From Marinitenerispora sediminis (GTDB lineage Bacteria > Actinomycetota > Actinomycetes > Streptosporangiales > Streptosporangiaceae): a DNA stretch of 63,558 nucleotides. The stretch spans positions 1 to 63,558 of the forward strand of contig NZ_QEIO01000008.1 of NCBI RefSeq assembly GCF_003336425.1, given 5' to 3'. Below the pieces are notes generated by a model that was not told where the DNA came from, did no database searches, and saw only the letters and a list, made by a program, of their open reading frames with translations. Shown here one piece after another: positions 1 to 63,558 of the stretch. Made by a program: the position numbers and the translations under genes. Position 1 is the stretch's first letter; each line of letters opens with the position of its first letter.

Positions 1-21
1 CCCGCCGCCCGCCGCCCGCCG
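1..21. repeat. Three tandem copies of CCCGCCG
   Basis: Three back-to-back 7-base units CCCGCCG open the window. This is a short GC repeat at the cut edge, so its full length is unknown; it may be the tail of a terminator or low-complexity intergenic DNA. No function is claimed. Confidence 0.6.
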
Positions 22-81
22 CGGGGGCGCGACCCGGGCCGGCCGGCGCGTCCGACCGGCCCGGGCGGGCATGATGGGGAC

Positions 82-537
82 ATGTCCGCCACAGACGACG
101 CCAACACCGTGAAGCATCTCGCCATCGCGCTCATCGACGCCTACGTGCGCCGCGAGTCCGCGGACCTGGCCGCCGCGGTCGAGGGCATCACCGGCGCCGA
201 GGCGGTGGCCGCCGCCACATCGGAGCTCAAGGTGTACGCCTCGTTCCTCACCCGCCGCGTCCAGGAGACCGGCATGGTGTGGAAACCCGCCGACTCGCGC
301 GAGGCCGTGGCCCGCGCCGTCGCCGACCTGCTGGAGCCCGAGGTCGAGTTCGCCGTGATCAACGCCTGGGAGGCGTACTCGGTCGGCGAGGAGGAGGCCG
401 CCGAGCGCTTCACCCGCGGCGACCCGCTGGTGTTCATGCACATGCTCGCCGCGTTCTCGGCCGCGGTCGGCAGGGCCGTGTACAGCCCGGCCGAACTGGT
501 CTCCACCCTCCGCATCGCCTCGGGCATCTCCGAGTAG
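82..537 (+). CDS. Hypothetical helical protein, 151 aa
   Basis: A 151-residue acidic, alanine-rich, probably all-helical soluble protein with no signal peptide or membrane segment and no motif I recognise. It keeps the codon pattern of its neighbours. The ATG at 82 follows a -10-like CATGAT (70-75) by only 6 nt, so the mRNA may be leaderless, although GGGGA just before the ATG could act as a weak ribosome site. It is convergent with the next gene, whose stop lies about 50 bp away. Real gene likely; function unknown. Confidence 0.65.
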   Translation: MSATDDANTVKHLAIALIDAYVRRESADLAAAVEGITGAEAVAAATSELKVYASFLTRRVQETGMVWKPADSREAVARAVADLLEPEVEFAVINAWEAYSVGEEEAAERFTRGDPLVFMHMLAAFSAAVGRAVYSPAELVSTLRIASGISE

Positions 538-585
538 CGTCCCCGGGCACCGCGCCGCCTCCGGGGCGGTGCCCGCGGCACGGGA

Positions 586-942
586 TCACGGGGCCGCGCG
601 GCCCGGTGGGCCGGGCCGCAGCCCCCGCGGCCACGCGTCCGCGCGGACCGCCCACACCCACGCGCTCCGCGCGACCTCCGCCCAGGTGGCGGCCGAGCGG
701 TATCCCACGCGCTCCCCGCAGGACGGGCACGGCCCGAGGTCCGGCGCGGCCGCGGCGGGGAGGTGCCGCCGGCCGAGGTCGTGCGGGTCGAGGTAGAGGG
801 CGTCCGCCTCGCCCTCGAACAGGAAGACCCGGCCGCAGCCCGGGCAGCCCGCAAACGCGAAATCCTCGTCACCGACGTTCGCGCCGCCCCGGCGCAGGAT
901 CTCATCCAGGTCGAGCGCGCTCTTCGGAACCTCTTGGGACAC
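586..942 (-). CDS. Small zinc-ribbon-like hypothetical protein, 118 aa
   Basis: Encodes about 118 residues with two Cys-x2-Cys pairs (CPGC near residue 33 and CPSC near residue 72), the layout of a zinc ribbon or rubredoxin-like knuckle. No catalytic motif is recognised. I chose the GTG at 942 rather than the upstream ATG at 972. TACGCT lies 7 nt before this GTG on the minus strand, the usual spacing of an actinobacterial -10 box with a leaderless start. The C-terminal 25 residues are Gly/Pro/Arg-rich. A zinc-binding structural or nucleic-acid role is only inferred. Confidence 0.6.
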   Translation of the reverse strand: MSQEVPKSALDLDEILRRGGANVGDEDFAFAGCPGCGRVFLFEGEADALYLDPHDLGRRHLPAAAAPDLGPCPSCGERVGYRSAATWAEVARSAWVWAVRADAWPRGLRPGPPGRAAP

Positions 943-1153
943 GCCGACGAGCGTAGCGCGGCCCCGCTCCACCGCCCTGGTCGCCGCTTATCACAGCGGG
1001 TTGCACCACCGTTCCGCCACGTCATGGCGCTCGGGTTCTGTTGTTTACTTCACAGCGGTCCGGATTTTGCGTAGGTTTCTTTCCAGTCCCCAGGGGCGTG
1101 CGGATACGGCCGCAACGGGGGTGCCCCGCGGCAACACGGACGGGAGATCGTCA

Positions 1154-2428
1154 ATGGGCCGAAAGCATGTCCTGCCCGCTGTCGCGCTGGGGGTGGCCGT
1201 GACGCTCGCGGCCACCGCCTGCGGCACCGGTGGCCCCTCGGGCGCCGGCCAGACCCTCGACGTCTGGATCATGGAGGGCACCCACCCCGACGCGACCGCC
1301 TTCTTCGACGAGGTCGCCGCGGAGTTCGAGGCGACGACCGGTGCCCAGGTCAACGTCGAGTTCGTCCCCTGGGCCGACGCCCACGACAATTTCGTCACGG
1401 CGATCGCGGGCGGGACCGCGCCCGACGTCGCCGAGGTCGGCACCACCTGGACCCCGGAGTTCGCCGACGCCGGGGCGCTGGCCGACGTCACCGAGCGGGC
1501 CGGCGACACCAGCGACTACGTCCCGGGGCTGCTGGAGGCCGGTACCCTCGACGACCGGCTGTACGGCGTCCCCTGGTTCGCCGGTGTGCGCGCGGTGGTC
1601 TACCGCACCGACGTCTTCGAGGAGCTGGAGCTGGAGGAGCCCACCACCTGGGAGGAGCTGCGCGAGGTCGCCACCACCATCCAGGAGGAGCGCGAGGACA
1701 TGGCCGGGTTCCCGGTCCCCGGCGGTGCGATGTTCTCCGCGCTCCCGTTCGTCTGGGGCGCCGGCGGCGACGTCGCCGTCCAGGCCGAGGACGGCACCTG
1801 GCAGGCCGAGATCGACAGCCCCGAGTCCCGGGAGGGCATCCGCTTCTTCACCGACCTCGCCCTGGAGGACGGCCTCTCCACCACCGGTGCCACCACCTGG
1901 CTGGAGACCGACATGCAGGACGCCTTCATCCGGGGCGACAGCGCCATGATGATCGCCGGCAGCTGGGCGCCCGCGGCCATCATGGAGACCGACCCGGAGC
2001 TGGAGGGCCGGGTCGGCGCCTTCCCCATCCCCGGCCGCGACGGCGGGTACAGCCCGTCGTTCCTGGGCGGCTCGCACCTGTCGGTCTTCAACGGCAGCGA
2101 GGACGAGGAACTCGCCTGGCAGTACGTGCAGCTGCTCACCGGCGACGAGTTCGCCCGGCGCTGGACGGAGGAGACCAGCTACTTCCCGGGACGCCAGTCC
2201 CAGCTCGCCCCCTTCACCGAGTCCGAGGACCCGCTGGTGAGCCCGTTCGCCATCCAGATGAGCGAGGCGGGCCACGGCGTGCCGGTCACCTCCGCCTGGG
2301 GCCAGGTCGAGGGCCAGCGGGTCGTCCAGACGATGGTCCAGGCGATCCTGTCCGGCGACGCGTCGGTGGAGGAGGCCACGGCCACCGCGGCCGAGTCCAT
2401 CGAGGAAACCCTCAACGGGGGCGCCTGA
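1154..2428 (+). CDS. Sugar ABC transporter substrate-binding lipoprotein
   Basis: A 424-residue extracellular solute-binding protein of the CUT1 (MalE-like) type. It starts with a signal peptide ending in a lipobox-like ATAC around Cys 24, so it should be anchored to the outer face of the membrane. The mature part is the acidic two-lobe fold expected of carbohydrate binders. ATG 1154 has GGGAGA upstream; an open frame runs back to 1001 but that extension does not look secretory. Two permeases and a hexosaminidase follow directly, so the substrate is probably an N-acetylglucosamine oligosaccharide, as for DasA. That substrate is inference. No DasR-like operator was seen upstream. Confidence 0.88.
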   Translation: MGRKHVLPAVALGVAVTLAATACGTGGPSGAGQTLDVWIMEGTHPDATAFFDEVAAEFEATTGAQVNVEFVPWADAHDNFVTAIAGGTAPDVAEVGTTWTPEFADAGALADVTERAGDTSDYVPGLLEAGTLDDRLYGVPWFAGVRAVVYRTDVFEELELEEPTTWEELREVATTIQEEREDMAGFPVPGGAMFSALPFVWGAGGDVAVQAEDGTWQAEIDSPESREGIRFFTDLALEDGLSTTGATTWLETDMQDAFIRGDSAMMIAGSWAPAAIMETDPELEGRVGAFPIPGRDGGYSPSFLGGSHLSVFNGSEDEELAWQYVQLLTGDEFARRWTEETSYFPGRQSQLAPFTESEDPLVSPFAIQMSEAGHGVPVTSAWGQVEGQRVVQTMVQAILSGDASVEEATATAAESIEETLNGGA

Positions 2429-2431
2429 CCC

Positions 2432-3412
2432 GTGAGCGAACCCGTCCTCGTCCGCCCGGCCGCCGACCCCGCGTCGGCGGCCGGCCGCCCGCTCCCGCCC
2501 CCCCGCGCGCGGCGGCGCCGCCGGGTGCCGCTGCGCCCCTGGCTGCTGCTCGCGCCAGGGCTCGCGGTGATCGGCGTCCTGCTCCTCTACCCGCTGGGGC
2601 GGGTCGTGTGGCTGTCCTTCCAGGACTACGGCCTGCGCAACGTCGTCTCCGGCGAGCCCAACTACAACGGCCTCGACAACTACGTGGCCCTGCTCACCGA
2701 CCCCTTCCTGTGGCGGGTCGTGCTGCCCAACACCATCGTGTTCGCCGTGGTGGCCGTGGGCGGGACGGTGGTGCTGGGGACCCTCGTCGCGCTGCTGCTG
2801 CGCTCGCTGGGGCCCTGGTGGCGGACGGTCGTCATCGGCTGCGTGCTGGTCGCCTGGGCCATGCCCGCCGTGACCGGCACCTACGTGTGGATCTGGATCT
2901 TCGACGTGGACCGCGGGCTGGTCCGCCAGCTCCTCCAAGCGGTCGGGCTCGTGGGGCCCGAGGGCTTCAACTGGTTCACCGAGCGGCTGTCCTTCTACGC
3001 GATCGTCACGCTCAACATCGTCCACCACGGCTTCCCGTTCGTGGCCGTGACCGTGCTCGCCGGGCTGCTGACCATCCCGCGCGAGCTCACCGAGGCGGCG
3101 ATGCTGGACGGCGCGAACGCCTGGCAGCGGTTCTGGCGGGTCACCGTACCCACGATCCGCCCGGTCTTCGCCGTCGTCACCATCCTGTCGACCATCTGGG
3201 ACTTCAAGGTGTTCGCGCAGGTCTACCTGATGCCGGGCGGCGGCGGGACCAACCCCGAGGTGTTCAACCTGGGCGTGTGGTCCTACGTGCGCTCCTTCGC
3301 GCAGCAGAGCTACGGCCTGGGCTCGGCCGTGGCGGTGCTGCTCACCCTCATGCTGCTCGTGATCACCATCGGCTACCTGCGGGCCGTGTTCCGCGACGAG
3401 GAGCTGCGATGA
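2432..3412 (+). CDS. Sugar ABC transporter permease, MalF type
   Basis: Membrane permease of 326 residues with about six transmembrane helices and a basic proline/arginine-rich N-terminus. The ATPase-docking EAA loop is visible as EAAMLDGANAWQRFWRVTVP around residues 222-241. GTG 2432 starts 3 bp after the stop of the binding-protein gene, so the two are translationally linked. It pairs with the next permease to form the channel. No ATPase gene is present here; actinomycete CUT1 systems commonly borrow a shared MsiK-type ATPase encoded elsewhere. Confidence 0.9.
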   Translation: MSEPVLVRPAADPASAAGRPLPPPRARRRRRVPLRPWLLLAPGLAVIGVLLLYPLGRVVWLSFQDYGLRNVVSGEPNYNGLDNYVALLTDPFLWRVVLPNTIVFAVVAVGGTVVLGTLVALLLRSLGPWWRTVVIGCVLVAWAMPAVTGTYVWIWIFDVDRGLVRQLLQAVGLVGPEGFNWFTERLSFYAIVTLNIVHHGFPFVAVTVLAGLLTIPRELTEAAMLDGANAWQRFWRVTVPTIRPVFAVVTILSTIWDFKVFAQVYLMPGGGGTNPEVFNLGVWSYVRSFAQQSYGLGSAVAVLLTLMLLVITIGYLRAVFRDEELR

Positions 3413-4305
3413 CCACCCCGACGGCCGCCACGGCCACCGCGGTCGCGCCCGCCGGCGCCGGCCGGGCCCGGGCGCGGCGCTCACCGCGACGGACCGCCCG
3501 CCGCATCGGCAAGGGCGCGGCGGTCGCCGCGCTGCTCGTCTTCACGCTCTTCCCGGCCTACTTCATGCTGGCCAGCGCGTTCGCCCCGCGCGCCACCTCG
3601 GGCATCGACGTGCTGCTGCCGACCGAGTTCTCCCTCCGGCACTTCGAGTACGTGCTCACCCGGGCCGGGTTCCTCACCTACCTCGGCAACTCCGTGCTCG
3701 TCGCCCTCATCACGGTGGTGGGCAGCAGCCTGCTGGCGCTGCTCGCGGCGGTCGCGGTGGCCCGGTTCCGGTTCCGGCTGCGCACCACCGTGCTCATCCT
3801 CATCCTCGTGGTCCAGATGGTGCCGCTGGAGGCACTGGTCATCTCGCTGTTCCTGCTGGCGCGCGACCTGCAGATGCTCAACTCGCTGATCGGCCTCGGC
3901 GTGGTCTACATCGCCCTGTCGCTGCCGTTCGCGGTGTGGATGCTGCGCGGGTTCGTGGCCGCCGTGCCGGTGGAGGTCGAGGAGGCCGCCTACATCGACG
4001 GCGCCTCGTGGGGGCGGATGTTCTGGTCGGTGCTGTTCCCGCTGGTCGCGCCCGGCCTGGTGGCCACCGGCATCTTCTCCTTCATCACGGCGTGGAACGA
4101 GTTCATCCTCGCCCTGACCTTCATGAACGACAGCGACAAGTACACCGTGGCGGTGGGCCTCCGCCAGTTCTTCGGCCAGTACACCACCGACTGGGGGGCG
4201 GTCATGGCGGCGTCCACCATCATCACGCTGCCGGTGATGGCGTTCTTCCTGTTCGTCCAGCGCGGCCTGGTCTCGGGGCTGGTCGCCGGGGCGGTGAAGG
4301 GATGA
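3409..4305 (+). CDS. Sugar ABC transporter permease, MalG type
   Basis: Second permease, 298 residues, with about six transmembrane helices. The EAA loop is EEAAYIDGASWGRMFWSVLF around residues 190-209. The start ATG overlaps the previous stop (ATGA at 3409), and its own stop overlaps the next start in the same way. With the preceding MalF-type subunit it would form the heterodimeric channel receiving sugar from the lipoprotein. The N-terminal 35 residues are cytoplasmic and rich in Ala and Arg. Confidence 0.9.
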   Translation: MTTPTAATATAVAPAGAGRARARRSPRRTARRIGKGAAVAALLVFTLFPAYFMLASAFAPRATSGIDVLLPTEFSLRHFEYVLTRAGFLTYLGNSVLVALITVVGSSLLALLAAVAVARFRFRLRTTVLILILVVQMVPLEALVISLFLLARDLQMLNSLIGLGVVYIALSLPFAVWMLRGFVAAVPVEVEEAAYIDGASWGRMFWSVLFPLVAPGLVATGIFSFITAWNEFILALTFMNDSDKYTVAVGLRQFFGQYTTDWGAVMAASTIITLPVMAFFLFVQRGLVSGLVAGAVKG

Positions 4306-5339
4306 CGGCCGCCGATCCGCACCGCGATCCCGCGCTGCGGCGCATGGCGCACGCGGTCCTGATGCCGGGATTCCTGGGCACCCGGACGCCGGACTGGCTG
4401 GCCCGCGCGATCGACGCCGGACTGGGCGCGGTCTGCTGCTTCGCCCCCAACCTCGCCGCCGATCCCGCGGCGCTGACCCGGGAGCTGCACGGGCTGCGCG
4501 CCGACCTGCTGGTCACCAGCGACGAGGAGGGCGGGCGGGTCACCCGGCTGCACGCCGCCACCGGCTCGCCCTACCCCGGGCACGCCGAGCTGGGCGCGGC
4601 CGACGACCCGGAGCGCACCCGCGCGGTCGCCGAGGAGCTGGGCCGGGAACTGCGCGCCGTCGGCATCGACGCGGCGCTCGCCCCCGTGCTGGACGTCAAC
4701 GTCGACCCGCGCAACCCGGTGATCGGGGACCGCTCCTTCGGCGCCGACGCCGGCCTCGTGGCCCGGCACGGGGCCGCCTTCGCGCGCGGACTGGCGGCGA
4801 GCGGGACGCTGGCCGCGGGCAAGCACTTCCCCGGGCACGGCGACACCGCCGTCGACTCCCACAAGGCGCTGCCGGTCGTCGACGTCGACCTGCCGACCCT
4901 GCGCGGGCGGGAGCTCGTGCCGTTCGCCGCCGCGATCGAGGCCGGCGTCCCCATGGTGATGGCCGGGCACATCGCGGTCCCCGCCCTGGACGAGGCGCCG
5001 GCCAGCCTGTCCGCACGCGGCTACGCGCTGCTGCGCACCGACCTCGGGTTCACCGGGACCGCCGTCACCGACGCCCTCGACATGCGCGCCGTCACCAGGT
5101 CCACGGGGGCGCCCACGGTCGTCGCCGGTGTGGCGCGGGGGGCGGTCGCCGCGCTGCGGGCCGGGGCCGACCTGCTCTGCCTGGGCAACCCGCACGACTC
5201 CGACACCGGGGACGAGGCGATCTTCCGCACGGCGCTGGACGGCCTGCTGGCCGCCGTGGCCGACGGGACCGTGCCGGCCGGGCGCCTGGCGGAGGCGGCC
5301 GAGCGGGTGGCGGGGCTGGCGGTGTCAGCGGTCCGCTGA
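4302..5339 (+). CDS. nagZ: Beta-N-acetylhexosaminidase, glycoside hydrolase family 3
   Basis: A 345-residue family-3 glycosidase of the NagZ type, expected to remove terminal N-acetylglucosamine from chitobiose-like or muropeptide sugars. The signature KHFPGHGDTAVDSH lies at residues 174-187; its Asp/His pair is the general acid-base dyad special to NagZ. The nucleophile should be Asp 257 in VTDALDM. No signal peptide is seen, so it should act in the cytoplasm on imported sugar. ATG 4302 overlaps the permease stop (ATGA). The operon order binding protein, two permeases, hexosaminidase resembles dasABC-dasD of Streptomyces; cell-wall sugar recycling is the alternative. Confidence 0.85.
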   Translation: MTAADPHRDPALRRMAHAVLMPGFLGTRTPDWLARAIDAGLGAVCCFAPNLAADPAALTRELHGLRADLLVTSDEEGGRVTRLHAATGSPYPGHAELGAADDPERTRAVAEELGRELRAVGIDAALAPVLDVNVDPRNPVIGDRSFGADAGLVARHGAAFARGLAASGTLAAGKHFPGHGDTAVDSHKALPVVDVDLPTLRGRELVPFAAAIEAGVPMVMAGHIAVPALDEAPASLSARGYALLRTDLGFTGTAVTDALDMRAVTRSTGAPTVVAGVARGAVAALRAGADLLCLGNPHDSDTGDEAIFRTALDGLLAAVADGTVPAGRLAEAAERVAGLAVSAVR

Positions 5340-5531
5340 GCCGGACGGCGGGCCCGGCCCCGGCCGCCGGCGGGCCGCCGTGCCGCGGCGGGCGCTTGAC
5401 CGCGGCACCCCTGTCGTGGATCGTTGCAGCGACAGTGGGTTCCGCCAGGTCGTCCGGGCGGGCCGGGCCGGCGTCGGGGAGGACGCCCCCCGCTCAGCGC
5501 CGACCGCCCTGGCCATGGGGAGGGCGTGCGC

Positions 5532-5753
5532 GTGGAACTGGACGGTCACCCGATCGAACCCGACTACCCCTGGCCGCGGAGTCCCACCAACGTGCTCATC
5601 CGCTGCAACGTGTGCATGGGGCTGCGCTACTTCGCCGACCAGCACGCCGACCACCTCGACGACTACAGCCCCGGCCCGCACTGCAAGACCTGCGGCAAGC
5701 GCATCGAGTTCCGGTGCACCGGGTGCGACTCCCCGTGGCAGCCGCTGTCCTGA
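5532..5753 (+). CDS. Small zinc-ribbon hypothetical protein, 73 aa
   Basis: About 73 residues with three Cys-x2-Cys pairs (CNVC, CKTC, CTGC), which suggests a compact zinc-binding fold. The start is uncertain. GTG 5532 sits 8 nt after GGAGG and is preferred; GTG 5526 and an in-frame start at 5424 also exist, but the 5424 extension is low-complexity Arg/Gly/Pro and looks noncoding. It lies between the sugar operon and a convergent lipoprotein gene. Function unknown. Confidence 0.55.
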   Translation: MELDGHPIEPDYPWPRSPTNVLIRCNVCMGLRYFADQHADHLDDYSPGPHCKTCGKRIEFRCTGCDSPWQPLS

Positions 5754-5768
5754 CCGGCCGCCGCGCGG

Positions 5769-6191
5769 CTACTCCGCGCGGGTGAGGGTGGCGGAGCCGG
5801 GCATCGACGCCGACTCGCCGACCCCGATCTCCGATACCTGCCAGGCCTCGCCCGCGATGTCGAGGGTGTCGCCGAGGCGCAGCGTGTGCGAGGCGGCCTC
5901 GCCCTCTCCCTCGCGGACACTGATGACGACGGACGGCTCGTCGCCGTCCTCGTAGCCGGTGATCTGGAGCGAGGTGGTCCGCTCGTCCTCGGAGCCGAGG
6001 GAGAAGGCCGCCCCCTCGGTGAGCTGGATGCGGTCGTTGTTCTGCCCGAGGACCGGCGCCGGACTGCTCGTGGCCGCGGTGTCGCTCTCACCGTCACCGC
6101 CGCACGCCGCGGCGCCGAGGGCCAGCCCCAGACCGAGGGCGGCACCGGCGGCGACGCGGGCGAGTCGGCGGACACGAACGAAGACAGTCAT
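5769..6191 (-). CDS. Small secreted lipoprotein, 140 aa
   Basis: Begins with a textbook lipoprotein signal peptide: basic start, hydrophobic Ala/Leu/Gly stretch, and Cys 30 after ALGAAA, followed by a Ser/Thr-rich linker to about residue 45. The remaining 95 residues are acidic and beta-rich, with SLGSEDERTTSLQITGYEDG in the middle. No enzyme motif is present. It should sit on the outer face of the membrane. Convergent with the zinc-ribbon gene (15 bp apart) and divergent from leuS. Function unknown. Confidence 0.75.
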   Translation of the reverse strand: MTVFVRVRRLARVAAGAALGLGLALGAAACGGDGESDTAATSSPAPVLGQNNDRIQLTEGAAFSLGSEDERTTSLQITGYEDGDEPSVVISVREGEGEAASHTLRLGDTLDIAGEAWQVSEIGVGESASMPGSATLTRAE

Positions 6192-6615
6192 CTTCCGAGA
6201 TCTCCCAGTGCTTCAGACGCCGGCGTCGTGGGAGGCCGGCGGTGCGCCGCCGGTGCGGTCCCGCCGGGAGGCGGGACACGGATGGACACACGGCGACACG
6301 CGGCGGCCGGAGGCGGCCGCGCGCCGGTATTCTCCCACCGGCCGGGGCCCGCCGTGCGCCGCGTCCCCGGAGGAGCGGCCGCCGAACGCGTCGATGGACG
6401 TCCGGTGGGCGCGCTAACCTTGAGGCTCAGACACCCGGCCGGCGGCGACGGCGCTGACCAGGTCGGCGGCAAGCCCGTCCCAGGGTCCTCCCGACGGACG
6501 GCGCGCCGGTGAGTGTTCTTCGAGCGCGGCCGTGACCCCGGACGCGAGGAACGCGGCACGGCGGCCGGCCGGCCGCGACGTGCCCGAGCGTGAACCGTAG
6601 AGGATAGTTCCAGCG
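6192..6615. other. 424-bp divergent intergenic region, lipoprotein / leuS
   Basis: Carries the start regions of the lipoprotein (minus) and leuS (plus) with no convincing gene. A possible leuS -10 is TAACCT (about 6415-6420), which would give a leader of nearly 200 nt. The leader is rich in GC inverted repeats, but I could not find the conserved T-box motif (GGNACCGCG-like), so attenuation by tRNA is not supported. Short open frames on the minus strand here look like GC-driven artefacts. Confidence 0.4.
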
Positions 6616-9111
<2,496 letters not shown>

Positions 9112-9122
9112 CAACCGGGCGT

Positions 9123-9154
9123 GCGGGGACGGGACCGCAGGGGCCCGTCCCCGC
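9123..9154 (+). terminator. GC hairpin after leuS
   Basis: A perfect 11-bp stem, GCGGGGACGGG pairing with CCCGTCCCCGC, with a 10-nt loop, starting 11 bp after the leuS stop. There is no T tract, as is usual in high-GC actinobacteria. A likely intrinsic terminator. Confidence 0.65.
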
Positions 9155-9209
9155 TCCTGTCGCCGGGCTCGGGCCCGGGGGCGTGCGGCGGACGTACAGC
9201 GAGGGGTGC

Positions 9210-9845
9210 ATGGTCCAGAGGAGCGGTGGACGGCGGTTCGGCGGGCGCGCACGGGCCGCGGCCGCGGCCGGCGGAGTCGTCGTGGTCTCGGCGGCGGCGA
9301 TCACGGCCGGCGTCCTGTGGGGCGCGGGCGGCCCGGCGACGGCCGCGGGGCCGGACGACGCCTACGCCACCGCGCCCGGCTGCGACGCGGTCGGCGCCGA
9401 CCTGCTCGCCTCCGTCGCCCCCTCGGCCGCCCTGGAGGCCGCCGAGCGCGGGCCGCTGGCCGACGCCAGCGGCAGCTCGTGCGTGTGGACGTCGCTCGGC
9501 GGCGCTGACGGTGCCTCCGCGCCGGACACGGCGCCGCGGTCGGTCCAGGTCGCCTTCCACGCGCACTTCACGGACAAGGCCGGTGAGGTCACCGGCGAGC
9601 AGGCCGCGGCCGCCCGGCTGGCCGAGCTCGCGCCGGTGAACGAGCTCAACGGTTCGGCTCCGGTGGCCGGACTCGGCCCCGACGCGCTGGTCTGGCACTC
9701 GCCGACCGACCCGGGCGCCGCCGAGCTGGCCTTCCGGCGCGGCAACCTGGTGGTGCGCGTCTGGTACGGCGGGGCCGACCTCACCTTCGACGACGCCCGG
9801 GCCGGTGCCGTGGCGGTCGCCGAGGGCGTGGCCGCCGCTGTCTGA
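9210..9845 (+). CDS. Membrane-anchored or secreted hypothetical protein, 211 aa
   Basis: 211 residues: a basic N-terminus, one hydrophobic segment at about 16-38 (signal or anchor), then an extracytoplasmic domain. It has a Cys soon after the membrane (CDAVGADLL) and a second in SSCVWTS, which could form a disulfide, and a GLGPDAL motif near 155. This pattern resembles DUF3558-like secreted actinobacterial proteins and also the next gene, so the two may be distant paralogues. ATG 9210 follows GAGGGG. Function unknown. Confidence 0.7.
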   Translation: MVQRSGGRRFGGRARAAAAAGGVVVVSAAAITAGVLWGAGGPATAAGPDDAYATAPGCDAVGADLLASVAPSAALEAAERGPLADASGSSCVWTSLGGADGASAPDTAPRSVQVAFHAHFTDKAGEVTGEQAAAARLAELAPVNELNGSAPVAGLGPDALVWHSPTDPGAAELAFRRGNLVVRVWYGGADLTFDDARAGAVAVAEGVAAAV

Positions 9846-10205
9846 TCCCGCCCCCAGGCGCGGACCGGCGGGGCCCGGAGGCGTCACCGGTTCGTTACGC
9901 GGCTGCGGAACCGGGCGCGCCGCCGCGGCGTCCTATCGCCGTGCACCTGTGACGGGTCGTGACGGGACCGCCCGCCCCGCACTCGGCCGGATGCCCGCGG
10001 ACGCCCGCCGCCACCCCCCGGAGGCCGCGCGGGCCACCCGCCGCCCGAGGCCACGGACACGCCTGTGACCTGTGCTACGGGTGCTCGCCCAGACGGTGTC
10101 AATCACGTAACCGACGTCCGTTTTGGGCGGAGATGAGGTTGGCGGACTAGTAGCGTAGCTCTGCTGGTCAGCGTGAAGTGCTTGGTGAGGAAAGGGGACT
10201 CGCTG
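9846..10205 (+). other. 360-bp intergenic region upstream of the proline-rich membrane protein
   Basis: No credible gene is present. The last 120 bp are less GC-rich than the surroundings. They contain TTGGGC (10123-10128) and TAGTAG/TAGCGT (10148-10156), which could be promoter elements, although the spacing is not ideal. The ribosome site GAGGAAAGGGG follows just before the next ATG. Confidence 0.35.
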
Positions 10206-11033
10206 ATGGCCCAGCCACCTTACGGTGGTCCTCCTCCGGGGCCGCCCGGGGGACCGACCGGCCCGTCGGGGCCGTACGGCGGACCGCCGCCCGGTCAGCC
10301 GACCGGGCCCCAGGGACCCTACGGTCCGCAGCAACCCGGCCCCTATGGTCCTCCCGGCGCCTACGGTCCGCAGCCGGGCCCCGGAGTCCCGTACGGGGAG
10401 AACCCCTATGTGGGCCAGGCCGCGCCCAAGAGCAACCGCGGGTGCGCGGTGGGCGCCATCGTGGGCGCCGTGGTGCTGGTGGTGCTGCTCATCGCCGGCG
10501 GTATCGGCGCCTACGTCTGGATCAGCGGCAGCGGCGGCGACTACCAGGCCACGCCGGACTGCACCGTCGGCGAGAACTCCGCGCTGGAGTCCCTGCTCCC
10601 CGGATACGAGCAGCAGACCAACCAGGCCATCGACACCGGCGGCCAGGAGTGGTGGGACGGCTACCAGTGCTCCTGGATCACCTCCAGCGACGCCTCGGGC
10701 ATGCCGGCCACCGCGTCGATGATCATCATGCGGAACCAGAACCGCCCCGGCACGACCGGCGCGGAGGAGACCGCCTCCGACCTCGCCAGCCAGTCCGAGG
10801 GGTTCACCACCACCCCGGTGCAGGGGCTCGGTGACGAGGCCGCCTCCTGGTACGACACCGAGTACGAGCTCGGCTGCGTCGGCGTGCGGACGTCGAACAT
10901 CTTCGTCTCGACCTGCTACGACGCCGCGACCGACTACTCCTACTCGTCCTCCATCTCCGAGTCCGAGGCGGTCGCCGGCGCCGAGCAGCTGGCGCGCGCC
11001 GCGGTCGCCGGGATCGAGGCGACACGTTCCTGA
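10206..11033 (+). CDS. Proline/glycine-rich single-pass membrane protein, 275 aa
   Basis: Three parts: a cytoplasmic Gly/Pro/Tyr-rich tail (about residues 1-72, with repeated GPYG units), one transmembrane helix at about 79-103, and an outside domain of about 170 residues. The outside domain has Cys in TPDCTVG, YQCSWI, LGCVG and STCYD, and a GLGDEA motif. Such tails are common on actinobacterial cell-envelope proteins. The outside domain resembles the preceding gene product in its Cys...CxW...GLGDEA order, so they may be distant paralogues. Start ATG 10206 has GAGGAAAGGGG upstream. Function unknown. Confidence 0.78.
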   Translation: MAQPPYGGPPPGPPGGPTGPSGPYGGPPPGQPTGPQGPYGPQQPGPYGPPGAYGPQPGPGVPYGENPYVGQAAPKSNRGCAVGAIVGAVVLVVLLIAGGIGAYVWISGSGGDYQATPDCTVGENSALESLLPGYEQQTNQAIDTGGQEWWDGYQCSWITSSDASGMPATASMIIMRNQNRPGTTGAEETASDLASQSEGFTTTPVQGLGDEAASWYDTEYELGCVGVRTSNIFVSTCYDAATDYSYSSSISESEAVAGAEQLARAAVAGIEATRS

Positions 11034-11080
11034 CCCGGTCCGCCGGGCGGCCGTGCCGCCCGGCCCCGGTGCGGACGCCA

Positions 11081-11111
11081 CGGCGCCCCTCCCGTCGCGG
11101 GAGGGGCGCCG
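11081..11111. terminator. Bidirectional hairpin terminator
   Basis: A perfect 14-bp stem (CGGCGCCCCTCCCG with its complement) and a 3-nt TCG loop, between two convergent genes. It should terminate both. Confidence 0.8.
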
Positions 11112-11154
11112 TCGTGCTGTCCGGGCGGCCCGCCGCCGGCGGGCCGCGGGCGGG

Positions 11155-12267
11155 TCACCAGACGGCGTCCAGGAAGTCCTCGACCGCCGGGGCGGCGTCC
11201 GGCGAGAAGGGGCGTTCGGCGTCCCGCGCTGGTGCGCCGGGGGAGTCGTCGTAGCGGCGGAACACGTGGTCGGCGTCGGCCAGGTCCACCCGTTCGGCGC
11301 CGGGGAGCCCGGTCATCAGCCGGTCGACCTCGGTGCGGGTGACCTGCGAGTCGGCGGTCCCCCACAGGACGAGTACGCGGGTGCTATCGGGGAGGGAGCG
11401 GCCGAGCTGGACCGGGTCCATGGCGTCGATCTCCCGGAGGAACGCCCGGTTGGCCGGAGCGAACAGGGGAGCGAGTTCGGGGGAGAGCGTCTCGGGCAGC
11501 GGATCCCCCGAGCGGATCCGGGCGATGGCGAAGCGGGTGTCGGACAGCAGCCGGTTGGCCGCGGCCGTGTCCAGTGCGCCGGCGCTTTCGCCGTCGCGGA
11601 CCTGTTCGGTGACCTGCCGGTCGAGGAGGTCCAGGTAGCGGGCGCCCACCGGGGCGGCGAGGATCAGCGCGGCCGGAGGCGGCCCGGGGACGACCTGCGG
11701 GGCCCGCAGAGCGAACAGGCTGCCCTCGCTGTGGCCGAGCACGGCCACCCGCTCGGGGTCCACCTCCGGCTGCGCCAGGAGTTCGGCGTAGGCCGCGGCC
11801 ATCTGGTCCTCGAAGAGGGCGTAGTCGATGTCGGCGGTGCCGTCACGGGAGCCGAGCCCGGTGTCGCCCGAGCCGAGCTTGTCGTAGCGCAGCGAGGCGA
11901 CGCCGGCCCCGGCGAGCACCCGCGCGAAGTTGGCGTTGGTGTCGGCCTCCGGCCGGGTGGGGCTGTTGCCGTCGCGGTCGGTGGGGCCGCTCCCCGAGAT
12001 GATGAGCGCGGCGGGTATCCGGCCCTGCGCGCCGTCGGGCAGGGCGAAGGTGCCGTGCACGGTGTCGCCGGCGTCCTCGAACACGACGGCGCGCTCCACC
12101 GGGGTGGCGCCGGGTGACGGGGAGGCGGCCGGTGGCTCGGGCGGGGCCGGGGCGCCGCACGCCGCGGCCAGCAGCAGGGCGCTGGCGGCCAGGAGGGCGG
12201 TCGCACCGCGTGCGGCGGCGCGGAGGCTCGGAACGGGCGGGGGGAACGGAGGGGACGGAAAGGACAC
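11155..12267 (-). CDS. Alpha/beta-hydrolase lipoprotein
   Basis: A 370-residue exported hydrolase. A signal peptide ends in LLAAAC (Cys 37), so it is probably lipid-anchored. The hydrolase core shows SGSGPTDRDGN (oxyanion region), the nucleophile elbow GHSEG with the catalytic Ser, an acidic strand LVLWGTADSQV, and DADHVF supplying the catalytic His. Substrate unknown; an esterase or peptidase is likely. GTG 12267 lies 6 nt after a TACGGT -10-like box, so it is probably leaderless. It is downstream of lexA in the same direction with a 175-bp gap, probably a separate unit. Confidence 0.83.
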   Translation of the reverse strand: MSFPSPPFPPPVPSLRAAARGATALLAASALLLAAACGAPAPPEPPAASPSPGATPVERAVVFEDAGDTVHGTFALPDGAQGRIPAALIISGSGPTDRDGNSPTRPEADTNANFARVLAGAGVASLRYDKLGSGDTGLGSRDGTADIDYALFEDQMAAAYAELLAQPEVDPERVAVLGHSEGSLFALRAPQVVPGPPPAALILAAPVGARYLDLLDRQVTEQVRDGESAGALDTAAANRLLSDTRFAIARIRSGDPLPETLSPELAPLFAPANRAFLREIDAMDPVQLGRSLPDSTRVLVLWGTADSQVTRTEVDRLMTGLPGAERVDLADADHVFRRYDDSPGAPARDAERPFSPDAAPAVEDFLDAVW

Positions 12268-12442
12268 CCTCCCACCGTAAGGGGCCCGCTGATGGCGGGC
12301 CGTCCCGCTCCGCGGCCCCCGGGCCGACGTTCATGGCGGCGCGGCAGGGTAACCATTCGGCGCCGATCACGTCGCGTGACGATGACGGAGCCCGCGATCC
12401 CGGTGCGGATCACGGGCCCCGCGTCAAACCGAGGTGAAGTCG

Positions 12443-13210
12443 TTACACTCGGCGCAGCACCGCGACGACCTTGCCGAGGATGGTGGCCTCGTCGCCCCTG
12501 ATGGGCTCGTACTCGGGGTTGCGGGGCATCAGCCAGACGTGGTCCCCGTCGCGCCGGAACGCCTTCACTGTGGCCTCGTCGCCGAGCAGCGCCGCGACGA
12601 TGTCGCCGTTGTTGGCGTCGGGCTGCTGGCGGACGACCACCAGGTCACCGTCGGTGATGGCGGCCTCGATCATCGAGTCGCCCACGACCGTGAGCATGAA
12701 CAGCCGCCCCTCGCCCACGAGCTGCTTGGGCAGGGTGAGGACGTCCTCGACGGCCTCCTCCGCGAGGATGGGCCCGCCGGCGGCGATCCGGCCGATCACC
12801 GGGACGTCGGTAGCGCGGCCCGGCGCGGCGGAGTGATCTTCGTCGAGTTCGTCCCAGGAGCGCACCGGAGGTTGTCCCGGAATGCGAATTTCCACCGCCC
12901 GTGGGCGATTCTGGTCGCGGTGGAGATAGCCCTTGCGTTGCAACACCTTCAATTGGTGCGCGACACTGGAGGGGCTAGACAGCCCCACCGCATCACCGAT
13001 CTCTCGGATGGACGGTGGGTAGCCGCGTTGCCGCACGTAACGGTGGATGACGTTGAGGACGCTCTGCTGGCGGGCCGTGAGTTTCGGAGCCGAGTCCGAC
13101 GGTGCCGCAGGCTCCTGCGCGGCTCTGGTCCGGGTGGACGAGGATCGGAGCGCGGTGACGGCCTTCCCGCTGGCGTGAGGTTCCTGCGCTCCGTGGTTTT
13201 CCTCCGGCAC
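12443..13210 (-). CDS. lexA: LexA repressor of the SOS response
   Basis: Transcriptional repressor and self-cleaving S24 protease of 255 residues. An N-terminal extension of about 40 residues precedes the winged-helix domain ([12 protein letters not shown] to the [13 protein letters not shown] recognition helix). The scissile Ala-Gly is 144-145 in RIAAGGP. The catalytic dyad is Ser 179 (GDSM) and Lys 216 (EATVKAF). GTG 13210 has GAGGAGG six nt upstream. Its promoter region holds LexA boxes, so it represses itself. It is divergent from a LysM protein that shares those boxes. Confidence 0.97.
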
Positions 13211-13342
13211 GGCCGGCCTCCTCGGCGGTCGGTGTTCTCGGTGTGGGTTGTCGGCGGCTGGCGTCGGCGGCGCGTAACGAGGGAGTCTCGAAGCGATGTC
13301 GCATCGACGACAGTGTCGGCATACCGCAGTGAAACATGTCCA

Positions 13343-13371
13343 ACATTAGTGCCCGGACAAGGCAATATCAA
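13343..13371 (-). promoter_or_regulatory. Promoter of lexA
   Basis: Reading the minus strand: TTGATA (13371-13366), 17-bp spacer, TAATGT (13348-13343), a near-consensus housekeeping promoter. Its -35 overlaps LexA box 13368-13383, so binding there should block RNA polymerase. The implied leader is about 125 nt. Confidence 0.7.
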
Positions 13372-13383
13372 ACAAACGTTCGA
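13368..13383. promoter_or_regulatory. LexA (SOS) box 1
   Basis: TCAAACAAACGTTCGA, one mismatch from the actinobacterial consensus TCGAAC-N4-GTTCGA. It covers the -35 of the lexA promoter and is therefore the probable autoregulatory site. Confidence 0.8.
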
Positions 13384-13390
13384 GATGGTG

Positions 13391-13419
13391 CTGAAAAAAT
13401 CGCCGAGATGCGGTAATAG
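13391..13419 (+). promoter_or_regulatory. Candidate promoter of the LysM gene
   Basis: CTGAAA, 17-bp spacer, TAATAG on the plus strand, immediately followed by two LexA boxes. It would start transcription near 13426 and give a leader of about 225 nt before GTG 13653. Confidence 0.5.
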
Positions 13420-13435
13420 TCGAACGTCAGTTCTG
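13420..13435. promoter_or_regulatory. LexA (SOS) box 2
   Basis: TCGAACGTCAGTTCTG: the left half-site is perfect and the right half is GTTC. It abuts the candidate -10 of the LysM gene and lies one base from box 3. Confidence 0.7.
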
Positions 13436-13436
13436 A

Positions 13437-13452
13437 TCGAACGGGCGTTCGA
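13437..13452. promoter_or_regulatory. LexA (SOS) box 3, perfect palindrome
   Basis: TCGAACGGGCGTTCGA is an exact match to TCGAAC-N4-GTTCGA. Its centre lies 17 bp from the centre of box 2, close to one and a half helical turns. It should repress the LysM gene until DNA damage. Confidence 0.9.
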
Positions 13453-13652
13453 AGGTGAGGGCCATGTCTGAACCCGCCATGCCGCTCTCCGTGGACCGGC
13501 GGGCACCTGGCTCGCGACCCGGGGCCGGGTCGGGAGCCAGGTGCCAGGACCGGCCGGCGTCGGTGCCAGAATCGATCGCCACTGCGGATCCGCCGCCCCG
13601 TTCCGAGGTTGACGACTGGTCCGTTGAGATCCCCGAATGGCGAGGAGAAGAC

Positions 13653-14060
13653 GTGAGTATTGAGAGCAGCGGCGGTGCTGCCGTCGTGGTCCCCCAGGCT
13701 CTCGCTGGACTTCCCGACCTCCATTCCTGCGTCCCCGCGCAGCGCGGCCCCCGCCTCACCCGGCGCGGGCGGCTGGTCGTCCTCTCGGCCCTCGGTCTGG
13801 TCGCCACGTCCGGATTCTCGCTCCTGGTGCTGACAACCGTGGCGCTGGGCGCCTCCACCGCCGGCGCCTCCGACTCCCTGATGCTGCCCTCGGCGCCCAG
13901 CACCGTGGTCGTCCACGACGGCGACACCCTCTGGGAGATCGCCGAGCGGACCCGTCCCGACGACGACCCGCGTCGCACCGTGCTGGAGATCGTCGAACTC
14001 AACCAGCTCTCCGACCTCGCGCTGGAGCCCGGTCAGGAGCTCGTGCTGCCCGACTCCTGA
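13653..14060 (+). CDS. LysM membrane protein, SOS-controlled (ChiZ/DivS-like position)
   Basis: With GTG 13653 as start (GGAGAAG four nt upstream) the product is 135 residues: a cytoplasmic stretch, one transmembrane helix at 41-65 and an external LysM peptidoglycan-binding domain at about 84-133 (VVVHDGDTLWEIAERT to LEPGQELVLP). In-frame starts exist at 13455 and 13464, but the added 66 residues are Pro/Arg-rich and overlap the expected leader. Divergent from lexA with LexA boxes between, and upstream of nrdR: the same order as Mycobacterium chiZ and Corynebacterium divS, which block division during DNA damage. That role is inferred from synteny and domain. Confidence 0.85.
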   Translation: MSIESSGGAAVVVPQALAGLPDLHSCVPAQRGPRLTRRGRLVVLSALGLVATSGFSLLVLTTVALGASTAGASDSLMLPSAPSTVVVHDGDTLWEIAERTRPDDDPRRTVLEIVELNQLSDLALEPGQELVLPDS

Positions 14061-14072
14061 CCCGGTCGTCCG

Positions 14073-14126
14073 CGGCGCGGACCGGCGGGCGTGCCGCGAG
14101 CGGCGCGCCGTCCCCGGTCCGCGCCG
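14073..14126 (+). terminator. Hairpin after the LysM gene
   Basis: A 13-bp perfect stem, CGGCGCGGACCGG with its complement, separated by a 28-nt GC-rich loop. It lies 12 bp past the LysM stop and probably separates that gene from nrdRJ. Confidence 0.55.
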
Positions 14127-14331
14127 TCGTGTCTGGCACCCTGTGGTCGGTCCGGGATGGCGCCGGGTGTCCCCCGGGGAGTGGCGTTGCGCACCCTCGC
14201 GCGCGTGAGCGGGGCCCGTCCTCATCCGTTCTGCCCGGATCACCGGTGATTTCGCCGCCGCGCCGCCCGCTGCCGCGCCGTCGCGCCACGGGGAGGCGAC
14301 TTGCGTGTGGCGGGGCACGGTCGTAGGTTGA
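14127..14331 (+). other. Noncoding DNA upstream of the nrdRJ control region
   Basis: Part of the 465-bp gap between the LysM gene and nrdR. No gene, repeat or riboswitch motif was recognised in this part. A TTGACC at 14328-14333 borders the first NrdR box and might be a -35 element, but no good -10 follows at the right distance. Confidence 0.35.
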
Positions 14332-14347
14332 CCACAACATCTAGTGC
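14332..14347. promoter_or_regulatory. NrdR box 1
   Basis: CCACAACATCTAGTGC matches 12 of 16 positions of the NrdR box ACACWATATATWGTGT, including the CWA...TWG core and the TG tail. It lies 32 bp upstream of a second copy, the helical phasing typical of paired NrdR sites. Confidence 0.7.
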
Positions 14348-14363
14348 CTGCTGCGGAACAAGC

Positions 14364-14379
14364 CGCCTAGAAATTGTGC
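14364..14379. promoter_or_regulatory. NrdR box 2
   Basis: CGCCTAGAAATTGTGC keeps the CTA...TTGTG core of the NrdR box. Start-to-start distance to box 1 is 32 bp, about three helical turns. Together they predict ATP/dATP-dependent repression of the nrdRJ operon by NrdR. Confidence 0.65.
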
Positions 14380-14525
14380 TTTAGTAGGTACCGGATCATT
14401 TCGGGGCGTCGTCCCGGACAGATGTGGAACACCAACGTCGGCACGGACGCCGCCCCGCTCGCGCGGCGCGCCCGTGCGGGTGCGGGAGGCATCGGCGATG
14501 CGGATGTGGGGGGAGGCGTGCCGGC

Positions 14526-14993
14526 ATGCACTGTCCGTTCTGCCGCCATCCTGACACCCGGGTGATCGACAGCCGGTCGACCGACGACGGCGCGGCGATC
14601 CGCCGCCGCCGGTCCTGTCCGGCCTGCGGCCGCCGCTTCACCACCCAGGAGACCGTGCTGCTCATGGTGGCCAAGCGGTCCGGGGTCACCGAGCCGTTCT
14701 CCCGGGGCAAGATCATCGCCGGGGTGCGGCGCGCCTGCCAGGGGCGGCCGGTCACCGAAGACGCACTCGCGAAGCTCGGCCAGCAGGTCGAGGAGGAGAT
14801 CCGCGGCCGCGGCCTCGCCGAGGTCCCGGCCCACGAGATCGGGCTCGCGATCCTCGGCCCGCTCCGGGAGCTCGACGAGGTGACCTACCTCCACTTCGCG
14901 TCGGTGTACCGCGGCTTCGAGTCCCTGACGGACTTCGAGAACGAGATCGCGATGCTGCGCGCGGACCGGGCCAGAGCCGGCGGGGCCGAGTAG
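14526..14993 (+). CDS. nrdR: Transcriptional repressor NrdR
   Basis: A 155-residue regulator of ribonucleotide reductase genes. The N-terminal zinc ribbon has Cys 3, 6, 31 and 34 (HCPFC...CPAC), followed by the conserved [15 protein letters not shown]. An ATP-cone domain (about 46-136) senses ATP/dATP. ATG 14526 has GGGGGAGG upstream. It lies 108 bp before nrdJ and probably forms one operon with it, under the two NrdR boxes. Confidence 0.96.
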
Positions 14994-15101
14994 GCCGAGC
15001 GCACACGGCCCCGCCCCGCGTACGTGCCGCACCGGAGCACCGGGCGACCGCGCCGGGCGATGCGCCAATCGGGTATGGGCGAGATATCAGGGGGAGTGGA
15101 A

Positions 15102-17921
15102 ATGACGGAGACCACCAGCGGCTCAGCGACACGCAAGGGCAGGGGGCAGCCGCAGCGGAAGGGACTCAGGATCCGGCGTATCTTCACCTCGCCCGGCACC
15201 CACCCCTACGACGAGGTCGAGTGGGAGCGCCGAGACGTCGTCATGACCAACTGGCGCGACGGGTCGGTCAACTTCGAGCAGCGCGGCGTCGAGTTCCCGG
15301 CCGCCTGGTCGATGAACGCCACGCAGATCGTGGCCAGCAAGTACTTCCGTGGCGCCCTCGGCACCCCCGAGCGCGAGTGGAGCCTCAAGCAGCTCGTGGA
15401 CCGCGTGGCCGGCATGTACACCGCCACGGGACGCGAGAACGGCTACTTCGCCGGCGACGAGGACGCCGAGATCTTCGACCACGAGCTGAAGTACGCCCTC
15501 GTGCACCAGCTCTTCAGCTTCAACTCCCCGGTGTGGTTCAACGTCGGCACCGCCTCCAAGCAGCAGGTGTCCGCCTGCTTCATCCTGTCCGTGGACGACA
15601 CCATGGAGTCGATCCTCGACTGGTACAAGGAGGAGGGGATCATCTTCAAGGGCGGCTCGGGCGCGGGGGTGAACCTCTCCCGCCTGCGCTCCAGCAAGGA
15701 GCTGCTGTCCTCGGGCGGCACCGCCTCGGGGCCGGTGTCCTTCATGCGCGGCGCCGACGCCTCCGCCGGCACCATCAAGTCCGGCGGCGCCACCCGCCGC
15801 GCGGCCAAGATGGTGGTCCTCGACGTCGACCACCCCGACATCGAGGAGTTCATCGAGACCAAGGCACGCGAGGAGCACAAGATCCGGGCGCTGCGCGACG
15901 CCGGGTTCGACGTCGACCTGGGCGGCTCCGACATCGTCAGCGTGCAGTACCAGAACGCCAACAACTCGGTCCGGGTCTCCGACACCTTCATGCGCGCGGT
16001 GGAGACCGGCTCGGAGTTCGGGCTCACCTCCCGCACCACCGGCGAGGTCATCGCCACGGTCGACGCCAAGAAGCTGTTCCATTCCATGGCCCGCGCCGCG
16101 TGGGAGTGCGCCGACCCGGGGCTGCAGTACGACGACACCATCAACGACTGGCACACCACCCCCGAGAGCGGCCGGATCACGGCGAGCAACCCCTGCTCGG
16201 AGTACGTGCACCTGGACAACTCCTCGTGCAACCTGGCGTCGATCAACCTGCTGAAGTTCCTGCGGGACGACGACACCTTCGACATCGAGAACTTCGTCCG
16301 GCTCACCGAGCTGATCATCACGGCGATGGACATCTCCATCACCTTCGCCGACTTCCCGACCGAGAAGATCGGCGAGACCAGCCGCGCCTTCCGCCAGCTG
16401 GGGATCGGCTACGCCAACCTCGGTGCGCTGCTGATGGCCACCGGCCACGCCTACGACTCCGACGGCGGCCGGGCGCTCGCGGCGGCCATCACCTCCCTCA
16501 TGACCGGCACCGCCTACAAGCGCAGCGCCGAGCTGGCCGGAGTCGTGGGCGCCTACGACGGCTACGCCAAGAACGCCGACGCCCACAAGCGCGTCATGCG
16601 CAAGCACGCCGCCGCCAACGACGACCTCCGCACGGTCGGCGCGATGGACCGCGAGATCGCGACCGCCGCCACCCGCGCGTGGGAGGACTGCCTGAAGACC
16701 GGCGAGCGCAACGGCTGGCGCAACGCCCAGGCCAGCCTGCTCGCCCCCACCGGCACCATCGGCTTCATGATGGACTGCGACACCACCGGCATCGAGCCGG
16801 ACTTCTCGCTGGTCAAGTACAAGAAGCTGGTCGGCGGCGGCTCCATGCAGATCGTCAACCAGGCGATCCCGCGGGCGCTGAAGAACCTCGGCTACCAGCA
16901 GGAGCAGATCGAGGCCATCGTCGAGTACATCTCGGAGAACGGCCACGTCGTGGACGCTCCGGGCCTGCGGCAGGAGCACTACGAGGTGTTCGACTGCGCC
17001 ATGGGCAAGCGCTACATCAAGCCCATGGGCCACGTCGAGATGATGGCGGCCGTGCAGCCGTTCCTCTCGGGCGCGATCTCCAAGACGGTGAACGTCCCCG
17101 AGGAGGCGACCGTCGAGGACTTCGAGCACATCTACTTCCAGGGCTGGAAGCTCGGCCTGAAGGCCCTCGCCGTCTACCGCGACAACTGCAAGGTCGGCCA
17201 GCCGCTCTCCACGGCCAAGAGCGAGGAGAAGGCCGAGCCGGAGCCCGCGGTGGTCGAGGTCAACCGCCCGGTGCGGCGCCGGCTGCCCAAGAAGCGGCCG
17301 AGCCAGACCGTCTCCTTCACGGTGGGCGGCGCCGAGGGCTACATCACCGCCGGGTCCTACCCCGACGACGGCCTCGGCGAGGTCTTCATGAAGCTCGGCA
17401 AGCAGGGCTCGACCCTCGCCGGCGTCATGGACGCGTTCTCGATCGCCATCTCCATCGCCCTGCAGTACGGCGTCCCGCTGGAGACCTACGTCGAGAAGTT
17501 CACGAACATGCGGTTCGACCCGGCCGGCATGACCGACGACCCGGACATCCGCATGGCCCAGTCGGTGGTCGACTACATCTTCCGCCGCCTGGCGCTGGAC
17601 TACCTCCCCTACGAGGAGCGCGCCGCCCTGGGCGTCCTCTCGGCGGAGGAGCGCGCGGCCCAGCTCGCCGGCGAGGACCCCGCGCAGGTCGCCGCCCAGG
17701 TGGAGTCCTACGCCCAGTCCGCCCCGGTCAGCGCGGAGGACGCCGAGTCCGAGCGCCCGTCCCGCGAGACCCGGACGGCGCACACCACGACGGAGCTGCT
17801 GGAGCTGAAGCAGGGCTTCACCGCCGATGCCCCGCTCTGCGTCACCTGCGGCACCAAGATGCGGCCGTCGGGCAGCTGCTACGTGTGCGAGGGCTGCGGA
17901 TCCACGAGCGGGTGCAGCTAG
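15102..17921 (+). CDS. nrdJ: Vitamin B12-dependent (class II) ribonucleotide reductase
   Basis: A 939-residue adenosylcobalamin-dependent reductase making deoxyribonucleotides with or without oxygen. Family features seen: FNSPVWFNVG, GGSGAGVNLS, the active-site NPCSE loop (about residue 365), APTGTIG near 550, and a C-terminal Cys-rich tail (CVTCGTKM...CYVCEGCGSTSGCS) that relays electrons from thioredoxin. ATG 15102 (GGGGGAG upstream) fits the family start better than 15024. Follows nrdR in the same operon. No cobalamin riboswitch was recognised upstream. Confidence 0.97.
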   Translation: MTETTSGSATRKGRGQPQRKGLRIRRIFTSPGTHPYDEVEWERRDVVMTNWRDGSVNFEQRGVEFPAAWSMNATQIVASKYFRGALGTPEREWSLKQLVDRVAGMYTATGRENGYFAGDEDAEIFDHELKYALVHQLFSFNSPVWFNVGTASKQQVSACFILSVDDTMESILDWYKEEGIIFKGGSGAGVNLSRLRSSKELLSSGGTASGPVSFMRGADASAGTIKSGGATRRAAKMVVLDVDHPDIEEFIETKAREEHKIRALRDAGFDVDLGGSDIVSVQYQNANNSVRVSDTFMRAVETGSEFGLTSRTTGEVIATVDAKKLFHSMARAAWECADPGLQYDDTINDWHTTPESGRITASNPCSEYVHLDNSSCNLASINLLKFLRDDDTFDIENFVRLTELIITAMDISITFADFPTEKIGETSRAFRQLGIGYANLGALLMATGHAYDSDGGRALAAAITSLMTGTAYKRSAELAGVVGAYDGYAKNADAHKRVMRKHAAANDDLRTVGAMDREIATAATRAWEDCLKTGERNGWRNAQASLLAPTGTIGFMMDCDTTGIEPDFSLVKYKKLVGGGSMQIVNQAIPRALKNLGYQQEQIEAIVEYISENGHVVDAPGLRQEHYEVFDCAMGKRYIKPMGHVEMMAAVQPFLSGAISKTVNVPEEATVEDFEHIYFQGWKLGLKALAVYRDNCKVGQPLSTAKSEEKAEPEPAVVEVNRPVRRRLPKKRPSQTVSFTVGGAEGYITAGSYPDDGLGEVFMKLGKQGSTLAGVMDAFSIAISIALQYGVPLETYVEKFTNMRFDPAGMTDDPDIRMAQSVVDYIFRRLALDYLPYEERAALGVLSAEERAAQLAGEDPAQVAAQVESYAQSAPVSAEDAESERPSRETRTAHTTTELLELKQGFTADAPLCVTCGTKMRPSGSCYVCEGCGSTSGCS

Positions 17922-17966
17922 CGGCCGAGCTCGCCGATGTGAGGCGATCGCCGTAACAGATCAACC

Positions 17967-17996
17967 GCGGGGGACCGGCCGGAGCCGGTCCCCCGC
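17967..17996 (+). terminator. Hairpin terminator of nrdRJ
   Basis: A perfect 13-bp stem, GCGGGGGACCGGC with its complement, around a CGGA loop, 45 bp past the nrdJ stop. Confidence 0.8.
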
Positions 17997-18011
17997 AGTC
18001 GGTTCCCTGCA

Positions 18012-18050
18012 ACGTACGTCGCGTACGCGACGTACGTGCATTGCTATAGT
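18012..18050 (+). promoter_or_regulatory. 26-bp perfect palindrome plus -10 of a toxin-antitoxin operon
   Basis: Positions 18012-18037 form an exact 26-bp inverted repeat made of ACGTACGT-type steps with a GTAC centre. The -10 box TATAGT follows at 18045-18050. The palindrome covers where a -35 would be (about 18022-18027). This is the expected layout of an operator bound by the antitoxin or toxin-antitoxin complex encoded just downstream. Confidence 0.75.
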
Positions 18051-18073
18051 TGCTGGCCGGGAGGTGGTCCGCC

Positions 18074-18490
18074 ATGGCCGCTGTTCACTTTGATAGTTAC
18101 TCCGAGGCTAGATCCCACCTGAAGGATCTCCTGGACGCGGCGGAGCGAGGCCGTGTCGCCACTATGCGCAGGGAGGCCGCTACAGCGGCAGTCGTTGACG
18201 CGGCGCGGTTGCGGCACTATCTGGCGACTGTGACTCCGGCACGCGCGCAGGTCGTACCCGAGGCTGACGGCTGGTCGGTCTTCATCGACGGACTGCCGGT
18301 CGCCGCCGACGGAGCGACCTTCGAGGAAGCCGTCGTCGAGATGGTCGATGCGCTGCGCGAATACGCGGAGGACTGGCAGGACCACCTGCTCGACGCGGTG
18401 GACCACCGGGAGAACTGGGGGCTTGTCCAGTTGATCACTCTCAGTGATGACCAGCAGCTACGGGCCTGGCTACTGGGAGAAGGAGGATGA
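18074..18490 (+). CDS. Antitoxin with Phd/YefM-like N-terminus and HicB-like C-terminus
   Basis: A 138-residue protein. Residues 1-50 (SYSEARSHLKDLLDAAERGR, then AAVVDAARLRHYL) resemble the DNA-binding Phd/YefM antitoxin fold. Residues about 65-105 (GWSVFIDGLPVAADGATFEEAVVEMVDALREYAEDW) resemble the HicB partial RNase-H fold. The acidic C-terminus may bind toxin. ATG 18074 follows GGGAGG. Its stop overlaps the next start (ATGA), the usual antitoxin-first order. The two-part reading is from sequence pattern only. It should repress its own promoter through the upstream palindrome. Confidence 0.7.
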   Translation: MAAVHFDSYSEARSHLKDLLDAAERGRVATMRREAATAAVVDAARLRHYLATVTPARAQVVPEADGWSVFIDGLPVAADGATFEEAVVEMVDALREYAEDWQDHLLDAVDHRENWGLVQLITLSDDQQLRAWLLGEGG

Positions 18491-18909
18491 TCTGGCCGCA
18501 GCCGACGCGCCGCGATCACGAGCGGTTCTGCCAGGTCGAGGGATGGACTCTCGTGCGCAACGCCCGCGGACGCACGGGCACTCACCACATCACATACGAG
18601 CTCGTGCTGACTGACGGGCGGGTACTGCGGACGCGAGTCTCCCATCCGGTCGACCGGACGCGCTACGGCCGCGGCATCTGGCAGCACATTCTCCGTGACC
18701 AGCTCGATGTTGACGAGGCGGTCTTCTGGGCCTGTGTCCGTGACGAGGTCCTACCCGATCGAGGACGCCCGGCCGTGCCGCGGGACGCCCTCCCCGCTGA
18801 TCTGGTGCATCTGCTGATCACCCAGGTGGGGCTGTCCGAGGCCGAGGTGGCGAAGCTGGGCAAGGAGGAGGCGATCGCACGGCTCACGCGCTACTGGACC
18901 GAAGGGTGA
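18487..18909 (+). CDS. Putative toxin, HicA-like RNA-targeting protein
   Basis: A 140-residue basic protein overlapping the antitoxin gene by 4 bp. The core GWTLVRNARGRTGTHHITYE, then DGRVLRTRVSHP and GIWQHILRDQL, has the strand-strand-helix order and conserved Gly-x-His-His of HicA-type mRNA interferases. It is longer than usual HicA (about 60-80 aa), with an extra C-terminal helical part (about 95-140). Relatives are often labelled cytotoxic translational repressors. Toxicity is inferred from the operon form and fold resemblance. No downstream terminator was recognised before the next gene. Confidence 0.6.
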   Translation: MIWPQPTRRDHERFCQVEGWTLVRNARGRTGTHHITYELVLTDGRVLRTRVSHPVDRTRYGRGIWQHILRDQLDVDEAVFWACVRDEVLPDRGRPAVPRDALPADLVHLLITQVGLSEAEVAKLGKEEAIARLTRYWTEG

Positions 18910-19074
18910 CACGGGTGACGCGCCGCCGTCGGTAATGGATGGTTATGTTCTCGCCACCTGCCGGACCGTAACCCTGTGGGACGATGCCAGGACTTCTGAG
19001 CAGGCACGCCGGAACCGACCCGCGGCTGCCCGCGTCGGAGTCATCGTCTTCCTCGTCCCAAGGAGTAGGTGCCC

Positions 19075-20715
19075 ATGTCCTTCGCGCAGTCCGTGCGTGG
19101 GGCCGCCGGAGCGATCGCCCAGGGCGGCGATCCTCGGGAGGCGGTGTCCAACGCGATCAGCCAGACGACGGAGGGGTTCGGACTCGACCCGGGTGATTTC
19201 CTCGCCGCCCGTGAGCAGGGCGCCTCGGTGGGCACCCGGATCGAGCAGCAGACGACCTCGCTCAACAACGCCGGCGAGGTGCTGAACCGCAGCAAGGTCG
19301 AGGTCGGCGCCGGCGGCCCGGTGCACGTCATCTCGCCCATGGTGATCCCGCGCGGCCGGACCCTGGCCGCCATGCTGCCGGTGATCCTGCTGGCCATCGC
19401 CGGCGTCGTCGGCGCCGTGCTCACCGCCCCGGTCCCCAACGCCGCCCTCCTCCTCTTCGGCCCGCACTTCTGGCTCATCATCGCCGCCGTCGCGGCCTTC
19501 ATGTGGTGGCGCCAGGGGATGGTCATGGTGCCGGACGGCTGCCAGGCGCTGATCACGAAGTTCGGCAAGCTGGAGCAGATCGTCGGCCCCGGCCGGGTCA
19601 CGCTCCTGAACCCCTGGAAGCGGGTCTCCTACATCGTCAACACCACCCGGGAGTACCCCTTCAACGCGCCGATCCGCGAGGCGCCCACCAAGAGCGGCGT
19701 CAAGGCGTCGGTCGACCTCTTCCTGCAGTTCCGGATCGAGAACCCCGAGGAGTTCATCTTCGTCCTCGGCGCGGTCCAGGGCTTCCAGGACAAGCTGAAC
19801 AACGCGATCAGCGAGACCACCCGCAGCCTCATCTACGACCAGCAGGCCTCGGACATCTACGACCTGGTCGGTGAGAACACCGCCCGGCTGCTCGACCAGC
19901 TCAACCAGCAGTTCCTCCCGGCCGTGCGGCTGACCAACGCCAACATCACGCACGCCGAGCCGTCCAGCCAGGAGTACCGGATGGACCTCGCCGCGCCGGA
20001 GATGGTGCGGGTCGCCAAGGAGGCCTACACCTACGAGTACGAGCTGCAGCTGCGCAAGGAGCAGAACGAGGGCGACCTCAACAAGGAGCTCGCCTCGCTG
20101 AACGAGACCCTCTCGGCGATCCAGGCCGACATCGCGCAGTACCAGGCGCAGATGGACACCGCCCTGGAGCGCGAGACCAACCGGGCCCGGGCGCTCGCCC
20201 GGCAGCGGTTCGTCGAGGCCGAGAGCACCGCGAACGCCAACGCGGCGCTGCTCCAGGCGCAGGCGCTGGACATCCGCGCCGTGAGCGCCGCCGAGGCGCC
20301 GGAGATCCTCAACTACCGCTTCCAGCAGGACCTGCTGGACAAGCTGGAGTCCGTGGCCGAGAGCCTGCCGCAGATGGTGCAGATCGGCGACGGCAGCACC
20401 GCCAGCGTCGACTTCCTCCAGGTGGCGCGGCAGATCATCGGGGGTGCCGACGAGGAGCTGTTCTCCGAGGCGGACATGGCCGCCATCCGCACCCGGCTGG
20501 CCGACATCTCCGAGCGCATCGCCGCGCGCGAGGCCGAGATCTCCGAACTGCTGGCGGCGGAGCGGTCCACCGTCGAGGCCCCCGACCCCGAGCGGGTGCC
20601 CGACGTGCCCGGCGCGGACCGGGTGGAGGAGATCCGCCAGTCGGTCTCCGACGACGTCATCGGCGAGCGGTTGGGCGGCATCGCCGGCACCGCGCGGGAG
20701 CAGGAGGGTCAGTAG
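19075..20715 (+). CDS. SPFH (band 7) membrane protein A
   Basis: 546 residues: a soluble N-terminal 95, a two-helix membrane hairpin (about 97-117 and 125-147), an SPFH domain from about 148 (GMVMVPDGCQALITKFGKLEQIVGPG...), then a long charged helical/coiled-coil segment (about 330-430; KEQNEGDLNKELASLNETL, ALERETNRARALARQRF) and a second helical tail rich in Arg/Glu. SPFH proteins build ring or cage oligomers around membrane proteases or microdomains. ATG 19075 follows AAGGAG. The next SPFH gene begins at the base right after its stop, so the two form an operon and probably a hetero-oligomer. Confidence 0.82.
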   Translation: MSFAQSVRGAAGAIAQGGDPREAVSNAISQTTEGFGLDPGDFLAAREQGASVGTRIEQQTTSLNNAGEVLNRSKVEVGAGGPVHVISPMVIPRGRTLAAMLPVILLAIAGVVGAVLTAPVPNAALLLFGPHFWLIIAAVAAFMWWRQGMVMVPDGCQALITKFGKLEQIVGPGRVTLLNPWKRVSYIVNTTREYPFNAPIREAPTKSGVKASVDLFLQFRIENPEEFIFVLGAVQGFQDKLNNAISETTRSLIYDQQASDIYDLVGENTARLLDQLNQQFLPAVRLTNANITHAEPSSQEYRMDLAAPEMVRVAKEAYTYEYELQLRKEQNEGDLNKELASLNETLSAIQADIAQYQAQMDTALERETNRARALARQRFVEAESTANANAALLQAQALDIRAVSAAEAPEILNYRFQQDLLDKLESVAESLPQMVQIGDGSTASVDFLQVARQIIGGADEELFSEADMAAIRTRLADISERIAAREAEISELLAAERSTVEAPDPERVPDVPGADRVEEIRQSVSDDVIGERLGGIAGTAREQEGQ

Positions 20716-22161
20716 ATGGCGAACTCAGGCGCGAACGCGCGCGGCTCCTCCAGCATCAAGGAGTCGCTCGCCTCATGGGGCGACATCGCGCGCCTGCTGC
20801 GCGGCGGGGACCAGGGCCAGCTCGTCCCGGTCGTGATCCCCCGCGACGGCCGCGGGCTGCGGTGGCTGGTGCTCGTCTGGATCGGGCTGTGGCTGCTCGG
20901 TGTCTCCCTGATCGGGGCAGCCAACGCCCTGGCCGGCGGCCTGGTCGTCGGCACGCTGGTGCTCTCCCTCCTCAGCCTGCTGCTCGCCGGGCTGTGGTGG
21001 TGGCGCTCCTCGATCGTGGAGATCGAGCAGGGCACCACCGGCGTGCTCACGAAGTTCGGCGCGGTGGTCGGTGTCCTGGACCCGGGCCGGCACTACCTGT
21101 GGCACCCGTGGGCCCGGGTGGACTTCGTCGTGGACACCTCCACCGAGATCCCGTACACGGCGCCGGTCCAGGCGTGCCCCACCCGGGAGAACGTCCCGCT
21201 CAAGTCCATCGAGTTCTTCCTGAAGTTCCGGATCATCGACGCGGTCGCCTTCGTGCGCACCATCGGGGCCAGCAACTTCGACCTCGTGCTGTCCAACGCC
21301 GTGCAGGACGCCATCCGGCAGCGCAGCCGCCAGGTGCGGACCGAGGGCGCCTACGACCTGCGCGGCTCCGACGTCGCGGACATGCAGGACCTGCTGAACC
21401 GCCAGCTCAGCCGGTACGGCGTGCGGATCATGGGGTGCAACATCCCCGACGTCCAGCTGCCCAACCAGTACCAGCAGCACCTCGCCACCCGCGAGCGGGT
21501 CGCCAAGGAGCTGGTGGCCTACGAGCAGGAGTGGGAGCTCACGCGCAAGCGGCGGATCGACACGCTGCTCATGGACATCGAGCGCTCCAAGAAGACGCGC
21601 GACGCCAAGATCGTCGAGGTCAACGCGGCCCTGAACAAGGCCCGCAAGGACGTCGCCCAGATGCTGGAGGAGCAGGAGACCGAGGCCCAGCGGGTGCGGT
21701 ACGAGATCGAGACGCGCGGCCGGGCGGACCTCGTCGCCGCGCAGAACGAGGCCAAGGCGCAGCAGCGCCTCGCCACCTCCTACCGGGACAACCGCGCCGT
21801 GCTGCAGTACGAGCTGGCCCGGCGGCGGCTCGACGTGGGCGCCCGGCTGGCGGAGAACGCGCCGCAGCCGGTCGTGGTGCGGACCGAGGGCGGGGTGGGC
21901 GACTCCTCCGCGCTGTCCACGCTGCTGCTCGCCCAGCTGCTGCCCGACCTGGGCGAGCGGCGGTCCGCCCGCCCGGCGGCCGCCCGCGGCCAGGCCGCGG
22001 TGGAGGCGTCCGACGTGTTCCGCCACGCCCAGGGCGCGGTCGCCGCGGCGGCCGAACGCCAGCAGGACCTCCAGCAGCAGTACCAGCAGGAGCAGGAGGA
22101 GGCCATGCGCCAGCAGTTCGAGAACGGCGAGGGGTACGGCCGGCGGTCCAAGCGGCGCTGA
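20716..22161 (+). CDS. SPFH (band 7) membrane protein B
   Basis: 481 residues with the same plan as its neighbour: VVIPRDGRG just before a two-helix hairpin (49-70, 74-97), an SPFH domain from about 99 (VEIEQGTTGVLTKFGAVVGVLDPGRHYLWHPWARVD), then a long coiled coil (about 250-360, Lys/Glu/Arg-rich) and a Gln-rich end (QQDLQQQYQQEQEEAMRQQ). ATG 20716 directly follows the previous TAG. The pair recalls HflK/HflC or prohibitin couples, but sequence identity to those looks low, so function is open. Confidence 0.82.
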   Translation: MANSGANARGSSSIKESLASWGDIARLLRGGDQGQLVPVVIPRDGRGLRWLVLVWIGLWLLGVSLIGAANALAGGLVVGTLVLSLLSLLLAGLWWWRSSIVEIEQGTTGVLTKFGAVVGVLDPGRHYLWHPWARVDFVVDTSTEIPYTAPVQACPTRENVPLKSIEFFLKFRIIDAVAFVRTIGASNFDLVLSNAVQDAIRQRSRQVRTEGAYDLRGSDVADMQDLLNRQLSRYGVRIMGCNIPDVQLPNQYQQHLATRERVAKELVAYEQEWELTRKRRIDTLLMDIERSKKTRDAKIVEVNAALNKARKDVAQMLEEQETEAQRVRYEIETRGRADLVAAQNEAKAQQRLATSYRDNRAVLQYELARRRLDVGARLAENAPQPVVVRTEGGVGDSSALSTLLLAQLLPDLGERRSARPAAARGQAAVEASDVFRHAQGAVAAAAERQQDLQQQYQQEQEEAMRQQFENGEGYGRRSKRR

Positions 22162-22175
22162 CCCGGGTCCGCGGA

Positions 22176-22218
22176 CACGACGAGGGGGCGCTCCCGGCGG
22201 GGGCGCCCCCTCGTCGTG
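22176..22218. terminator. Long bidirectional hairpin terminator
   Basis: A perfect 16-bp stem (CACGACGAGGGGGCGC with its complement) and an 11-nt loop, between the SPFH operon and a convergent small gene. Confidence 0.85.
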
Positions 22219-22262
22219 CCCGGGCGGCCGGGCGACGGAGCGCCGGGCCCGCCGGGCCCGGG

Positions 22263-22454
22263 TCAGGCGGCGTGCGCCAGCTCGCGGTACCCGCAGTCGA
22301 TGTCGACCCCGTGCCGTGCCGCGATCTCCACGAGGTCCTCGATCTCGCCGGCCTGCGCCACCACGAGGTCGCGGTCGCCGACATCCCGAGCGCGCCGCAG
22401 CGACTCCAACGCGTCGTAGATGCGAAGGTGCAGCGTCGTCATGAATTCGTTCAT
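22263..22454 (-). CDS. Small helical hypothetical protein, 63 aa
   Basis: 63 residues, mostly helical (LRIYDALESLRRARDVGDRDLVVAQAGEIEDLVEIAARHGVDID), acidic, with one Cys. ATG 22454 has GAGGGA four nt upstream; ATG 22442 is the alternative. No family recognised. It is convergent with the SPFH operon. Codon use (GC third positions) supports a real gene despite the short length. Confidence 0.55.
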   Translation of the reverse strand: MNEFMTTLHLRIYDALESLRRARDVGDRDLVVAQAGEIEDLVEIAARHGVDIDCGYRELAHAA

Positions 22455-22708
22455 ACCGTCCCTCGTCTGGCCGCGTGTGCGTGTCGATGTCGCGTTCAGA
22501 TATGTATCCGGGGAAGGTTAAAGCAGCGGTGAGACGCGGGTGTACATCCGCGTGACGGACCGATGACAAGAACCACCCCCGACGAGGGAACCCGATGAGT
22601 TCCCGCGGCGCAAGGCCCGACCGCGCATGTCGCGGGCCTGCTCCCGCCGCCGCGCCGCGCGCCCCGGCCGGGGCGCGGCGGCGCTCCGCCCGCCGCGGCT
22701 GCGAGGGA

Positions 22709-23395
22709 TCAGTACTCGCTCCACGAGTACCAGTCGCCCTTGATGTGCTCGTACACCACGCCGCCGTGGCCGGGCACGAACACGTCCGTGGGCAGCGGTT
22801 CGCTGCTGTGGGCCAGGCCGGAGGTGCCCAGCAGCCCCGCCCCCTGCACGGTGAACCGTGCCACCCCGTCGCGCACCGTGGCGGCCTGGAGCGGGTAGAG
22901 GCCGGCCCACTCCCCGTTCATCGGGATGGTCGTGGAGCGGTCGACGGTGTCGCGCACGTGCAGCAGCGCCCGTGCGGACAGGTCGAGCCGGGTCTGCAGG
23001 GGGACGTCGGCCACCGACAGCACGATGGCCAGCCCCGCGATCAGCGGGGCGGTGATCCAGCGCAGCCAGTAGACGCGGATCATCGGCCGGGCGATGGTCA
23101 GCGCGATGCCGAGCCGCAGCGCGCCCATCGCGGCGAGCAGCGCCCCGCCGCCCACCCCGACGACGAGGCTGGGCAGGTGGCCTCCGGGCACGCTGTCCTC
23201 GTACAGCAGGACGAGACCGACCAGTGCGCACACGGGCAGGTAGAGCCGGCCCGGCGGACGGGACGCCCACGAGATGAGCCGCTGCCCGAGTGTGGGCTTG
23301 TGGGCGATCTCGATGAGCTTCGCGACCGAGTCCTCACCGGCGGGCGACGTCCCTGCGGACGAGGGGTTTCCACCGAGCGGAGGAGTGGCGGACAT
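22709..23395 (-). CDS. Membrane protein with extracytoplasmic domain, 228 aa
   Basis: 228 residues: a soluble N-terminal 48, three predicted membrane helices (about 50-66, 75-103, 111-129), then about 100 residues outside ([20 protein letters not shown]... to the Trp/Tyr-rich end GDWYSWSEY). Such 3-TM plus beta-rich tail proteins are common unknowns in actinobacteria. ATG 23395 starts MSATPPLGG; an upstream ATG at 23479 adds a low-complexity His/Arg stretch and is not favoured. Function unknown. Confidence 0.7.
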
Positions 23396-23849
23396 GGTGG
23401 GCGGCCCCCAAAGGCGAGTCGTGGCTGGTCGGGTGGTGTGGTGCGGACGGCGGCCGGACGTGTCACGGCCGTGTCGCAACGGCGGCCGCGCACGGCGGCC
23501 AGACCATCAGGATAGGGGAGCGGCGGGGCCTGCTCGGGCCGCTTCGCCGAAGCCGCAGCGGCCCGCGGCGGCACCGGGCGCCCGCCCGCGGGGCTATCCG
23601 GCCGGACGGCAGCCGTGCCCCGTGGCCCAGGCCGCCGCCGCCCGGCGGCCACCCGCCGCAGCACCACCGGAACCGCCCCCACTCCGCACCGTCTACCCGC
23701 GGTCAGGGAGAAACTACCGAACGCCACCGCCGGGCGCCATGGGCACACGCGGGTCCGGCCCTCCCGCGGCCCGCGCCGGCGCCCCGGGGGCCGGCGCGGT
23801 GCCGCGGAGCGGGCTCCGCCGCCCGCCGGAGCGGTCTACGCTGGGGAGC
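23396..23849. other. 454-bp divergent intergenic region before rnhB
   Basis: Very GC-rich. Reverse-strand open frames here are Pro/Arg/Gly repeats without credible starts and look noncoding. The only element noted is TACGCT (23837-23842), the likely -10 of rnhB. Nothing else is recognised. Confidence 0.4.
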
Positions 23850-24536
23850 GTGCCAGCGAAGTCCTCCGTCATCCCGCCCACGTACACGCTCGAACGGGAG
23901 CTCGCCGCCGGCGGCGCGACCCTCGTCGCCGGGGTCGACGAGGTGGGGCGCGGCGCCTGGGCCGGTCCCGTCGTCGTGTGTGCGGCGGTCACCGACGGCT
24001 CCGAGCCGCCGGAGGGCCTCACCGACTCCAAGAAGCTCACCCCGAAGCGGCGCCTGGCCATGGGCGACCTCGTCCGCCCGTGGGTGCGCGACCACGCGTT
24101 CGGCCACGCCACCCCGGCCGAGATCGACGAGTTCGGGATGACCGAGGCGCTGCGCCGCGCCGCCGTGCGGGCCCTGGAGGGCCTGGCCGCCCGCCCCGAC
24201 GGCGTCATCCTCGACGGCAAGCACGACTACCTCGGCGCGCCGTGGCCGGTGCGCACCCAGATCCAGGCCGACCTCACCTGCGTGACGGTCGCCGCCGCCT
24301 CCGTGCTCGCCAAGGTGTACCGCGACGCCCTCATGGCCGAACTCGACACCGACTTCCCCGGCTACGGGTTCGGCAGCGCCGCGGGATACCCCTCTCCGGC
24401 GCACCGGGAGACCCTCGCGGAACTGGGGCCCACTCCGCACCACCGGATGTCCTGGTCCTATCTGGACGACCTGCCGAAATGGCGCCACCTGCGCCGGCCG
24501 CGGCCCGGCCCCGGCGGGCAGCTCAGCCTGCTCTGA
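23850..24536 (+). CDS. rnhB: Ribonuclease HII
   Basis: Removes RNA from RNA/DNA hybrids and single embedded ribonucleotides. 228 residues. The catalytic motifs are present: DEVGRG near 30, DSKKLT near 60, LDGKHD near 117-122, and [14 protein letters not shown] near 145. GTG 23850 lies 7 nt after TACGCT; GGGGAG also lies in that gap, so initiation could be leaderless or weakly Shine-Dalgarno driven. Confidence 0.95.
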
Positions 24537-24778
24537 GGCGGATCGCCCCCGAAACGCCGTGCCTCCGAGGGGCGGGCGGTCCCTGTCCAAGCCGTGCGCC
24601 AGGCGGCAGTATGGGGCGGTGCGCACCGCGCCCGCCCCCGGGCCGCGCGGCGGCGCGCCGTCCGGACCCGGCGGATCCCTCCGAGGGGCGGGCGCGGCGT
24701 CCGAGTGCGCTATACAAGGGTGGCGACGACGGCCGCGGCGGGGAGCATCCGCGGGTCACAGGGGCGAAGGGGGCAGCG

Positions 24779-27202
24779 ATGCCGCGTGACGACCGACCCC
24801 GGACCACGGGCCGACCGGCGGCGCCGCCGCCGCTCCAGCGGCTGCGGTCCCTCTACGACCGGTATCCGCCGCGCTCCCGGCTGCTCGCCGGCCTCGTGGC
24901 GGTGACGGTCGCCGCGCTGGCCGCGTTCCTCGCGGACGTCTCCGTGCTCCTGGTCGTCACCGCGACCGTGCTGGTGCTCGCGCTGTTCGCCGCGCTGATG
25001 CGCTCCGGCGAGGCGGTGGCGACCGCGCTGGTCTGCGCCGTCTGGCTGGCCGTCGCCTACCCCCTGTTCCAGATCCCGCTCGCGGGCGCGCCGATCGTGC
25101 TGGTGCTGCTGCTCCTCCCGCCGCTCGTCACGGTGGCCGCCACCCGGATCCGCGAGTTCCCGGTGTGGCACACCACGCTGCTGGCGCTGCTGGTCGGACT
25201 GATCGTCGGCCTCGCCGTGGCCCTGACCAGCATGCTCACCGACGCGGTCCCGCCCGCCGTCGGCATCACGTGCACGGTGGCCGCCGCCGGCGCGGCGCTG
25301 CTGTGGCGGGCCGCCGCCGCGTACCGGCTGCGGCGGGAGCTGCGGGGCATCGCCGCGGAGGCGGCCGGGCCGCCCGCCGCGGACCCGCCGGGCTCCCGGC
25401 GCCGGGAGCGGCACGCCGGCGGCCCGGCCGGCGGGTACCGCGACCGCCACGGAGGCCGCGACGGCGAGCCGGTGCCGCCGGTCCCCGTTGACGAGGCGCT
25501 GGCCGAACTGGAGGGGATGATCGGCCTGGAGCCGGTCAAGCAGCAGGTCCGCGCGATAGCGGCGTCCATCGAGGCGGCCCGGCTGCGCGCCGACGCCGGC
25601 TACGCGGTGGACAAGCCGCTGCGCCACCTGGTGTTCTCCGGGCCGCCCGGCACCGGGAAGACGAGCGTGGCCCGCACGCTCGCCACCATCTTCCACTCCT
25701 TCGGCCTGCTGCCGTCCCCGCACGTGGTCGAGGCGCAGCGCGCCGACCTGGTGGGGGAGTACCTCGGCGCGACGGCCATCAGGACGAACGAGCTCGTGGA
25801 CCGGGCGCTCGGCGGCGTGCTGTTCATCGACGAGGCGTACTCCCTGGTCAACGACGGCGACGGCCAGCCGGACCGGTTCGGCAACGAGGCGGTGCAGACG
25901 CTGCTCAAGCGCGCCGAGGACGACCGCGACCGGCTCGTCGTCATCCTGGCCGGGTACGAGGCGGAGATGGACCGCTTCCTCGCCTCCAACCCCGGCCTCG
26001 CCTCGCGGTTCGCCACGCGGGTGACGTTCCCCAGCTACCGGCCGGAGGAGCTGCACAGCATCGCCGAGCACCTGTTCCAGCAGCGGGGCGACGTGCTGGA
26101 CGAGGAGGCCGGGCCGGTGCTGCGGGCCCGCTTCGACGAGGCGGCGCGGCGCGGGGCGGTGGACGAACTGGGCAACGGCCGGTTCGTGCGCTCGCTGGTG
26201 GAGAAGGCGGCGGAGGCCCGCGACGTCCGGGTGGTCACCTCGGGCGAGGCCGGCCGGCAGCCGGCGGCCGAGGACCTGGTCACGGTGCGCGCCGGCGACA
26301 TCGCGGCCGCCTACCAGCAGCTGACCGAGCGGCTGCCCGGCTTCAGCAGGACGCCGGACCTGGCCGAGGCGCTCGCCGAGCTGGACGACATGATCGGCCT
26401 GGAGCCGGTCAAGCGCCAGGTCCGCTCGATCGCCGCCCAGCTCCAGGTGTCCCGGCTCCGGGAGGGGCAGGGCCTGCGCACCCAGCTGCCGATGCGGCAC
26501 TTCGTCTTCGTCGGCCCGCCCGGCACCGGCAAGACCACGGTGGCCCGCATCCTCGGCCGGGTGTTCGCTGCTCTCGGGCTGCTCAACCGCGCGGAGGTCC
26601 AGGAGGCGTCCCGGGTCGACCTGGTCGGCGAGCACCTCGGCGCCACGGCGGTGAAGACCAACAAGCTGGTCGACCGGGCGCTGGGCGGTGTGTTGTTCGT
26701 CGACGAGGCGTACTCGCTGGCCAACCCCGGCTACAGCGGGGGCGACGCGTTCGGCGCCGAGGCCATCCAGACGCTGCTGAAGCGCGCCGAGGACGACCGG
26801 TCCCGGCTCGTCATCGTGCTCGCCGGCTATCCGGGGGAGATGGACCGGTTCCTGGCGAGCAACGCCGGACTCGCCTCCCGCTTCAACGTCCGGGTGGCGT
26901 TCCCGAGCTACTCCCCGGACGAGCTCACGGAGATCGCCGAGGCCGTCGCCGGGCAGACCGGCGACGTCTTCGAGGAGCAGGCGCGCGAGGACCTGCACCA
27001 GATCTTCGGGTACGTGTGCGCGGCCGGCTGGATCGACGAGCTGGGCAACGGGCGGTTCGCGCGCTCGCTGTTCGAGAAGGCGTGCTCCTACCGCGACCTG
27101 CGGGTCGCCGAGGAGCTGGGCGACGCCGCCACCGCCGACGACCTCACCCGCGTCACGAGCGCGGACCTGCGGCAGGCGTACGCCGAGATCACCCAGACGT
27201 GA
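24779..27202 (+). CDS. Membrane-bound double AAA+ ATPase (CbxX/SpoVK type)
   Basis: 807 residues. The first 180 carry about six membrane helices (36-52, 54-73, 77-95, 103-121, 133-151, 160-178), then an Arg/Gly-rich linker. Two CbxX/CfqX-type AAA+ modules follow: EGMIGLEPVKQQV with Walker A GPPGTGKT at 288-295 and Walker B VLFIDEAYSL, and DDMIGLEPVKRQV with Walker A at 579-586 and VLFVDEAYSL. Both keep the DELGNGRFVRSL sensor region. Family members are Rubisco activase CbbX, SpoVK and the ATPase of type VII secretion; a fused membrane domain is unusual. ATG 24779 follows AAGGGGG. Role unknown. Confidence 0.85.
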   Translation: MPRDDRPRTTGRPAAPPPLQRLRSLYDRYPPRSRLLAGLVAVTVAALAAFLADVSVLLVVTATVLVLALFAALMRSGEAVATALVCAVWLAVAYPLFQIPLAGAPIVLVLLLLPPLVTVAATRIREFPVWHTTLLALLVGLIVGLAVALTSMLTDAVPPAVGITCTVAAAGAALLWRAAAAYRLRRELRGIAAEAAGPPAADPPGSRRRERHAGGPAGGYRDRHGGRDGEPVPPVPVDEALAELEGMIGLEPVKQQVRAIAASIEAARLRADAGYAVDKPLRHLVFSGPPGTGKTSVARTLATIFHSFGLLPSPHVVEAQRADLVGEYLGATAIRTNELVDRALGGVLFIDEAYSLVNDGDGQPDRFGNEAVQTLLKRAEDDRDRLVVILAGYEAEMDRFLASNPGLASRFATRVTFPSYRPEELHSIAEHLFQQRGDVLDEEAGPVLRARFDEAARRGAVDELGNGRFVRSLVEKAAEARDVRVVTSGEAGRQPAAEDLVTVRAGDIAAAYQQLTERLPGFSRTPDLAEALAELDDMIGLEPVKRQVRSIAAQLQVSRLREGQGLRTQLPMRHFVFVGPPGTGKTTVARILGRVFAALGLLNRAEVQEASRVDLVGEHLGATAVKTNKLVDRALGGVLFVDEAYSLANPGYSGGDAFGAEAIQTLLKRAEDDRSRLVIVLAGYPGEMDRFLASNAGLASRFNVRVAFPSYSPDELTEIAEAVAGQTGDVFEEQAREDLHQIFGYVCAAGWIDELGNGRFARSLFEKACSYRDLRVAEELGDAATADDLTRVTSADLRQAYAEITQT

Positions 27203-27319
27203 CCGCGCGGCGGCTCCGGGCCGCCGGTGCGCCCCCTACGGGGCAAACCAGGGTGAATGGCCGGAAAACGCCGCGTTCTGCACGCGGAACGGCGACTCCG
27301 CCCTGCTAGGGTCCGCTGC

Positions 27320-28048
27320 ATGAGTGGTTCCAGCGCCCCCATCACGCAGGCCGTCATCCTGGCCGGCGGCCAGGCGACCCGCCTGCGGCCCTACACCGAC
27401 ACCCGCCCCAAGGCAATGGTCGAGGTCGCGGACCGGCCCATCATCGACCACCAGTTGGAGTGGCTGGGCCGGCACGGGGTCGAGCACGTCGTGGTGTCGT
27501 GCGGGTACAAGGCCGAGGTGCTGCGCGAGCACCTCGGCGGCCGCACGGAGGGGCCGGAGGTCACCCTGCTGGTCGAGGACGAGCCGCTGGGACGCGGCGG
27601 GGCGCTGCGGTTCGCCGCCTCGGGGCTGCGCGACGCCGACCGCCCGTACTTCGCGCTCAACGGTGACGTGCTCACCTGGTTCCCGCTGGACGAGTTCACC
27701 GCCCGCCACCGGGCGAAGGGCGGACTCGTCACCCTCGCGCTCGCGCAGTACCGCACCACCTGGGGCATCGTCGACGTCACCGACGACGGACTGATCGAGG
27801 GCTTCACGCAGAGCCCCCTGCTGCCGTTCTGGATCAACGCCGGCGTCTACGTCTTCGAGGCCGAAGCGACCCCGCTGCTGCCGGAGAAGGGCGACCACGA
27901 GTCCAGCACCTTCCCCCGGCTCGCCGAGGAGGGCCGGCTCTTCGGCTACCGCATCGACGGCTTCTGGCGCGGCATCGACACGGTGAAGGACGTCAAGGAG
28001 GCCGGCGAGCAGGTCGCCGCGCTCCTCGGCGACGCCCGGGTGTCCTGA
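27320..28048 (+). CDS. Nucleotidyltransferase (NDP-sugar pyrophosphorylase family)
   Basis: 242 residues of the family that joins a nucleoside triphosphate and a sugar-1-phosphate. Seen: the nucleotide loop AVILAGGQATRLRPYTDTRPKAMVEV, the metal-binding LNGDVL, and a GFWRGIDT end typical of mannose-1-phosphate guanylyltransferase-like proteins. It lacks the C-terminal beta-helix of longer members. ATG 27320 lies 7 nt after TAGGGT, so it is probably leaderless. Likely makes GDP-mannose or another envelope/glycan precursor; the sugar cannot be told from sequence. Confidence 0.85.
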   Translation: MSGSSAPITQAVILAGGQATRLRPYTDTRPKAMVEVADRPIIDHQLEWLGRHGVEHVVVSCGYKAEVLREHLGGRTEGPEVTLLVEDEPLGRGGALRFAASGLRDADRPYFALNGDVLTWFPLDEFTARHRAKGGLVTLALAQYRTTWGIVDVTDDGLIEGFTQSPLLPFWINAGVYVFEAEATPLLPEKGDHESSTFPRLAEEGRLFGYRIDGFWRGIDTVKDVKEAGEQVAALLGDARVS

Positions 28049-28061
28049 GCCGCCGGCCGGC

Positions 28062-28109
28062 CCTCCCGGCGCGGACCCGGCAGCGACCGGAGGCGAGCGC
28101 GCCGGGAGG
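28062..28109. terminator. Candidate hairpin between convergent genes
   Basis: CCTCCCGGCGCG pairs exactly with CGCGCCGGGAGG (12 bp) around a 24-nt loop, 13 bp past the nucleotidyltransferase stop. A further GC hairpin follows. The rest of the gap up to the TetR gene is GC-rich and featureless. Confidence 0.5.
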
Positions 28110-28284
28110 ATCGGCCGCGCCGCGGCTCCGCGGCGGCGCCGTCCCGGGCGGGCGGGGCCGCCCCCTCGCACGCGCCGACCGTCCGGCCCCCTGACCACCG
28201 CATCGCCCGAGCCGGCCCGGCCCCCGCGCACGCGGAACGACCCCCGGCACGGCCGCGGGGACGTGCGCCGGCGGCCGTGCCGCC

Positions 28285-28893
28285 TCACCGCCGCGCGGCG
28301 GCGTCCCCGGCGGCGGTGACGAGGGCCCGGGCCTGCTCGCGGGCATGCCGGATGGGGTCCGGGAAGACCGCCAGCCCGTGCGCGACGAGTGCTCCTTCGT
28401 GGAGCAGCATCAGCGCGGGACCCAGCCGGCCGGCGCCGTCCGGGGCGATCTCCGCGGCGAGGTCGGTGAACAGGGCGAGCATCCACCGCTTCTGCCCGGT
28501 GATGATCGGGTGGGCCGGGTGCGCCGGATCGCTGATCTCGGCGTGTGCGTTGACCATGCCGCACCCCCGGGGGCCGTGCTCGTCCGACCACGCGCGTGCG
28601 GCGTCGAACACGGCCAGCACCCGCGCGGCCGCCGCCGGCGGCGCGGCGGCCAGGTGCCGGCCGAGGAAGGCCCGCCAGCGCTCGTCGCGATCCGCGAGGT
28701 AGTCCGCGACCACCTGCTCCTTCGAACCGAACCGGTCGTAGAGGGTCTTCTTCGTCACCCCGGCCTCGGCCGCGATGAGGTCCACCCCGACGGCGTGGAT
28801 GCCGCGCTCGTAGAACAGCCGCCCGGCGGCCTCCAGGACGCGCAGCGCGGCAGGCGTCATCGTGGTCCGTCGCGGCTTCTCTTCGGTGCCCAT
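28285..28893 (-). CDS. TetR-family transcriptional regulator
   Basis: 202 residues. The N-terminal helix-turn-helix is clear (RVLEAAGRLFYERGIHAVGVDLIAAEAGVTKKTLYDRFGSKEQVVADYL). The C-terminal part has a single Cys in GPRGCGMVNAH, as in other QacR/YxaF-like repressors. ATG 28893; MTPAAL 12 codons later is the alternative start. Divergent from an EamA exporter with two matching palindromes between them, so it probably represses both genes until a ligand binds. Confidence 0.88.
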   Translation of the reverse strand: MGTEEKPRRTTMTPAALRVLEAAGRLFYERGIHAVGVDLIAAEAGVTKKTLYDRFGSKEQVVADYLADRDERWRAFLGRHLAAAPPAAAARVLAVFDAARAWSDEHGPRGCGMVNAHAEISDPAHPAHPIITGQKRWMLALFTDLAAEIAPDGAGRLGPALMLLHEGALVAHGLAVFPDPIRHAREQARALVTAAGDAAARR

Positions 28894-28902
28894 GCCCGTC
28901 AA

Positions 28903-28918
28903 TATACCGATCTGTATA
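28903..28918. promoter_or_regulatory. TetR operator copy 1
   Basis: TATACCGATCTGTATA, a 16-bp palindrome broken only at one symmetric base pair. An identical copy lies 26 bp away, and both sit in the 67-bp gap between the TetR gene and the exporter gene. Confidence 0.8.
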
Positions 28919-28928
28919 GTGAGCGAGG

Positions 28929-28944
28929 TATACCGATCTGTATA
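28929..28944. promoter_or_regulatory. TetR operator copy 2
   Basis: Second identical TATACCGATCTGTATA, ending just before the exporter ribosome site GAAGGG (28947-28952). TATAG within the repeats may also serve as -10 elements of the divergent promoters, so occupancy would block transcription both ways. Confidence 0.8.
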
Positions 28945-28960
28945 GCGAAGGGTGTGGGAC

Positions 28961-29890
28961 GTGAACCTCCTGCTCTCGGCCGCCTTCGTGCTCTGCTGGA
29001 GCTCCGGGTTCATCGGGGCCAAGCTCGGCGCGGGGAGCGCGTCCGCGATCACGGTCCTGATGTGGCGGTTCCTGCCGCTGGCCGTGATCCTGGCCGTCGT
29101 CGCCGCCAGTGTCGCCAGGACGTCGTGGCGGGGCGTCACGCCGCGCGACGTGGCCCGCCAGGCCGTGATCGGCGTGCTCTCGCAGAGCGGCTACCTGCTG
29201 ACCGTCTACTACGCGATCCAACTCGGGGTCTCCAGCGGTACCACGGCCCTGGTCGACGGCCTCCAGCCGCTCGTCGCCGGAGCGCTCGCCGGACCGCTGC
29301 TGGGCCAGTACGTCTCGCGCACGCAGTGGCTCGGGCTGTGCCTGGGGGTGGGCGGCGTCGCCATCGTCACCGCGGCCGACGCCGCGGCCGGCGGGGCCGC
29401 GGCCTGGTGGGCCTACCTCGTCCCGTTCGCCGGCATGGTCTCGCTGGTGGCGGCCACGTTCCTCGAAGGCCGCTCCCGCACGCGGGTCGCCCCCGCGGTG
29501 TCGCTCACCGTGCACTGCGCCACCAGTGCCGCCGTGTTCACCGCCCTCGCCGTGGCCGCCGGAGCCGCGCGGCCGCCGGCCGAGCCCTCGTTCTGGGTCG
29601 CCGTCAGCTGGCTCGTGGCGCTGTCGACCTTCGGGGGATACGGCCTGTACTGGCTCATCCTGCGGCGCTCCGGAGTCACCAGGGTCAACACGCTCATGTT
29701 CCTCATGGCCCCGGTGACGGCGGTCTGGGGAGCCCTCGCGTTCGGTGAACCGTTCGGTCCGCTGACCGCTCTGGGGCTGGCGGTCGGCCTGGCGGCGGTC
29801 GTCATCGTCCACCGCGGTGAGCCCCGGCCGGCCGGAGCGTGCTCGCGGGGCACGCCCGCGACCGCGGGAGCGGCCGGCAACGGCGCCTGA
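28961..29890 (+). CDS. EamA/DMT-family exporter
   Basis: 309 residues, about ten transmembrane helices in two EamA repeats (first repeat with CWSSGFIGAKLGAG and GLQPLVAGALAGP; second with TLMFLMAPVTAVWGALAFGEPF). It should export a metabolite or small drug. GTG 28961 is 8 nt after GAAGGG and is preferred over GTG 28952, which touches that site. The C-terminal 25 residues are cytoplasmic and Ala/Gly-rich. Its control by the divergent TetR protein is inferred from the shared operators. Confidence 0.85.
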   Translation: MNLLLSAAFVLCWSSGFIGAKLGAGSASAITVLMWRFLPLAVILAVVAASVARTSWRGVTPRDVARQAVIGVLSQSGYLLTVYYAIQLGVSSGTTALVDGLQPLVAGALAGPLLGQYVSRTQWLGLCLGVGGVAIVTAADAAAGGAAAWWAYLVPFAGMVSLVAATFLEGRSRTRVAPAVSLTVHCATSAAVFTALAVAAGAARPPAEPSFWVAVSWLVALSTFGGYGLYWLILRRSGVTRVNTLMFLMAPVTAVWGALAFGEPFGPLTALGLAVGLAAVVIVHRGEPRPAGACSRGTPATAGAAGNGA

Positions 29891-29918
29891 CACCTCGTGC
29901 CCCGCGGCCGCCAGCGTG

Positions 29919-31571
29919 CTACACGTCGTCCAGCCGGCCGACCAGGTCGGTCTCGTCCTCGGCTTCGTCGAGGACGTCGAGCAGCGTCTCCAGGACGGCC
30001 GTCCGGGTGTGGCCGCGGTCCAGCAGCCGCTGGGCGGCCTCCCACAGGTTGGGCGGGTCGCCCTTCCACAGCCGCTCGGCCAGCCGCTCGTGGGCGGCCA
30101 GGGCCTCCGCCGCCTCGGGGACGTCCAGGGCGCTGCCCGCCGGCGGGGCGTCGCTCGCGGCGGAGTGCTTGCCCCGGTGGTCGTGGGGGACGTCGAAGTC
30201 CTCGAAGTGGTCCAGCCGCAGCAGGGCGCGCCGGCCCTCGGGCGTGGTCGGGTCGAAGCGGCCGCCGTCGTCGGCGAGCAGGTCGCTGGTGAGCAGCGGG
30301 AACGCGAACATCCGGCGGGGCAGCGCGGCCAGGTCGCCGTCGGGCAGCAGCCGGCGGACGACCTCGCGGCGCAGGCCGAAGGAGGTCGCCGGATCGCGGT
30401 AGGCGGTGCCGAACGAGGTAGTCGACTCCCACACGGCGTCCAGCGTGGCGCGCACCGCCTCCTCCGGCAGGCTGTCGCGCGGCCCCGCCCACCGGATCCA
30501 CGCGGCCAGCACGTGCGGCATCGCCTCCTGCTCCGCGGGCAGCAGCACCACGCGGCGCGGCAGCCAGCTGAGCAGGAAGGTCTCGACCTTGCGCGGGCTG
30601 ACCCGCAGCGGACGGCCGGCGTCCACGTCGCAGCCGTAGTCGATGATGTGGTCGACGCAGCGGCTCGCGGCGTAGCTGTCGGAGAGCTCGGCGGCGGCGT
30701 CGGAGGCCAGGAAGCGGGCGGCCAGCACGGCGCGGCGGTCCCGGCCCCACACGGGTGCGGCCGCGGGCCGCTCCGCCCGCGGCAGCGCGCGGAGGCGGGC
30801 CCGCAGCAGCGCGTGGTGCGCGGCCAGCGAGCCGCCGGGCGCCTGCGCACCGTCGGGAGCCTCGGACCGGGCGGTGCCGTCCGCGGAACCGGACGGCACC
30901 GCCCGCTCGGTGCGCTCCAGGGCCGCCTCCAGGATGGCGCGCGCCCGTTCCGGCGAGACGGCGGAGAGCGTGGCCATGGGGTCCTCGGCCGCCTTCCGGC
31001 GGCAGTGCTCCAGCAGCCGGGTCACCTTGCTGGTCACCCAGGCGTCCCGCAGCACCCCGCCGGAGTTGTGGTCGACGACCGCGATCAGCGCGTGGCCGGC
31101 CTCGTCGTCCGGGCCGGGGTCGGTCGCGTAGCGGAACGTGCAGATGATGTCATCGGTGTCGCCGAAGCGCGTCCCGGAGACGTGGCACTCGACCGGCCGC
31201 ACCTCGCCGAGCTGCGTGGCCCACTCCGGGCGGGCGACACCCCGCCGCATGAGGCGGAGCATCGACGTCTTGGCGAGCACCCGCTGCTGGCGGGACGGAT
31301 CGAGCGCGGCGACGCCGGCGAGCAGCGCCAGCGCGGCCGGGGTCGCGGCCGACGACGCGTAGCGGACCAGGCCCTCGCCGAGCAGCCGGCCGACGTCGAT
31401 CCCGGGCACCCGCTGCCCCCACCAGGCGCCGAGCAGCTCGCTGACGACGAGCTCGGCGTCGAGGGGGTGCCGCATGGCCAGCAGGGCCCGGGCGGCGCGC
31501 AGCATCTCGGCGAAGACGTCGTCGGGCGGCGGCGCGGCGCCGTGTTTTCGGGTAAGCGGCGGAACGGACAC
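29919..31571 (-). CDS. Conserved-looking hypothetical protein, 550 aa
   Basis: A soluble, Ala/Leu/Arg-rich protein with no signal, membrane helix or nucleotide-binding motif. Notable stretches: CTFRYATDPGPDDEAGHALI followed by AVVDHNSGGVLRDAWV (about 143-180), a Pro/Gly/Ser linker (about 225-250), VETFLLSWLPRRVVLLP, and an acidic C-terminus full of Asp/Glu. I do not recognise the family. It lies between the convergent EamA gene (28 bp gap) and an 88-residue gene in the same direction. Codon use is like its neighbours, so it is probably ancestral rather than acquired. Confidence 0.72.
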   Translation of the reverse strand: MSVPPLTRKHGAAPPPDDVFAEMLRAARALLAMRHPLDAELVVSELLGAWWGQRVPGIDVGRLLGEGLVRYASSAATPAALALLAGVAALDPSRQQRVLAKTSMLRLMRRGVARPEWATQLGEVRPVECHVSGTRFGDTDDIICTFRYATDPGPDDEAGHALIAVVDHNSGGVLRDAWVTSKVTRLLEHCRRKAAEDPMATLSAVSPERARAILEAALERTERAVPSGSADGTARSEAPDGAQAPGGSLAAHHALLRARLRALPRAERPAAAPVWGRDRRAVLAARFLASDAAAELSDSYAASRCVDHIIDYGCDVDAGRPLRVSPRKVETFLLSWLPRRVVLLPAEQEAMPHVLAAWIRWAGPRDSLPEEAVRATLDAVWESTTSFGTAYRDPATSFGLRREVVRRLLPDGDLAALPRRMFAFPLLTSDLLADDGGRFDPTTPEGRRALLRLDHFEDFDVPHDHRGKHSAASDAPPAGSALDVPEAAEALAAHERLAERLWKGDPPNLWEAAQRLLDRGHTRTAVLETLLDVLDEAEDETDLVGRLDDV

Positions 31572-31716
31572 CTGATGAGCCTATGGCACTCTTCCGCACG
31601 CTCAGGGCCGCTTCGGCGGGTGTTTCGGCGCCGCCGTGCCGCCGGCGCCGGGCGGATCGGCCGTCGGCGGGCCGCTCGCTCGCTGCGTACGGTGTGTCGC
31701 AGCCGGTCGCCGGGGG

Positions 31717-31983
31717 TCAGTCCCGGGGGAGGCGCTCGGCCGCCGCGGAGGGCACCGGTTCCCGCCGGCCGGACGGCGGGGCGGGCCGCGACTTCTCCAC
31801 GGCGTGCAGCCGTTCGCGCGCCACCCGCTCGACCAGCCCCGGGGTGACGTCGTAGCCCAGGTGCGCGGCGCAGCGCCAGGTGTCGGCGACGCAGCGCCGC
31901 ACGCGCGGATGCGGCACCGAGGTGAACTCCAGGCGGAGTCGGTCGGTGACCGAGTCGAGGTCACCTTCACGGGTGTCGGGCAT
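31717..31983 (-). CDS. Small helical hypothetical protein, 88 aa
   Basis: 88 residues: a charged start, then a helical core LRLEFTSVPHPRVRRCVADTWRCAAHLGYDVTPGLVERVARERL, then a disordered Pro/Ser/Arg tail. The core (two Cys, VxRVARERL) is of a type frequent in Streptomyces-like genomes as unknown three-helix proteins. ATG 31983 has GAGAG upstream. Function unknown. Confidence 0.6.
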   Translation of the reverse strand: MPDTREGDLDSVTDRLRLEFTSVPHPRVRRCVADTWRCAAHLGYDVTPGLVERVARERLHAVEKSRPAPPSGRREPVPSAAAERLPRD

Positions 31984-32030
31984 GCGCTCTCAACGCCTCT
32001 CGACGGCGACGGCCGTGGACGGGCAGGGCG

Positions 32031-32072
32031 CCCGGTGCGGCGCCGGACCGCCGGGTCCGCCGCCGCACCGGG
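32031..32072 (-). terminator. Nested inverted repeat, probable terminator of the SRPBCC gene
   Basis: CCCGGTGCGGC pairs with GCCGCACCGGG (11 bp), with an inner 6-bp stem CGGACC/GGTCCG inside the loop. It lies about 150 bp past the stop of the SRPBCC gene on the minus strand. No other feature is seen in the gap 31984-32218. Confidence 0.45.
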
Positions 32073-32218
32073 CCGGCGGCGCGTCGCGGCCGCCACCCCT
32101 CCCATAACGCGTGCCGCGCCGCCAAACCCCCCGGAGCGCGGTTCTTGACCGGTCCTTGGCCGATGCTTGGCCCCGCGGTGGAACGCGGCCGGAGCGCCTC
32201 CCCGTGCGGGCGCGGCGG

Positions 32219-32845
32219 TCAGGTGCCGGACGAGGCGGTGTAGAAGGCCGTCGTGCGCTCCGCCGCGGCGCGGGCCGCGGCGGGGTCGGCCCCGGCGGTG
32301 ATGGCGGCCTCGCACCACCTGGCGCTGCTGAGCGCCACGAAGCGCACGTACTCCTCCGTGGCCGCCCACTCCTCCTCGCGCGGGACCTCCCGCCCGGCCA
32401 GGTGGGTGGCCAGGCCCAGGAGTCCGATGTCCCAGCCGATGCCGCCCGCGCCGGGGCCGTACTTCCGCCAGTGCTCGTTCTCCGGGGCGACGTGGTCGAG
32501 CTCGAACCGCGTCCGCCCGCCGGCCAGCGGAGCGAGCCGGACCTCGATCCAGCTCACATCGCCGCCGTACTCCCACGTGGCGGCGAAGCCCCGGGGCGGA
32601 TCGCAGCGCTCGATCGTTCCCCCCGCGTTGCCTTCGAGCTGGTAGCGGCCGCCGGGGCGCAGGTCGCCGGTCACGGGCAGGAACCAGCGCCGGAGCCGGT
32701 CGGGCGCGGTGCAGGCGTCCCAGACATCGTCGAGGCCGGCCTCGTAGGTCCGGCCGATGGTCAGGACGCGCGCCGCCCCCGCCGCCAGGGCGCGCGTGCC
32801 GACCGTGCGGTCGGTGAAGTCGATCTGCTCGGGTCCGTCAGTCAT
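32219..32845 (-). CDS. SRPBCC (AHSA1-like) domain protein
   Basis: 208 residues of the START/AHSA1 fold: IGRTYEAGLDDVWDACTAPDRLRRWFLPVTGDLRPGGRY is the diagnostic beginning, with FAATWEYGGDVSWIEVRL and TRFELDHVAPENEHW following. The fold makes a hydrophobic ligand cavity. Its start overlaps the stop of the ArsR gene (4 bp), the very common ArsR-SRPBCC couple of actinobacteria. Ligand unknown. Confidence 0.87.
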   Translation of the reverse strand: MTDGPEQIDFTDRTVGTRALAAGAARVLTIGRTYEAGLDDVWDACTAPDRLRRWFLPVTGDLRPGGRYQLEGNAGGTIERCDPPRGFAATWEYGGDVSWIEVRLAPLAGGRTRFELDHVAPENEHWRKYGPGAGGIGWDIGLLGLATHLAGREVPREEEWAATEEYVRFVALSSARWCEAAITAGADPAAARAAAERTTAFYTASSGT

Positions 32846-33222
32846 GTGTCGGTCTCCTCATTCTCCTGGCCGGCTCGTCCCTGGTCCTGCCCAGAGCCGC
32901 CGGCGCGGCGCGGGCCCCGGGCCAGCTCGGTGCCGAGGGCGTCCAGCCGCTGGTCCCAGAAGCGCCGGAACTGCTCCAGCCACCGGTCCACCTCCCGCAG
33001 GCGAGCGGGCCGCACCGTGTACAGGCGGCGGGCGCCGTCGGCGCGGACGGCGGTGAAGCCGCTCTCCCGAAGTACCCGCAGATGCTGCGACACCGCCGGC
33101 TGGGAGATGCCGAACTCCTCGCGGACGGCCGAGGTGATCGCCCCGGAGGTGCGCTCGCCCTCGGCGAGCAGTTCCAGGATCCGGCGCCGCACCGGGTCGC
33201 CGAGGACGTCGAACGCGTGCAC
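32842..33222 (-). CDS. ArsR-family transcriptional regulator
   Basis: 126 residues with a winged helix: MHAFDVLGDPVRRRILELLAEGERTSGAITSAVREEFGISQPAVSQHLRVLRESGF, then the wing RRLYTVRP. It lacks the Cys pairs of metal sensors, so it is not an arsenic or zinc sensor; such proteins partner an SRPBCC protein. GTG 33222 falls 6 nt after the -10 box, so it is very likely leaderless. The C-terminal 25 residues are disordered and Gly/Gln-rich. Confidence 0.88.
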   Translation of the reverse strand: MHAFDVLGDPVRRRILELLAEGERTSGAITSAVREEFGISQPAVSQHLRVLRESGFTAVRADGARRLYTVRPARLREVDRWLEQFRRFWDQRLDALGTELARGPRRAGGSGQDQGRAGQENEETDT

Positions 33223-33228
33223 GGTCCA

Positions 33229-33257
33229 TTACTACAGCCACGGCTTATATAAGTCAA
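33229..33257 (-). promoter_or_regulatory. Promoter and possible operator of the ArsR-SRPBCC operon
   Basis: On the minus strand TTGACT (33257-33252), 17-bp spacer, TAGTAA (33234-33229). The palindrome CTTATATAAG (33244-33253) sits in the spacer next to the -35 and is a good candidate for ArsR binding. The transcription start would coincide with GTG 33222. Confidence 0.65.
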
Positions 33258-33342
33258 CGCTGATATCTGTCGCGGGCGTGTCCGCCGGGTACCCCCGGCC
33301 GGCGTCCGTGCCCGGTGCGGCCGGGCGTGCGACCATTGCGTC

Positions 33343-33936
33343 ATGACACCGACGCTGCACCTGACCGGCGACCCGGCCGCCGACACGCTGCTCAGCGAGG
33401 ACCCGCTCGCCCTGCTCGCGGGCATGCTCCTGGACCAGCAGGTCCCCATGGAGCGGGCGTTCGCGGGTCCGGTGGAGATCGCCCGTCGGCTCGGCCGCAC
33501 CGGCCTCGACGCGCGCGAGATCGCGGAGTACGACCCGGAGGGCTTCGCCGGACTGCTCGCGCGCAAGCCCGCGGTGCACCGCTATCCGTCCAGCATGGCC
33601 GGCCGCCTCCAGGAGCTGTGCCGGTACCTGGTCGAGAACTACGACGGGGACGCCGCCGCGGTGTGGCGCGACGCCGGCACGGGGCGGGAGCTGCTGCGCC
33701 GCCTCCAGGAGCTCCCCGGGTACGGGCGCCAGAAGAGCCAGATCTTCCTGGCGCTGCTCGGCAAGCAGCTGGACGTGCGCCCCGAGGGCTGGCGTGCGGC
33801 GGCGGGGGAGTACGGCGAGGAGGGCAGCCTCAAGTCGGTGGCCGATATCCGCGACGCCGAGTCGCTGGCCGGTGTACGGGCCTTCAAGCAGCGCCGGAAG
33901 GCCGAGGCGAAGGCGGCCCGGGCCGGGCACGGCTGA
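33343..33936 (+). CDS. HhH-GPD base-excision repair protein
   Basis: 197 residues of the actinobacterial HhH-GPD family. The helix-hairpin-helix is LQELPGYGRQKSQIFLALLGKQLD (about 124-147), preceded by LALLAGMLLDQQVPMERAFAGP. The usual catalytic Lys/Asp of Nth/AlkA glycosylases is not obvious, so substrate and even activity are open. ATG 33343; no clear ribosome site was found. Monocistronic as far as I can see. Confidence 0.82.
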   Translation: MTPTLHLTGDPAADTLLSEDPLALLAGMLLDQQVPMERAFAGPVEIARRLGRTGLDAREIAEYDPEGFAGLLARKPAVHRYPSSMAGRLQELCRYLVENYDGDAAAVWRDAGTGRELLRRLQELPGYGRQKSQIFLALLGKQLDVRPEGWRAAAGEYGEEGSLKSVADIRDAESLAGVRAFKQRRKAEAKAARAGHG

Positions 33937-34402
33937 GCGCCGGCCGCCGCGGCGAATCGGGGTGCGTGCAACCGGTGCGGGCCGGTGGCCGAATCCCCTG
34001 ACCGGCCCGGTCGAGGTGGCCGCGCGGGGGATAGCGGCCAACCGAAATCGGTGCTCCCAGCCCTGATTCCGGGTGCAGGACGTATCATTTACTGTCTGCT
34101 ATGACCGCTGACTTTCCGCTGCGGGGCGGTCGGCGCGATCCCGGCACGATCTCGACGCCGTGGCCTATGCTGGGCCACGGCGACCGCCGGGACGGCCGCT
34201 GCGCAGGATGGGTCTCGACACCGACCGCGTCCCACGGGAGTCTGAGTCAAGGGGAGTGAGTACCGCGGTCGCAGGCGGCGGCCCCTCATGGTGGCGGGGC
34301 GTGCGGCCTGCTCCCGGGATGAGAAGCGATGTTCGTTATGCTGCTGGCGCTCGCGTGAGCGGGCCCCCGCGCACGGGGGAAAGGACCCCGGAGGTGTCAA
34401 CG
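33937..34402 (+). other. 466-bp intergenic region upstream of the PP2C phosphatase
   Basis: An AT-richer island (about 34020-34110, including TATCATTTACTG) probably carries the phosphatase promoter, and TTATGCT near 34337 is another -10 candidate. The in-frame extension from 34160 has no protein-like character. No RNA gene or repeat was recognised. Confidence 0.35.
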
Positions 34403-36499
34403 GTGAGCACCGAGACGTCCGTTCCGTTCCCGCGCGTGTCCGGACTCGGTCCCGCGGATTCGGCGTTGTTGGAGACCCTTCTCAAGGAAGCCCCCATCGG
34501 CTTCGCCTTCTTCGACACCGAGGCCCGGTTCCAGCGGGTCAACCGGACGCTGTCCACCATCTACGGCCGCGGTGAGGCCGACTGCGAGGGGCGGACGCCG
34601 AGCGACGTCCTCGGACCGGCCGACGCGGCCGCCCACGAGGCGGCCATCGCCGCCGTCCTGTCCGGTGAGCCGGTCGTGACCGGCGAACACCACCTCGCGG
34701 CCGCCTGCCAGGGAGGCTCCGCCACCGACCCGAACTGGGCGATGTCGTGGTTCCCCACCCACGGCGTCGACGGAGCCGTCAACGGGGTCGCGCACATCGC
34801 GGTCGATCTCAGCGACAGACACAAGGTGGAGGTGGCGTTGCGGCGCAGCGAGGAACGCTACCGGTCGCTGCTCCGCGCCAGTAACCAGATCGTCTGGGCG
34901 GCGGGACCGGACGGCCGGATCAACGAGGACTGCGCCGAGTGGCGCGCGGTCACCGGCCAGAGCTACGAGGAGTACCTGGGTCGCGGCTGGCTGGACGCGG
35001 TGCACCCCGACGACCGCGAGCGCGTCGAGCGCGACTGGGACGACGCGGTGGCCGACCGGACGGTCTTCGACGCGACCTTCCGGATCCGCACCCGCTCCGG
35101 CGACTTCCGGCACTACCAGTCCCGCGCGGTCCCCATCATGCGCGACGGCGAGCTCGTCGAGTGGGTCGGCGCCAACACCGACGTCACCACGCAGCGCGAG
35201 GCCGACGAGATGCGGCACCGCCTCACCCAGCAGCTGGGCGAGGCCGCGCTGCGGACCGTCCGGCTGCAGAAGGCCACCTCCGACCTCGCCGAGGCACTGA
35301 CGGTCAACGAGGTGGTCCGGGCCATGGCCGAGATCGGCCAGTCCGCGGTGGGCGTGGACCGCACGGCCGTGGCCCTCCTGGACCGCGAGCGGCTGCGGCT
35401 GCGGGTGCTCAACCCCGAGGGCGTCCCCGAGATCCCCGGGGTGCGGACCCGCGAGTCCGGCCTGGACTACCCCAACGCCATGACCATGGCGGTGCGCGAG
35501 CGCAAGCCCTTCATCGCCGGCAGCCCGCTGGAGATGCGGGCGCTGCTCGACGACGACCCCGACGTCGTCACCTTCCTGGAGCACACCGACGAGCGCGCCT
35601 GGGTGGCCCTGCCGCTGCTCAGCGCGGGCCTGCCCATCGGCGCGCTGCGGTTCGCCTTCAACCGGCCGCGCGACATCTCCGAGGAGGAGAAGGTCTTCCT
35701 GGAGGCGCTGGCCGGCCAGTGCGCGCTGGCGCTGGAGCGGGCCACGCTGTTCGAGCGCGAGCACCGCACCGCCGAGGCGCTGCAGAAGAGCCTGCTGCCC
35801 GAGGCCCTGCCCGACGTGCGGGGCATCCGCATGCGGGCGTTCTACCGGTCGGGCACCCAGCACGTCCAGGTGGGCGGCGACTGGTACGACGCCTTCCCGC
35901 TGCCGGACGGCCGGGTCGCCGGCGTCCTCGGCGACGTCATGGGCAAGGGCATCAAGGCGGCCACCGGCATGAGCCGGGTGCGCAACGCCCTGCGCGCGCT
36001 CGCCTTCAGCATGCCCGAGCCCGCCGACGTGCTGTCCGGCCTGGACCGCATGTTCGAGGCGACGGAGCGCGAGGAGCAGATCACCACGCTCGCTTACTTC
36101 GTCCTGGAATCCGACACCGGACACGGCTACCTGGGCAACGCCGGCCACCTGCCGCCCCTGCTCGTGGCCCCCGACGCCGTGCCGCGGCTGGTGGAGACCG
36201 AGCCCGCGACCCCGCTCGGCCTGACCTCGCCGCGGGAGCACCACAAATTTTTCGTCCCGCCCGGTAACACCGTGGTGCTCTACTCCGATGGACTAGTAGA
36301 GAACCGGAAGCGGGCGGTCGCGTCGGGCCTCGAGGAACTCGTCAGTGTCGCGTCCCAGGCGCCAGCGGAGGTGGTGGGCGATCCACAGAAAATGCTGGAG
36401 TACCTTGTTGAGGGCATGCTCGCAGGGTATGAGCAGGACGACGACGTAACTCTGCTCGCCGTCCACGTACCGGCGACTGAGGCCGAGCCGGACAACTAG
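34403..36499 (+). CDS. PAS-PAS-GAF sensor with SpoIIE-type PP2C phosphatase
   Basis: 698 residues: PAS 1 (about 30-135, GFAFFDTEARFQRVNRTLS), PAS 2 (about 152-260, with its PAC motif FRHYQSRAVPIM), a linker helix, GAF (about 288-450) and a PP2C/SpoIIE phosphatase (about 473-690) with GGDWYD, GDVMGKG and DDDVT metal ligands. It is soluble and carries no histidine-kinase-like ATPase. Such proteins dephosphorylate anti-anti-sigma factors and so switch on alternative sigma factors. GTG 34403 is 8 nt after GGAGG. The next gene is the principal sigma factor, but a functional link is not shown. Confidence 0.88.
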   Translation: MSTETSVPFPRVSGLGPADSALLETLLKEAPIGFAFFDTEARFQRVNRTLSTIYGRGEADCEGRTPSDVLGPADAAAHEAAIAAVLSGEPVVTGEHHLAAACQGGSATDPNWAMSWFPTHGVDGAVNGVAHIAVDLSDRHKVEVALRRSEERYRSLLRASNQIVWAAGPDGRINEDCAEWRAVTGQSYEEYLGRGWLDAVHPDDRERVERDWDDAVADRTVFDATFRIRTRSGDFRHYQSRAVPIMRDGELVEWVGANTDVTTQREADEMRHRLTQQLGEAALRTVRLQKATSDLAEALTVNEVVRAMAEIGQSAVGVDRTAVALLDRERLRLRVLNPEGVPEIPGVRTRESGLDYPNAMTMAVRERKPFIAGSPLEMRALLDDDPDVVTFLEHTDERAWVALPLLSAGLPIGALRFAFNRPRDISEEEKVFLEALAGQCALALERATLFEREHRTAEALQKSLLPEALPDVRGIRMRAFYRSGTQHVQVGGDWYDAFPLPDGRVAGVLGDVMGKGIKAATGMSRVRNALRALAFSMPEPADVLSGLDRMFEATEREEQITTLAYFVLESDTGHGYLGNAGHLPPLLVAPDAVPRLVETEPATPLGLTSPREHHKFFVPPGNTVVLYSDGLVENRKRAVASGLEELVSVASQAPAEVVGDPQKMLEYLVEGMLAGYEQDDDVTLLAVHVPATEAEPDN

Positions 36500-36764
36500 A
36501 CCGTACGAAGAACTCTCCCGTCTTGCCTATCGTGGAAGACGAGGACCCGACGGTGGGGTTGGAACCGTGTAGCCGCGGTGAGAATCCTACTGGGCGGACG
36601 TGCCAGAATGCTAGGGAGGGCGCGTGCGCTCAACGAAAAACAGTGCGCCCCGCCTACGCGGGGACGATCTCGGGCTTGAGTGGGGAATGCGTGACACTCC
36701 TCGTTCCGCCCCTTCCGACCGTCGAGTCCAGCAATCTCGCCACACGTCCGTTCGAGAGGTGTTT

Positions 36765-38456
36765 GTGTCACCTGCCAGTTCGACCCGCTCAAAGCAGCCG
36801 GAGTCGCTGCACGAGCCCGTCATCCAGCAGCTGATCGAGCGTGGGCGGTCCCAGGGGTACCTTGAGCCCGAGGACGTGCGCCGTGCCTTCGAAGAGGCCG
36901 ACATCCCGATGTCGCAGGCCCAGGCCGTGCTCCGCAGCCTGACCAAAGAGGGCGTCACCCTCGTGGTCGGCGCGGCGGAGTCCGCTCCCGCGCGGCGCAA
37001 GTCCGCGCGCCGCAAGGCGGCCGCCCCGAAGAAGACCGCCACGACCCGGGTGAAGCGGGCGGCGGCGGCACAGGAGCAGCCCGACACGGTCACCGCCGTC
37101 GTGGACGCCGGTGGGGCCGCGACGAGGACCGCCGCACCCAAGAAGCGCGCCGCGGCAGCGGGCGAGAGCGGCGAGGGCGCGAAGCGCACCGCCAAGGGCG
37201 CGGCCAAGGCGGCACCCGCCAAGCGCGCCACCGCGAAGAAGGCGGTGGCCAAAACGGTCGAGAAGGCCAAGGACGACGACGTCAACCTCGAAGCCGAGGA
37301 GGTCGAGGAGGACCTCGACCTGGAGGCCGCCGACGACTTCGACGACACCGGCGCGGAGCTGGAGCTCGTCGAGGACACCGACGACGGACCCGAGGCGGTC
37401 GAGGGCCCGGTCACGGGGTCCGGCCTCAAGCCGGAGAAGGCCGGCATCCCCGAGAAGGCCGCGGCCAACACCTCCGAGGACGAGGCGTTCGTCCTCTACG
37501 ACGATGACGACGACGCCCCGGCCGCCCAGGTGGTCGCCGCGGGCGCCACGGCCGACCCGGTCAAGGACTACCTCAAGCAGATCGGCAAGGTCCCGCTGCT
37601 CAACGCCGAGCAGGAGGTGGAGCTCGCCAAGCGCATCGAGGCCGGCCTGTTCGCGGAGGAGAAGCTCGCGGAGGAAGCCGACTCGCTCACCTTCGAGTTC
37701 CGCGAGGAACTGGAGTGGATCGCCGAGGACGGCAGCCGTGCCAAGAAGCACCTGCTGGAGGCGAACCTGCGGCTCGTGGTCTCCCTGGCCAAGCGCTACA
37801 CCGGCCGCGGCATGCTCTTCCTCGACCTCATCCAGGAGGGCAACCTCGGCCTGATCCGCGCGGTCGAGAAGTTCGACTACACCAAGGGCTACAAGTTCTC
37901 CACCTACGCCACCTGGTGGATCCGGCAGGCCATCACCCGCGCGATGGCCGACCAGGCGCGCACCATCCGCATCCCGGTGCACATGGTCGAGGTCATCAAC
38001 AAGCTCGCCCGCGTGCAGCGGCAGATGCTGCAGGACCTCGGTCGCGAGCCCACCCCGGAGGAGCTGGCCAAGGAACTCGACATGACCCCCGAGAAGGTCG
38101 TCGAGGTCCAGAAGTACGGCCGCGAGCCCATCTCGCTGCACACGCCGCTCGGCGAGGACGGCGACAGCGAGTTCGGTGACCTCATCGAGGACTCCGAGGC
38201 CATCCAGCCAGGCGAGGCCGTGAGCTTCACGCTGCTCCAGGAGCAGCTGCACTCGGTGCTCGACACACTCTCGGAGCGCGAGGCCGGAGTGGTCTCCATG
38301 CGGTTCGGCCTGACCGACGGCCAGCCGAAGACGCTGGACGAGATCGGCAAGGTCTACGGCGTCACCCGGGAGCGCATACGCCAGATCGAAAGCAAGACGA
38401 TGTCGAAGCTTCGGCATCCGTCACGCTCCCAGGTGCTCCGCGACTACCTGGACTGA
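36765..38456 (+). CDS. hrdB: Principal RNA polymerase sigma factor (HrdB/SigA type)
   Basis: A 563-residue sigma-70. The N-terminal helical domain ([24 protein letters not shown]) aligns with HrdB and is followed by a Lys/Ala-rich stretch (about 70-170) and an acidic stretch (175-260). Then come region 1.2 ([21 protein letters not shown], from 264), region 2 with [19 protein letters not shown], region 3, and the region 4.2 helix-turn-helix at about 523-545. GTG 36765 follows GAGAGG and matches the HrdB start; GTG 36624 (GGGAGGG upstream) would add 47 residues and cannot be ruled out. Confidence 0.95.
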
Positions 38457-38509
38457 CCCGGCCAGCCGGCCACGGCACGGTAGGTGGCCGGGTGACGCGG
38501 TGTGCGGTG

Positions 38510-38543
38510 GCGGGCCGGTCCCTCCGACGAGGGGCCGGCCCGC
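38510..38543. terminator. Hairpin terminator between hrdB and yaaA
   Basis: A 14-bp stem with one G-U pair (GCGGGCCGGTCCCT with AGGGGCCGGCCCGC) and a 6-nt loop, 54 bp past the hrdB stop. The remaining gap to 38734 is AT-richer but holds no recognised element. Confidence 0.75.
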
Positions 38544-38734
38544 CTGTGCGTGCGACACCCGGGGGCGCGGCCGGACTGCGGGTGTGGCGATGCCCGCGGA
38601 TGTTCCGCGACTCCGGGGTTCGCGATGAATCCCCTTCATCCGACAACCTCGATGATGCCGCCGCGGATGTATGACGGAGATAAAACGCCGATACCTGTTC
38701 GTTACGCGGCTGGTGGGCGGCGACGGCGCCCGCC

Positions 38735-39535
38735 TCAGTCGCCTACCACGACGTCCAGTACGTACGGCCGGCCGGCCCGCGCCGGCGCGGTCAGCTCGAC
38801 ACGCCGCCCCAGGTCGGTGAGCGTGCCGGCCAGCTCGCGCGGGGTCGCCGGAGCGGCGCCGGCCGCCAGCAGCGCGTGGGCGATCTCGCCGCGCGCGGCC
38901 TTGGCCATGTGGCTGACGACGGAGCGCGTGAGCGTCCCGTCCGCCTGCCGGGCCTCCCGCAGCACCCGGACCGTGACCGTCCGCGCCGCCGTCGCGGCGT
39001 CCGGACGGAACGCGGCGGCGTAGGCCGCCGACCGGCAGTCCACGACGAGGCGGCCCTCGGCCCGCTTGGTGAGGGCCTGCGACGCCTCCGCCCGCCAGAA
39101 CGCGCCGAGCGCCCCCAGCGGCGGCAGCTTCACGCCCATCGACAGCCGGTAGGGCGGCAGCCGGTCGGTCACCCGGACGGCGCCCCACAGCCCGGAGAAG
39201 ATCAGCACCGAGTCGCGCACCGCTTCGGCCGTGCTCCCCGCGAGCAGCTCCGGCAGCCGCAGCGCGTGGTAGAGCACACCGGTGTACAGCTCCGCGGCCC
39301 GCACCGTCGGCGCGGTGGCCAGTACCCGGTCGCGCTCGACGGCCGCGCTCTGCGTCGCCGACAGCCCGAGCACGGCGCGCGCCTCGGACTCGGGCCGCGC
39401 GACGACCTCCGCCAGCGCGGCGATCACCCGCTCCCGGGCGGGGTTCAGCTCGGCGAGGCTGAGCGCCCCGAGATCGAGCGGCGGGCCGTCACCGGCGTCG
39501 GACTTTCCCTCCGACGGCGGGAGCAGGATGAGCAT
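38735..39535 (-). CDS. yaaA: YaaA family peroxide-stress protein
   Basis: 266 residues starting MLILLPPSEGKS, the family signature, with SGLWGAVRVTDRLPPYRLSMG and SHMAKAARGEIA. YaaA limits intracellular free iron under hydrogen peroxide and binds DNA with an HhH-related fold in E. coli. ATG 39535 has GGGAG upstream and gives exactly the family N-terminus. It runs downstream of the small zinc protein gene on the same strand, 155 bp away. Confidence 0.9.
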   Translation of the reverse strand: MLILLPPSEGKSDAGDGPPLDLGALSLAELNPARERVIAALAEVVARPESEARAVLGLSATQSAAVERDRVLATAPTVRAAELYTGVLYHALRLPELLAGSTAEAVRDSVLIFSGLWGAVRVTDRLPPYRLSMGVKLPPLGALGAFWRAEASQALTKRAEGRLVVDCRSAAYAAAFRPDAATAARTVTVRVLREARQADGTLTRSVVSHMAKAARGEIAHALLAAGAAPATPRELAGTLTDLGRRVELTAPARAGRPYVLDVVVGD

Positions 39536-39690
39536 GGGCTCCCTTCGGGATTGGCGGGGCGGGGCCGACAGCCACACCGTCGGCTGCCCGGTGACCCCGG
39601 CGACCGTCTCGAAGTCGCGGGCCTGGCACAACACTTCGGCGGTGACCCCCGTGGGGGCCACCGCCGCAAGTCTGTGGGTCGGGAGCGCGG

Positions 39691-39921
39691 CTAGCGTTCC
39701 TCGGCCTGGCTCGACGCCGGCGTCGAGCGCAGCCGGTTGGTCTCGTCCTGGATCTCCGAGGCGATCTTGCGCAGCGAGTCGTCGTGCTTACGCATGTGGT
39801 GTGCGCAGAACAGCAGTTCGCCACCGGAGTTGAGAACCACTCGGACGTACGCCTGGGCACCGCAACGGTCGCAGCGGTCTGCAGCCGTCAGCGGCTGGGT
39901 GGGGGCAAGAGTTCCAGTCAC
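39691..39921 (-). CDS. Small zinc-ribbon protein (DUF7455-like)
   Basis: 76 residues. Cys pair CDRCGAQAYVRVVL, then LLFCAHHMRKHDDSLRKI, giving a Cys-Cys-Cys-His-type zinc site, and a helical Glu/Arg-rich end. Very similar small proteins lie next to hrdB and the parE gene across Streptomyces-like actinobacteria. GTG 39921 has GAGGAAGG upstream. Biochemical role unknown. Confidence 0.78.
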   Translation of the reverse strand: MTGTLAPTQPLTAADRCDRCGAQAYVRVVLNSGGELLFCAHHMRKHDDSLRKIASEIQDETNRLRSTPASSQAEER

Positions 39922-40282
39922 TTCGCCTTCCTCAGTACTCGGCGTCAGTCACTCAGAACAACATCTAACCTGACGGAGACCTTCCCAACCAGCTCCGCTG
40001 TACGCCGACAGCGGAATCGGCCGGGTTTGTGACCTACATCATCGCCGCGGCGAGTTGTCCGTGGGGGAGTCATACCCGGCGACACGCTCCGCTACGCGGA
40101 TCCCGCTGACTGCCGCTACCCTGCAATTCGAACTACTGTGCCTATAGCACACGGGATCCGGGCGCGCCGGGCCGACCTCGACCGCGGGCGGGCGCGCTCG
40201 CTCCCTGTCCCGGCCCCGTCCGTCCGCGCCCGGCTCCCCACTGGCCGGCCGCGCTTCACCCTCGATTCGCAGGAGAGTCCAC
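39922..40282. other. 361-bp divergent region between zinc-ribbon gene and parE
   Basis: Contains an inverted repeat CCGCTGT/ACAGCGG (39995-40014) and a possible parE promoter CTGCAA, 16 bp, TATAGC around 40118-40148. The AT content is higher than the flanking genes between 39940 and 40150. No gene is seen. Confidence 0.4.
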
Positions 40283-42388
40283 GTGACCGCCCTCACCGCA
40301 GCCGTCCACGATCCCGAGGATTATTCCGCGCGGCACCTTTCGGTTCTGGAAGGACTTGAGGCGGTCCGCAAGCGTCCGGGTATGTACATCGGGTCCACCG
40401 ACAGCCGCGGCCTCACCCACTGCATGTGGGAGATCATCGACAACGCGGTGGACGAGGCGCTGGGCGGCTTCTGCACCCGGATCGACGTCCTCCTGCACGC
40501 CGACGGGTCGGTCGAGGTGCGGGACAACGGGCGCGGCATCCCGGTGGACGTCGAACCCAAGTCCGGGCTGTCCGGGGTCGAGCTGGTCATGACGAAGCTG
40601 CACGCCGGCGGCAAGTTCGGCTCCGGCTCCTACACGGCCTCCGGGGGCCTGCACGGCGTGGGCGCCTCCGTCGTCAACGCCCTGTCGGCCCGGCTGGACG
40701 TGGAGGTCGACCGCGAGGGCCACACCCACGCGCTCAGCTTCCGCCGCGGCATCCCCGGTGCCTTCGACGCGGCGGGCCCCGATGCCGGGTTCACGCCGCG
40801 GTCCGGGCTCACCCAGACCCGGCGCGTGGCGAAGAAGGTCACGGGCACGCGGGTGCGGTTCTGGGCCGACCGCCAGATCTTCCTCAAGGACGCCGACATC
40901 ACCCGCGAGTCGCTGCTGGACCGTGCGCGGCAGACCGCCTTCCTCATCCCGGGCCTGACCATCGCGGTCCGCGACGAGCGCACCGAAGGCGAGCCGGCCT
41001 ACGAGGAGGAGTTCCGCTTCGACGGCGGCATCAGCGAGTTCTGCGCCTACCTCGCCGCCGACAACCCGCTCAGCGACGTGCTGCGCATCCAGGGCACCGG
41101 CCAGTTCACCGAGACCGTCCCGGTGCTCGACGAGAACGGCCACATGACCCCGAGCGACGTGGAGCGCCAGCTGGAGGTGGACGTCGCGCTGCGCTGGGGC
41201 AGCGGATACGACTCCACGGTCCGCTCCTTCGTCAACGTGATCGCCACCCCCAAGGGCGGCACCCACATGGCGGGCTTCGAACGTGCCCTCGTGCGCGTGG
41301 TGAACGACCAGCTGCGCACCACGAAGCTGCTGCGGGCCAGCGAGGACCCGGTCGTCAAGGAGGACGTCCTGGAAGGCCTCACCGCGGTCGTCACCGTGCG
41401 GCTGCCCGAGCCGCAGTTCGAGGGCCAGACCAAGGAGATCCTCGGCACCTCCGCGGCCAGCCGGATCGTCTCCCAGGTGGTCGGCAAGGAGCTCCGGCAC
41501 TTCCTGACCTCCACCAAGCGGGCCGAGAAGCAGCAGGCGCGCACCGTGCTGGAGAAGATCGTCAACGCGGCCAGAGCCCGCCTCGCGGCCCGCCAGCAGC
41601 GGGAGACCCAGCGGCGCAAGAACGCGCTGGAGAACTCCGCGCTGCCCGCCAAGCTGGTGGACTGCCGCAGCGAGGGCATGGAGCGCAGCGAGCTGTTCAT
41701 CGTCGAGGGCGACTCCGCCCTGGGCACCGCCAAGCTGGCGCGCGACTCGGAGTTCCAGGCGCTGCTGCCGATCCGCGGCAAGATCCTCAACGTGCAGAAG
41801 TCCTCGGTCGCCGACATGCTGAAGAACGCCGAGTGCGCCGCCATCCTCCAGGTGATCGGCGCGGGCTCCGGGCGCACCTTCGACCTCGATGCCGCGCGCT
41901 ACGGCCGGGTGATCCTCATGGCCGACGCCGACGTCGACGGCGCGCACATCCGCTGCCTGCTGCTGACGCTCTTCTACCGCTACATGCGCCCCATGCTGGA
42001 GGCCGGCCGGGTCTACGCCGCCGTGCCGCCGCTGCACCGCATCGAGCTCACCAACGTCCGCAAGAAGCGCGGTGCCCGCCCCGAGGACCGCTACATCTAC
42101 ACCTACTCCGACCCGGAGCTGCACCGCAAGCTGCTGGAGCTGGAGAAGAAGGGGCTCAGCTGGAAGGAGCCGGTGCAGCGGTACAAGGGCCTGGGCGAGA
42201 TGGACGCCGACCAGCTCGCCGAGACCACCATGGACCCGCGCTTCCGCATGCTGCGCCGCATCCGGGTGGAGCACGCCGAGGAGGCCGCGGCGGTGTTCGA
42301 CCTGCTCATGGGGAACGAGGTCGCGCCGCGCCGCGAGTTCATCGCGAAGGGCGCGCGCGAGCTGGACATGTCCCGGATCGACGCCTGA
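40283..42388 (+). CDS. parE: DNA topoisomerase IV subunit B
   Basis: 701-residue GHKL ATPase subunit of a type IIA topoisomerase that decatenates chromosomes with ParC. ATPase motifs: EIIDNAVDEALGG, DNGRGIPV, and GGKFGSGSYTASGGLHGVG. The TOPRIM domain has EGDSALGTAK (about 476) and DADVDGAHIR (about 550). GTG 40283 has AGGAGA 7 nt upstream. It is taken as ParE rather than GyrB because a ParC-like gene lies 3.5 kb downstream and there is no adjacent recF/dnaN context. Confidence 0.93.
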   Translation: MTALTAAVHDPEDYSARHLSVLEGLEAVRKRPGMYIGSTDSRGLTHCMWEIIDNAVDEALGGFCTRIDVLLHADGSVEVRDNGRGIPVDVEPKSGLSGVELVMTKLHAGGKFGSGSYTASGGLHGVGASVVNALSARLDVEVDREGHTHALSFRRGIPGAFDAAGPDAGFTPRSGLTQTRRVAKKVTGTRVRFWADRQIFLKDADITRESLLDRARQTAFLIPGLTIAVRDERTEGEPAYEEEFRFDGGISEFCAYLAADNPLSDVLRIQGTGQFTETVPVLDENGHMTPSDVERQLEVDVALRWGSGYDSTVRSFVNVIATPKGGTHMAGFERALVRVVNDQLRTTKLLRASEDPVVKEDVLEGLTAVVTVRLPEPQFEGQTKEILGTSAASRIVSQVVGKELRHFLTSTKRAEKQQARTVLEKIVNAARARLAARQQRETQRRKNALENSALPAKLVDCRSEGMERSELFIVEGDSALGTAKLARDSEFQALLPIRGKILNVQKSSVADMLKNAECAAILQVIGAGSGRTFDLDAARYGRVILMADADVDGAHIRCLLLTLFYRYMRPMLEAGRVYAAVPPLHRIELTNVRKKRGARPEDRYIYTYSDPELHRKLLELEKKGLSWKEPVQRYKGLGEMDADQLAETTMDPRFRMLRRIRVEHAEEAAAVFDLLMGNEVAPRREFIAKGARELDMSRIDA

Positions 42389-42393
42389 CCCGC

Positions 42394-42435
42394 GCCTCGG
42401 CGGGCCGGCCGGAGATGCGGCCGGCCCGCCGAGGC
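42394..42435. terminator. 17-bp perfect bidirectional hairpin terminator
   Basis: GCCTCGGCGGGCCGGCC pairs perfectly with its complement around an 8-nt loop. It fills the gap between the convergent parE and PLP-enzyme genes, whose stops lie 5 bp on either side. Confidence 0.88.
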
Positions 42436-42440
42436 GGCGG

Positions 42441-43580
42441 CTACCTGCCGGGCGGCGGTGGCGGCGCCCACTTCCCCGTGGCGAGGAACCGGTCCAGCGC
42501 CGCGGTGTAGGGCGCGAGGTCCATGCCCTGGGCGGCCACCCACGCGTCGTCGTAGTAGCTGTGCCGGTACCGCTCGCCGCCGTCGCAGATCAGGGTGACG
42601 ACGCTGCCGCGGCAGCCGTCGCGCAGCATGCGCGCGATGAGCTGCCAGACCCCCCACAGGTTGGTGCCGGTGGACCCGCCGGCGCACAGTCCGGTGACCG
42701 CGTTGAGGTGCCGCATGGCGGCGATGCTGGCGGCGTCGGGCACCGGGATCATCAGGTCGATGACGCCCGGCACGAAGCTCGGCTCCATCCGGGGCCGCCC
42801 GATGCCCTCGATCCGCGACGGCATCCCGGTGGCGTAGTCGGCCGCCCTGGTGGCCCAGCCGGGGAAGAAGGCGGAGTTCTCCGGGTCGACGACCGCCAGC
42901 CGCGTCGGATGCCGCCGGTAGCGCAGGTAGCGCCCGATGGTCGCCGAGGTGCCGCCGGTGCCGGCGCCCATGACGATCCACTCGGGCACCGGGTAGCGCT
43001 CCTGGGCGAGCTGGCTGAACACCGACTCGGCGATGTTGTTGTTGCCCCGCCAGTCGGTGGCCCGCTCGGCGTAGGTGAACTGGTCCATGTAGTGGCCGCC
43101 GGTCTCCGCCGCCAGCCGCTCGGCCTCGGTGTACATCTCCGCCGGGACGTCGACGAAGTGGCACCGGCCGCCGTAGCGCTCGATCAGGGCGATCTTCTCG
43201 GGGCTGGTGCGCCGCGGCACCACCGTGATGAAGTCCAGACCGAGCAGCCGCGCGAAGTACGCCTCGGAGACGGCGGTGGACCCGGAGCTCGCCTCGACGA
43301 TCGTGGTGCCCTCGGTGATCCAGCCGTTCGCCAGCGCGTACAGGAAGAGCGACCGGGCGAGCCGGTGCTTCAGGCTGCCGGTGGGGTGCACCGACTCGTC
43401 CTTGAGGTAGAGGTCGATGCCCCAGTCGTCAGGGAGCGGGTACACGTGCAGGTGCGTGTCGGCCGAGCGGTTGGCGTCGGCGATGACGCGCCGCACCGCC
43501 TCGTCCGCCCACGAGCGCGTCCGTGAGCAGGAGCGGTCGAGCCAGGCGCGCTCGGGTGGTTCCTCTGATGGCACTGGCAT
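42441..43580 (-). CDS. PLP-dependent cysteine synthase-family protein (Cds1-like)
   Basis: 379 residues of fold-type II PLP enzymes. Lys 71 in [11 protein letters not shown] is the PLP Schiff-base lysine. [42 protein letters not shown] (phosphate loop) and [14 protein letters not shown] are conserved. The close type is the actinobacterial L-cysteine desulfhydrase Cds1 rather than CysK; it would release H2S, pyruvate and ammonia from cysteine. Cystathionine beta-synthase-like activity is the alternative. ATG 43580 is chosen; the frame continues upstream with unlikely sequence. Confidence 0.85.
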
Positions 43581-43711
43581 GGTTGGCAAGACTACCCCGG
43601 CCGCGGCGCCCGGCCCAGGCGTTCGCGGGAACCTGAGCACTGGTCAGGCGGTTGCGAGCGGAGCTCGGGGCCTGCGGCCGCGGGCGGCCCGGCGCCGGAT
43701 ACGGTGGGCGC

Positions 43712-44704
43712 ATGGTCGGGGCCGCGCCCGGGAGCGCGCATCCGCACAGCGGCGGCACGCGCCCGGCGGCGCGGACCCGGTGGGCGTGGGCCCCCTGGGC
43801 CGCGCTGTGCTGGGCGCTGGGCTACGGGGCACTGCGGATCCGGTGGGCGGTGTTGGGACCGCCCGGGTTCGGTGTGATCGGCACGGACCTGATCGGGTTC
43901 ACGGGGTGGGGCGGGGTCGCCCTGTGCGGTGCAGCGGCCGCCGTGGCGCTGGCGCAGGCCGCGGGGCGCTGGCACCGGGCGGTGGAGGTCGCGGGGTGGC
44001 TGGTGGCCGCCCTCCTGGTCATGGCCTGTCCGCTGCTGCTGATCGACGTGGTCGGCCTGCTGCTGCCGGGGCTCGGGCTGCCCTTGGACCCCGGCGCGTT
44101 CGCCAGCCGGGGGGCGTGCCTCGCAGGCGCCGTGGCGGTCGCGGCCGGTACCCGCGGCTACCGGAGCCGGCGGCCGGGCGGCTGCGCGCGGTGCGGTCGG
44201 ACCGGCGCTGCGGTGCGCGGGGAGCGGCTGCCCGCCTGGGCGTGGTGGGCGGCCTACGCGGCGGTCGCCGGGTGCGCCGCGCGGGTCGCGGTGCAGTGGG
44301 CGGTCGGGTTCGCTGACGCCCCGCTGCGGGCCGGCGCGGCACTGGCCGTCTTCGACGCCGGGTTCGCGCTCGCGGGCAGCGTGCTGCCGTTGGCGGTGGT
44401 GCACTCCTGGGGATGGGCGCTGCCGTCGTGGCTGCCGCTCCTGGCCGGGCGCCGGGTGCCGCACCGGCTCGTCCTCGTCCCGGCGTTCGCGGTCGCCGGT
44501 GCGCTCACCGCCTACTTCGGCGCCGGGACGGTGCAGCTGGCCGTGGAGACGGCGACCGGGACCTGGACTGAGTCCGAGGGTCTTCCGCTGGCGTTCTACT
44601 GGATCACCATGCCCGCCTACCTGGTGTGGGGCCTCGGGCTCGGCGCGGCCGCGCTCGCCCGGCACCGGCTGAGTCGGCCGCCCTGCCCGGCCTGCGGGCG
44701 CTGA
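43712..44704 (+). CDS. Polytopic membrane protein, 330 aa
   Basis: About eight hydrophobic helices in 330 residues, with two Cys-x2-Cys pairs: CARCGRT in a central loop (about 150) and a C-terminal CPAC. No transporter signature recognised. The Trp/Ala/Gly-rich helices resemble uncharacterised actinobacterial membrane proteins of natural-product loci, but no such locus is here. ATG 43712 lies 6 nt after TACGGT, so it is probably leaderless. Confidence 0.72.
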   Translation: MVGAAPGSAHPHSGGTRPAARTRWAWAPWAALCWALGYGALRIRWAVLGPPGFGVIGTDLIGFTGWGGVALCGAAAAVALAQAAGRWHRAVEVAGWLVAALLVMACPLLLIDVVGLLLPGLGLPLDPGAFASRGACLAGAVAVAAGTRGYRSRRPGGCARCGRTGAAVRGERLPAWAWWAAYAAVAGCAARVAVQWAVGFADAPLRAGAALAVFDAGFALAGSVLPLAVVHSWGWALPSWLPLLAGRRVPHRLVLVPAFAVAGALTAYFGAGTVQLAVETATGTWTESEGLPLAFYWITMPAYLVWGLGLGAAALARHRLSRPPCPACGR

Positions 44705-44744
44705 CCGGCGGACGCCGACCCGCGCGCCGCAGCCGCGACAACGG

Positions 44745-44780
44745 CGGGCCGCCGTCCCCGGGGTGCGGGGCGGCGGCCCG
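44745..44780. terminator. Bidirectional hairpin terminator
   Basis: A 14-bp stem with one G-U pair (CGGGCCGCCGTCCC with GGGGCGGCGGCCCG) and an 8-nt loop, between the convergent membrane-protein and TPR genes. Confidence 0.75.
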
Positions 44781-44813
44781 GTGGCCGCGTGCGGTGAGGT
44801 GGCCGGCGGCGGA

Positions 44814-45140
44814 TCAGTCCAGCGATCCGCCCGACATCGCGGCGTGCATCCGGCGGTGCGGCGCGGCCTCCTCCTCGCGGTTCTGCCGCTCCAGCGCCCG
44901 CGCCAGCGCGATGTGCGCCCACGCGTCGCACGGGTCGAGCTCGATCAGCCGGCGGAAGGTCCGCTCCGCCTTGCCGAGCTGGGCGGAGTGGAAGTAGGCG
45001 CGGCCGAGGAGCTCCAGGATCGAGCGGCTGTTGGGTTCGGTCTCGGCCAGGGGGGCGAGGATGCGGGCGGCACCGATGGGGTCGCCCAGTTCGAAGTGCT
45101 TCTGGCCGCGGGCAAAGATCTCGTAGGTCGTCTCCGCCAT
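44814..45140 (-). CDS. Tetratricopeptide repeat protein, 108 aa
   Basis: 108 residues, almost entirely TPR helices: YEIFARGQKHFELGDPIGAARIL, LLGRAYFHSAQLGKAERTFRRLIELDP, AWAHIALARALERQNREEEAAPHRR. A protein-protein interaction adaptor; partner unknown. ATG 45140 follows GGGAG. The same protein type is widespread as a single small TPR in actinobacteria. Confidence 0.85.
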   Translation of the reverse strand: MAETTYEIFARGQKHFELGDPIGAARILAPLAETEPNSRSILELLGRAYFHSAQLGKAERTFRRLIELDPCDAWAHIALARALERQNREEEAAPHRRMHAAMSGGSLD

Positions 45141-45253
45141 GCGCGCTCCCTTCGTCGGAAGCGTCAACATCGGCGCACCGCACGGCATTCCCGTGCCCGT
45201 TTTTGGGACCGACCGCCGGGACCGGAGTTTCGGTCCCGGCGGGGTGGGTCAGA

Positions 45254-45766
45254 TCACTCGGCGACCGGCGCCACTCGCCCGGTGTCCACGTCGTAGATCG
45301 CCCCGGCGACCGCGAGGCCGTCCGGCAGCAGAGGGTGGTGCCGGATCCGCTCCAGGTCGTGCAGCAGGGTGGCACGCTGGTCCTGCACGGTGTGGAACTC
45401 CAGGCTGCGGGTGTCCACGCCGTACTGGTCGGCGATCGTGCGGTGCACCTCGTCGTCGCTGGCCACGGAGGCCATCTTGCAGCGCGTGTGCGGCAGGACG
45501 AGGACCCGGTCCACGCCCAGCAGGTAGACAGCGAGCACGAGGGTGCGCAGGGTGTCGTCGGTGACGCGGGCGCCGGCGTTGCGCAGGATCTTGGCGTCGC
45601 CCGGCCGCAGGCCGAGCATGTCCAGCGGCTCGATCCGGGAGTCCATGCAGGTGACGAGGGCGAGCCCGCGGGCGGCGACGGGCTCCAGCCCGGCCAGCCG
45701 GAACCGCCGTGCGTACTCCGCGTTCGCGGTGAACACGTCGTCGAAGGCGTCGTTCGCCATGGCCAC
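45254..45766 (-). CDS. Beta-carbonic anhydrase
   Basis: 170 residues of the short beta class. Zinc ligands are Cys in TCMDSRIEP and the HTRC pair (His and Cys), with the Asp-Arg dyad of CxDSR. It interconverts CO2 and bicarbonate in the cytoplasm. GGAG lies 5 nt before GTG 45766 and 11 nt before ATG 45760; either may be used. Terminator-flanked on its parC side, so transcribed alone. Confidence 0.88.
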   Translation of the reverse strand: MAMANDAFDDVFTANAEYARRFRLAGLEPVAARGLALVTCMDSRIEPLDMLGLRPGDAKILRNAGARVTDDTLRTLVLAVYLLGVDRVLVLPHTRCKMASVASDDEVHRTIADQYGVDTRSLEFHTVQDQRATLLHDLERIRHHPLLPDGLAVAGAIYDVDTGRVAPVAE

Positions 45767-45808
45767 AGACACTCCAATCACACCAAACGGGACAGCAGGT
45801 GACATGGT

Positions 45809-45840
45809 ACGGCCGTGCGGCGGAAACGCCGCACGGCCGT
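45809..45840. terminator. GAAA-tetraloop hairpin terminator after parC
   Basis: A perfect 14-bp stem, ACGGCCGTGCGGCG with its complement, closed by GAAA. It lies 55 bp past the parC stop on the minus strand, before the carbonic anhydrase gene. Confidence 0.8.
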
Positions 45841-45894
45841 GTCCCGTTTCGGAGCCGGGCCGGCGGCCTTCGAGGGGGCCGCCGACCCGCCGCC

Positions 45895-48363
45895 TCAGTT
45901 CTCGGCGGTACTGGTCTGGCCGGTGCCCACCGCGGTGATGGCCCGGGGCAGCGCCTCGCCCGAGCCGTCGCGGCGGCCGTCCGGGTCGGGCAGCCGCACC
46001 GGGCCTCCGTCGGCGCGCGAGGCTCGGGCGGGGGCGCGGCCCACCCAGGCGTACAGCAGCACGTCCTCGCCCTTGAGGAACCGGTGGCAGCGCACTCCGC
46101 CGGTGGCCCGCCCCTTGGCCGGGTAGACCTGGAACGGGGTGAGCTTGGCCGCGCCGGTCTGGGTGTCGGGCAGCGTGGCGGAGCTGCCGGCCACGGTGAG
46201 GACCAGCGAGTCCTCGGGGGCGGTGACCGCGCCGAACCACAATGCGTGCGCGCCCTCGGAGAGCCGGACGCCGGCGACGCCCCCGGCCGAGCGGCCCTGC
46301 GGACGCACGCCGTCCGCGGAGAAGCGCAGCAGCTGCGCGTCGGAGGTGACGAAGACGAGGTCCTCCTCGCCGGTGACCAGCTGGGTGGCGCCGACCAGGC
46401 GGTCCCCGTCGCGCAGGGCGATGACCTCGAACTCGTCCTTGTTCTGCGGATAGTCGCCCGCGACCCGCTTGACGATGCCCTGCCGCGTGCCGACGACCAG
46501 CCCGGGGCCGTCGCCGGTGGGTGCGGCCAGCGAGATCACGCGTTCGTCCGCGGCGAGTTCGACGAACTCCGTCACGGGCACCCCCGCCTGCAGCGGCGGG
46601 CCGTCGGGGTTCTCGTCGGGGAGCTCGGGCAGCTCCAGCACCGGCAGCCGGATCAGCCGGCCGAGGTCGGTCACCAGGGCCACCTCGCCGCGGACGGTGG
46701 CCGCGAGGGCGGCCGTGGTGGCGTCGTGCCGGGTCCGCGGGCCGTCGTACATCCGGGGCGGCCGCGCGCCGGTGCTGCGGCCGAGCATCCCGGTGGAGCT
46801 GAGCAGCACGTGGCAGGGGTCGTCCCCGACCTCCAGGGGCACCGACGAGGTCCGCGTGACGCCGGAGCTCTCCATGAGCACGGTCCGGCGCGGCGTGGCG
46901 TACTCCTTGGCGACCTCGGCCAGCTCCCGCGAGACGAGCTTGCGGAGCTTGGTGTCGGACTCCAGGATCGCGGTCAGCTCGGCGATCTCCGCCGACAGCT
47001 GGTCGCGCTCGGTCTCCAGCTCCATCCGGTCGTACTTGGTGAGGCGGCGCAGCGGGGTGTCGAGGATGTAGCGCGCCTGCGTGTCGGAGAGCTCGAAGGT
47101 GGTCATCAGCCGCTGCCGGGCCTGCGCGGTGTCCTCCGAGTCCCGGATGAGCGCGATGACCTCGTCGATGTTGAGCAGCGCCACCAGCAGGCCGGCCACC
47201 AGGTGCAGCCGCTCCTCGCGCTTGGCCCGCCGGAACTCGCACCGGCGGCGCACCACCTCCAGGCGGTGGGCGACGTAGACGGAGAGCAGCTCCCGCAGCC
47301 CGAGCGTCTGCGGCTGGCCGTCGACCAGCGCGACGTTGTTGATGCCGAAGGACTCCTCCATCGGCGTGAGCCGGTACAGCTCCTCCAGGACGGCCTCGGG
47401 GTTGAAGCCGTTCTTCAGCTCGATCACCAACCGCAGGCCCTGGTTGCGGTCGGTGAGGTCCTTCAGATCGGCGATGCCCTGCAGCTTCTTCGCCTGCACG
47501 AGCTCCTTGATGCGGCTGACGACCTTCTCGGGGCCGACGTTGTAGGGGAGCTCCGTGACGATCAGCCCGGTCCGGCGCGGTGTCACCTTGTCGATGGCGA
47601 CCGTGGCCCGGGTGCGGAACGTGCCCCGCCCCTTGACATAGGCGTCGCGGATCCCGTCGAGGCCCACGATCGTGCCCCCGGTGGGCAGGTCCGGGCCCGG
47701 GACGAACTCCATGAGGTCGTCCAGCGTGGCGTCGGGGTGCGCGATGAGGTGCCGGGCGGCCGCGATCACCTCGCCGAGGTTGTGCGGGGCCATGTTGGTG
47801 GCCATGCCGACCGCGATGCCGGAGGCGCCGTTGACCAGCAGGTTCGGGAACGCGGCCGGGAGGACCTCGGGCTCCGTCTCCTGGCCGTCGTAGTTCGGCC
47901 GGAAGTCCACCACGTTCTCGTCGATGGAGGAGACCATGAGCCGGGCCGCGGCGTTGAGCCGGGCCTCGGTGTAGCGCATGGCGGCCGGGGCGTCGTCGCC
48001 ACCCAGGGAACCGAAGTTGCCGTGCCCGTCCACCAGGGGAACGCGCATGGCGAAGGGCTGGCTGAGCCGCACGAGGGCGTCGTAGATCGGGCTGTCGCCG
48101 TGCGGGTGCAGCTTGCCCATGACCTCGCCGACCACGCGGGCGCACTTGACGTGCGCGCGGTCGGGCCGCAGGCCCATCTCGTTCATCTGGTAGAGGATGC
48201 GGCGCTGGACGGGCTTCAAGCCGTCGCGTGCGTCCGGCAGCGCGCGCTGATAGATCACCGAGTAGGCGTACTCCAGGAAGCTGCCGCGCATTTCCTCGGA
48301 GACGTCGATGTCGATGATGTTCTCAGTGAGTTCCTCGGGTGGTTGGGACGTTGTACGGGCCAT
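45895..48363 (-). CDS. parC: DNA topoisomerase IV subunit A
   Basis: 822-residue breakage-reunion subunit. Seen: [55 protein letters not shown], the catalytic Tyr in [11 protein letters not shown] (about 123), the GyrA-type core and a C-terminal beta-pinwheel region ending in a Gly/Arg tail. The Gly-Asp-Ser at the quinolone-determining HPHGDSPIY is wild-type-like. ATG 48363 (MARTTSQPP) matches ParC starts; ATG 48372 is three codons earlier. Convergent with parE across four intervening genes. Confidence 0.93.
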
Positions 48364-48940
48364 GCCCGTCATTGTGGCCTGAGCCCGGTACCACCGCGAA
48401 CCGGCGCGGCGGCCGGGCGCCGCCCGCGGCCGCGCCGACCGGGCCCGGCCGCGGGCGCCGACCCTGGCCGGGCGGGCCGGGAGCGCGGCGGCAGCCGGCC
48501 CGCGGCGGCCGCGGCGGGCGGGGGAGTGAGGCGTTTCATGCGGTCGCGGCGGAGAGGGCGGCACAGGTGCCGTCCACGCTCCGTGACCGGTGGAGGCGTG
48601 CGGGCCGGGCTTCCATGACCCACCGTAAGTGGGACATGGAGTTCCAGCTTTGACGTTTGGTGAGATCAAACACGATGATTCCGGGAATTAGCGGTGGTGG
48701 TTCGTCCCCATCGCGGCCCGGATTCGGGACCGACCAGTGAAAATACGCAGCGTAACCAGCGGCATGGGTCGGATATGGGGCGGCAAATGGTACACCTCGT
48801 TGCCTCGTCGTCAAGGTGAGATCGGGGACTCCGGCTAACCTTTGGGGTGTTCCGTCCAACCGATCAGGCTCCACCCCGCCCGTGCCCACTCCGGTGGTGA
48901 GAAAGGTGCGCCCCCGGTCCGACCGCCGATAACGTCGCTT
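48364..48940. other. 577-bp divergent region between parC and the mrp operon
   Basis: The longest gene-free stretch of the window. The half near parC is extremely GC-rich. 48640-48840 is clearly AT-richer and contains short inverted repeats such as GTTTG...CAAAC (48655-48671). A 12-codon frame (48615-48653) has no ribosome site. TAACGT at 48930-48935 is the likely -10 of mrpA. Ion- or pH-responsive control could reside here but no known motif was found. Confidence 0.4.
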
Positions 48941-51421
48941 ATGCTGCTGCCCTTCATCATCGCGATCCACGCCGCCGTCGCGGTCCTCGTACCGCCGCTG
49001 ATCCGAGTCATGGGCTCCCGCGCGTTCCTCGTGGCGAGCCTGCCCCTGGCGCTGTCCGCGGTCTGGGCGCTCGTCCAGGCCCCCGCCGTCCTCGCCGGCC
49101 GGCCGGCCACGGCCTCCGTGGCCTGGGTGCCGGCCCTCGACATCACCCTCGACTTCCGACTCGACGCGCTCGCGCTCGCCATGGTGCTGCTCGTCTCGGG
49201 CGTCGGGGCGGTCATCTTCTGCTACAGCGCCGCCTACTTCCACTCCGACGAACGCGCCCTCGGGCGGCTCGCCGCCGTCCTGGTGGTCTTCGCCGGCTCC
49301 ATGCTGGGCGTGGTCACCACCGACAACCTGTTCGCCCTCTACGTCTTCTGGGAGCTGACCTCCGTCTCCTCCTTCCTGCTCGTCGGCCACGACGACCGCA
49401 AGGAGAACGCGCGGCGGGCGGCCACCCAGGCCCTGGTCACCACGGCCGGGTTCGGGCTGCTCATGCTGATCGGCTTCATCATCCTGGGCCAGATCGGCGG
49501 CACCTACCAGATCTCCGCGCTCGTCGCCGATCCCCCCGTCGATGACCCGTGGCTGCCGGTCGCCCTCGTGCTCATCCTCGCGGGCGCCTTCGCCAAGTCC
49601 GCCCAGGTGCCGCTGCACTACTGGCTGCCCGAGGCCATGGTGGCGCCCACCCCGGTCAGCGGCTACCTGCACGCGGCGGCCATGGTCAAGGGAGGCGTCT
49701 ACCTGGTCGCGCGGCTCGCGCCGGGGTTCGCCGACGTCGATCCGTGGCGGGCGCTGGTGCTGGGCTTCGGGCTGGCCACCATGCTCGTCGGCGGCTGGCG
49801 GGCGCTGCGCCAGGACGACCTCAAGCTGCTGCTCGCCTACGGCACGGTCAGCCAGCTCGGCTTCCTCACCGTGCTCGCCGGCGCCGGAACGGCCACGGCG
49901 GCCACCGCCCTGATCGGCGTGCTCCTGGCGCACGGGCTGTTCAAGGCGACGCTGTTCCTCACGGTCGGGGTCATCGACCACCAGACCGGCACCCGGCTGA
50001 TCAGCCAGCTCAGCGGGCTCGGCCGCCGCATGCCGGCCCTCGCGGTCGCCGCAGGGGCCGCGGCGGCGTCCATGGCCGGCCTGCCACCGCTGCTCGGCTT
50101 CGTCGGCAAGGAGGCGGCGTTCGAGGCGTTCGTCCCCGGCCACGAGGCGGCACTGCCCCCGGTCGCCTCCGGGGTGGTGCTCACCGGGCTGGTGGCGGCC
50201 TCCGCGCTCACCTTCGCCTACAGCGCCCGCTTCGTCTGGGGGGCCTTCGCCGACAAGTACACGGTCTCGGAGCGCCGCTTCCCCCGGCCGAGCCGGGCCT
50301 TCGTAGCCGCGCCGGTGCTGCTGTCCGCGGCCGGGCTCGTCCTCGGCGTGCTGCCCGTCCTGGTGGACCCGATCGCGCAGGCCTACGCGGCACCGTTCCT
50401 CACCGGCGGGCACGGCGGCTACCACCTGGCGCTGTGGCACGGCCTCACCCCGCCGCTCGCGCTCTCCGCCCTGGTCGTCCTCGCCGGCGCGCTGCTGTTC
50501 TGGCGGCGCCGGTGGGTCGCCCGCGTGCAGAACGCGATGCCGCGCTGGCCGGCCGCGGAGCTCGGCTACCACCTGTTCGTGCACACGGTCTACTCCACCG
50601 CGCTCAGCGTCACCCGGCGCACCCAGAGCGGTTCGCTCCCGGTCTACCTCGGCATCATCCTCGCGACGCTGCTCGCGCTGCCCGGGGTGCGGCTGCTCCT
50701 GGCCGTCGCGGGCGGCGACGTCGCCCTGCCGGTGGGCGGGCCGTCCTTCCGCTGGTGGGACAACCCGCTGGAGATCGTGGTGGCCGTGATCATCGTGGTG
50801 ACCGCCGTCGCCACGGTGCGCGAGCACCGGCGGTTCCCGGCGCTCATCCTCATCAGCGCCACCGGCTTCGGGATCGCGGGCCTGTTCGTGCTGCACGGCG
50901 CCCCCGACCTCGCCCTCACGCTGGTGCTGGTCGAGACCCTCACCACGATCATCCTGGTCTTCGTGCTGCGGCGGCTGCCCGCCACCTTCAACGTGCGGCC
51001 GAACGGCTGGGGCAAGCGGGGCACCGTCGCGCTGTGCGCCGCGGCGGGCACCTTCGTCGCCACCTCGCTGTGGGTGATGACGGACGCCCGTACCGCCGCC
51101 CCCATCTCGCGCGGGTTCGCCGACCTCGCCGAGCAGGCGGGCGGGCACAACCTGGTCAACGTGATCCTCGCCGACTTCCGCGCGCTGGACACCTACGGCG
51201 AGATCGTGGTCCTGGCGACGTCGGCCGTCGCGGTCGCATCCCTCGTGCTGCTCAACCGCCGCGACCGCGCGGCCGGCGCGGGCGACACCGGCGACACGGC
51301 GGACGAGGCCGCCGGCGGATCCGACCCGGTCCCCGCGCAGGCCGGCGCGCTGGCCGGCGGCACCACCCGCTCCGACTCGGGCGGCACCTCGGAGCCGCCC
51401 CGTCCCGAGGAAGGAGGATGA
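48941..51421 (+). CDS. mrpA: Na+/H+ antiporter subunit A (MrpA)
   Basis: 826 residues, about 20 membrane helices. The NuoL-like proton-channel core is clear (VFWELTSVSSFLLVGHDDRKENARRAATQALVTT, HYWLPEAMVAPTPVSGYLHAAAMVKGG, HGLFKATLFLTVG). The C-terminal MbhD/DUF4040 part is ILISATGFGIAGLFVLHGAPDLALTLVLVET. The last 55 residues are a Gly/Ser/Ala cytoplasmic tail. ATG 48941 is 5 nt after TAACGT, so it is probably leaderless. First of seven mrp genes; exports Na+ in exchange for H+ for pH and salt tolerance. Confidence 0.93.
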   Translation: MLLPFIIAIHAAVAVLVPPLIRVMGSRAFLVASLPLALSAVWALVQAPAVLAGRPATASVAWVPALDITLDFRLDALALAMVLLVSGVGAVIFCYSAAYFHSDERALGRLAAVLVVFAGSMLGVVTTDNLFALYVFWELTSVSSFLLVGHDDRKENARRAATQALVTTAGFGLLMLIGFIILGQIGGTYQISALVADPPVDDPWLPVALVLILAGAFAKSAQVPLHYWLPEAMVAPTPVSGYLHAAAMVKGGVYLVARLAPGFADVDPWRALVLGFGLATMLVGGWRALRQDDLKLLLAYGTVSQLGFLTVLAGAGTATAATALIGVLLAHGLFKATLFLTVGVIDHQTGTRLISQLSGLGRRMPALAVAAGAAAASMAGLPPLLGFVGKEAAFEAFVPGHEAALPPVASGVVLTGLVAASALTFAYSARFVWGAFADKYTVSERRFPRPSRAFVAAPVLLSAAGLVLGVLPVLVDPIAQAYAAPFLTGGHGGYHLALWHGLTPPLALSALVVLAGALLFWRRRWVARVQNAMPRWPAAELGYHLFVHTVYSTALSVTRRTQSGSLPVYLGIILATLLALPGVRLLLAVAGGDVALPVGGPSFRWWDNPLEIVVAVIIVVTAVATVREHRRFPALILISATGFGIAGLFVLHGAPDLALTLVLVETLTTIILVFVLRRLPATFNVRPNGWGKRGTVALCAAAGTFVATSLWVMTDARTAAPISRGFADLAEQAGGHNLVNVILADFRALDTYGEIVVLATSAVAVASLVLLNRRDRAAGAGDTGDTADEAAGGSDPVPAQAGALAGGTTRSDSGGTSEPPRPEEGG

Positions 51422-51423
51422 CG

Positions 51424-52044
51424 ATGCCCGTCAACGGCTCCCGTCCGGACACTCCCGCGGACGGCCCGACCGGCACCGGACCGCCCGAGGGATGGGAGGC
51501 GCCGCGTGAGCGGTGGCTCAGCACGGTCGTCCGGCCCGCGTTCGGCCCGCGTTCGGTGCTGCTGGAGGTCGTCGCCCGGCTGCTGATCCCGGCGATCCTG
51601 ACGTTCTCGGTGTTCCTGCTGGTCTCAGGGCACGACCGCCCGGGAGGCGGCTTCGCCGGAGGGCTGGTCGCCAGCATGGCCTACGTGCTGCGCTACGTGG
51701 CCGGCGGCCGCCACGAGCTCGCCGCCGGGCTGCCGCTGCGCCCCAACACCCTCCTGGCGGTCGGCATGCTCCTGGCCTGCGGCACGGCGGGAGCGCCGCT
51801 GCTGGTGGGCGCCCCCGTGCTCGACGCCGTCCAGTACAAGTTCACCCTCCCCGTGTTCGGGGAGGTCAAGCTGCTCAGCGCTCTCATCTTCGAAACGGGG
51901 GTCTTCCTCATCGTCGTCGGTCTCGTACTGTCCGTCGTCGCCGCCCTCGGCGCCCGCATGGAAGCGGAGGAACAGGAGGCCCGCGAGGAGCGGGCCGGCC
52001 GGCGCCCCCGCGGCGGCGCCACCGCGGGGGGAGGCGGCGCATGA
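51424..52044 (+). CDS. mrpB: Na+/H+ antiporter subunit B (MrpB)
   Basis: 206 residues. After a Pro/Gly-rich N-terminal 30, the MnhB domain reads LLEVVARLLIPAILTFSVFLLVSGHDRPGGGFAGGLVASMAYVLRYVAGG, with about four membrane helices. ATG 51424 is 6 nt after AAGGAGG and preferred over ATG 51418, which overlaps the mrpA stop but touches the ribosome site. Its long charged tail is cytoplasmic. Confidence 0.9.
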   Translation: MPVNGSRPDTPADGPTGTGPPEGWEAPRERWLSTVVRPAFGPRSVLLEVVARLLIPAILTFSVFLLVSGHDRPGGGFAGGLVASMAYVLRYVAGGRHELAAGLPLRPNTLLAVGMLLACGTAGAPLLVGAPVLDAVQYKFTLPVFGEVKLLSALIFETGVFLIVVGLVLSVVAALGARMEAEEQEAREERAGRRPRGGATAGGGGA

Positions 52045-52415
52045 GCACACCGAGCTTCATCCTCGTCGTCACCGTCGCCGTGCTCTACTCCGGCGGCTTC
52101 TACCTGCTGCTGCAGCGCTCGCTCATGCGGGTGGTCTTCGGCATCCTCATGCTCGGCCACGCCGCCAACATGTCGCTGCTGCTCACCGACGAGGCCATCA
52201 CGCTGCCGCCGCTGCTCGGCGGCGCCTCCGGTGAGATGTCGGATCCGCTGCCGCACGCCATGGCGCTGACCGCCATCGTCATCACCTTCGGGGTGACCAC
52301 GTTCCTGCTGGCGCTCGCCTACCGGGTGTGGCTGGGCGACGAGAACGACGAGGTACCCGACGACGTCGAGGACCGCCGCATCCGCCGGCTGACCGAGCCG
52401 GAGGACTCCTCGTGA
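52041..52415 (+). CDS. mrpC: Na+/H+ antiporter subunit C (MrpC)
   Basis: 124 residues, three membrane helices, NuoK-like: GGFYLLLQRSLMRVVFGILMLGHAANMSLLL and DPLPHAMALTAIVITFGVTTFLLALAYRVW. ATGA overlap with mrpB (4 bp) and GTGA overlap with mrpD show tight translational coupling. The acidic C-terminus is cytoplasmic. Confidence 0.93.
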   Translation: MSTPSFILVVTVAVLYSGGFYLLLQRSLMRVVFGILMLGHAANMSLLLTDEAITLPPLLGGASGEMSDPLPHAMALTAIVITFGVTTFLLALAYRVWLGDENDEVPDDVEDRRIRRLTEPEDSS

Positions 52416-53938
52416 ACGTCCTGCTCGCCGTTCCCCTGGTGGTGCCGCTCATCGGCGCCGCCGTGACGCTGCTGCTGCGCGCGGCCCCCCGCGCCCAGCG
52501 GATCACCAGCACCCTCACCCTGGCCGGCGTGGTCGCGGCGGCCGCGCTGCTGGTCGCGCGGACCGCCGACGGCGACGTGGTGGCCAGCCAGGCCGGCGGC
52601 TGGGCCGCGCCGCTGGGGATCACCCTGGTGGCCGATCCGCTGGCCGCGCTGCTCGTCCTGGTCTCCTCCGTGGTGCTGCTGATCGTGCTGCTGTACGCGA
52701 TCGGCCAGGACGTCGGCGGGCTCAGCCGCGCGATGCCGCAGGTGTTCCACCCCATCTACCTGGTGCTCACCGCCGGCGTCTGCCTCAGCTTCATCGCCGG
52801 GGACCTGTTCAACCTGTTCGTCGGGTTCGAGATCATGCTGACCGCGAGCTACACGCTCATCACCCAGGCGCCCACCCGCGCCCGGGTGCGGGCGAGCATG
52901 ATCTACACGGTGGTCAGCCTGACCTCCTCGATCCTGTTCCTGACCGGGATCGCGCTGGTGTACGCGCTGACCGGCACGGTCAACATGGCCGACATCGCCG
53001 AGAAGCTCGGGGCGGCGCCGCCCGAGCTGCGGGCCGTGCTGGCGCTGCTGTTCTTCGTGGTCTTCGGGATCAAGGCCGCGATCGTGCCCATGCACTTCTG
53101 GCTCCCGGACAGCTACCCGGTGGCGATCACCCGCATCTCGGCGATCTTCGCGGCCCTGCTCACCAAGGTGGCGGTGTACGCCATCATCCGCACCCAGACC
53201 CTGCTGTTCGCGCGGGACGACATCTCGGCGGTCATGCTGTGGGTGGCGATCGCGACGATGGTCGTGGGCATCCTGGGCGCGCTCGTGCAGGACGACGTCA
53301 ACCGGGTGATGTCCTTCGCGCTGGTCAGCCACATCGGGTTCATGATCTTCGGGCTGGCGCTCAACACCGTCGCCGGCCTCGCGGGGGTGGTCGTCTACCT
53401 CGTCCACCACATCGTGGTGCAGGCGACGCTGTTCCTCGTCAACGGGCTGATGCGGCAGTACGTCGGCCACACCTCGCTGCGCGCGATCCGCGGGCTCACC
53501 ACGGTCTCGCCGGCCCTCGCGCTGTTCTTCTTCCTCCCCGCCCTCAGCCTGGCCGGCCTGCCCCCGATGTCGGGGTTCATCGCCAAGGTGGCGCTGTTCG
53601 AGGCCGGGCTGGCCGCCGGCGGCTGGCTGGTGTACACGGGCATCGCCGCCGGCGTGCTCACCAGCCTGCTCACCATGATGGCGATCTTCCGCATCTGGAC
53701 CCGCGCGTTCTGGGGGACGCCGCTGCCCGACATGGTCGAGGCCAAGGCGCAGCTGCGGCGCGGCGCCAACCTCGGCGGGCTGCGGTTCATGACCGCCATG
53801 ACCGGGGTCATGGTCGGCCTCGGGCTGGTCGTGGCCGCCGCCGCCGGCCCCCTCGCCGAGTTCAGCTTCGTCGCGGCCCGCGACCTGCTCGACGGCGGCG
53901 CCTACGTCCAGGCGGTACTGGGGGGAGGAGCCCCGTGA
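52412..53938 (+). CDS. mrpD: Na+/H+ antiporter subunit D (MrpD)
   Basis: 508 residues, about 14 helices, NuoM/N-like proton channel. VGFEIMLTASYTLITQAPT, FGIKAAIVPMHFWLPDSYPVAITRISAIFAALLTKVAVYAI and DDVNRVMSFALVSHIGF carry the conserved Glu and Lys of the channel. GTG 52412 overlaps the mrpC stop (GTGA). Confidence 0.94.
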   Translation: MNVLLAVPLVVPLIGAAVTLLLRAAPRAQRITSTLTLAGVVAAAALLVARTADGDVVASQAGGWAAPLGITLVADPLAALLVLVSSVVLLIVLLYAIGQDVGGLSRAMPQVFHPIYLVLTAGVCLSFIAGDLFNLFVGFEIMLTASYTLITQAPTRARVRASMIYTVVSLTSSILFLTGIALVYALTGTVNMADIAEKLGAAPPELRAVLALLFFVVFGIKAAIVPMHFWLPDSYPVAITRISAIFAALLTKVAVYAIIRTQTLLFARDDISAVMLWVAIATMVVGILGALVQDDVNRVMSFALVSHIGFMIFGLALNTVAGLAGVVVYLVHHIVVQATLFLVNGLMRQYVGHTSLRAIRGLTTVSPALALFFFLPALSLAGLPPMSGFIAKVALFEAGLAAGGWLVYTGIAAGVLTSLLTMMAIFRIWTRAFWGTPLPDMVEAKAQLRRGANLGGLRFMTAMTGVMVGLGLVVAAAAGPLAEFSFVAARDLLDGGAYVQAVLGGGAP

Positions 53939-54570
53939 CGACCATCCCCTCCGGCGGCAGCTCCAGCGCGGTCCCCGCGCAGCGCAGCTGGCCGCGCCGG
54001 CTGCTCGGACGGCTGCCCACCGTGCTGTGGCTGACCGCCATGTGGGTGATCCTGTGGGGCGACCCCAGCCCCGGGACCGTCATCGCCGGCCTGCTCGTGG
54101 GCTCGGCCTGCTACTCGGCCGCGAAGCTGCCGCACATCCCGGTGCGGCTCGGCTTCCGCCCGCTGGCCGCACTGCGGCTGGTGGCCGTGATCGGCTACGA
54201 CCTGTTCGCCTCCAGCGCCCAGGTGGCCCTCCACGTGCTGTGGCGCCCGCACCGCACGCGGGGCGCCATCGTGGCGGTGCCGATGCGCACCGACTCCGAC
54301 TTCCTGCTGGCCATGCTCAGCGGCGGGCTCTCCCTGGTCACCGGCAGCCTGGTGATCGAGCTCAACCGCGACCAGGGAGTCGTCTACGTGCACGGGATCC
54401 CCATCGACTCGCCCGAGGCGGCCGAGCGGCTGCGCCGCCAGGTGCGGCGCACCGAGGAGCTGTTCGTGCGGGCGTTCGGCACCGCCGAGGACCTCGCCGA
54501 GTTCGAGCGGCACGCGGAGCCGGCGGACGGGGAGGACGGCGGCGACCGCCGCCCGGGAGGAGACTCATGA
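53935..54570 (+). CDS. mrpE: Na+/H+ antiporter subunit E (MrpE)
   Basis: 211 residues. Membrane part about 25-70 (LLGRLPTVLWLTAMWVILWGDPSPGTVIAGLLVGSACY), then the cytoplasmic MnhE domain: GAIVAVPMRTDSDFLLAMLSGGLSLVTGSLVIEL. The end is acidic. GTG 53935 overlaps the mrpD stop (GTGA); a GGGGGAGGAG ribosome site precedes it. Confidence 0.92.
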   Translation: MTTIPSGGSSSAVPAQRSWPRRLLGRLPTVLWLTAMWVILWGDPSPGTVIAGLLVGSACYSAAKLPHIPVRLGFRPLAALRLVAVIGYDLFASSAQVALHVLWRPHRTRGAIVAVPMRTDSDFLLAMLSGGLSLVTGSLVIELNRDQGVVYVHGIPIDSPEAAERLRRQVRRTEELFVRAFGTAEDLAEFERHAEPADGEDGGDRRPGGDS

Positions 54571-54845
54571 CCGTCATGTCCTTCGTCTACGCCGCGACCT
54601 TCGCCATGCTCGGCGTCAGCGTGCTCTGCACGCTGTACCGGCTGGTGCGCGGGCCGTCGGTGCTGGACCGCATCGTGTGCCTGAACGCGCTGTCGGTGCT
54701 CCTGGTGAGCGCCATCGCGGTCGAGGCGGCCGTGCGCGGCGACACCACCTACGTGGGCCTGATGGTCACCATCGCGCTCCTCGGGTTCGTCGGCACGCTG
54801 ACCGCCGCCCGGTTCGCGGAGAGGAGGGCCCATGACCGCGGGTGA
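54567..54845 (+). CDS. mrpF: Na+/H+ antiporter subunit F (MrpF)
   Basis: 92 residues, three helices: VSVLCTLYRLVRGPSVLDRIVCLNALSVLLVSAIAV and TYVGLMVTIALLGFVGTLTAARFAER are the MnhF hallmarks. ATGA overlap with mrpE; its end overlaps mrpG by 14 bp. Confidence 0.93.
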   Translation: MTVMSFVYAATFAMLGVSVLCTLYRLVRGPSVLDRIVCLNALSVLLVSAIAVEAAVRGDTTYVGLMVTIALLGFVGTLTAARFAERRAHDRG

Positions 54846-55185
54846 CGTCCTCACGGCCGTCCTGCTGCCGCTGGGCGCGCTGTTCACGCTCATCGGCACC
54901 ATCGGGCTGGTGCGGTTCCCGACGCTGCTGGGCCGCATGCACGCGGCCGCCAAACCGGACACCGTCGGGCTGGTCCTGCTGCTCCTCGGCGCGGCCTGCC
55001 AGCTCCCCGACATCCGGTCGGCCGCTCCGCTGGCGCTGGTGGCGCTCTTCCAGTTCGTCACGGTACCGGTGCTGGCCCAGACCCTCGGGCGGGTGGTGTA
55101 CAGCCGCGGCGAGACGCACGCCGAGCACCTGGTGGTCGACGAACTCGCCGAGGCGCTGGACCGGTCCGGCGACGCCGACCGCTAG
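54832..55185 (+). CDS. mrpG: Na+/H+ antiporter subunit G (MrpG)
   Basis: 117 residues, three helices: GALFTLIGTIGLVRFPTLLGRMHAAAKPDTVGLVLLLLG is the MnhG signature. It is the last gene of the operon, starting inside mrpF. Acidic cytoplasmic tail. No hairpin terminator was recognised in the 69 bp before recQ, so some read-through is possible. Confidence 0.93.
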   Translation: MTAGDVLTAVLLPLGALFTLIGTIGLVRFPTLLGRMHAAAKPDTVGLVLLLLGAACQLPDIRSAAPLALVALFQFVTVPVLAQTLGRVVYSRGETHAEHLVVDELAEALDRSGDADR

Positions 55186-55254
55186 CTCCGGCGCGACCGG
55201 CGGCCTGTGGACGGCCGGGGCGCGGCGTCGTTCGGCTCTGGTAGCAAGGAGGGC

Positions 55255-57405
55255 ATGGGTACCTCCGCCCCGCCCGGGGCCGCCGCCACCGAGTCCGACT
55301 CCGCCATGCGCGAGCAGGCCGAGCGCCACCTCCGCGCCCTCGCCGGCGACGGCGCGCGGCTGCGCACCGACCAGTGGCGCGCCATCCACGCCCTGGTGGC
55401 CGAGCGCCGCCGCGCGCTGGTCGTGCAGCGCACCGGGTGGGGCAAGTCGGCGGTCTACTTCGTGGCCACCGCGCTGCGGCGGGCCGAGGGCGCCGGCCCC
55501 ACGGTGATCATCTCGCCGCTGCTCGCGCTCATGCGCAACCAGATCGCGGCCGCCGAGCGCGCCGGCATCCGCGCCCGCACCATCAACAGCGCCAACCTCG
55601 GCGCCTGGGAGCGGGTCTACGCCGACATCGCCGCCGGCGAGGTCGACGTGCTGCTGGTCAGCCCCGAACGCCTGAACAACCCCGACTTCCGCGACCGGGT
55701 GCTGCCCGAGCTCGCCGCGGGCGCCGGGCTCGTCGTCGTGGACGAGGCGCACTGCGTCTCCGACTGGGGCCACGACTTCCGGCCGGACTACCGCCGGATC
55801 CGCACGCTGCTGGGCGACCTCCCCGCGGGGATCCCGGTGCTGGCCACCACCGCCACCGCCAACGAGCGCGTCACCCGCGACGTCGCCGAGCAGCTGGAGG
55901 TCGGCGACGGCGTCGAGACCCTCGTCCTGCGCGGCACGCTGGACCGCGAGAGCCTGCACATGGCCGTGGTCGAGCTGCCGGACAGCACGGCGCGGCTGAG
56001 CTGGCTCGCGCAGCACCTCGACCGCCTCCCCGGCTCCGGCATCATCTACACGCTGACCGTGGCCGCGGCCACCGAGACCGCCGAGTTCCTCGCCTCCCGC
56101 GGCCACCACGTGCTCGCCTACAGCGGCCAGACCGACCCCGAGGACCGCCAGCGCGCCGAGGACGAGCTGCTCGCCAACCGCACCAAGGCGCTGGTGGCCA
56201 CCAGCGCCCTCGGCATGGGGTTCGACAAGCCCGACCTCGGGTTCGTCGTGCACCTGGGGGCGCCGCAGTCGCCCATCTCCTACTACCAGCAGGTCGGCCG
56301 GGCCGGGCGCGGCGTCGAGCGCGCCGAGGTCATCCTGCTGCCGGGGCGCGAGGACCGCGAGATCTGGCGGTACTTCGCCAGCGTGGCGTTCCCGCCCGAG
56401 GAGACGGTGCGCCGCACGCTGGACGCGCTCGCGGGCGCCGGCGGGCCGGTGTCGGTGCCGCGGCTGGAGGCCCAGGTCGACCTCGGCCGCAGCCGGCTGG
56501 AGCAGATGCTCAAGGTCCTCGACGTCGACGGCGCCGTGCGCCGGGTGCGCGGCGGCTGGCAGGCCACCGGCGAGCCGTGGCACTACGACTCCGAGCGCTA
56601 CGCCGCGGTCGCCCGGGCCCGCGAGGCCGAGCAGCGCGCGATGCTCGACTACATCGCCACCTCCGACTGCCGCATGGAGTTCCTGCGCCGCCAGCTCGAC
56701 GACACCGCGGCGGGGCCCTGCGGCCGGTGCGACAACTGCGCCGGCCCGAGCTGGCCGGCCGAGGTCGACCCCGAGCAGCGGGCGGCCGCCGCCGCCCACC
56801 TCGACCGCCCGGGCATCGCCGTGCCGGCCCGCCGGCAGTGGCCCACCGGCATGCGGGAGCTCGGCGTCGAGGCATCCGGGGCGATCCGCCCCGAGCTGCG
56901 CGCCGAGGAGGGCCGGGCGCTGGCCCGGCTCACCGACATCGGCTGGGGGGCCGCGCTGCGCGGGGCGCTCGCCGAGGACGCCCCGGACCAGCCGGTCGGC
57001 GACCCGGTGTTCCGCGCCCTGGTCACCGTCCTCGCGGCCTGGCCGTGGAGCGAGCGGCCGGCCGGCGTGCTCGCGATGCCGTCGCGCACCCGGCCCCGCA
57101 TGATCGGCGACCTCGCGGCCCGGCTGGCCGAGGTGGGGCGGCTGGTTCCGCTGGGCACACTCGACTACGCCCGCCCCGAGGGCCCGGGACCGCGTCGGCA
57201 CAACAGCGCCCAGCGGCTCGCGTCGCTGTGGCACGCCTTCGCCGTCTCCGACGACCTGCGCGCCGGGCTGGCGAGCCTGGGCGGTCCGGTCCTGCTCGTG
57301 GACGACCACGTCGACACCGGCTGGACCCTCACCGTGGCGGCCCGGCTGCTCCGCGAGGCCGGCGCCCCCGCCGTGCTCCCGCTGGTGCTGGCCACCAGAG
57401 GCTGA
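55255..57405 (+). CDS. recQ: RecQ-family helicase fused to a phosphoribosyltransferase-like domain
   Basis: 716 residues. Superfamily 2 helicase: motif I TGWGKS at about 60-65, DEAH at 163-166 with VSDWGHDFRPDYRR, ALGMGFDKPDLGFVVHLG and QVGRAGRG. The RecQ zinc site has Cys 472, 489, 492 and 495. No HRDC domain follows. Instead residues about 560-716 end in VLLVDDHVDTGWT (679-691), the PRPP-binding motif of type I phosphoribosyltransferases such as ComF. Start ATG 55255 is preceded by TAGCAA and by AAGGAGGG placed too close for normal use; ATG 55306 is an alternative. A repair helicase; the C-terminal role is unknown. Confidence 0.9.
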   Translation: MGTSAPPGAAATESDSAMREQAERHLRALAGDGARLRTDQWRAIHALVAERRRALVVQRTGWGKSAVYFVATALRRAEGAGPTVIISPLLALMRNQIAAAERAGIRARTINSANLGAWERVYADIAAGEVDVLLVSPERLNNPDFRDRVLPELAAGAGLVVVDEAHCVSDWGHDFRPDYRRIRTLLGDLPAGIPVLATTATANERVTRDVAEQLEVGDGVETLVLRGTLDRESLHMAVVELPDSTARLSWLAQHLDRLPGSGIIYTLTVAAATETAEFLASRGHHVLAYSGQTDPEDRQRAEDELLANRTKALVATSALGMGFDKPDLGFVVHLGAPQSPISYYQQVGRAGRGVERAEVILLPGREDREIWRYFASVAFPPEETVRRTLDALAGAGGPVSVPRLEAQVDLGRSRLEQMLKVLDVDGAVRRVRGGWQATGEPWHYDSERYAAVARAREAEQRAMLDYIATSDCRMEFLRRQLDDTAAGPCGRCDNCAGPSWPAEVDPEQRAAAAAHLDRPGIAVPARRQWPTGMRELGVEASGAIRPELRAEEGRALARLTDIGWGAALRGALAEDAPDQPVGDPVFRALVTVLAAWPWSERPAGVLAMPSRTRPRMIGDLAARLAEVGRLVPLGTLDYARPEGPGPRRHNSAQRLASLWHAFAVSDDLRAGLASLGGPVLLVDDHVDTGWTLTVAARLLREAGAPAVLPLVLATRG

Positions 57406-57453
57406 CCGGCGGCCCCCGCGGTCTCCCCGGCCGCACCGGCCACCGCACGCGAA

Positions 57454-57485
57454 CGCGCCGCCCGTTTCCGAGAACGGGCGGCGCG
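57454..57485. terminator. Bidirectional hairpin terminator
   Basis: A perfect 13-bp stem (CGCGCCGCCCGTT with its complement) and a 6-nt loop, between the convergent helicase and sugar-kinase genes. Confidence 0.82.
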
Positions 57486-57508
57486 GTGGACTGCGGGGCG
57501 GTGCGGCC

Positions 57509-58408
57509 TCAGTCCGACAGGTCGGGACGGGCTCCGGGCTGGTGCAGCGCGCGGGCGGCGAGCCGGTGCGCGTTCGCCAGGGCCTCCTTGGGATGGTGGC
57601 CGGCGAGCCACGGCGGCAGGAAGCCGGCGATGAAGGCGTCGCCGGCGCCGATCGACCCGGGGGAGGGCTCCACCGGCTCGGCCGGCACCACGACGATCTC
57701 GTCGCGGCTCTTGGAGGCCCACAGCGCTCCGGCGTCGCCGAGCTTGATCACCACGTTGGGGTACCAGGCGGTCAGCACCCTCGCCGCGGCCTCGGCCTCC
57801 TCGCGGCCGGTGAGCACGGCGGCCTGCTCGGTGTTGGCGAACAGCAGCCGCGCGCCGTTCGTCCAGTCCAGGAACGACTCGGCCCCGGCCCGCTCCAGCG
57901 GAGCGTGCGAGCCGCAGTCGACCGAGATCGACATCCCGCTCTCGCGGGCCATGCGCAGCGCCACACGGGCGGCGCGCCGGGAGCCCTCGTTGACCAGGGT
58001 GTAGCCGGACATGTGCAGGTGGCCGTCCGGGCCGAACACGTCGCGCGGCAGGTCCTCGGGCTGCAGCGCGGCGTTGGCGCCGGGATCGCTCAGCATCGTC
58101 CGGTCGCCGCGGTGCGTGATCATGACCACGCAGGTGCCGGTGGGGCGCTCCGGGTCCATCACCATGCGGGCGTCGATCCCGTACCCCATGAGCTCCATCT
58201 CACGGGTCCGCCCGGTGATGTCGGAGCCGCGCCGACCGACCAGGGCGGTGTCGGTGCCCTCGATCGCGAGCCACGCCGCGACGTTGGCGCCGGAACCGCC
58301 GCCGTACATGATCACCGAAGCCGGGGTATCACTGCCGCGAGCCAGCGGGTGGAAAGCCCGCGCGACTGCGTCGGTCATGAGATCACCGATCACGACCACT
58401 CGCGTCAT
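57509..58408 (-). CDS. PfkB-family carbohydrate kinase
   Basis: 299 residues of the ribokinase/PfkB fold. GGGSGANVAAWLA near the start, PTGTCVVMITHRGDRTML in the lid region, and the anion-hole signature GSIGAGDAFIAGF with the catalytic Asp near residue 258. It phosphorylates a sugar or nucleoside with ATP; substrate not predictable. ATG 58408 has AGGTGG upstream; in-frame starts reaching 58615 add atypical sequence. Convergent with recQ. Confidence 0.85.
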   Translation of the reverse strand: MTRVVVIGDLMTDAVARAFHPLARGSDTPASVIMYGGGSGANVAAWLAIEGTDTALVGRRGSDITGRTREMELMGYGIDARMVMDPERPTGTCVVMITHRGDRTMLSDPGANAALQPEDLPRDVFGPDGHLHMSGYTLVNEGSRRAARVALRMARESGMSISVDCGSHAPLERAGAESFLDWTNGARLLFANTEQAAVLTGREEAEAAARVLTAWYPNVVIKLGDAGALWASKSRDEIVVVPAEPVEPSPGSIGAGDAFIAGFLPPWLAGHHPKEALANAHRLAARALHQPGARPDLSD

Positions 58409-58619
58409 TTCGTCACCACCTTGCCGACCCTCATCCGCTCGCGACCCGGGAATGTGCTCCATGACGTTAACAGGTCCTGGGGTGGCCGCGGGTAACGAAG
58501 TGACAGAGGTGTCCGGCCCCCGCCCGCCGTCCCGCCCGGCCGTTGCCCGCGCCGCGCGCGGATGGCGCGGCGCCGTGGTTTCCGCCACTCCGGCGGAATT
58601 CTCGATTAACCTCAAACCC

Positions 58620-61343
58620 GTGCAGCACTACCCGAACCACTGGGAGGCCGACGTCGTCCTCACCGACGGCGGAACCGCGCATCTGCGGCCCATCACGCCC
58701 GAGGACGCCGACCTGCTCCAGGAGTTCCACTCCCGGCTGTCGGCGGAGACGATCTACTACCGGTTCTTCGCGCCGTACCCGAAACTGTCCGCGCGGGACG
58801 TGAAGAGGTTCACCACGGTCGACTACGAGGACCGGGTGGCGCTCATCGCGACCATCGGCGCGCACATGGTGGCCGTCGTGCGCTACGACAAGGTGAGCCA
58901 GGACGAGGCCGAGGTCGCCTTCGTGGTCCAGGACGCCCACCAGGGCCGCGGACTGGCCTCGGTGCTGCTGGAGCACATCGGGGCGGCGGCCCGCGAGCGC
59001 GGCGTGCGGCGGTTCATCGCCGACGTCCTGCCGGAGAACCGGCGCATGATCAACGTCTTCCGCGAGGCCGGCTACACGGCGCAGCAGACCTTCGACGAGG
59101 GCGTCATCCGCCTCACCCTCGACCTGGAGCCGACCGACGTGGCCCAAGAGGTCATGCGGGCGCGCGAGCAGCGGGCGGAGTCGCGGTCCATCGCCCGGCT
59201 GCTGTTCCCCGAGTCGGTCGCCGTCATCGGCGCCAGCCGCACCGCCCACACCATCGGCCAGACCGCGCTGCGCAACCTGATCGCGGGCGACTTCCAGGGC
59301 CCGGTCTTCCCGGTGCACCCCGAGGCCAAGGCCGTGGCGGGCGTGCGCGCCTACCCCAGCGTCCTCGACATCCCCGACCCGGTGGACCTCGCGATCGTCG
59401 CCGTGCGCGCCGACATGGTGGGTGACGTGGTCGCGCAGTGCGCGCGCAAGGGCGTGCACGGCCTGGTGGTGGTCAGCTCGGGGTTCGGCGAGTCCGGCCC
59501 CGAGGGGCGGGCCCGCCAGGACGAACTGGTGCTCACGGCGCGCGCGGCCGGCATGCGGGTGGTCGGGCCGAACTGCCTCGGCATCGCCAACACCGACCCC
59601 GCGGTGTCGCTGAACGCCACCCTGTCGCCGGACGTCCCGCCCCGCGGCCCCATCGGGTTCTTCTCCCAGTCCGGCGCGCTCGGCCGCGCCATCCTGCAGC
59701 GCGTCGCCCAGCGCGGCATGGGCCTGTCCACGTTCGTCTCGGCCGGCAACCGCGCCGACGTGTCCGGCAACGACCTCATCCAGTACTGGGAGGAGGACCC
59801 CGCCACCCAGGTCGTGCTGCAGTACCTGGAGTCGCTCGGCAACCCGCGCAAGTTCACCCGGCTGGCCCGCCGCCTCGCCCAGCGCAAACCCGTGGTCGCG
59901 GTGCGCAGCGGCGGATCCTCCCAGGGCGTGCCCACCGGGCACGCCGCCGCCGCGCTCGCGCTGCCCGACTTCGCCGTCACCTCGCTGTTCCAGCAGGCCG
60001 GCGTCGTGCGCGTGGACGACATCACCCAGATGTTCGACGTCGCCCAGCTGTTCGCCTACCAGCCGCTCCCGGCCGGCCCCCGGGTCGGCATCATCGGCAA
60101 CTCCGACTCCCTCGGGCTGCTCGTCAAGGACGCCTGCGTGCGCTCCGGCCTCAAGCCGCACGAGCCGGTGGACCTCGGGCCCACCGCCACCGCCCAGGAG
60201 TTCGACGGCGCGCTGGCCGCCGCGCTCGCCGACGACGCCGTGGACGCGCTCGTCGTCGTCTTCATCCCGGCGCTGACGCCCATCTCCAGCGACGTCGCCG
60301 AGGTGCTGCGCGCCAGGGCCGCCACCTCCGAGAAGCCGATCGTCACCACTTACCTCGGCTACCAGGGACTTCCCGAGGAACTGCGCCAGACCGGCGAGGA
60401 CGGCGCCACGGCGTGGGGCTCCATCCCGTCCTACCCGGCTCCCGAGGACGCGGTGCGCGCGCTCGCGCACGCCACCCGCTACGCGCTGTGGCGCGAGCGG
60501 GACCCCGGGCGGCACCCGGAGCTGTCCGGGATCGACCGCGCCGCCGCCCGGCAGCTGATCGACCGCACCCTGGCCGACGCCGAGGCGGCCGGTGTCGGGC
60601 CGCACTCGGTCTGGTTCACCAGCGAGCCCGTCCACAACGAGGAGGCCGCGGTCCCGGCCGAGGCCGCGCGGGCGCTGCTCGCCTGCTACGGGATCGACGT
60701 GTGGCCGGACGTCCCCGTGGACTCGGCCGGCGCCGCGGCGGCCGCCGCGGAGCGGCTGGGCTACCCGGTCGTCGTGAAGGCCAACGCCCCCGACCTGCGG
60801 CTGCGGGCCGGCGGCAGCGGCATCCGGGCGGACCTGCGCTCGCCGGACGACGTGCGCGGCGCCTTCACCGCGCTGCACGACCGCCTCGGCGACGAGGCCA
60901 TGCTCGTGGTGCAGCGGATGGCGATCCCGGGGGTCCCCACGGTGGTCCGGGCGGGGGAGAACCCCTCGTTCGGCTCGGTCGTCGCCTTCGGGCTCGCCGA
61001 CCCCACCGCCGAACTCCTGGACGACCGCGCCTACCGGCTCGCGCCGCTGACCGACGCCGACGCGGCCGACCTCGTCCGCGCCGTCCGCTCCTCACCGCTG
61101 CTGTTCGGCCTCCCGGCCGGTGCCACCTCGCTGGCGGACCAGCCCGACGTGGAGGCGCTAGAGGAGCTGCTGGTGCGGGTGTCCCGGCTGGTGGACGCCC
61201 TCCCCGAGGTGGCGCACGTCGACCTCGACCCGGTGATCGTCAACGCCACGGGCGCGCACGTGCTCGGTGCCCGCGTCTGGCTGCGGGAGGCCCCGGAGGT
61301 CCGCCCGGACCACGGCCCGCGCCGGCTGCGGGTGCCGTACTAG
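58620..61343 (+). CDS. GNAT acetyltransferase fused to ADP-forming acyl-CoA ligase (Pat-type)
   Basis: 907 residues. An N-terminal GNAT domain (about 15-165, CoA loop QGRGLA at 108-113) is followed by an ADP-forming acetyl-CoA synthetase-like part: CoA-binding Rossmann (about 195-310, VAVIGASRTAHTIG), ligase segments with GFFSQSGALG and GVPTGHAAAALA, and an ATP-grasp-like C-terminus (about 690-905, GYPVVVKANAPDL). This is the protein lysine acetyltransferase (Pat) class that tunes acyl-CoA synthetases. Here GNAT comes first, opposite to Salmonella Pat. GTG 58620 is 7 nt after TAACCT, so it is probably leaderless. Confidence 0.9.
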   Translation: MQHYPNHWEADVVLTDGGTAHLRPITPEDADLLQEFHSRLSAETIYYRFFAPYPKLSARDVKRFTTVDYEDRVALIATIGAHMVAVVRYDKVSQDEAEVAFVVQDAHQGRGLASVLLEHIGAAARERGVRRFIADVLPENRRMINVFREAGYTAQQTFDEGVIRLTLDLEPTDVAQEVMRAREQRAESRSIARLLFPESVAVIGASRTAHTIGQTALRNLIAGDFQGPVFPVHPEAKAVAGVRAYPSVLDIPDPVDLAIVAVRADMVGDVVAQCARKGVHGLVVVSSGFGESGPEGRARQDELVLTARAAGMRVVGPNCLGIANTDPAVSLNATLSPDVPPRGPIGFFSQSGALGRAILQRVAQRGMGLSTFVSAGNRADVSGNDLIQYWEEDPATQVVLQYLESLGNPRKFTRLARRLAQRKPVVAVRSGGSSQGVPTGHAAAALALPDFAVTSLFQQAGVVRVDDITQMFDVAQLFAYQPLPAGPRVGIIGNSDSLGLLVKDACVRSGLKPHEPVDLGPTATAQEFDGALAAALADDAVDALVVVFIPALTPISSDVAEVLRARAATSEKPIVTTYLGYQGLPEELRQTGEDGATAWGSIPSYPAPEDAVRALAHATRYALWRERDPGRHPELSGIDRAAARQLIDRTLADAEAAGVGPHSVWFTSEPVHNEEAAVPAEAARALLACYGIDVWPDVPVDSAGAAAAAAERLGYPVVVKANAPDLRLRAGGSGIRADLRSPDDVRGAFTALHDRLGDEAMLVVQRMAIPGVPTVVRAGENPSFGSVVAFGLADPTAELLDDRAYRLAPLTDADAADLVRAVRSSPLLFGLPAGATSLADQPDVEALEELLVRVSRLVDALPEVAHVDLDPVIVNATGAHVLGARVWLREAPEVRPDHGPRRLRVPY

Positions 61344-61741
61344 ACAGCCTCGACGGCAATCAACGAAGTCAGGTCGGCGAAATCTTTCGGGTTTCGCGTC
61401 AGCAAGGGCAGGGAGTGCTCAGCGGCTGTGGCCGCGATCATGAGGTCCAATCGACGCGGCCGCGGATTGCGCCCGGCTTGGCGGACGAGCTGGGCGCAGA
61501 CACCATAGAAGCGAGCCGTCTGCTCTGTGAAGGGAAGGACCGTCATCAGGCGCAGCGTGGCATAGTAGCGATCTGATCGAGCCATACGCACGACCGGATC
61601 CTGATGCTCCATGCCGTAGGCGAGGTCGGCGATGCTGATCGAACTCACCAACGGCTGTCCCCCGGCAAAGCAGCCAAGGTCGAGTGATTCGAAGTCGATG
61701 ACGACTGATGTGTCGTAGACAGCCTGACGGGCGTCACTCAC
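61340..61741 (-). CDS. vapC: VapC-type PIN-domain toxin
   Basis: 133 residues with a PIN nuclease fold: AVYDTSVVIDFE (first Asp at 10), SSISIADLAYGME (Glu), RRLDLMIAATAAEHSLPLLTRNPKDF (Asp and the end strand). It should cut RNA when free of antitoxin. GTG 61741 overlaps the antitoxin stop (GTGA). Its stop overlaps the acetyltransferase stop by 3 bp on the opposite strand, so the two transcripts converge without a spacer. Confidence 0.85.
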   Translation of the reverse strand: MSDARQAVYDTSVVIDFESLDLGCFAGGQPLVSSISIADLAYGMEHQDPVVRMARSDRYYATLRLMTVLPFTEQTARFYGVCAQLVRQAGRNPRPRRLDLMIAATAAEHSLPLLTRNPKDFADLTSLIAVEAV

Positions 61742-62049
61742 CGCGCATCTCGCCGTTCCGCGCGCTCCCACGGGTCTTCCAGAGGATCATCAGGACCGAA
61801 GAAGGCGTCAGCTTCCTCGCGTTCACGTTCCCATTCGGCGCGGTCAATGGGGGGGAGTTTCCGGAACTCGGCCTGGACTTCGGCAGCCGTCAGCTGCTTC
61901 TTCTGGTCCTTGCTCTCAAGGGGTATTGGGCTGATCGTGGCGATCGGTTCGCCGTGTCGGGTCACGATGAAGGTCTCACCGTGTCGTACGCGGTCCATGA
62001 CCGCTCCGTTGTTGTTGCGTAGCTCACGCTGAGGGATGGTAGTCACCAT
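61738..62049 (-). CDS. Phd/YefM-type antitoxin
   Basis: 103 residues. MVTTIPQRELRNNNGAVMDRVRHGETFIVTRHGEPIATISPI is the Phd/YefM DNA-binding half. The acidic C-terminus (RAEWEREREEADAFFGPDDPLEDPWERAERRD) should wrap the PIN toxin. ATG 62049 has TGAGGGC upstream. It should repress its own operon. The upstream AT-rich stretch (62050-62100) is the likely promoter. Confidence 0.87.
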   Translation of the reverse strand: MVTTIPQRELRNNNGAVMDRVRHGETFIVTRHGEPIATISPIPLESKDQKKQLTAAEVQAEFRKLPPIDRAEWEREREEADAFFGPDDPLEDPWERAERRDAR

Positions 62050-62120
62050 GCCCTCAGCGTAGCTTTTTATTTGGAAATGTGCTACGACGTGTGTCAAGTT
62101 GCGGTCACACTGGCCGTCCT

Positions 62121-62714
62121 TTAGGCCGGATAGGGCGCGGCATCGCGCGCCGTCCGGAGGGCGCCCGCCCACCAGGACAGCTGGTCCAGGAGCGTCTTGG
62201 CGTACCCGGCGGCCCCGGAGTCGAGGGGGCGGCCGTCCTTCCACGCCGTGAAGTAGTTCGGGAACGCGAGACCGTCGCGAATCGTCACCGCGTGCAACTC
62301 GGTCAGCACGTTCTCCAGGTGCAGCACCGCGTGGCGGCCGCCCGCCGCGCCGCCGTAGCTGACGAAGGCGACCGGCTTGGCCGCCCACTGGTCGAAGTGC
62401 CAGTCGATGGCCGCCTTCAGCGACGCCGGGTAGCTGTGGTTGTACTCCGGCGTGACCACGACGAACGCGTCCGCCCCGTCGAGTGCCGACGTGAGGGCCG
62501 CCATTCCGGCCGGACGGGGGTAGCTCCCGCCGGCGTACTTCGGAGACGCCGAAGGCAGGGCCAACGGGATCTCGAAGTCGGCCAGGTCCACCACCTCGAC
62601 GTCGAACCCCCCATGGGCGCGGGCCTGGTCGGCGGCCCACGAGGCCACCACGGGGCCGAACCGGCCTTCCCGGACGCTTCCGACGATGATCACGAGCCTG
62701 TGCTTGTTCTCCAT
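62121..62714 (-). CDS. NADPH-dependent FMN reductase-family protein
   Basis: 197 residues, flavodoxin-like: VIIVGSVREGRFGPVVASW is the FMN-phosphate loop, and VVVTPEYNHSYPASLKAAIDW with FVSYGGAAGG are the flavin-contact motifs. It probably reduces quinones, azo or nitro compounds with NAD(P)H. ATG 62714 is in the expected family position. Divergent (113 bp) from a MmyB-like regulator that probably controls it. Confidence 0.9.
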   Translation of the reverse strand: MENKHRLVIIVGSVREGRFGPVVASWAADQARAHGGFDVEVVDLADFEIPLALPSASPKYAGGSYPRPAGMAALTSALDGADAFVVVTPEYNHSYPASLKAAIDWHFDQWAAKPVAFVSYGGAAGGRHAVLHLENVLTELHAVTIRDGLAFPNYFTAWKDGRPLDSGAAGYAKTLLDQLSWWAGALRTARDAAPYPA

Positions 62715-62815
62715 GCCCACCACGATCACGCGGCCACCGGGGCGCCAGCCAGACCGCGTCCAGGCTGGCCCCGGCAGGGCCACCCTGGGCGCGCCGGAAC
62801 CGGCAGGTGGCGACG

Positions 62816-62821
62816 TATGCT
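62816..62821 (+). promoter_or_regulatory. -10 box of the MmyB-like gene, leaderless
   Basis: TATGCT ends 6 nt before ATG 62828, so transcription should begin at or next to the start codon. No strong -35 was identified. Confidence 0.55.
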
Positions 62822-62827
62822 CGCGGC

Positions 62828-63558
62828 ATGGGCACGCCGTTGGGGGACTTCATCCGGGCCAAGCGCGACAGCATCCAGCCGGAGTCGCTGGGCCTCCAGG
62901 ACCGCGGGCGGCGCCGCTCGCCGGGCCTGCGGCGGAGTGACGTCGCCGCGCGGGCCGGCGTCAGCGTCGAGTACCTGACCCGGATCGAGCAGGGCCGCGA
63001 CCGCAATCCCTCGGTGGCGGTCGTGAACGCGCTGGCCGACGCCCTCAGCCTCGACCCCTCCGAGCGCGCCCACCTCCGGTACCTCGCGAAGATCACGGGC
63101 GGTGAATGCATCGACCGACCCCAGGCGCAACCAGCCCGTCGCGACGTCCGCCCCTCGGTCCTGGAGACGCTGCGCATGCTGGAGCCGGGGATCGCGCTGG
63201 TCACGAACCGGCTGGGCGACGTCCTCGCCCACACTGGCGGCTACGCGTGGATGATGGGCGGCAGCGGCCTGTTCGACACCGACCCCCCGAACCTGACCCG
63301 CCACGTGTTCACCGACCCGCGCGCCCGGGCCTTCTTCGCCGACTGGGACGACGTGGCGGACGAACAGGCCTTCGACCTGTGGCTGGGACCCTCCGTCGAG
63401 AACTCGGAGTGGCTGAGAGCCGAACTCGCGCCCCTCGCGGGGCCGGAGTTCACGCGGCGCTTCCACCGGCATGTGGTGCCCAAGCGCGGCGTACTCCGCC
63501 TCAACCACCCAGCCGGCCAGGAACTGCGGTTCCACCGCGAGACGCTCGAACTGTCCGC
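62828..63558 (+). CDS. MmyB-like XRE-family regulator (3' truncated by window)
   Basis: At least 243 residues, open to the window end. The N-terminal helix-turn-helix (GLRRSDVAARAGVSVEYLTRIEQGRDRNPSVAVVNALADAL, about 35-75) is followed by a MmyB/MLTR-type ligand-binding domain (VLETLRMLEPGIALVTNRLGDVLAHTGGYAWMMG; RHVFTDPRARAFFADWDDVADE). These regulators typically sit opposite a reductase or oxidoreductase and sense a small ligand. The adjacent divergent FMN reductase fits. The C-terminal end lies beyond 63558. Confidence 0.85.
   Translation, partial: MGTPLGDFIRAKRDSIQPESLGLQDRGRRRSPGLRRSDVAARAGVSVEYLTRIEQGRDRNPSVAVVNALADALSLDPSERAHLRYLAKITGGECIDRPQAQPARRDVRPSVLETLRMLEPGIALVTNRLGDVLAHTGGYAWMMGGSGLFDTDPPNLTRHVFTDPRARAFFADWDDVADEQAFDLWLGPSVENSEWLRAELAPLAGPEFTRRFHRHVVPKRGVLRLNHPAGQELRFHRETLELS

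Follow-up and report, generated by a model that had tools for sequence, protein, structure and literature searches.

Two abutting genes in a 63,558-nt stretch of Marinitenerispora sediminis DNA (the window) encode SPFH proteins, here called A and B, that are homologous to one another, occur as a pair with a tight junction between them, descend on the tree from a duplication separate from that of HflK and HflC, and in the Nocardiopsaceae are preceded by a conserved promoter. The best reading of these features, to which we give slightly better than even chances, is that A and B would form a hetero-oligomeric SPFH cage that evolved independently, faces inward, is made under envelope stress in the Nocardiopsaceae, and protects or organizes the membrane. 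Three features go beyond the preliminary description of this DNA: the cytosolic side predicted for the SPFH domain, the extra length of the coiled coil and a promoter of ECF type.

Two homologous SPFH proteins encoded by abutting genes

The preliminary description reported a stop codon followed directly by a start codon, TAG then ATG, and a common order of VIPR segment, hairpin, SPFH domain and coiled coil in the two products. Both observations hold. The coordinates are exact (Table 1), the TAG of A (20713-20715) abutting the ATG of B (20716) with no spacer, and the junction recurs in many genera. In a profile comparison the two proteins match along most of their length, residues 55-454 of A pairing with 13-409 of B (31% identity, E 6e-37), and the AlphaFold models of both proteins agree on the order of VIPR segment, two hydrophobic helices, SPFH domain and long coiled coil; A and B differ at the N-terminus, the hairpin and the C-terminus. 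The Pfam Band_7 profile check proposed earlier places both above the cut-off of 23.6 bits (A 50.6, B 81.0), and both have the SPFH/Band 7 layout, with a predicted membrane anchor N-terminal to the domain and a predicted coiled coil after it. Fold matches of the models in the PDB are HflK/HflC, stomatin, prohibitin, erlin and flotillin subunits, at Foldseek TM-scores by query length of only ~0.3 for both models; the monomer models are of modest confidence (pLDDT 75.5 and 75.9, pTM 0.46). The VIA-align lists also contain unrelated ribosomal and FliL folds, at lower Z. Within the hairpin of A, F128, G129, H131 and W133 are invariant in a 59-row alignment. Downstream of B, the region 22159-22230 folds at -61.2 kcal/mol (z -5.4) into a hairpin that is probably the end of the operon; it has no T run and is not listed by a terminator scan.

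Table 1. Positions of the A and B genes and associated elements in the window
Feature	Position	Strand	Description or basis
Gene A	19075-20715	+	546 aa; N-terminal extension, two-helix hairpin, SPFH domain, long coiled coil, C-terminal helix
Gene B	20716-22161	+	481 aa; short N-terminus, two-helix hairpin, SPFH domain, long coiled coil, Q-rich C-terminal helix
-35 element GGAACC, putative ECF (sigma-E type) promoter	19011-19016	+	Phylogenetic footprint
-10 element CGTC, putative ECF (sigma-E type) promoter before A	19033-19036	+	Footprint; form of S. coelicolor sigma-E sites (PMC6767563)
Ribosome-binding site AAGGAG, gene A	19060-19065	+	Sequence; conserved in upstream alignment
Ribosome-binding site AGGAGGG, gene B, within final codons of A	20702-20708	+	Sequence
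A two-helix membrane hairpin, residues 97-147	19363-19515	+	Segment prediction, AlphaFold model
A SPFH/Band_7 match	19528-20025	+	Profile search
A first coiled coil, ~residues 299-407	19969-20295	+	Model, alignment; most conserved segment of A
B two-helix membrane hairpin, residues 49-96	20860-21003	+	Segment prediction, AlphaFold model
B SPFH/Band_7 match	21019-21516	+	Profile search
B first coiled coil, ~residues 250-357 (~108 residues)	21463-21786	+	Model, alignment
20-bp hairpin 3′ of B	22176-22218	+	RNA fold of 22159-22230

A and B are inherited together

Samples of three actinobacterial families contain both genes in 55 of 250 genomes and neither gene alone, so the pairing is not a peculiarity of one strain. 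A is found in 27/61, 21/39 and, in the patchily occupied Streptomyces-like family, 7/150 genomes, always with a match to B; five genomes of the 150-genome sample contain a different SPFH region that matches once and weakly (E 4e-5 to 7e-4). Among 80 named loci, which overlap with the genome sample, B follows A in 78, and the remaining two stop at contig edges. The stop-to-start distance lies between -17 and +11 nt in 93/94 loci and is mostly 0, -1 or -4. The operon proposed earlier is supported. Evolutionary distances of A and B correlate over 92 loci (r 0.95, a value inflated by shared ancestry). The protein alignments omit four loci with broken or cut genes (L085, L087, L088 and L097), and removal of near-copies at 91% identity reduced 76 sequences to 58.

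The A/B duplication is separate from that of HflK and HflC

In a tree of 48 proteins, A and B together form their own clade (support 100/99), within which A (100/99) and B (99/96) are each monophyletic. With 4 HflK and 3 HflC sequences (the Sinorhizobium HflC is not in the tree), AU tests reject both the grouping of A with HflK (p 1.1e-5) and that of B with HflC (p 1.3e-5). The same result is given by a smaller tree without nine reference rows (L003 of the window's genome among them) and without the long rows L164, L177 and L178. HflK plus HflC is the sister group of A plus B, weakly (84/89). Because the A+HflK and B+HflC clades are rejected, the duplication that gave A and B is, as far as these trees go, independent of the one that gave HflK and HflC. 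Profile searches point the same way. The NCBIfam hflK model gives at best 24.4 bits for A and 17.2 for B against a cut-off of 159.4, and the hflC model matches neither at E up to 1; the E. coli controls pass, with 415.6 bits for E. coli HflK. The three other SPFH proteins of the genome, whose genes sit on separate contigs, score 110, 118.6 and, for the third, nothing with the hflK model. Two earlier proposals are borne out: an ancient duplication and dissimilarity to HflKC.

A conserved ECF-type promoter in the Nocardiopsaceae

Upstream of A, the sequence GGAACC-N16-CGTC is present in 45/46 Nocardiopsaceae loci (0.08 expected from the same loci), and the spacing is always 16. It contains AAC in the -35 and TC in the -10 element at the spacing published for sigma-E type sites (PMC6767563, table 1), the same form as the S. 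coelicolor sigma-E sites given there, which include pspA and mreB; the words SPFH, stomatin, flotillin and band 7 are absent from that paper. If the sixth base is left free, the window contains four copies of the motif, so the footprint alone counts. Of other promoter forms sought in 96 upstream regions, SigB-like, ECF GGAA(C/T)-GTT and HrdB forms occur in none and ECF TGAAC-CGT in one.

The promoter is limited by lineage and is missing in nearly all others tested. It is absent from all loci of Janibacter (0/7), Ruania (0/1) and another class (0/15), and present in 1/10 and 1/14 loci of two Streptomyces groups, in the latter at an odd place. It is not at the expected place in another 11 genomes from the family of the window, a Nonomuraea record and 7 Streptomyces-family genomes, where gene starts were chosen by script and are unsure at least for L194 and L198; genome G045 (locus L075) has it. 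A second upstream element, GTGGGAnGAT, is seen in 10/46 Nocardiopsaceae and 3/7 Janibacter loci, whereas 3.0 Mb of background sequence contains 1 match. In B. subtilis, the SPFH genes floT, yqfA and ydjI are listed in the ECF sigma-W regulon (PMC3498285). Judged by its promoter sequence, the Nocardiopsaceae operon seems to be activated by stress on the cell envelope.

Predicted topology and size of the proposed cage

Two hydrophobic segments are detected in 92/94 B and 53/96 A sequences, a threshold-dependent prediction; in A the second segment has low hydrophobicity, and the other 43/96 A sequences have one segment at the threshold used. The hairpin loop is free of K and R in 53/53 A sequences for which both segments are detected, and in 79/92 B sequences. 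Just before the hairpin these residues average 2.3 in A and 3.3 in B. The loop charges favour the cytosol, and this pattern suggests that the SPFH domain and dome are cytosolic, on the opposite side to those of HflKC. The weak second segment of A speaks against this reading, as does the stretch after the hairpin of B, where acidic residues (mean 2.3) outnumber basic ones (1.0). The coiled coils, the most conserved part of both proteins, are both ~35 residues longer than those of HflK/C. Subunit number has been fitted linearly to coiled-coil length, according to PMC12624060; from this one published fit, the extra length would lead us to expect a ring of ~30 subunits. That the pair builds a membrane cage at all is a prediction from fold and homology.

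Genomic neighbourhood

Neither ftsH nor nfeD adjoins the pair, as had been noted: in this genome, whose contig C409 is the window, NfeD has a single match, on C14 beside a further SPFH gene, and FtsH has two, on C125 and C48. An NfeD gene in the same operon, the mark of the SPFH1/SPFH2 type with NfeD partner, is thus missing here. FtsH is present in 61/61 genomes, with or without the pair. Among open frames within ~9 kb in 31 representative loci (out of 96 with A), counting families found in at least 5 loci, there is no third gene at a conserved place. Common neighbours are confined to the Nocardiopsaceae (7/31 loci) and are the same in all 7 representatives; ABC-transporter-, TetR- and SDR-like genes (our reading of the names) are scattered at no fixed position, and an upstream Phd-like gene pair is not among the recurrent families of the 31 loci. 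Opposite-strand shadow frames of A and B also clustered as families. Searches for mobile or defence contexts gave no PADLOC match for A or B, no match in 50,697 phage records and no confirmed relative among the 46 and 170 pattern matches of two viral-contig scans; the sole match in a plasmid collection is an 11.85-Mb Nonomuraea record. In 23 loci, G+C of the pair is at most 4 points from that of its flanks.

Alternative readings

A and B might be divergent HflK and HflC, or function like them, surrounding FtsH outside the cytoplasm with a cage that restrains its proteolysis. The best PDB sequence matches of A are HflK, the first Foldseek match of both models is an HflK/C entry, A and HflK share an APEI segment before the second coiled coil, HflK plus HflC is the weakly supported sister group, and FtsH is in all 61 genomes examined. 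Nevertheless, the rejected clades and the low hflK scores stand against it, the proteins have a predicted hairpin in place of a single helix, with loop charges that oppose an outside SPFH domain, the distribution of the pair does not track an FtsH that is universal in the sample, and ftsH lies on other contigs in the window's genome; we regard this as unlikely. We think it equally improbable that A and B are separate homo-oligomeric scaffolds sharing only an operon. Stomatin and QmcA are indeed given as homo-oligomers in PMC12624060, the other three SPFH genes of the genome stand alone, and A and B differ at both termini and in the hairpin; however, their presence is all-or-none, the junction is nearly fixed, and the coiled coils, the most conserved part, have equal extra length.

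The patchiness (7/150 genomes in the Streptomyces-like family) could instead indicate an accessory cassette that spreads horizontally and serves, for instance, in tolerance to phages or drugs, and not a general membrane organizer. A sequences of another class nest among those of Actinomycetes (99/99, 100/99), and the local identity of A is 60-65% to that class (one fragment 57%) and 64-67% to the Streptomyces-like family, compared with 57-61% and 70% for FtsH. Over full length, however, the mean A distance is 0.45 across classes and 0.38 to Streptomyces, a larger cross-class drop that makes the hint of transfer weak, and B of the other class does not nest among Actinomycetes. The lack of phage matches, confirmed viral relatives and PADLOC matches, the single plasmid match, the G+C content and the identical Nocardiopsaceae neighbours also speak against a cassette, to which we assign little probability.

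A model for the A/B pair

In the reading we prefer, A and B would both be indispensable to a single hetero-oligomeric SPFH cage, as its two subunits; the shared oligomer, its side, its size, its stress role and its function are what we infer. A two-helix hairpin, its two ends both cytosolic, would anchor each subunit and so put the dome on the inner side of the membrane, as in stomatin and unlike HflKC. Coupled translation would supply matched amounts of A and B, and their alternation would give a ring of ~15 heterodimers with a wall longer than that of HflKC. In the Nocardiopsaceae the operon would be read from the sigma-E type (ECF) promoter, so that stress on the cell envelope is the most likely condition for production of the cage, which might then corral and protect membrane proteins or support the membrane.

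A broader claim, for which we put the chances a little short of even, is that this is a second evolution of a two-subunit SPFH cage outside HflK/HflC: obligate A and B in ~15 heterodimers on the cytosolic face, lacking NfeD or FtsH partner genes, of a size between QmcA/erlin (26) and flotillin (44), produced on demand, in at least one lineage, when the envelope is stressed, and perhaps transferred between classes. Such a cage bears on the question of why certain SPFH cages alternate two kinds of subunit, and in actinobacteria it points to an envelope-stress component for which the literature searched yielded no paper.

Comparison with known systems

The literature on actinobacterial SPFH proteins, searched with subscription papers mostly outside, yielded no paper on the A/B pair, and the available text of PMC6554272 and PMC7159879 holds nothing relevant to it; PMC9040799 describes Streptomyces SCO2834 as adjoining cslA-glxA. 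PaFlo5-PaFlo6-PaFlo7 of Pseudomonas aeruginosa are likewise several SPFH genes in an operon, patchy and thought transferred according to PMC13086221 (a text in which 'actino' does not occur), but they are three genes of the Pseudomonadales, set apart from A/B by description and not by sequence. The B. subtilis sigma-W proteins FloT, YqfA/FloA and YdjI resemble A/B as products of ECF-controlled SPFH genes, in the account of PMC3498285, but have other operon partners (NfeD-type or PspA genes) and no A/B-like pair. Stomatin (human, Pyrococcus), which supplies the best PDB sequence matches of B, has a hairpin-type anchor and a cytosolic dome, both of them predicted for A/B; it is an oligomer of a single protein, whereas A/B is an obligate gene pair.

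HflK/HflC (SPFH3) are, like A/B, two SPFH paralogs from a duplication, in one operon, with a coiled coil and the same subunit fold. Their alternating 24-subunit cage is known, whereas a cage of A/B is predicted; HflKC has one membrane helix, a dome outside the cytosol, a coiled coil ~35 residues shorter and a known partner, FtsH, in contrast to the predicted two-helix hairpin, predicted cytosolic dome and lack of a known partner of A/B. A similar arrangement is described by Hinderhofer et al. 2009 (PMC2636767) for SPFH11a/b, a small subfamily of two subgroups that always adjoin in one operon and are said to stem from a duplication. SPFH11b is said to have no coiled coil, whereas B has one of ~108 residues; compared by description only, SPFH11a/b could be the same pair as A/B.

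Gene structure and distribution

A and B, the two adjacent SPFH genes, meet without a spacer on the + strand, the TAG stop codon of A being followed directly by the ATG of B, as the preliminary description had it. Both products score over Pfam's cut-off for the SPFH (Band_7) domain, and their AlphaFold models (59-sequence input alignments; mean pLDDT about 75) bear out the claimed common order of two-helix hairpin, SPFH domain and long helix, with an N-terminal part before it and a C-terminal helix after it. The likeness proposed for their VIPR segment and hairpin is also recovered: in a profile comparison A 55-454 aligns with B 13-409, both elements included, at 31% identity (E 6e-37). A 20-bp hairpin lies 3′ of B, and therefore the operon probably ends there; this hairpin is absent from the list of a terminator scan that requires a T run.

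Features of the A/B locus
Feature	Position in window	Strand	Remark
GGAACC-N16-CGTC promoter	19011-19036		before A
Gene A	19075-20715	+	546 aa
Gene B	20716-22161	+	481 aa
20-bp hairpin 3′ of B	22176-22218		fold

The most conserved segment is the first coiled coil (mean column identity 0.91 in A and 0.88 in B), with values of 0.83 and 0.86, respectively, for the SPFH part. B's hairpin loop is variable, and in A's hairpin F128, G129, H131 and W133 are kept in 59 of 59 aligned rows. The resulting F-G-x-H-x-W (A residues 128-133; window 19456-19473, +) is not found in B and may be a binding site for a partner or ligand. Another SPFH protein of this genome, L003 (contig C406, 1333-2673, -), has a long hydrophobic stretch ahead of its domain; therefore a hairpin-like anchor may not by itself distinguish the pair.

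The pairing is not peculiar to one strain. Used as a query, A also picks up full-length B genes (E 1e-26 or better), and both genes are present in 27 of 61 genomes of the window's family, the other 34 having neither. They occur in 21/39 genomes of f19, a family belonging to a different class (in G369, G406 and G408 with one of the two genes split or fragmentary), and in 7/150 of f3, taken from its named loci for the Streptomyces family; here, with nine candidates scored per genome, five further genomes gave one weak match each, to another SPFH region. Across the three families, 55 of 250 genomes carry A and B and none carries either alone. In a phylum sample with at most four candidates scored per genome, 29 of 346 genomes gave matches: the pair was present in the window's own genome, two f3 genomes and 17 f19 genomes, and the other nine gave a single weak match. 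Among the best 80 of 162 named loci, chiefly Nocardiopsis, Streptomonospora, Thermobifida, Streptomyces, Janibacter and Ornithinimicrobium, B directly follows A in 78, and the remaining two (L087, L097) stop at a contig edge; several records are common to this sample and the family genomes. With start codons picked by script, 93 of 94 loci have a distance of -17 to +11 nt from A stop to B start. Only L085 (Nocardiopsis halophila, 10001-11753) departs from this; its gene A has a broken frame, in sequence or assembly.

Origin of the pair

A maximum-likelihood tree was built from 48 SPFH proteins: 9 A, 9 B, 4 HflK, 3 HflC and 23 others. It places A and B in one clade (100/99) within which each side is monophyletic (A 100/99, B 99/96), in keeping with the suggested ancient duplication; a clade apart unites HflK with HflC (94/84). 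A 39-protein tree agrees. Constrained trees of the 48 proteins grouping A with HflK or B with HflC were rejected (p 1.1e-5 and 1.3e-5). The pair is indeed unlike HflKC: the NCBIfam HflK model, whose cut-off is 159.4, gives them 24.4 and 17.2 bits. Two further SPFH proteins from this genome score 110 and 118.6 bits, both above A and B, and L003 gives no match. Together, the trees and these low scores indicate that, within the reference set used, A/B is a duplication separate from HflK/HflC.

Horizontal transfer of the pair is possible. In the 48-protein tree, A of the other class is nested among Actinomycetes A (99/99) and B is not so nested. Local identities of A (60-65% to f19, 64-67% to f3) set against those of FtsH (57-61% and 70%) hint at transfer; whole-length A distances (0.45 vs 0.38) give a weaker hint. 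The G+C of the pair is close to that of its flanks.

Predicted membrane sidedness and proposed cage size

Among sequences with two detected hydrophobic segments (A 53/96, B 92/94), the hairpin loop lacks K or R in 53/53 for A and 79/92 for B, with about 2.3 and 3.3 K/R, respectively, ahead of the hairpin; behind B's hairpin, acidic residues outnumber basic ones. By the positive-inside rule, the K/R-poor loops and preceding K/R suggest that both hairpin ends would face the cytosol in A and B alike. In a MAFFT alignment, the coiled coils of both are about 35 residues longer than those of HflK/HflC. Putting this extra length into a published fit (subunits = 0.1782 x CC1 length + 10.22; Gao et al. 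2025, PMC12624060), starting from HflKC's 24, would give a ring of about 30 subunits.

Neighbours and promoter

In 31 representative loci, no third gene turned up at a fixed place across families. The genes at 15024-17921 and 14424-14993 (+), upstream of the pair, which we take to be ribonucleotide reductase-like and NrdR-like, belong to a synteny common to Nocardiopsaceae loci. Downstream, these loci retain a long open frame (window 23615-27202, +) whose product has two similar ATPase-like stretches (GPPGTGKT twice). At 18071-18906 (+), a Phd-like antitoxin gene (PF12910, 31.2 bits) precedes a 140-aa gene, possibly as a toxin-antitoxin pair; the two are not among the conserved neighbour families of the 31 loci.

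When upstream DNA of 18 Nocardiopsaceae loci is aligned, the main conserved blocks before A are the ribosome-binding site and two short elements, GGAACC and CGTC. Of the 46 Nocardiopsaceae-group loci (one recorded as Glycomyces fuscus), 45 have GGAACC-N16-CGTC no more than 200 nt from A, against 0.08 expected from the rest of the same loci; the spacing is always 16, and the motif stands 61-79 nt ahead of the A start. L098, the sole exception, has GAAACC-N16-CGTC. The surrounding DNA is not conserved, though the loci are related. The motif is built like the sigma-E sites of S. coelicolor, those of pspA and mreB for example (PMC6767563), and resembles C. glutamicum GGAAC-N16-CGTT sites (PMC10012870); a factor of the sigma-E (ECF) type presumably reads it. 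It also occurs in 2/2 Ornithinimicrobium loci and S. otsuchiensis (L066), and is absent before A in the Janibacter, Ruania and f19 loci, nearly all Streptomyces and the other window-family genomes examined. This footprint supports an envelope-stress link for Nocardiopsaceae and gives no such support for the group as a whole. A second element, GTGGGAnGAT, stands at about -100 of A at a nearly fixed distance in 10/46 Nocardiopsaceae and 3/7 Janibacter loci; a similar stretch, GTGTGGGAT, precedes A in Streptomyces loci.

Proposed function and relation to known systems

Most likely, A and B would be joint subunits of a single dome on the cytosolic side, which would confine membrane proteins or give the membrane support and, in Nocardiopsaceae, would be produced under envelope stress. 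The pair could instead regulate FtsH. FtsH is found in 61 of 61 genomes of the window's family, with or without the pair, and therefore its presence is not tied to A/B; as described previously, neither ftsH nor nfeD is adjacent, the genome's NfeD gene being next to another SPFH gene and FtsH being encoded on other contigs. A and B might also build two separate homo-oligomers, or the pair might be an accessory cassette with another function. The way in which the favored single dome would act has a precedent in human stomatin, reported to associate with both aquaporin-1 and a urea transporter (PMC12407830).

Our literature searches found no paper on the A/B pair. Operons with several SPFH genes besides HflKC are described, for example for PaFlo5-7 in Pseudomonas (PMC13086221) and for SPFH11a/b, a subfamily with two members adjacent in one operon (Hinderhofer et al. 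2009, PMC2636767), which may or may not be the A/B pair. The putative stress control has parallels in B. subtilis, where floT, yqfA and ydjI are listed in the sigma-W regulon (PMC3498285) and YdjI connects PspA with the membrane (PMC8581546). In sidedness, the arrangement predicted for A and B matches that of stomatin, whose ends face the cytosol, and is opposite to that of HflKC.
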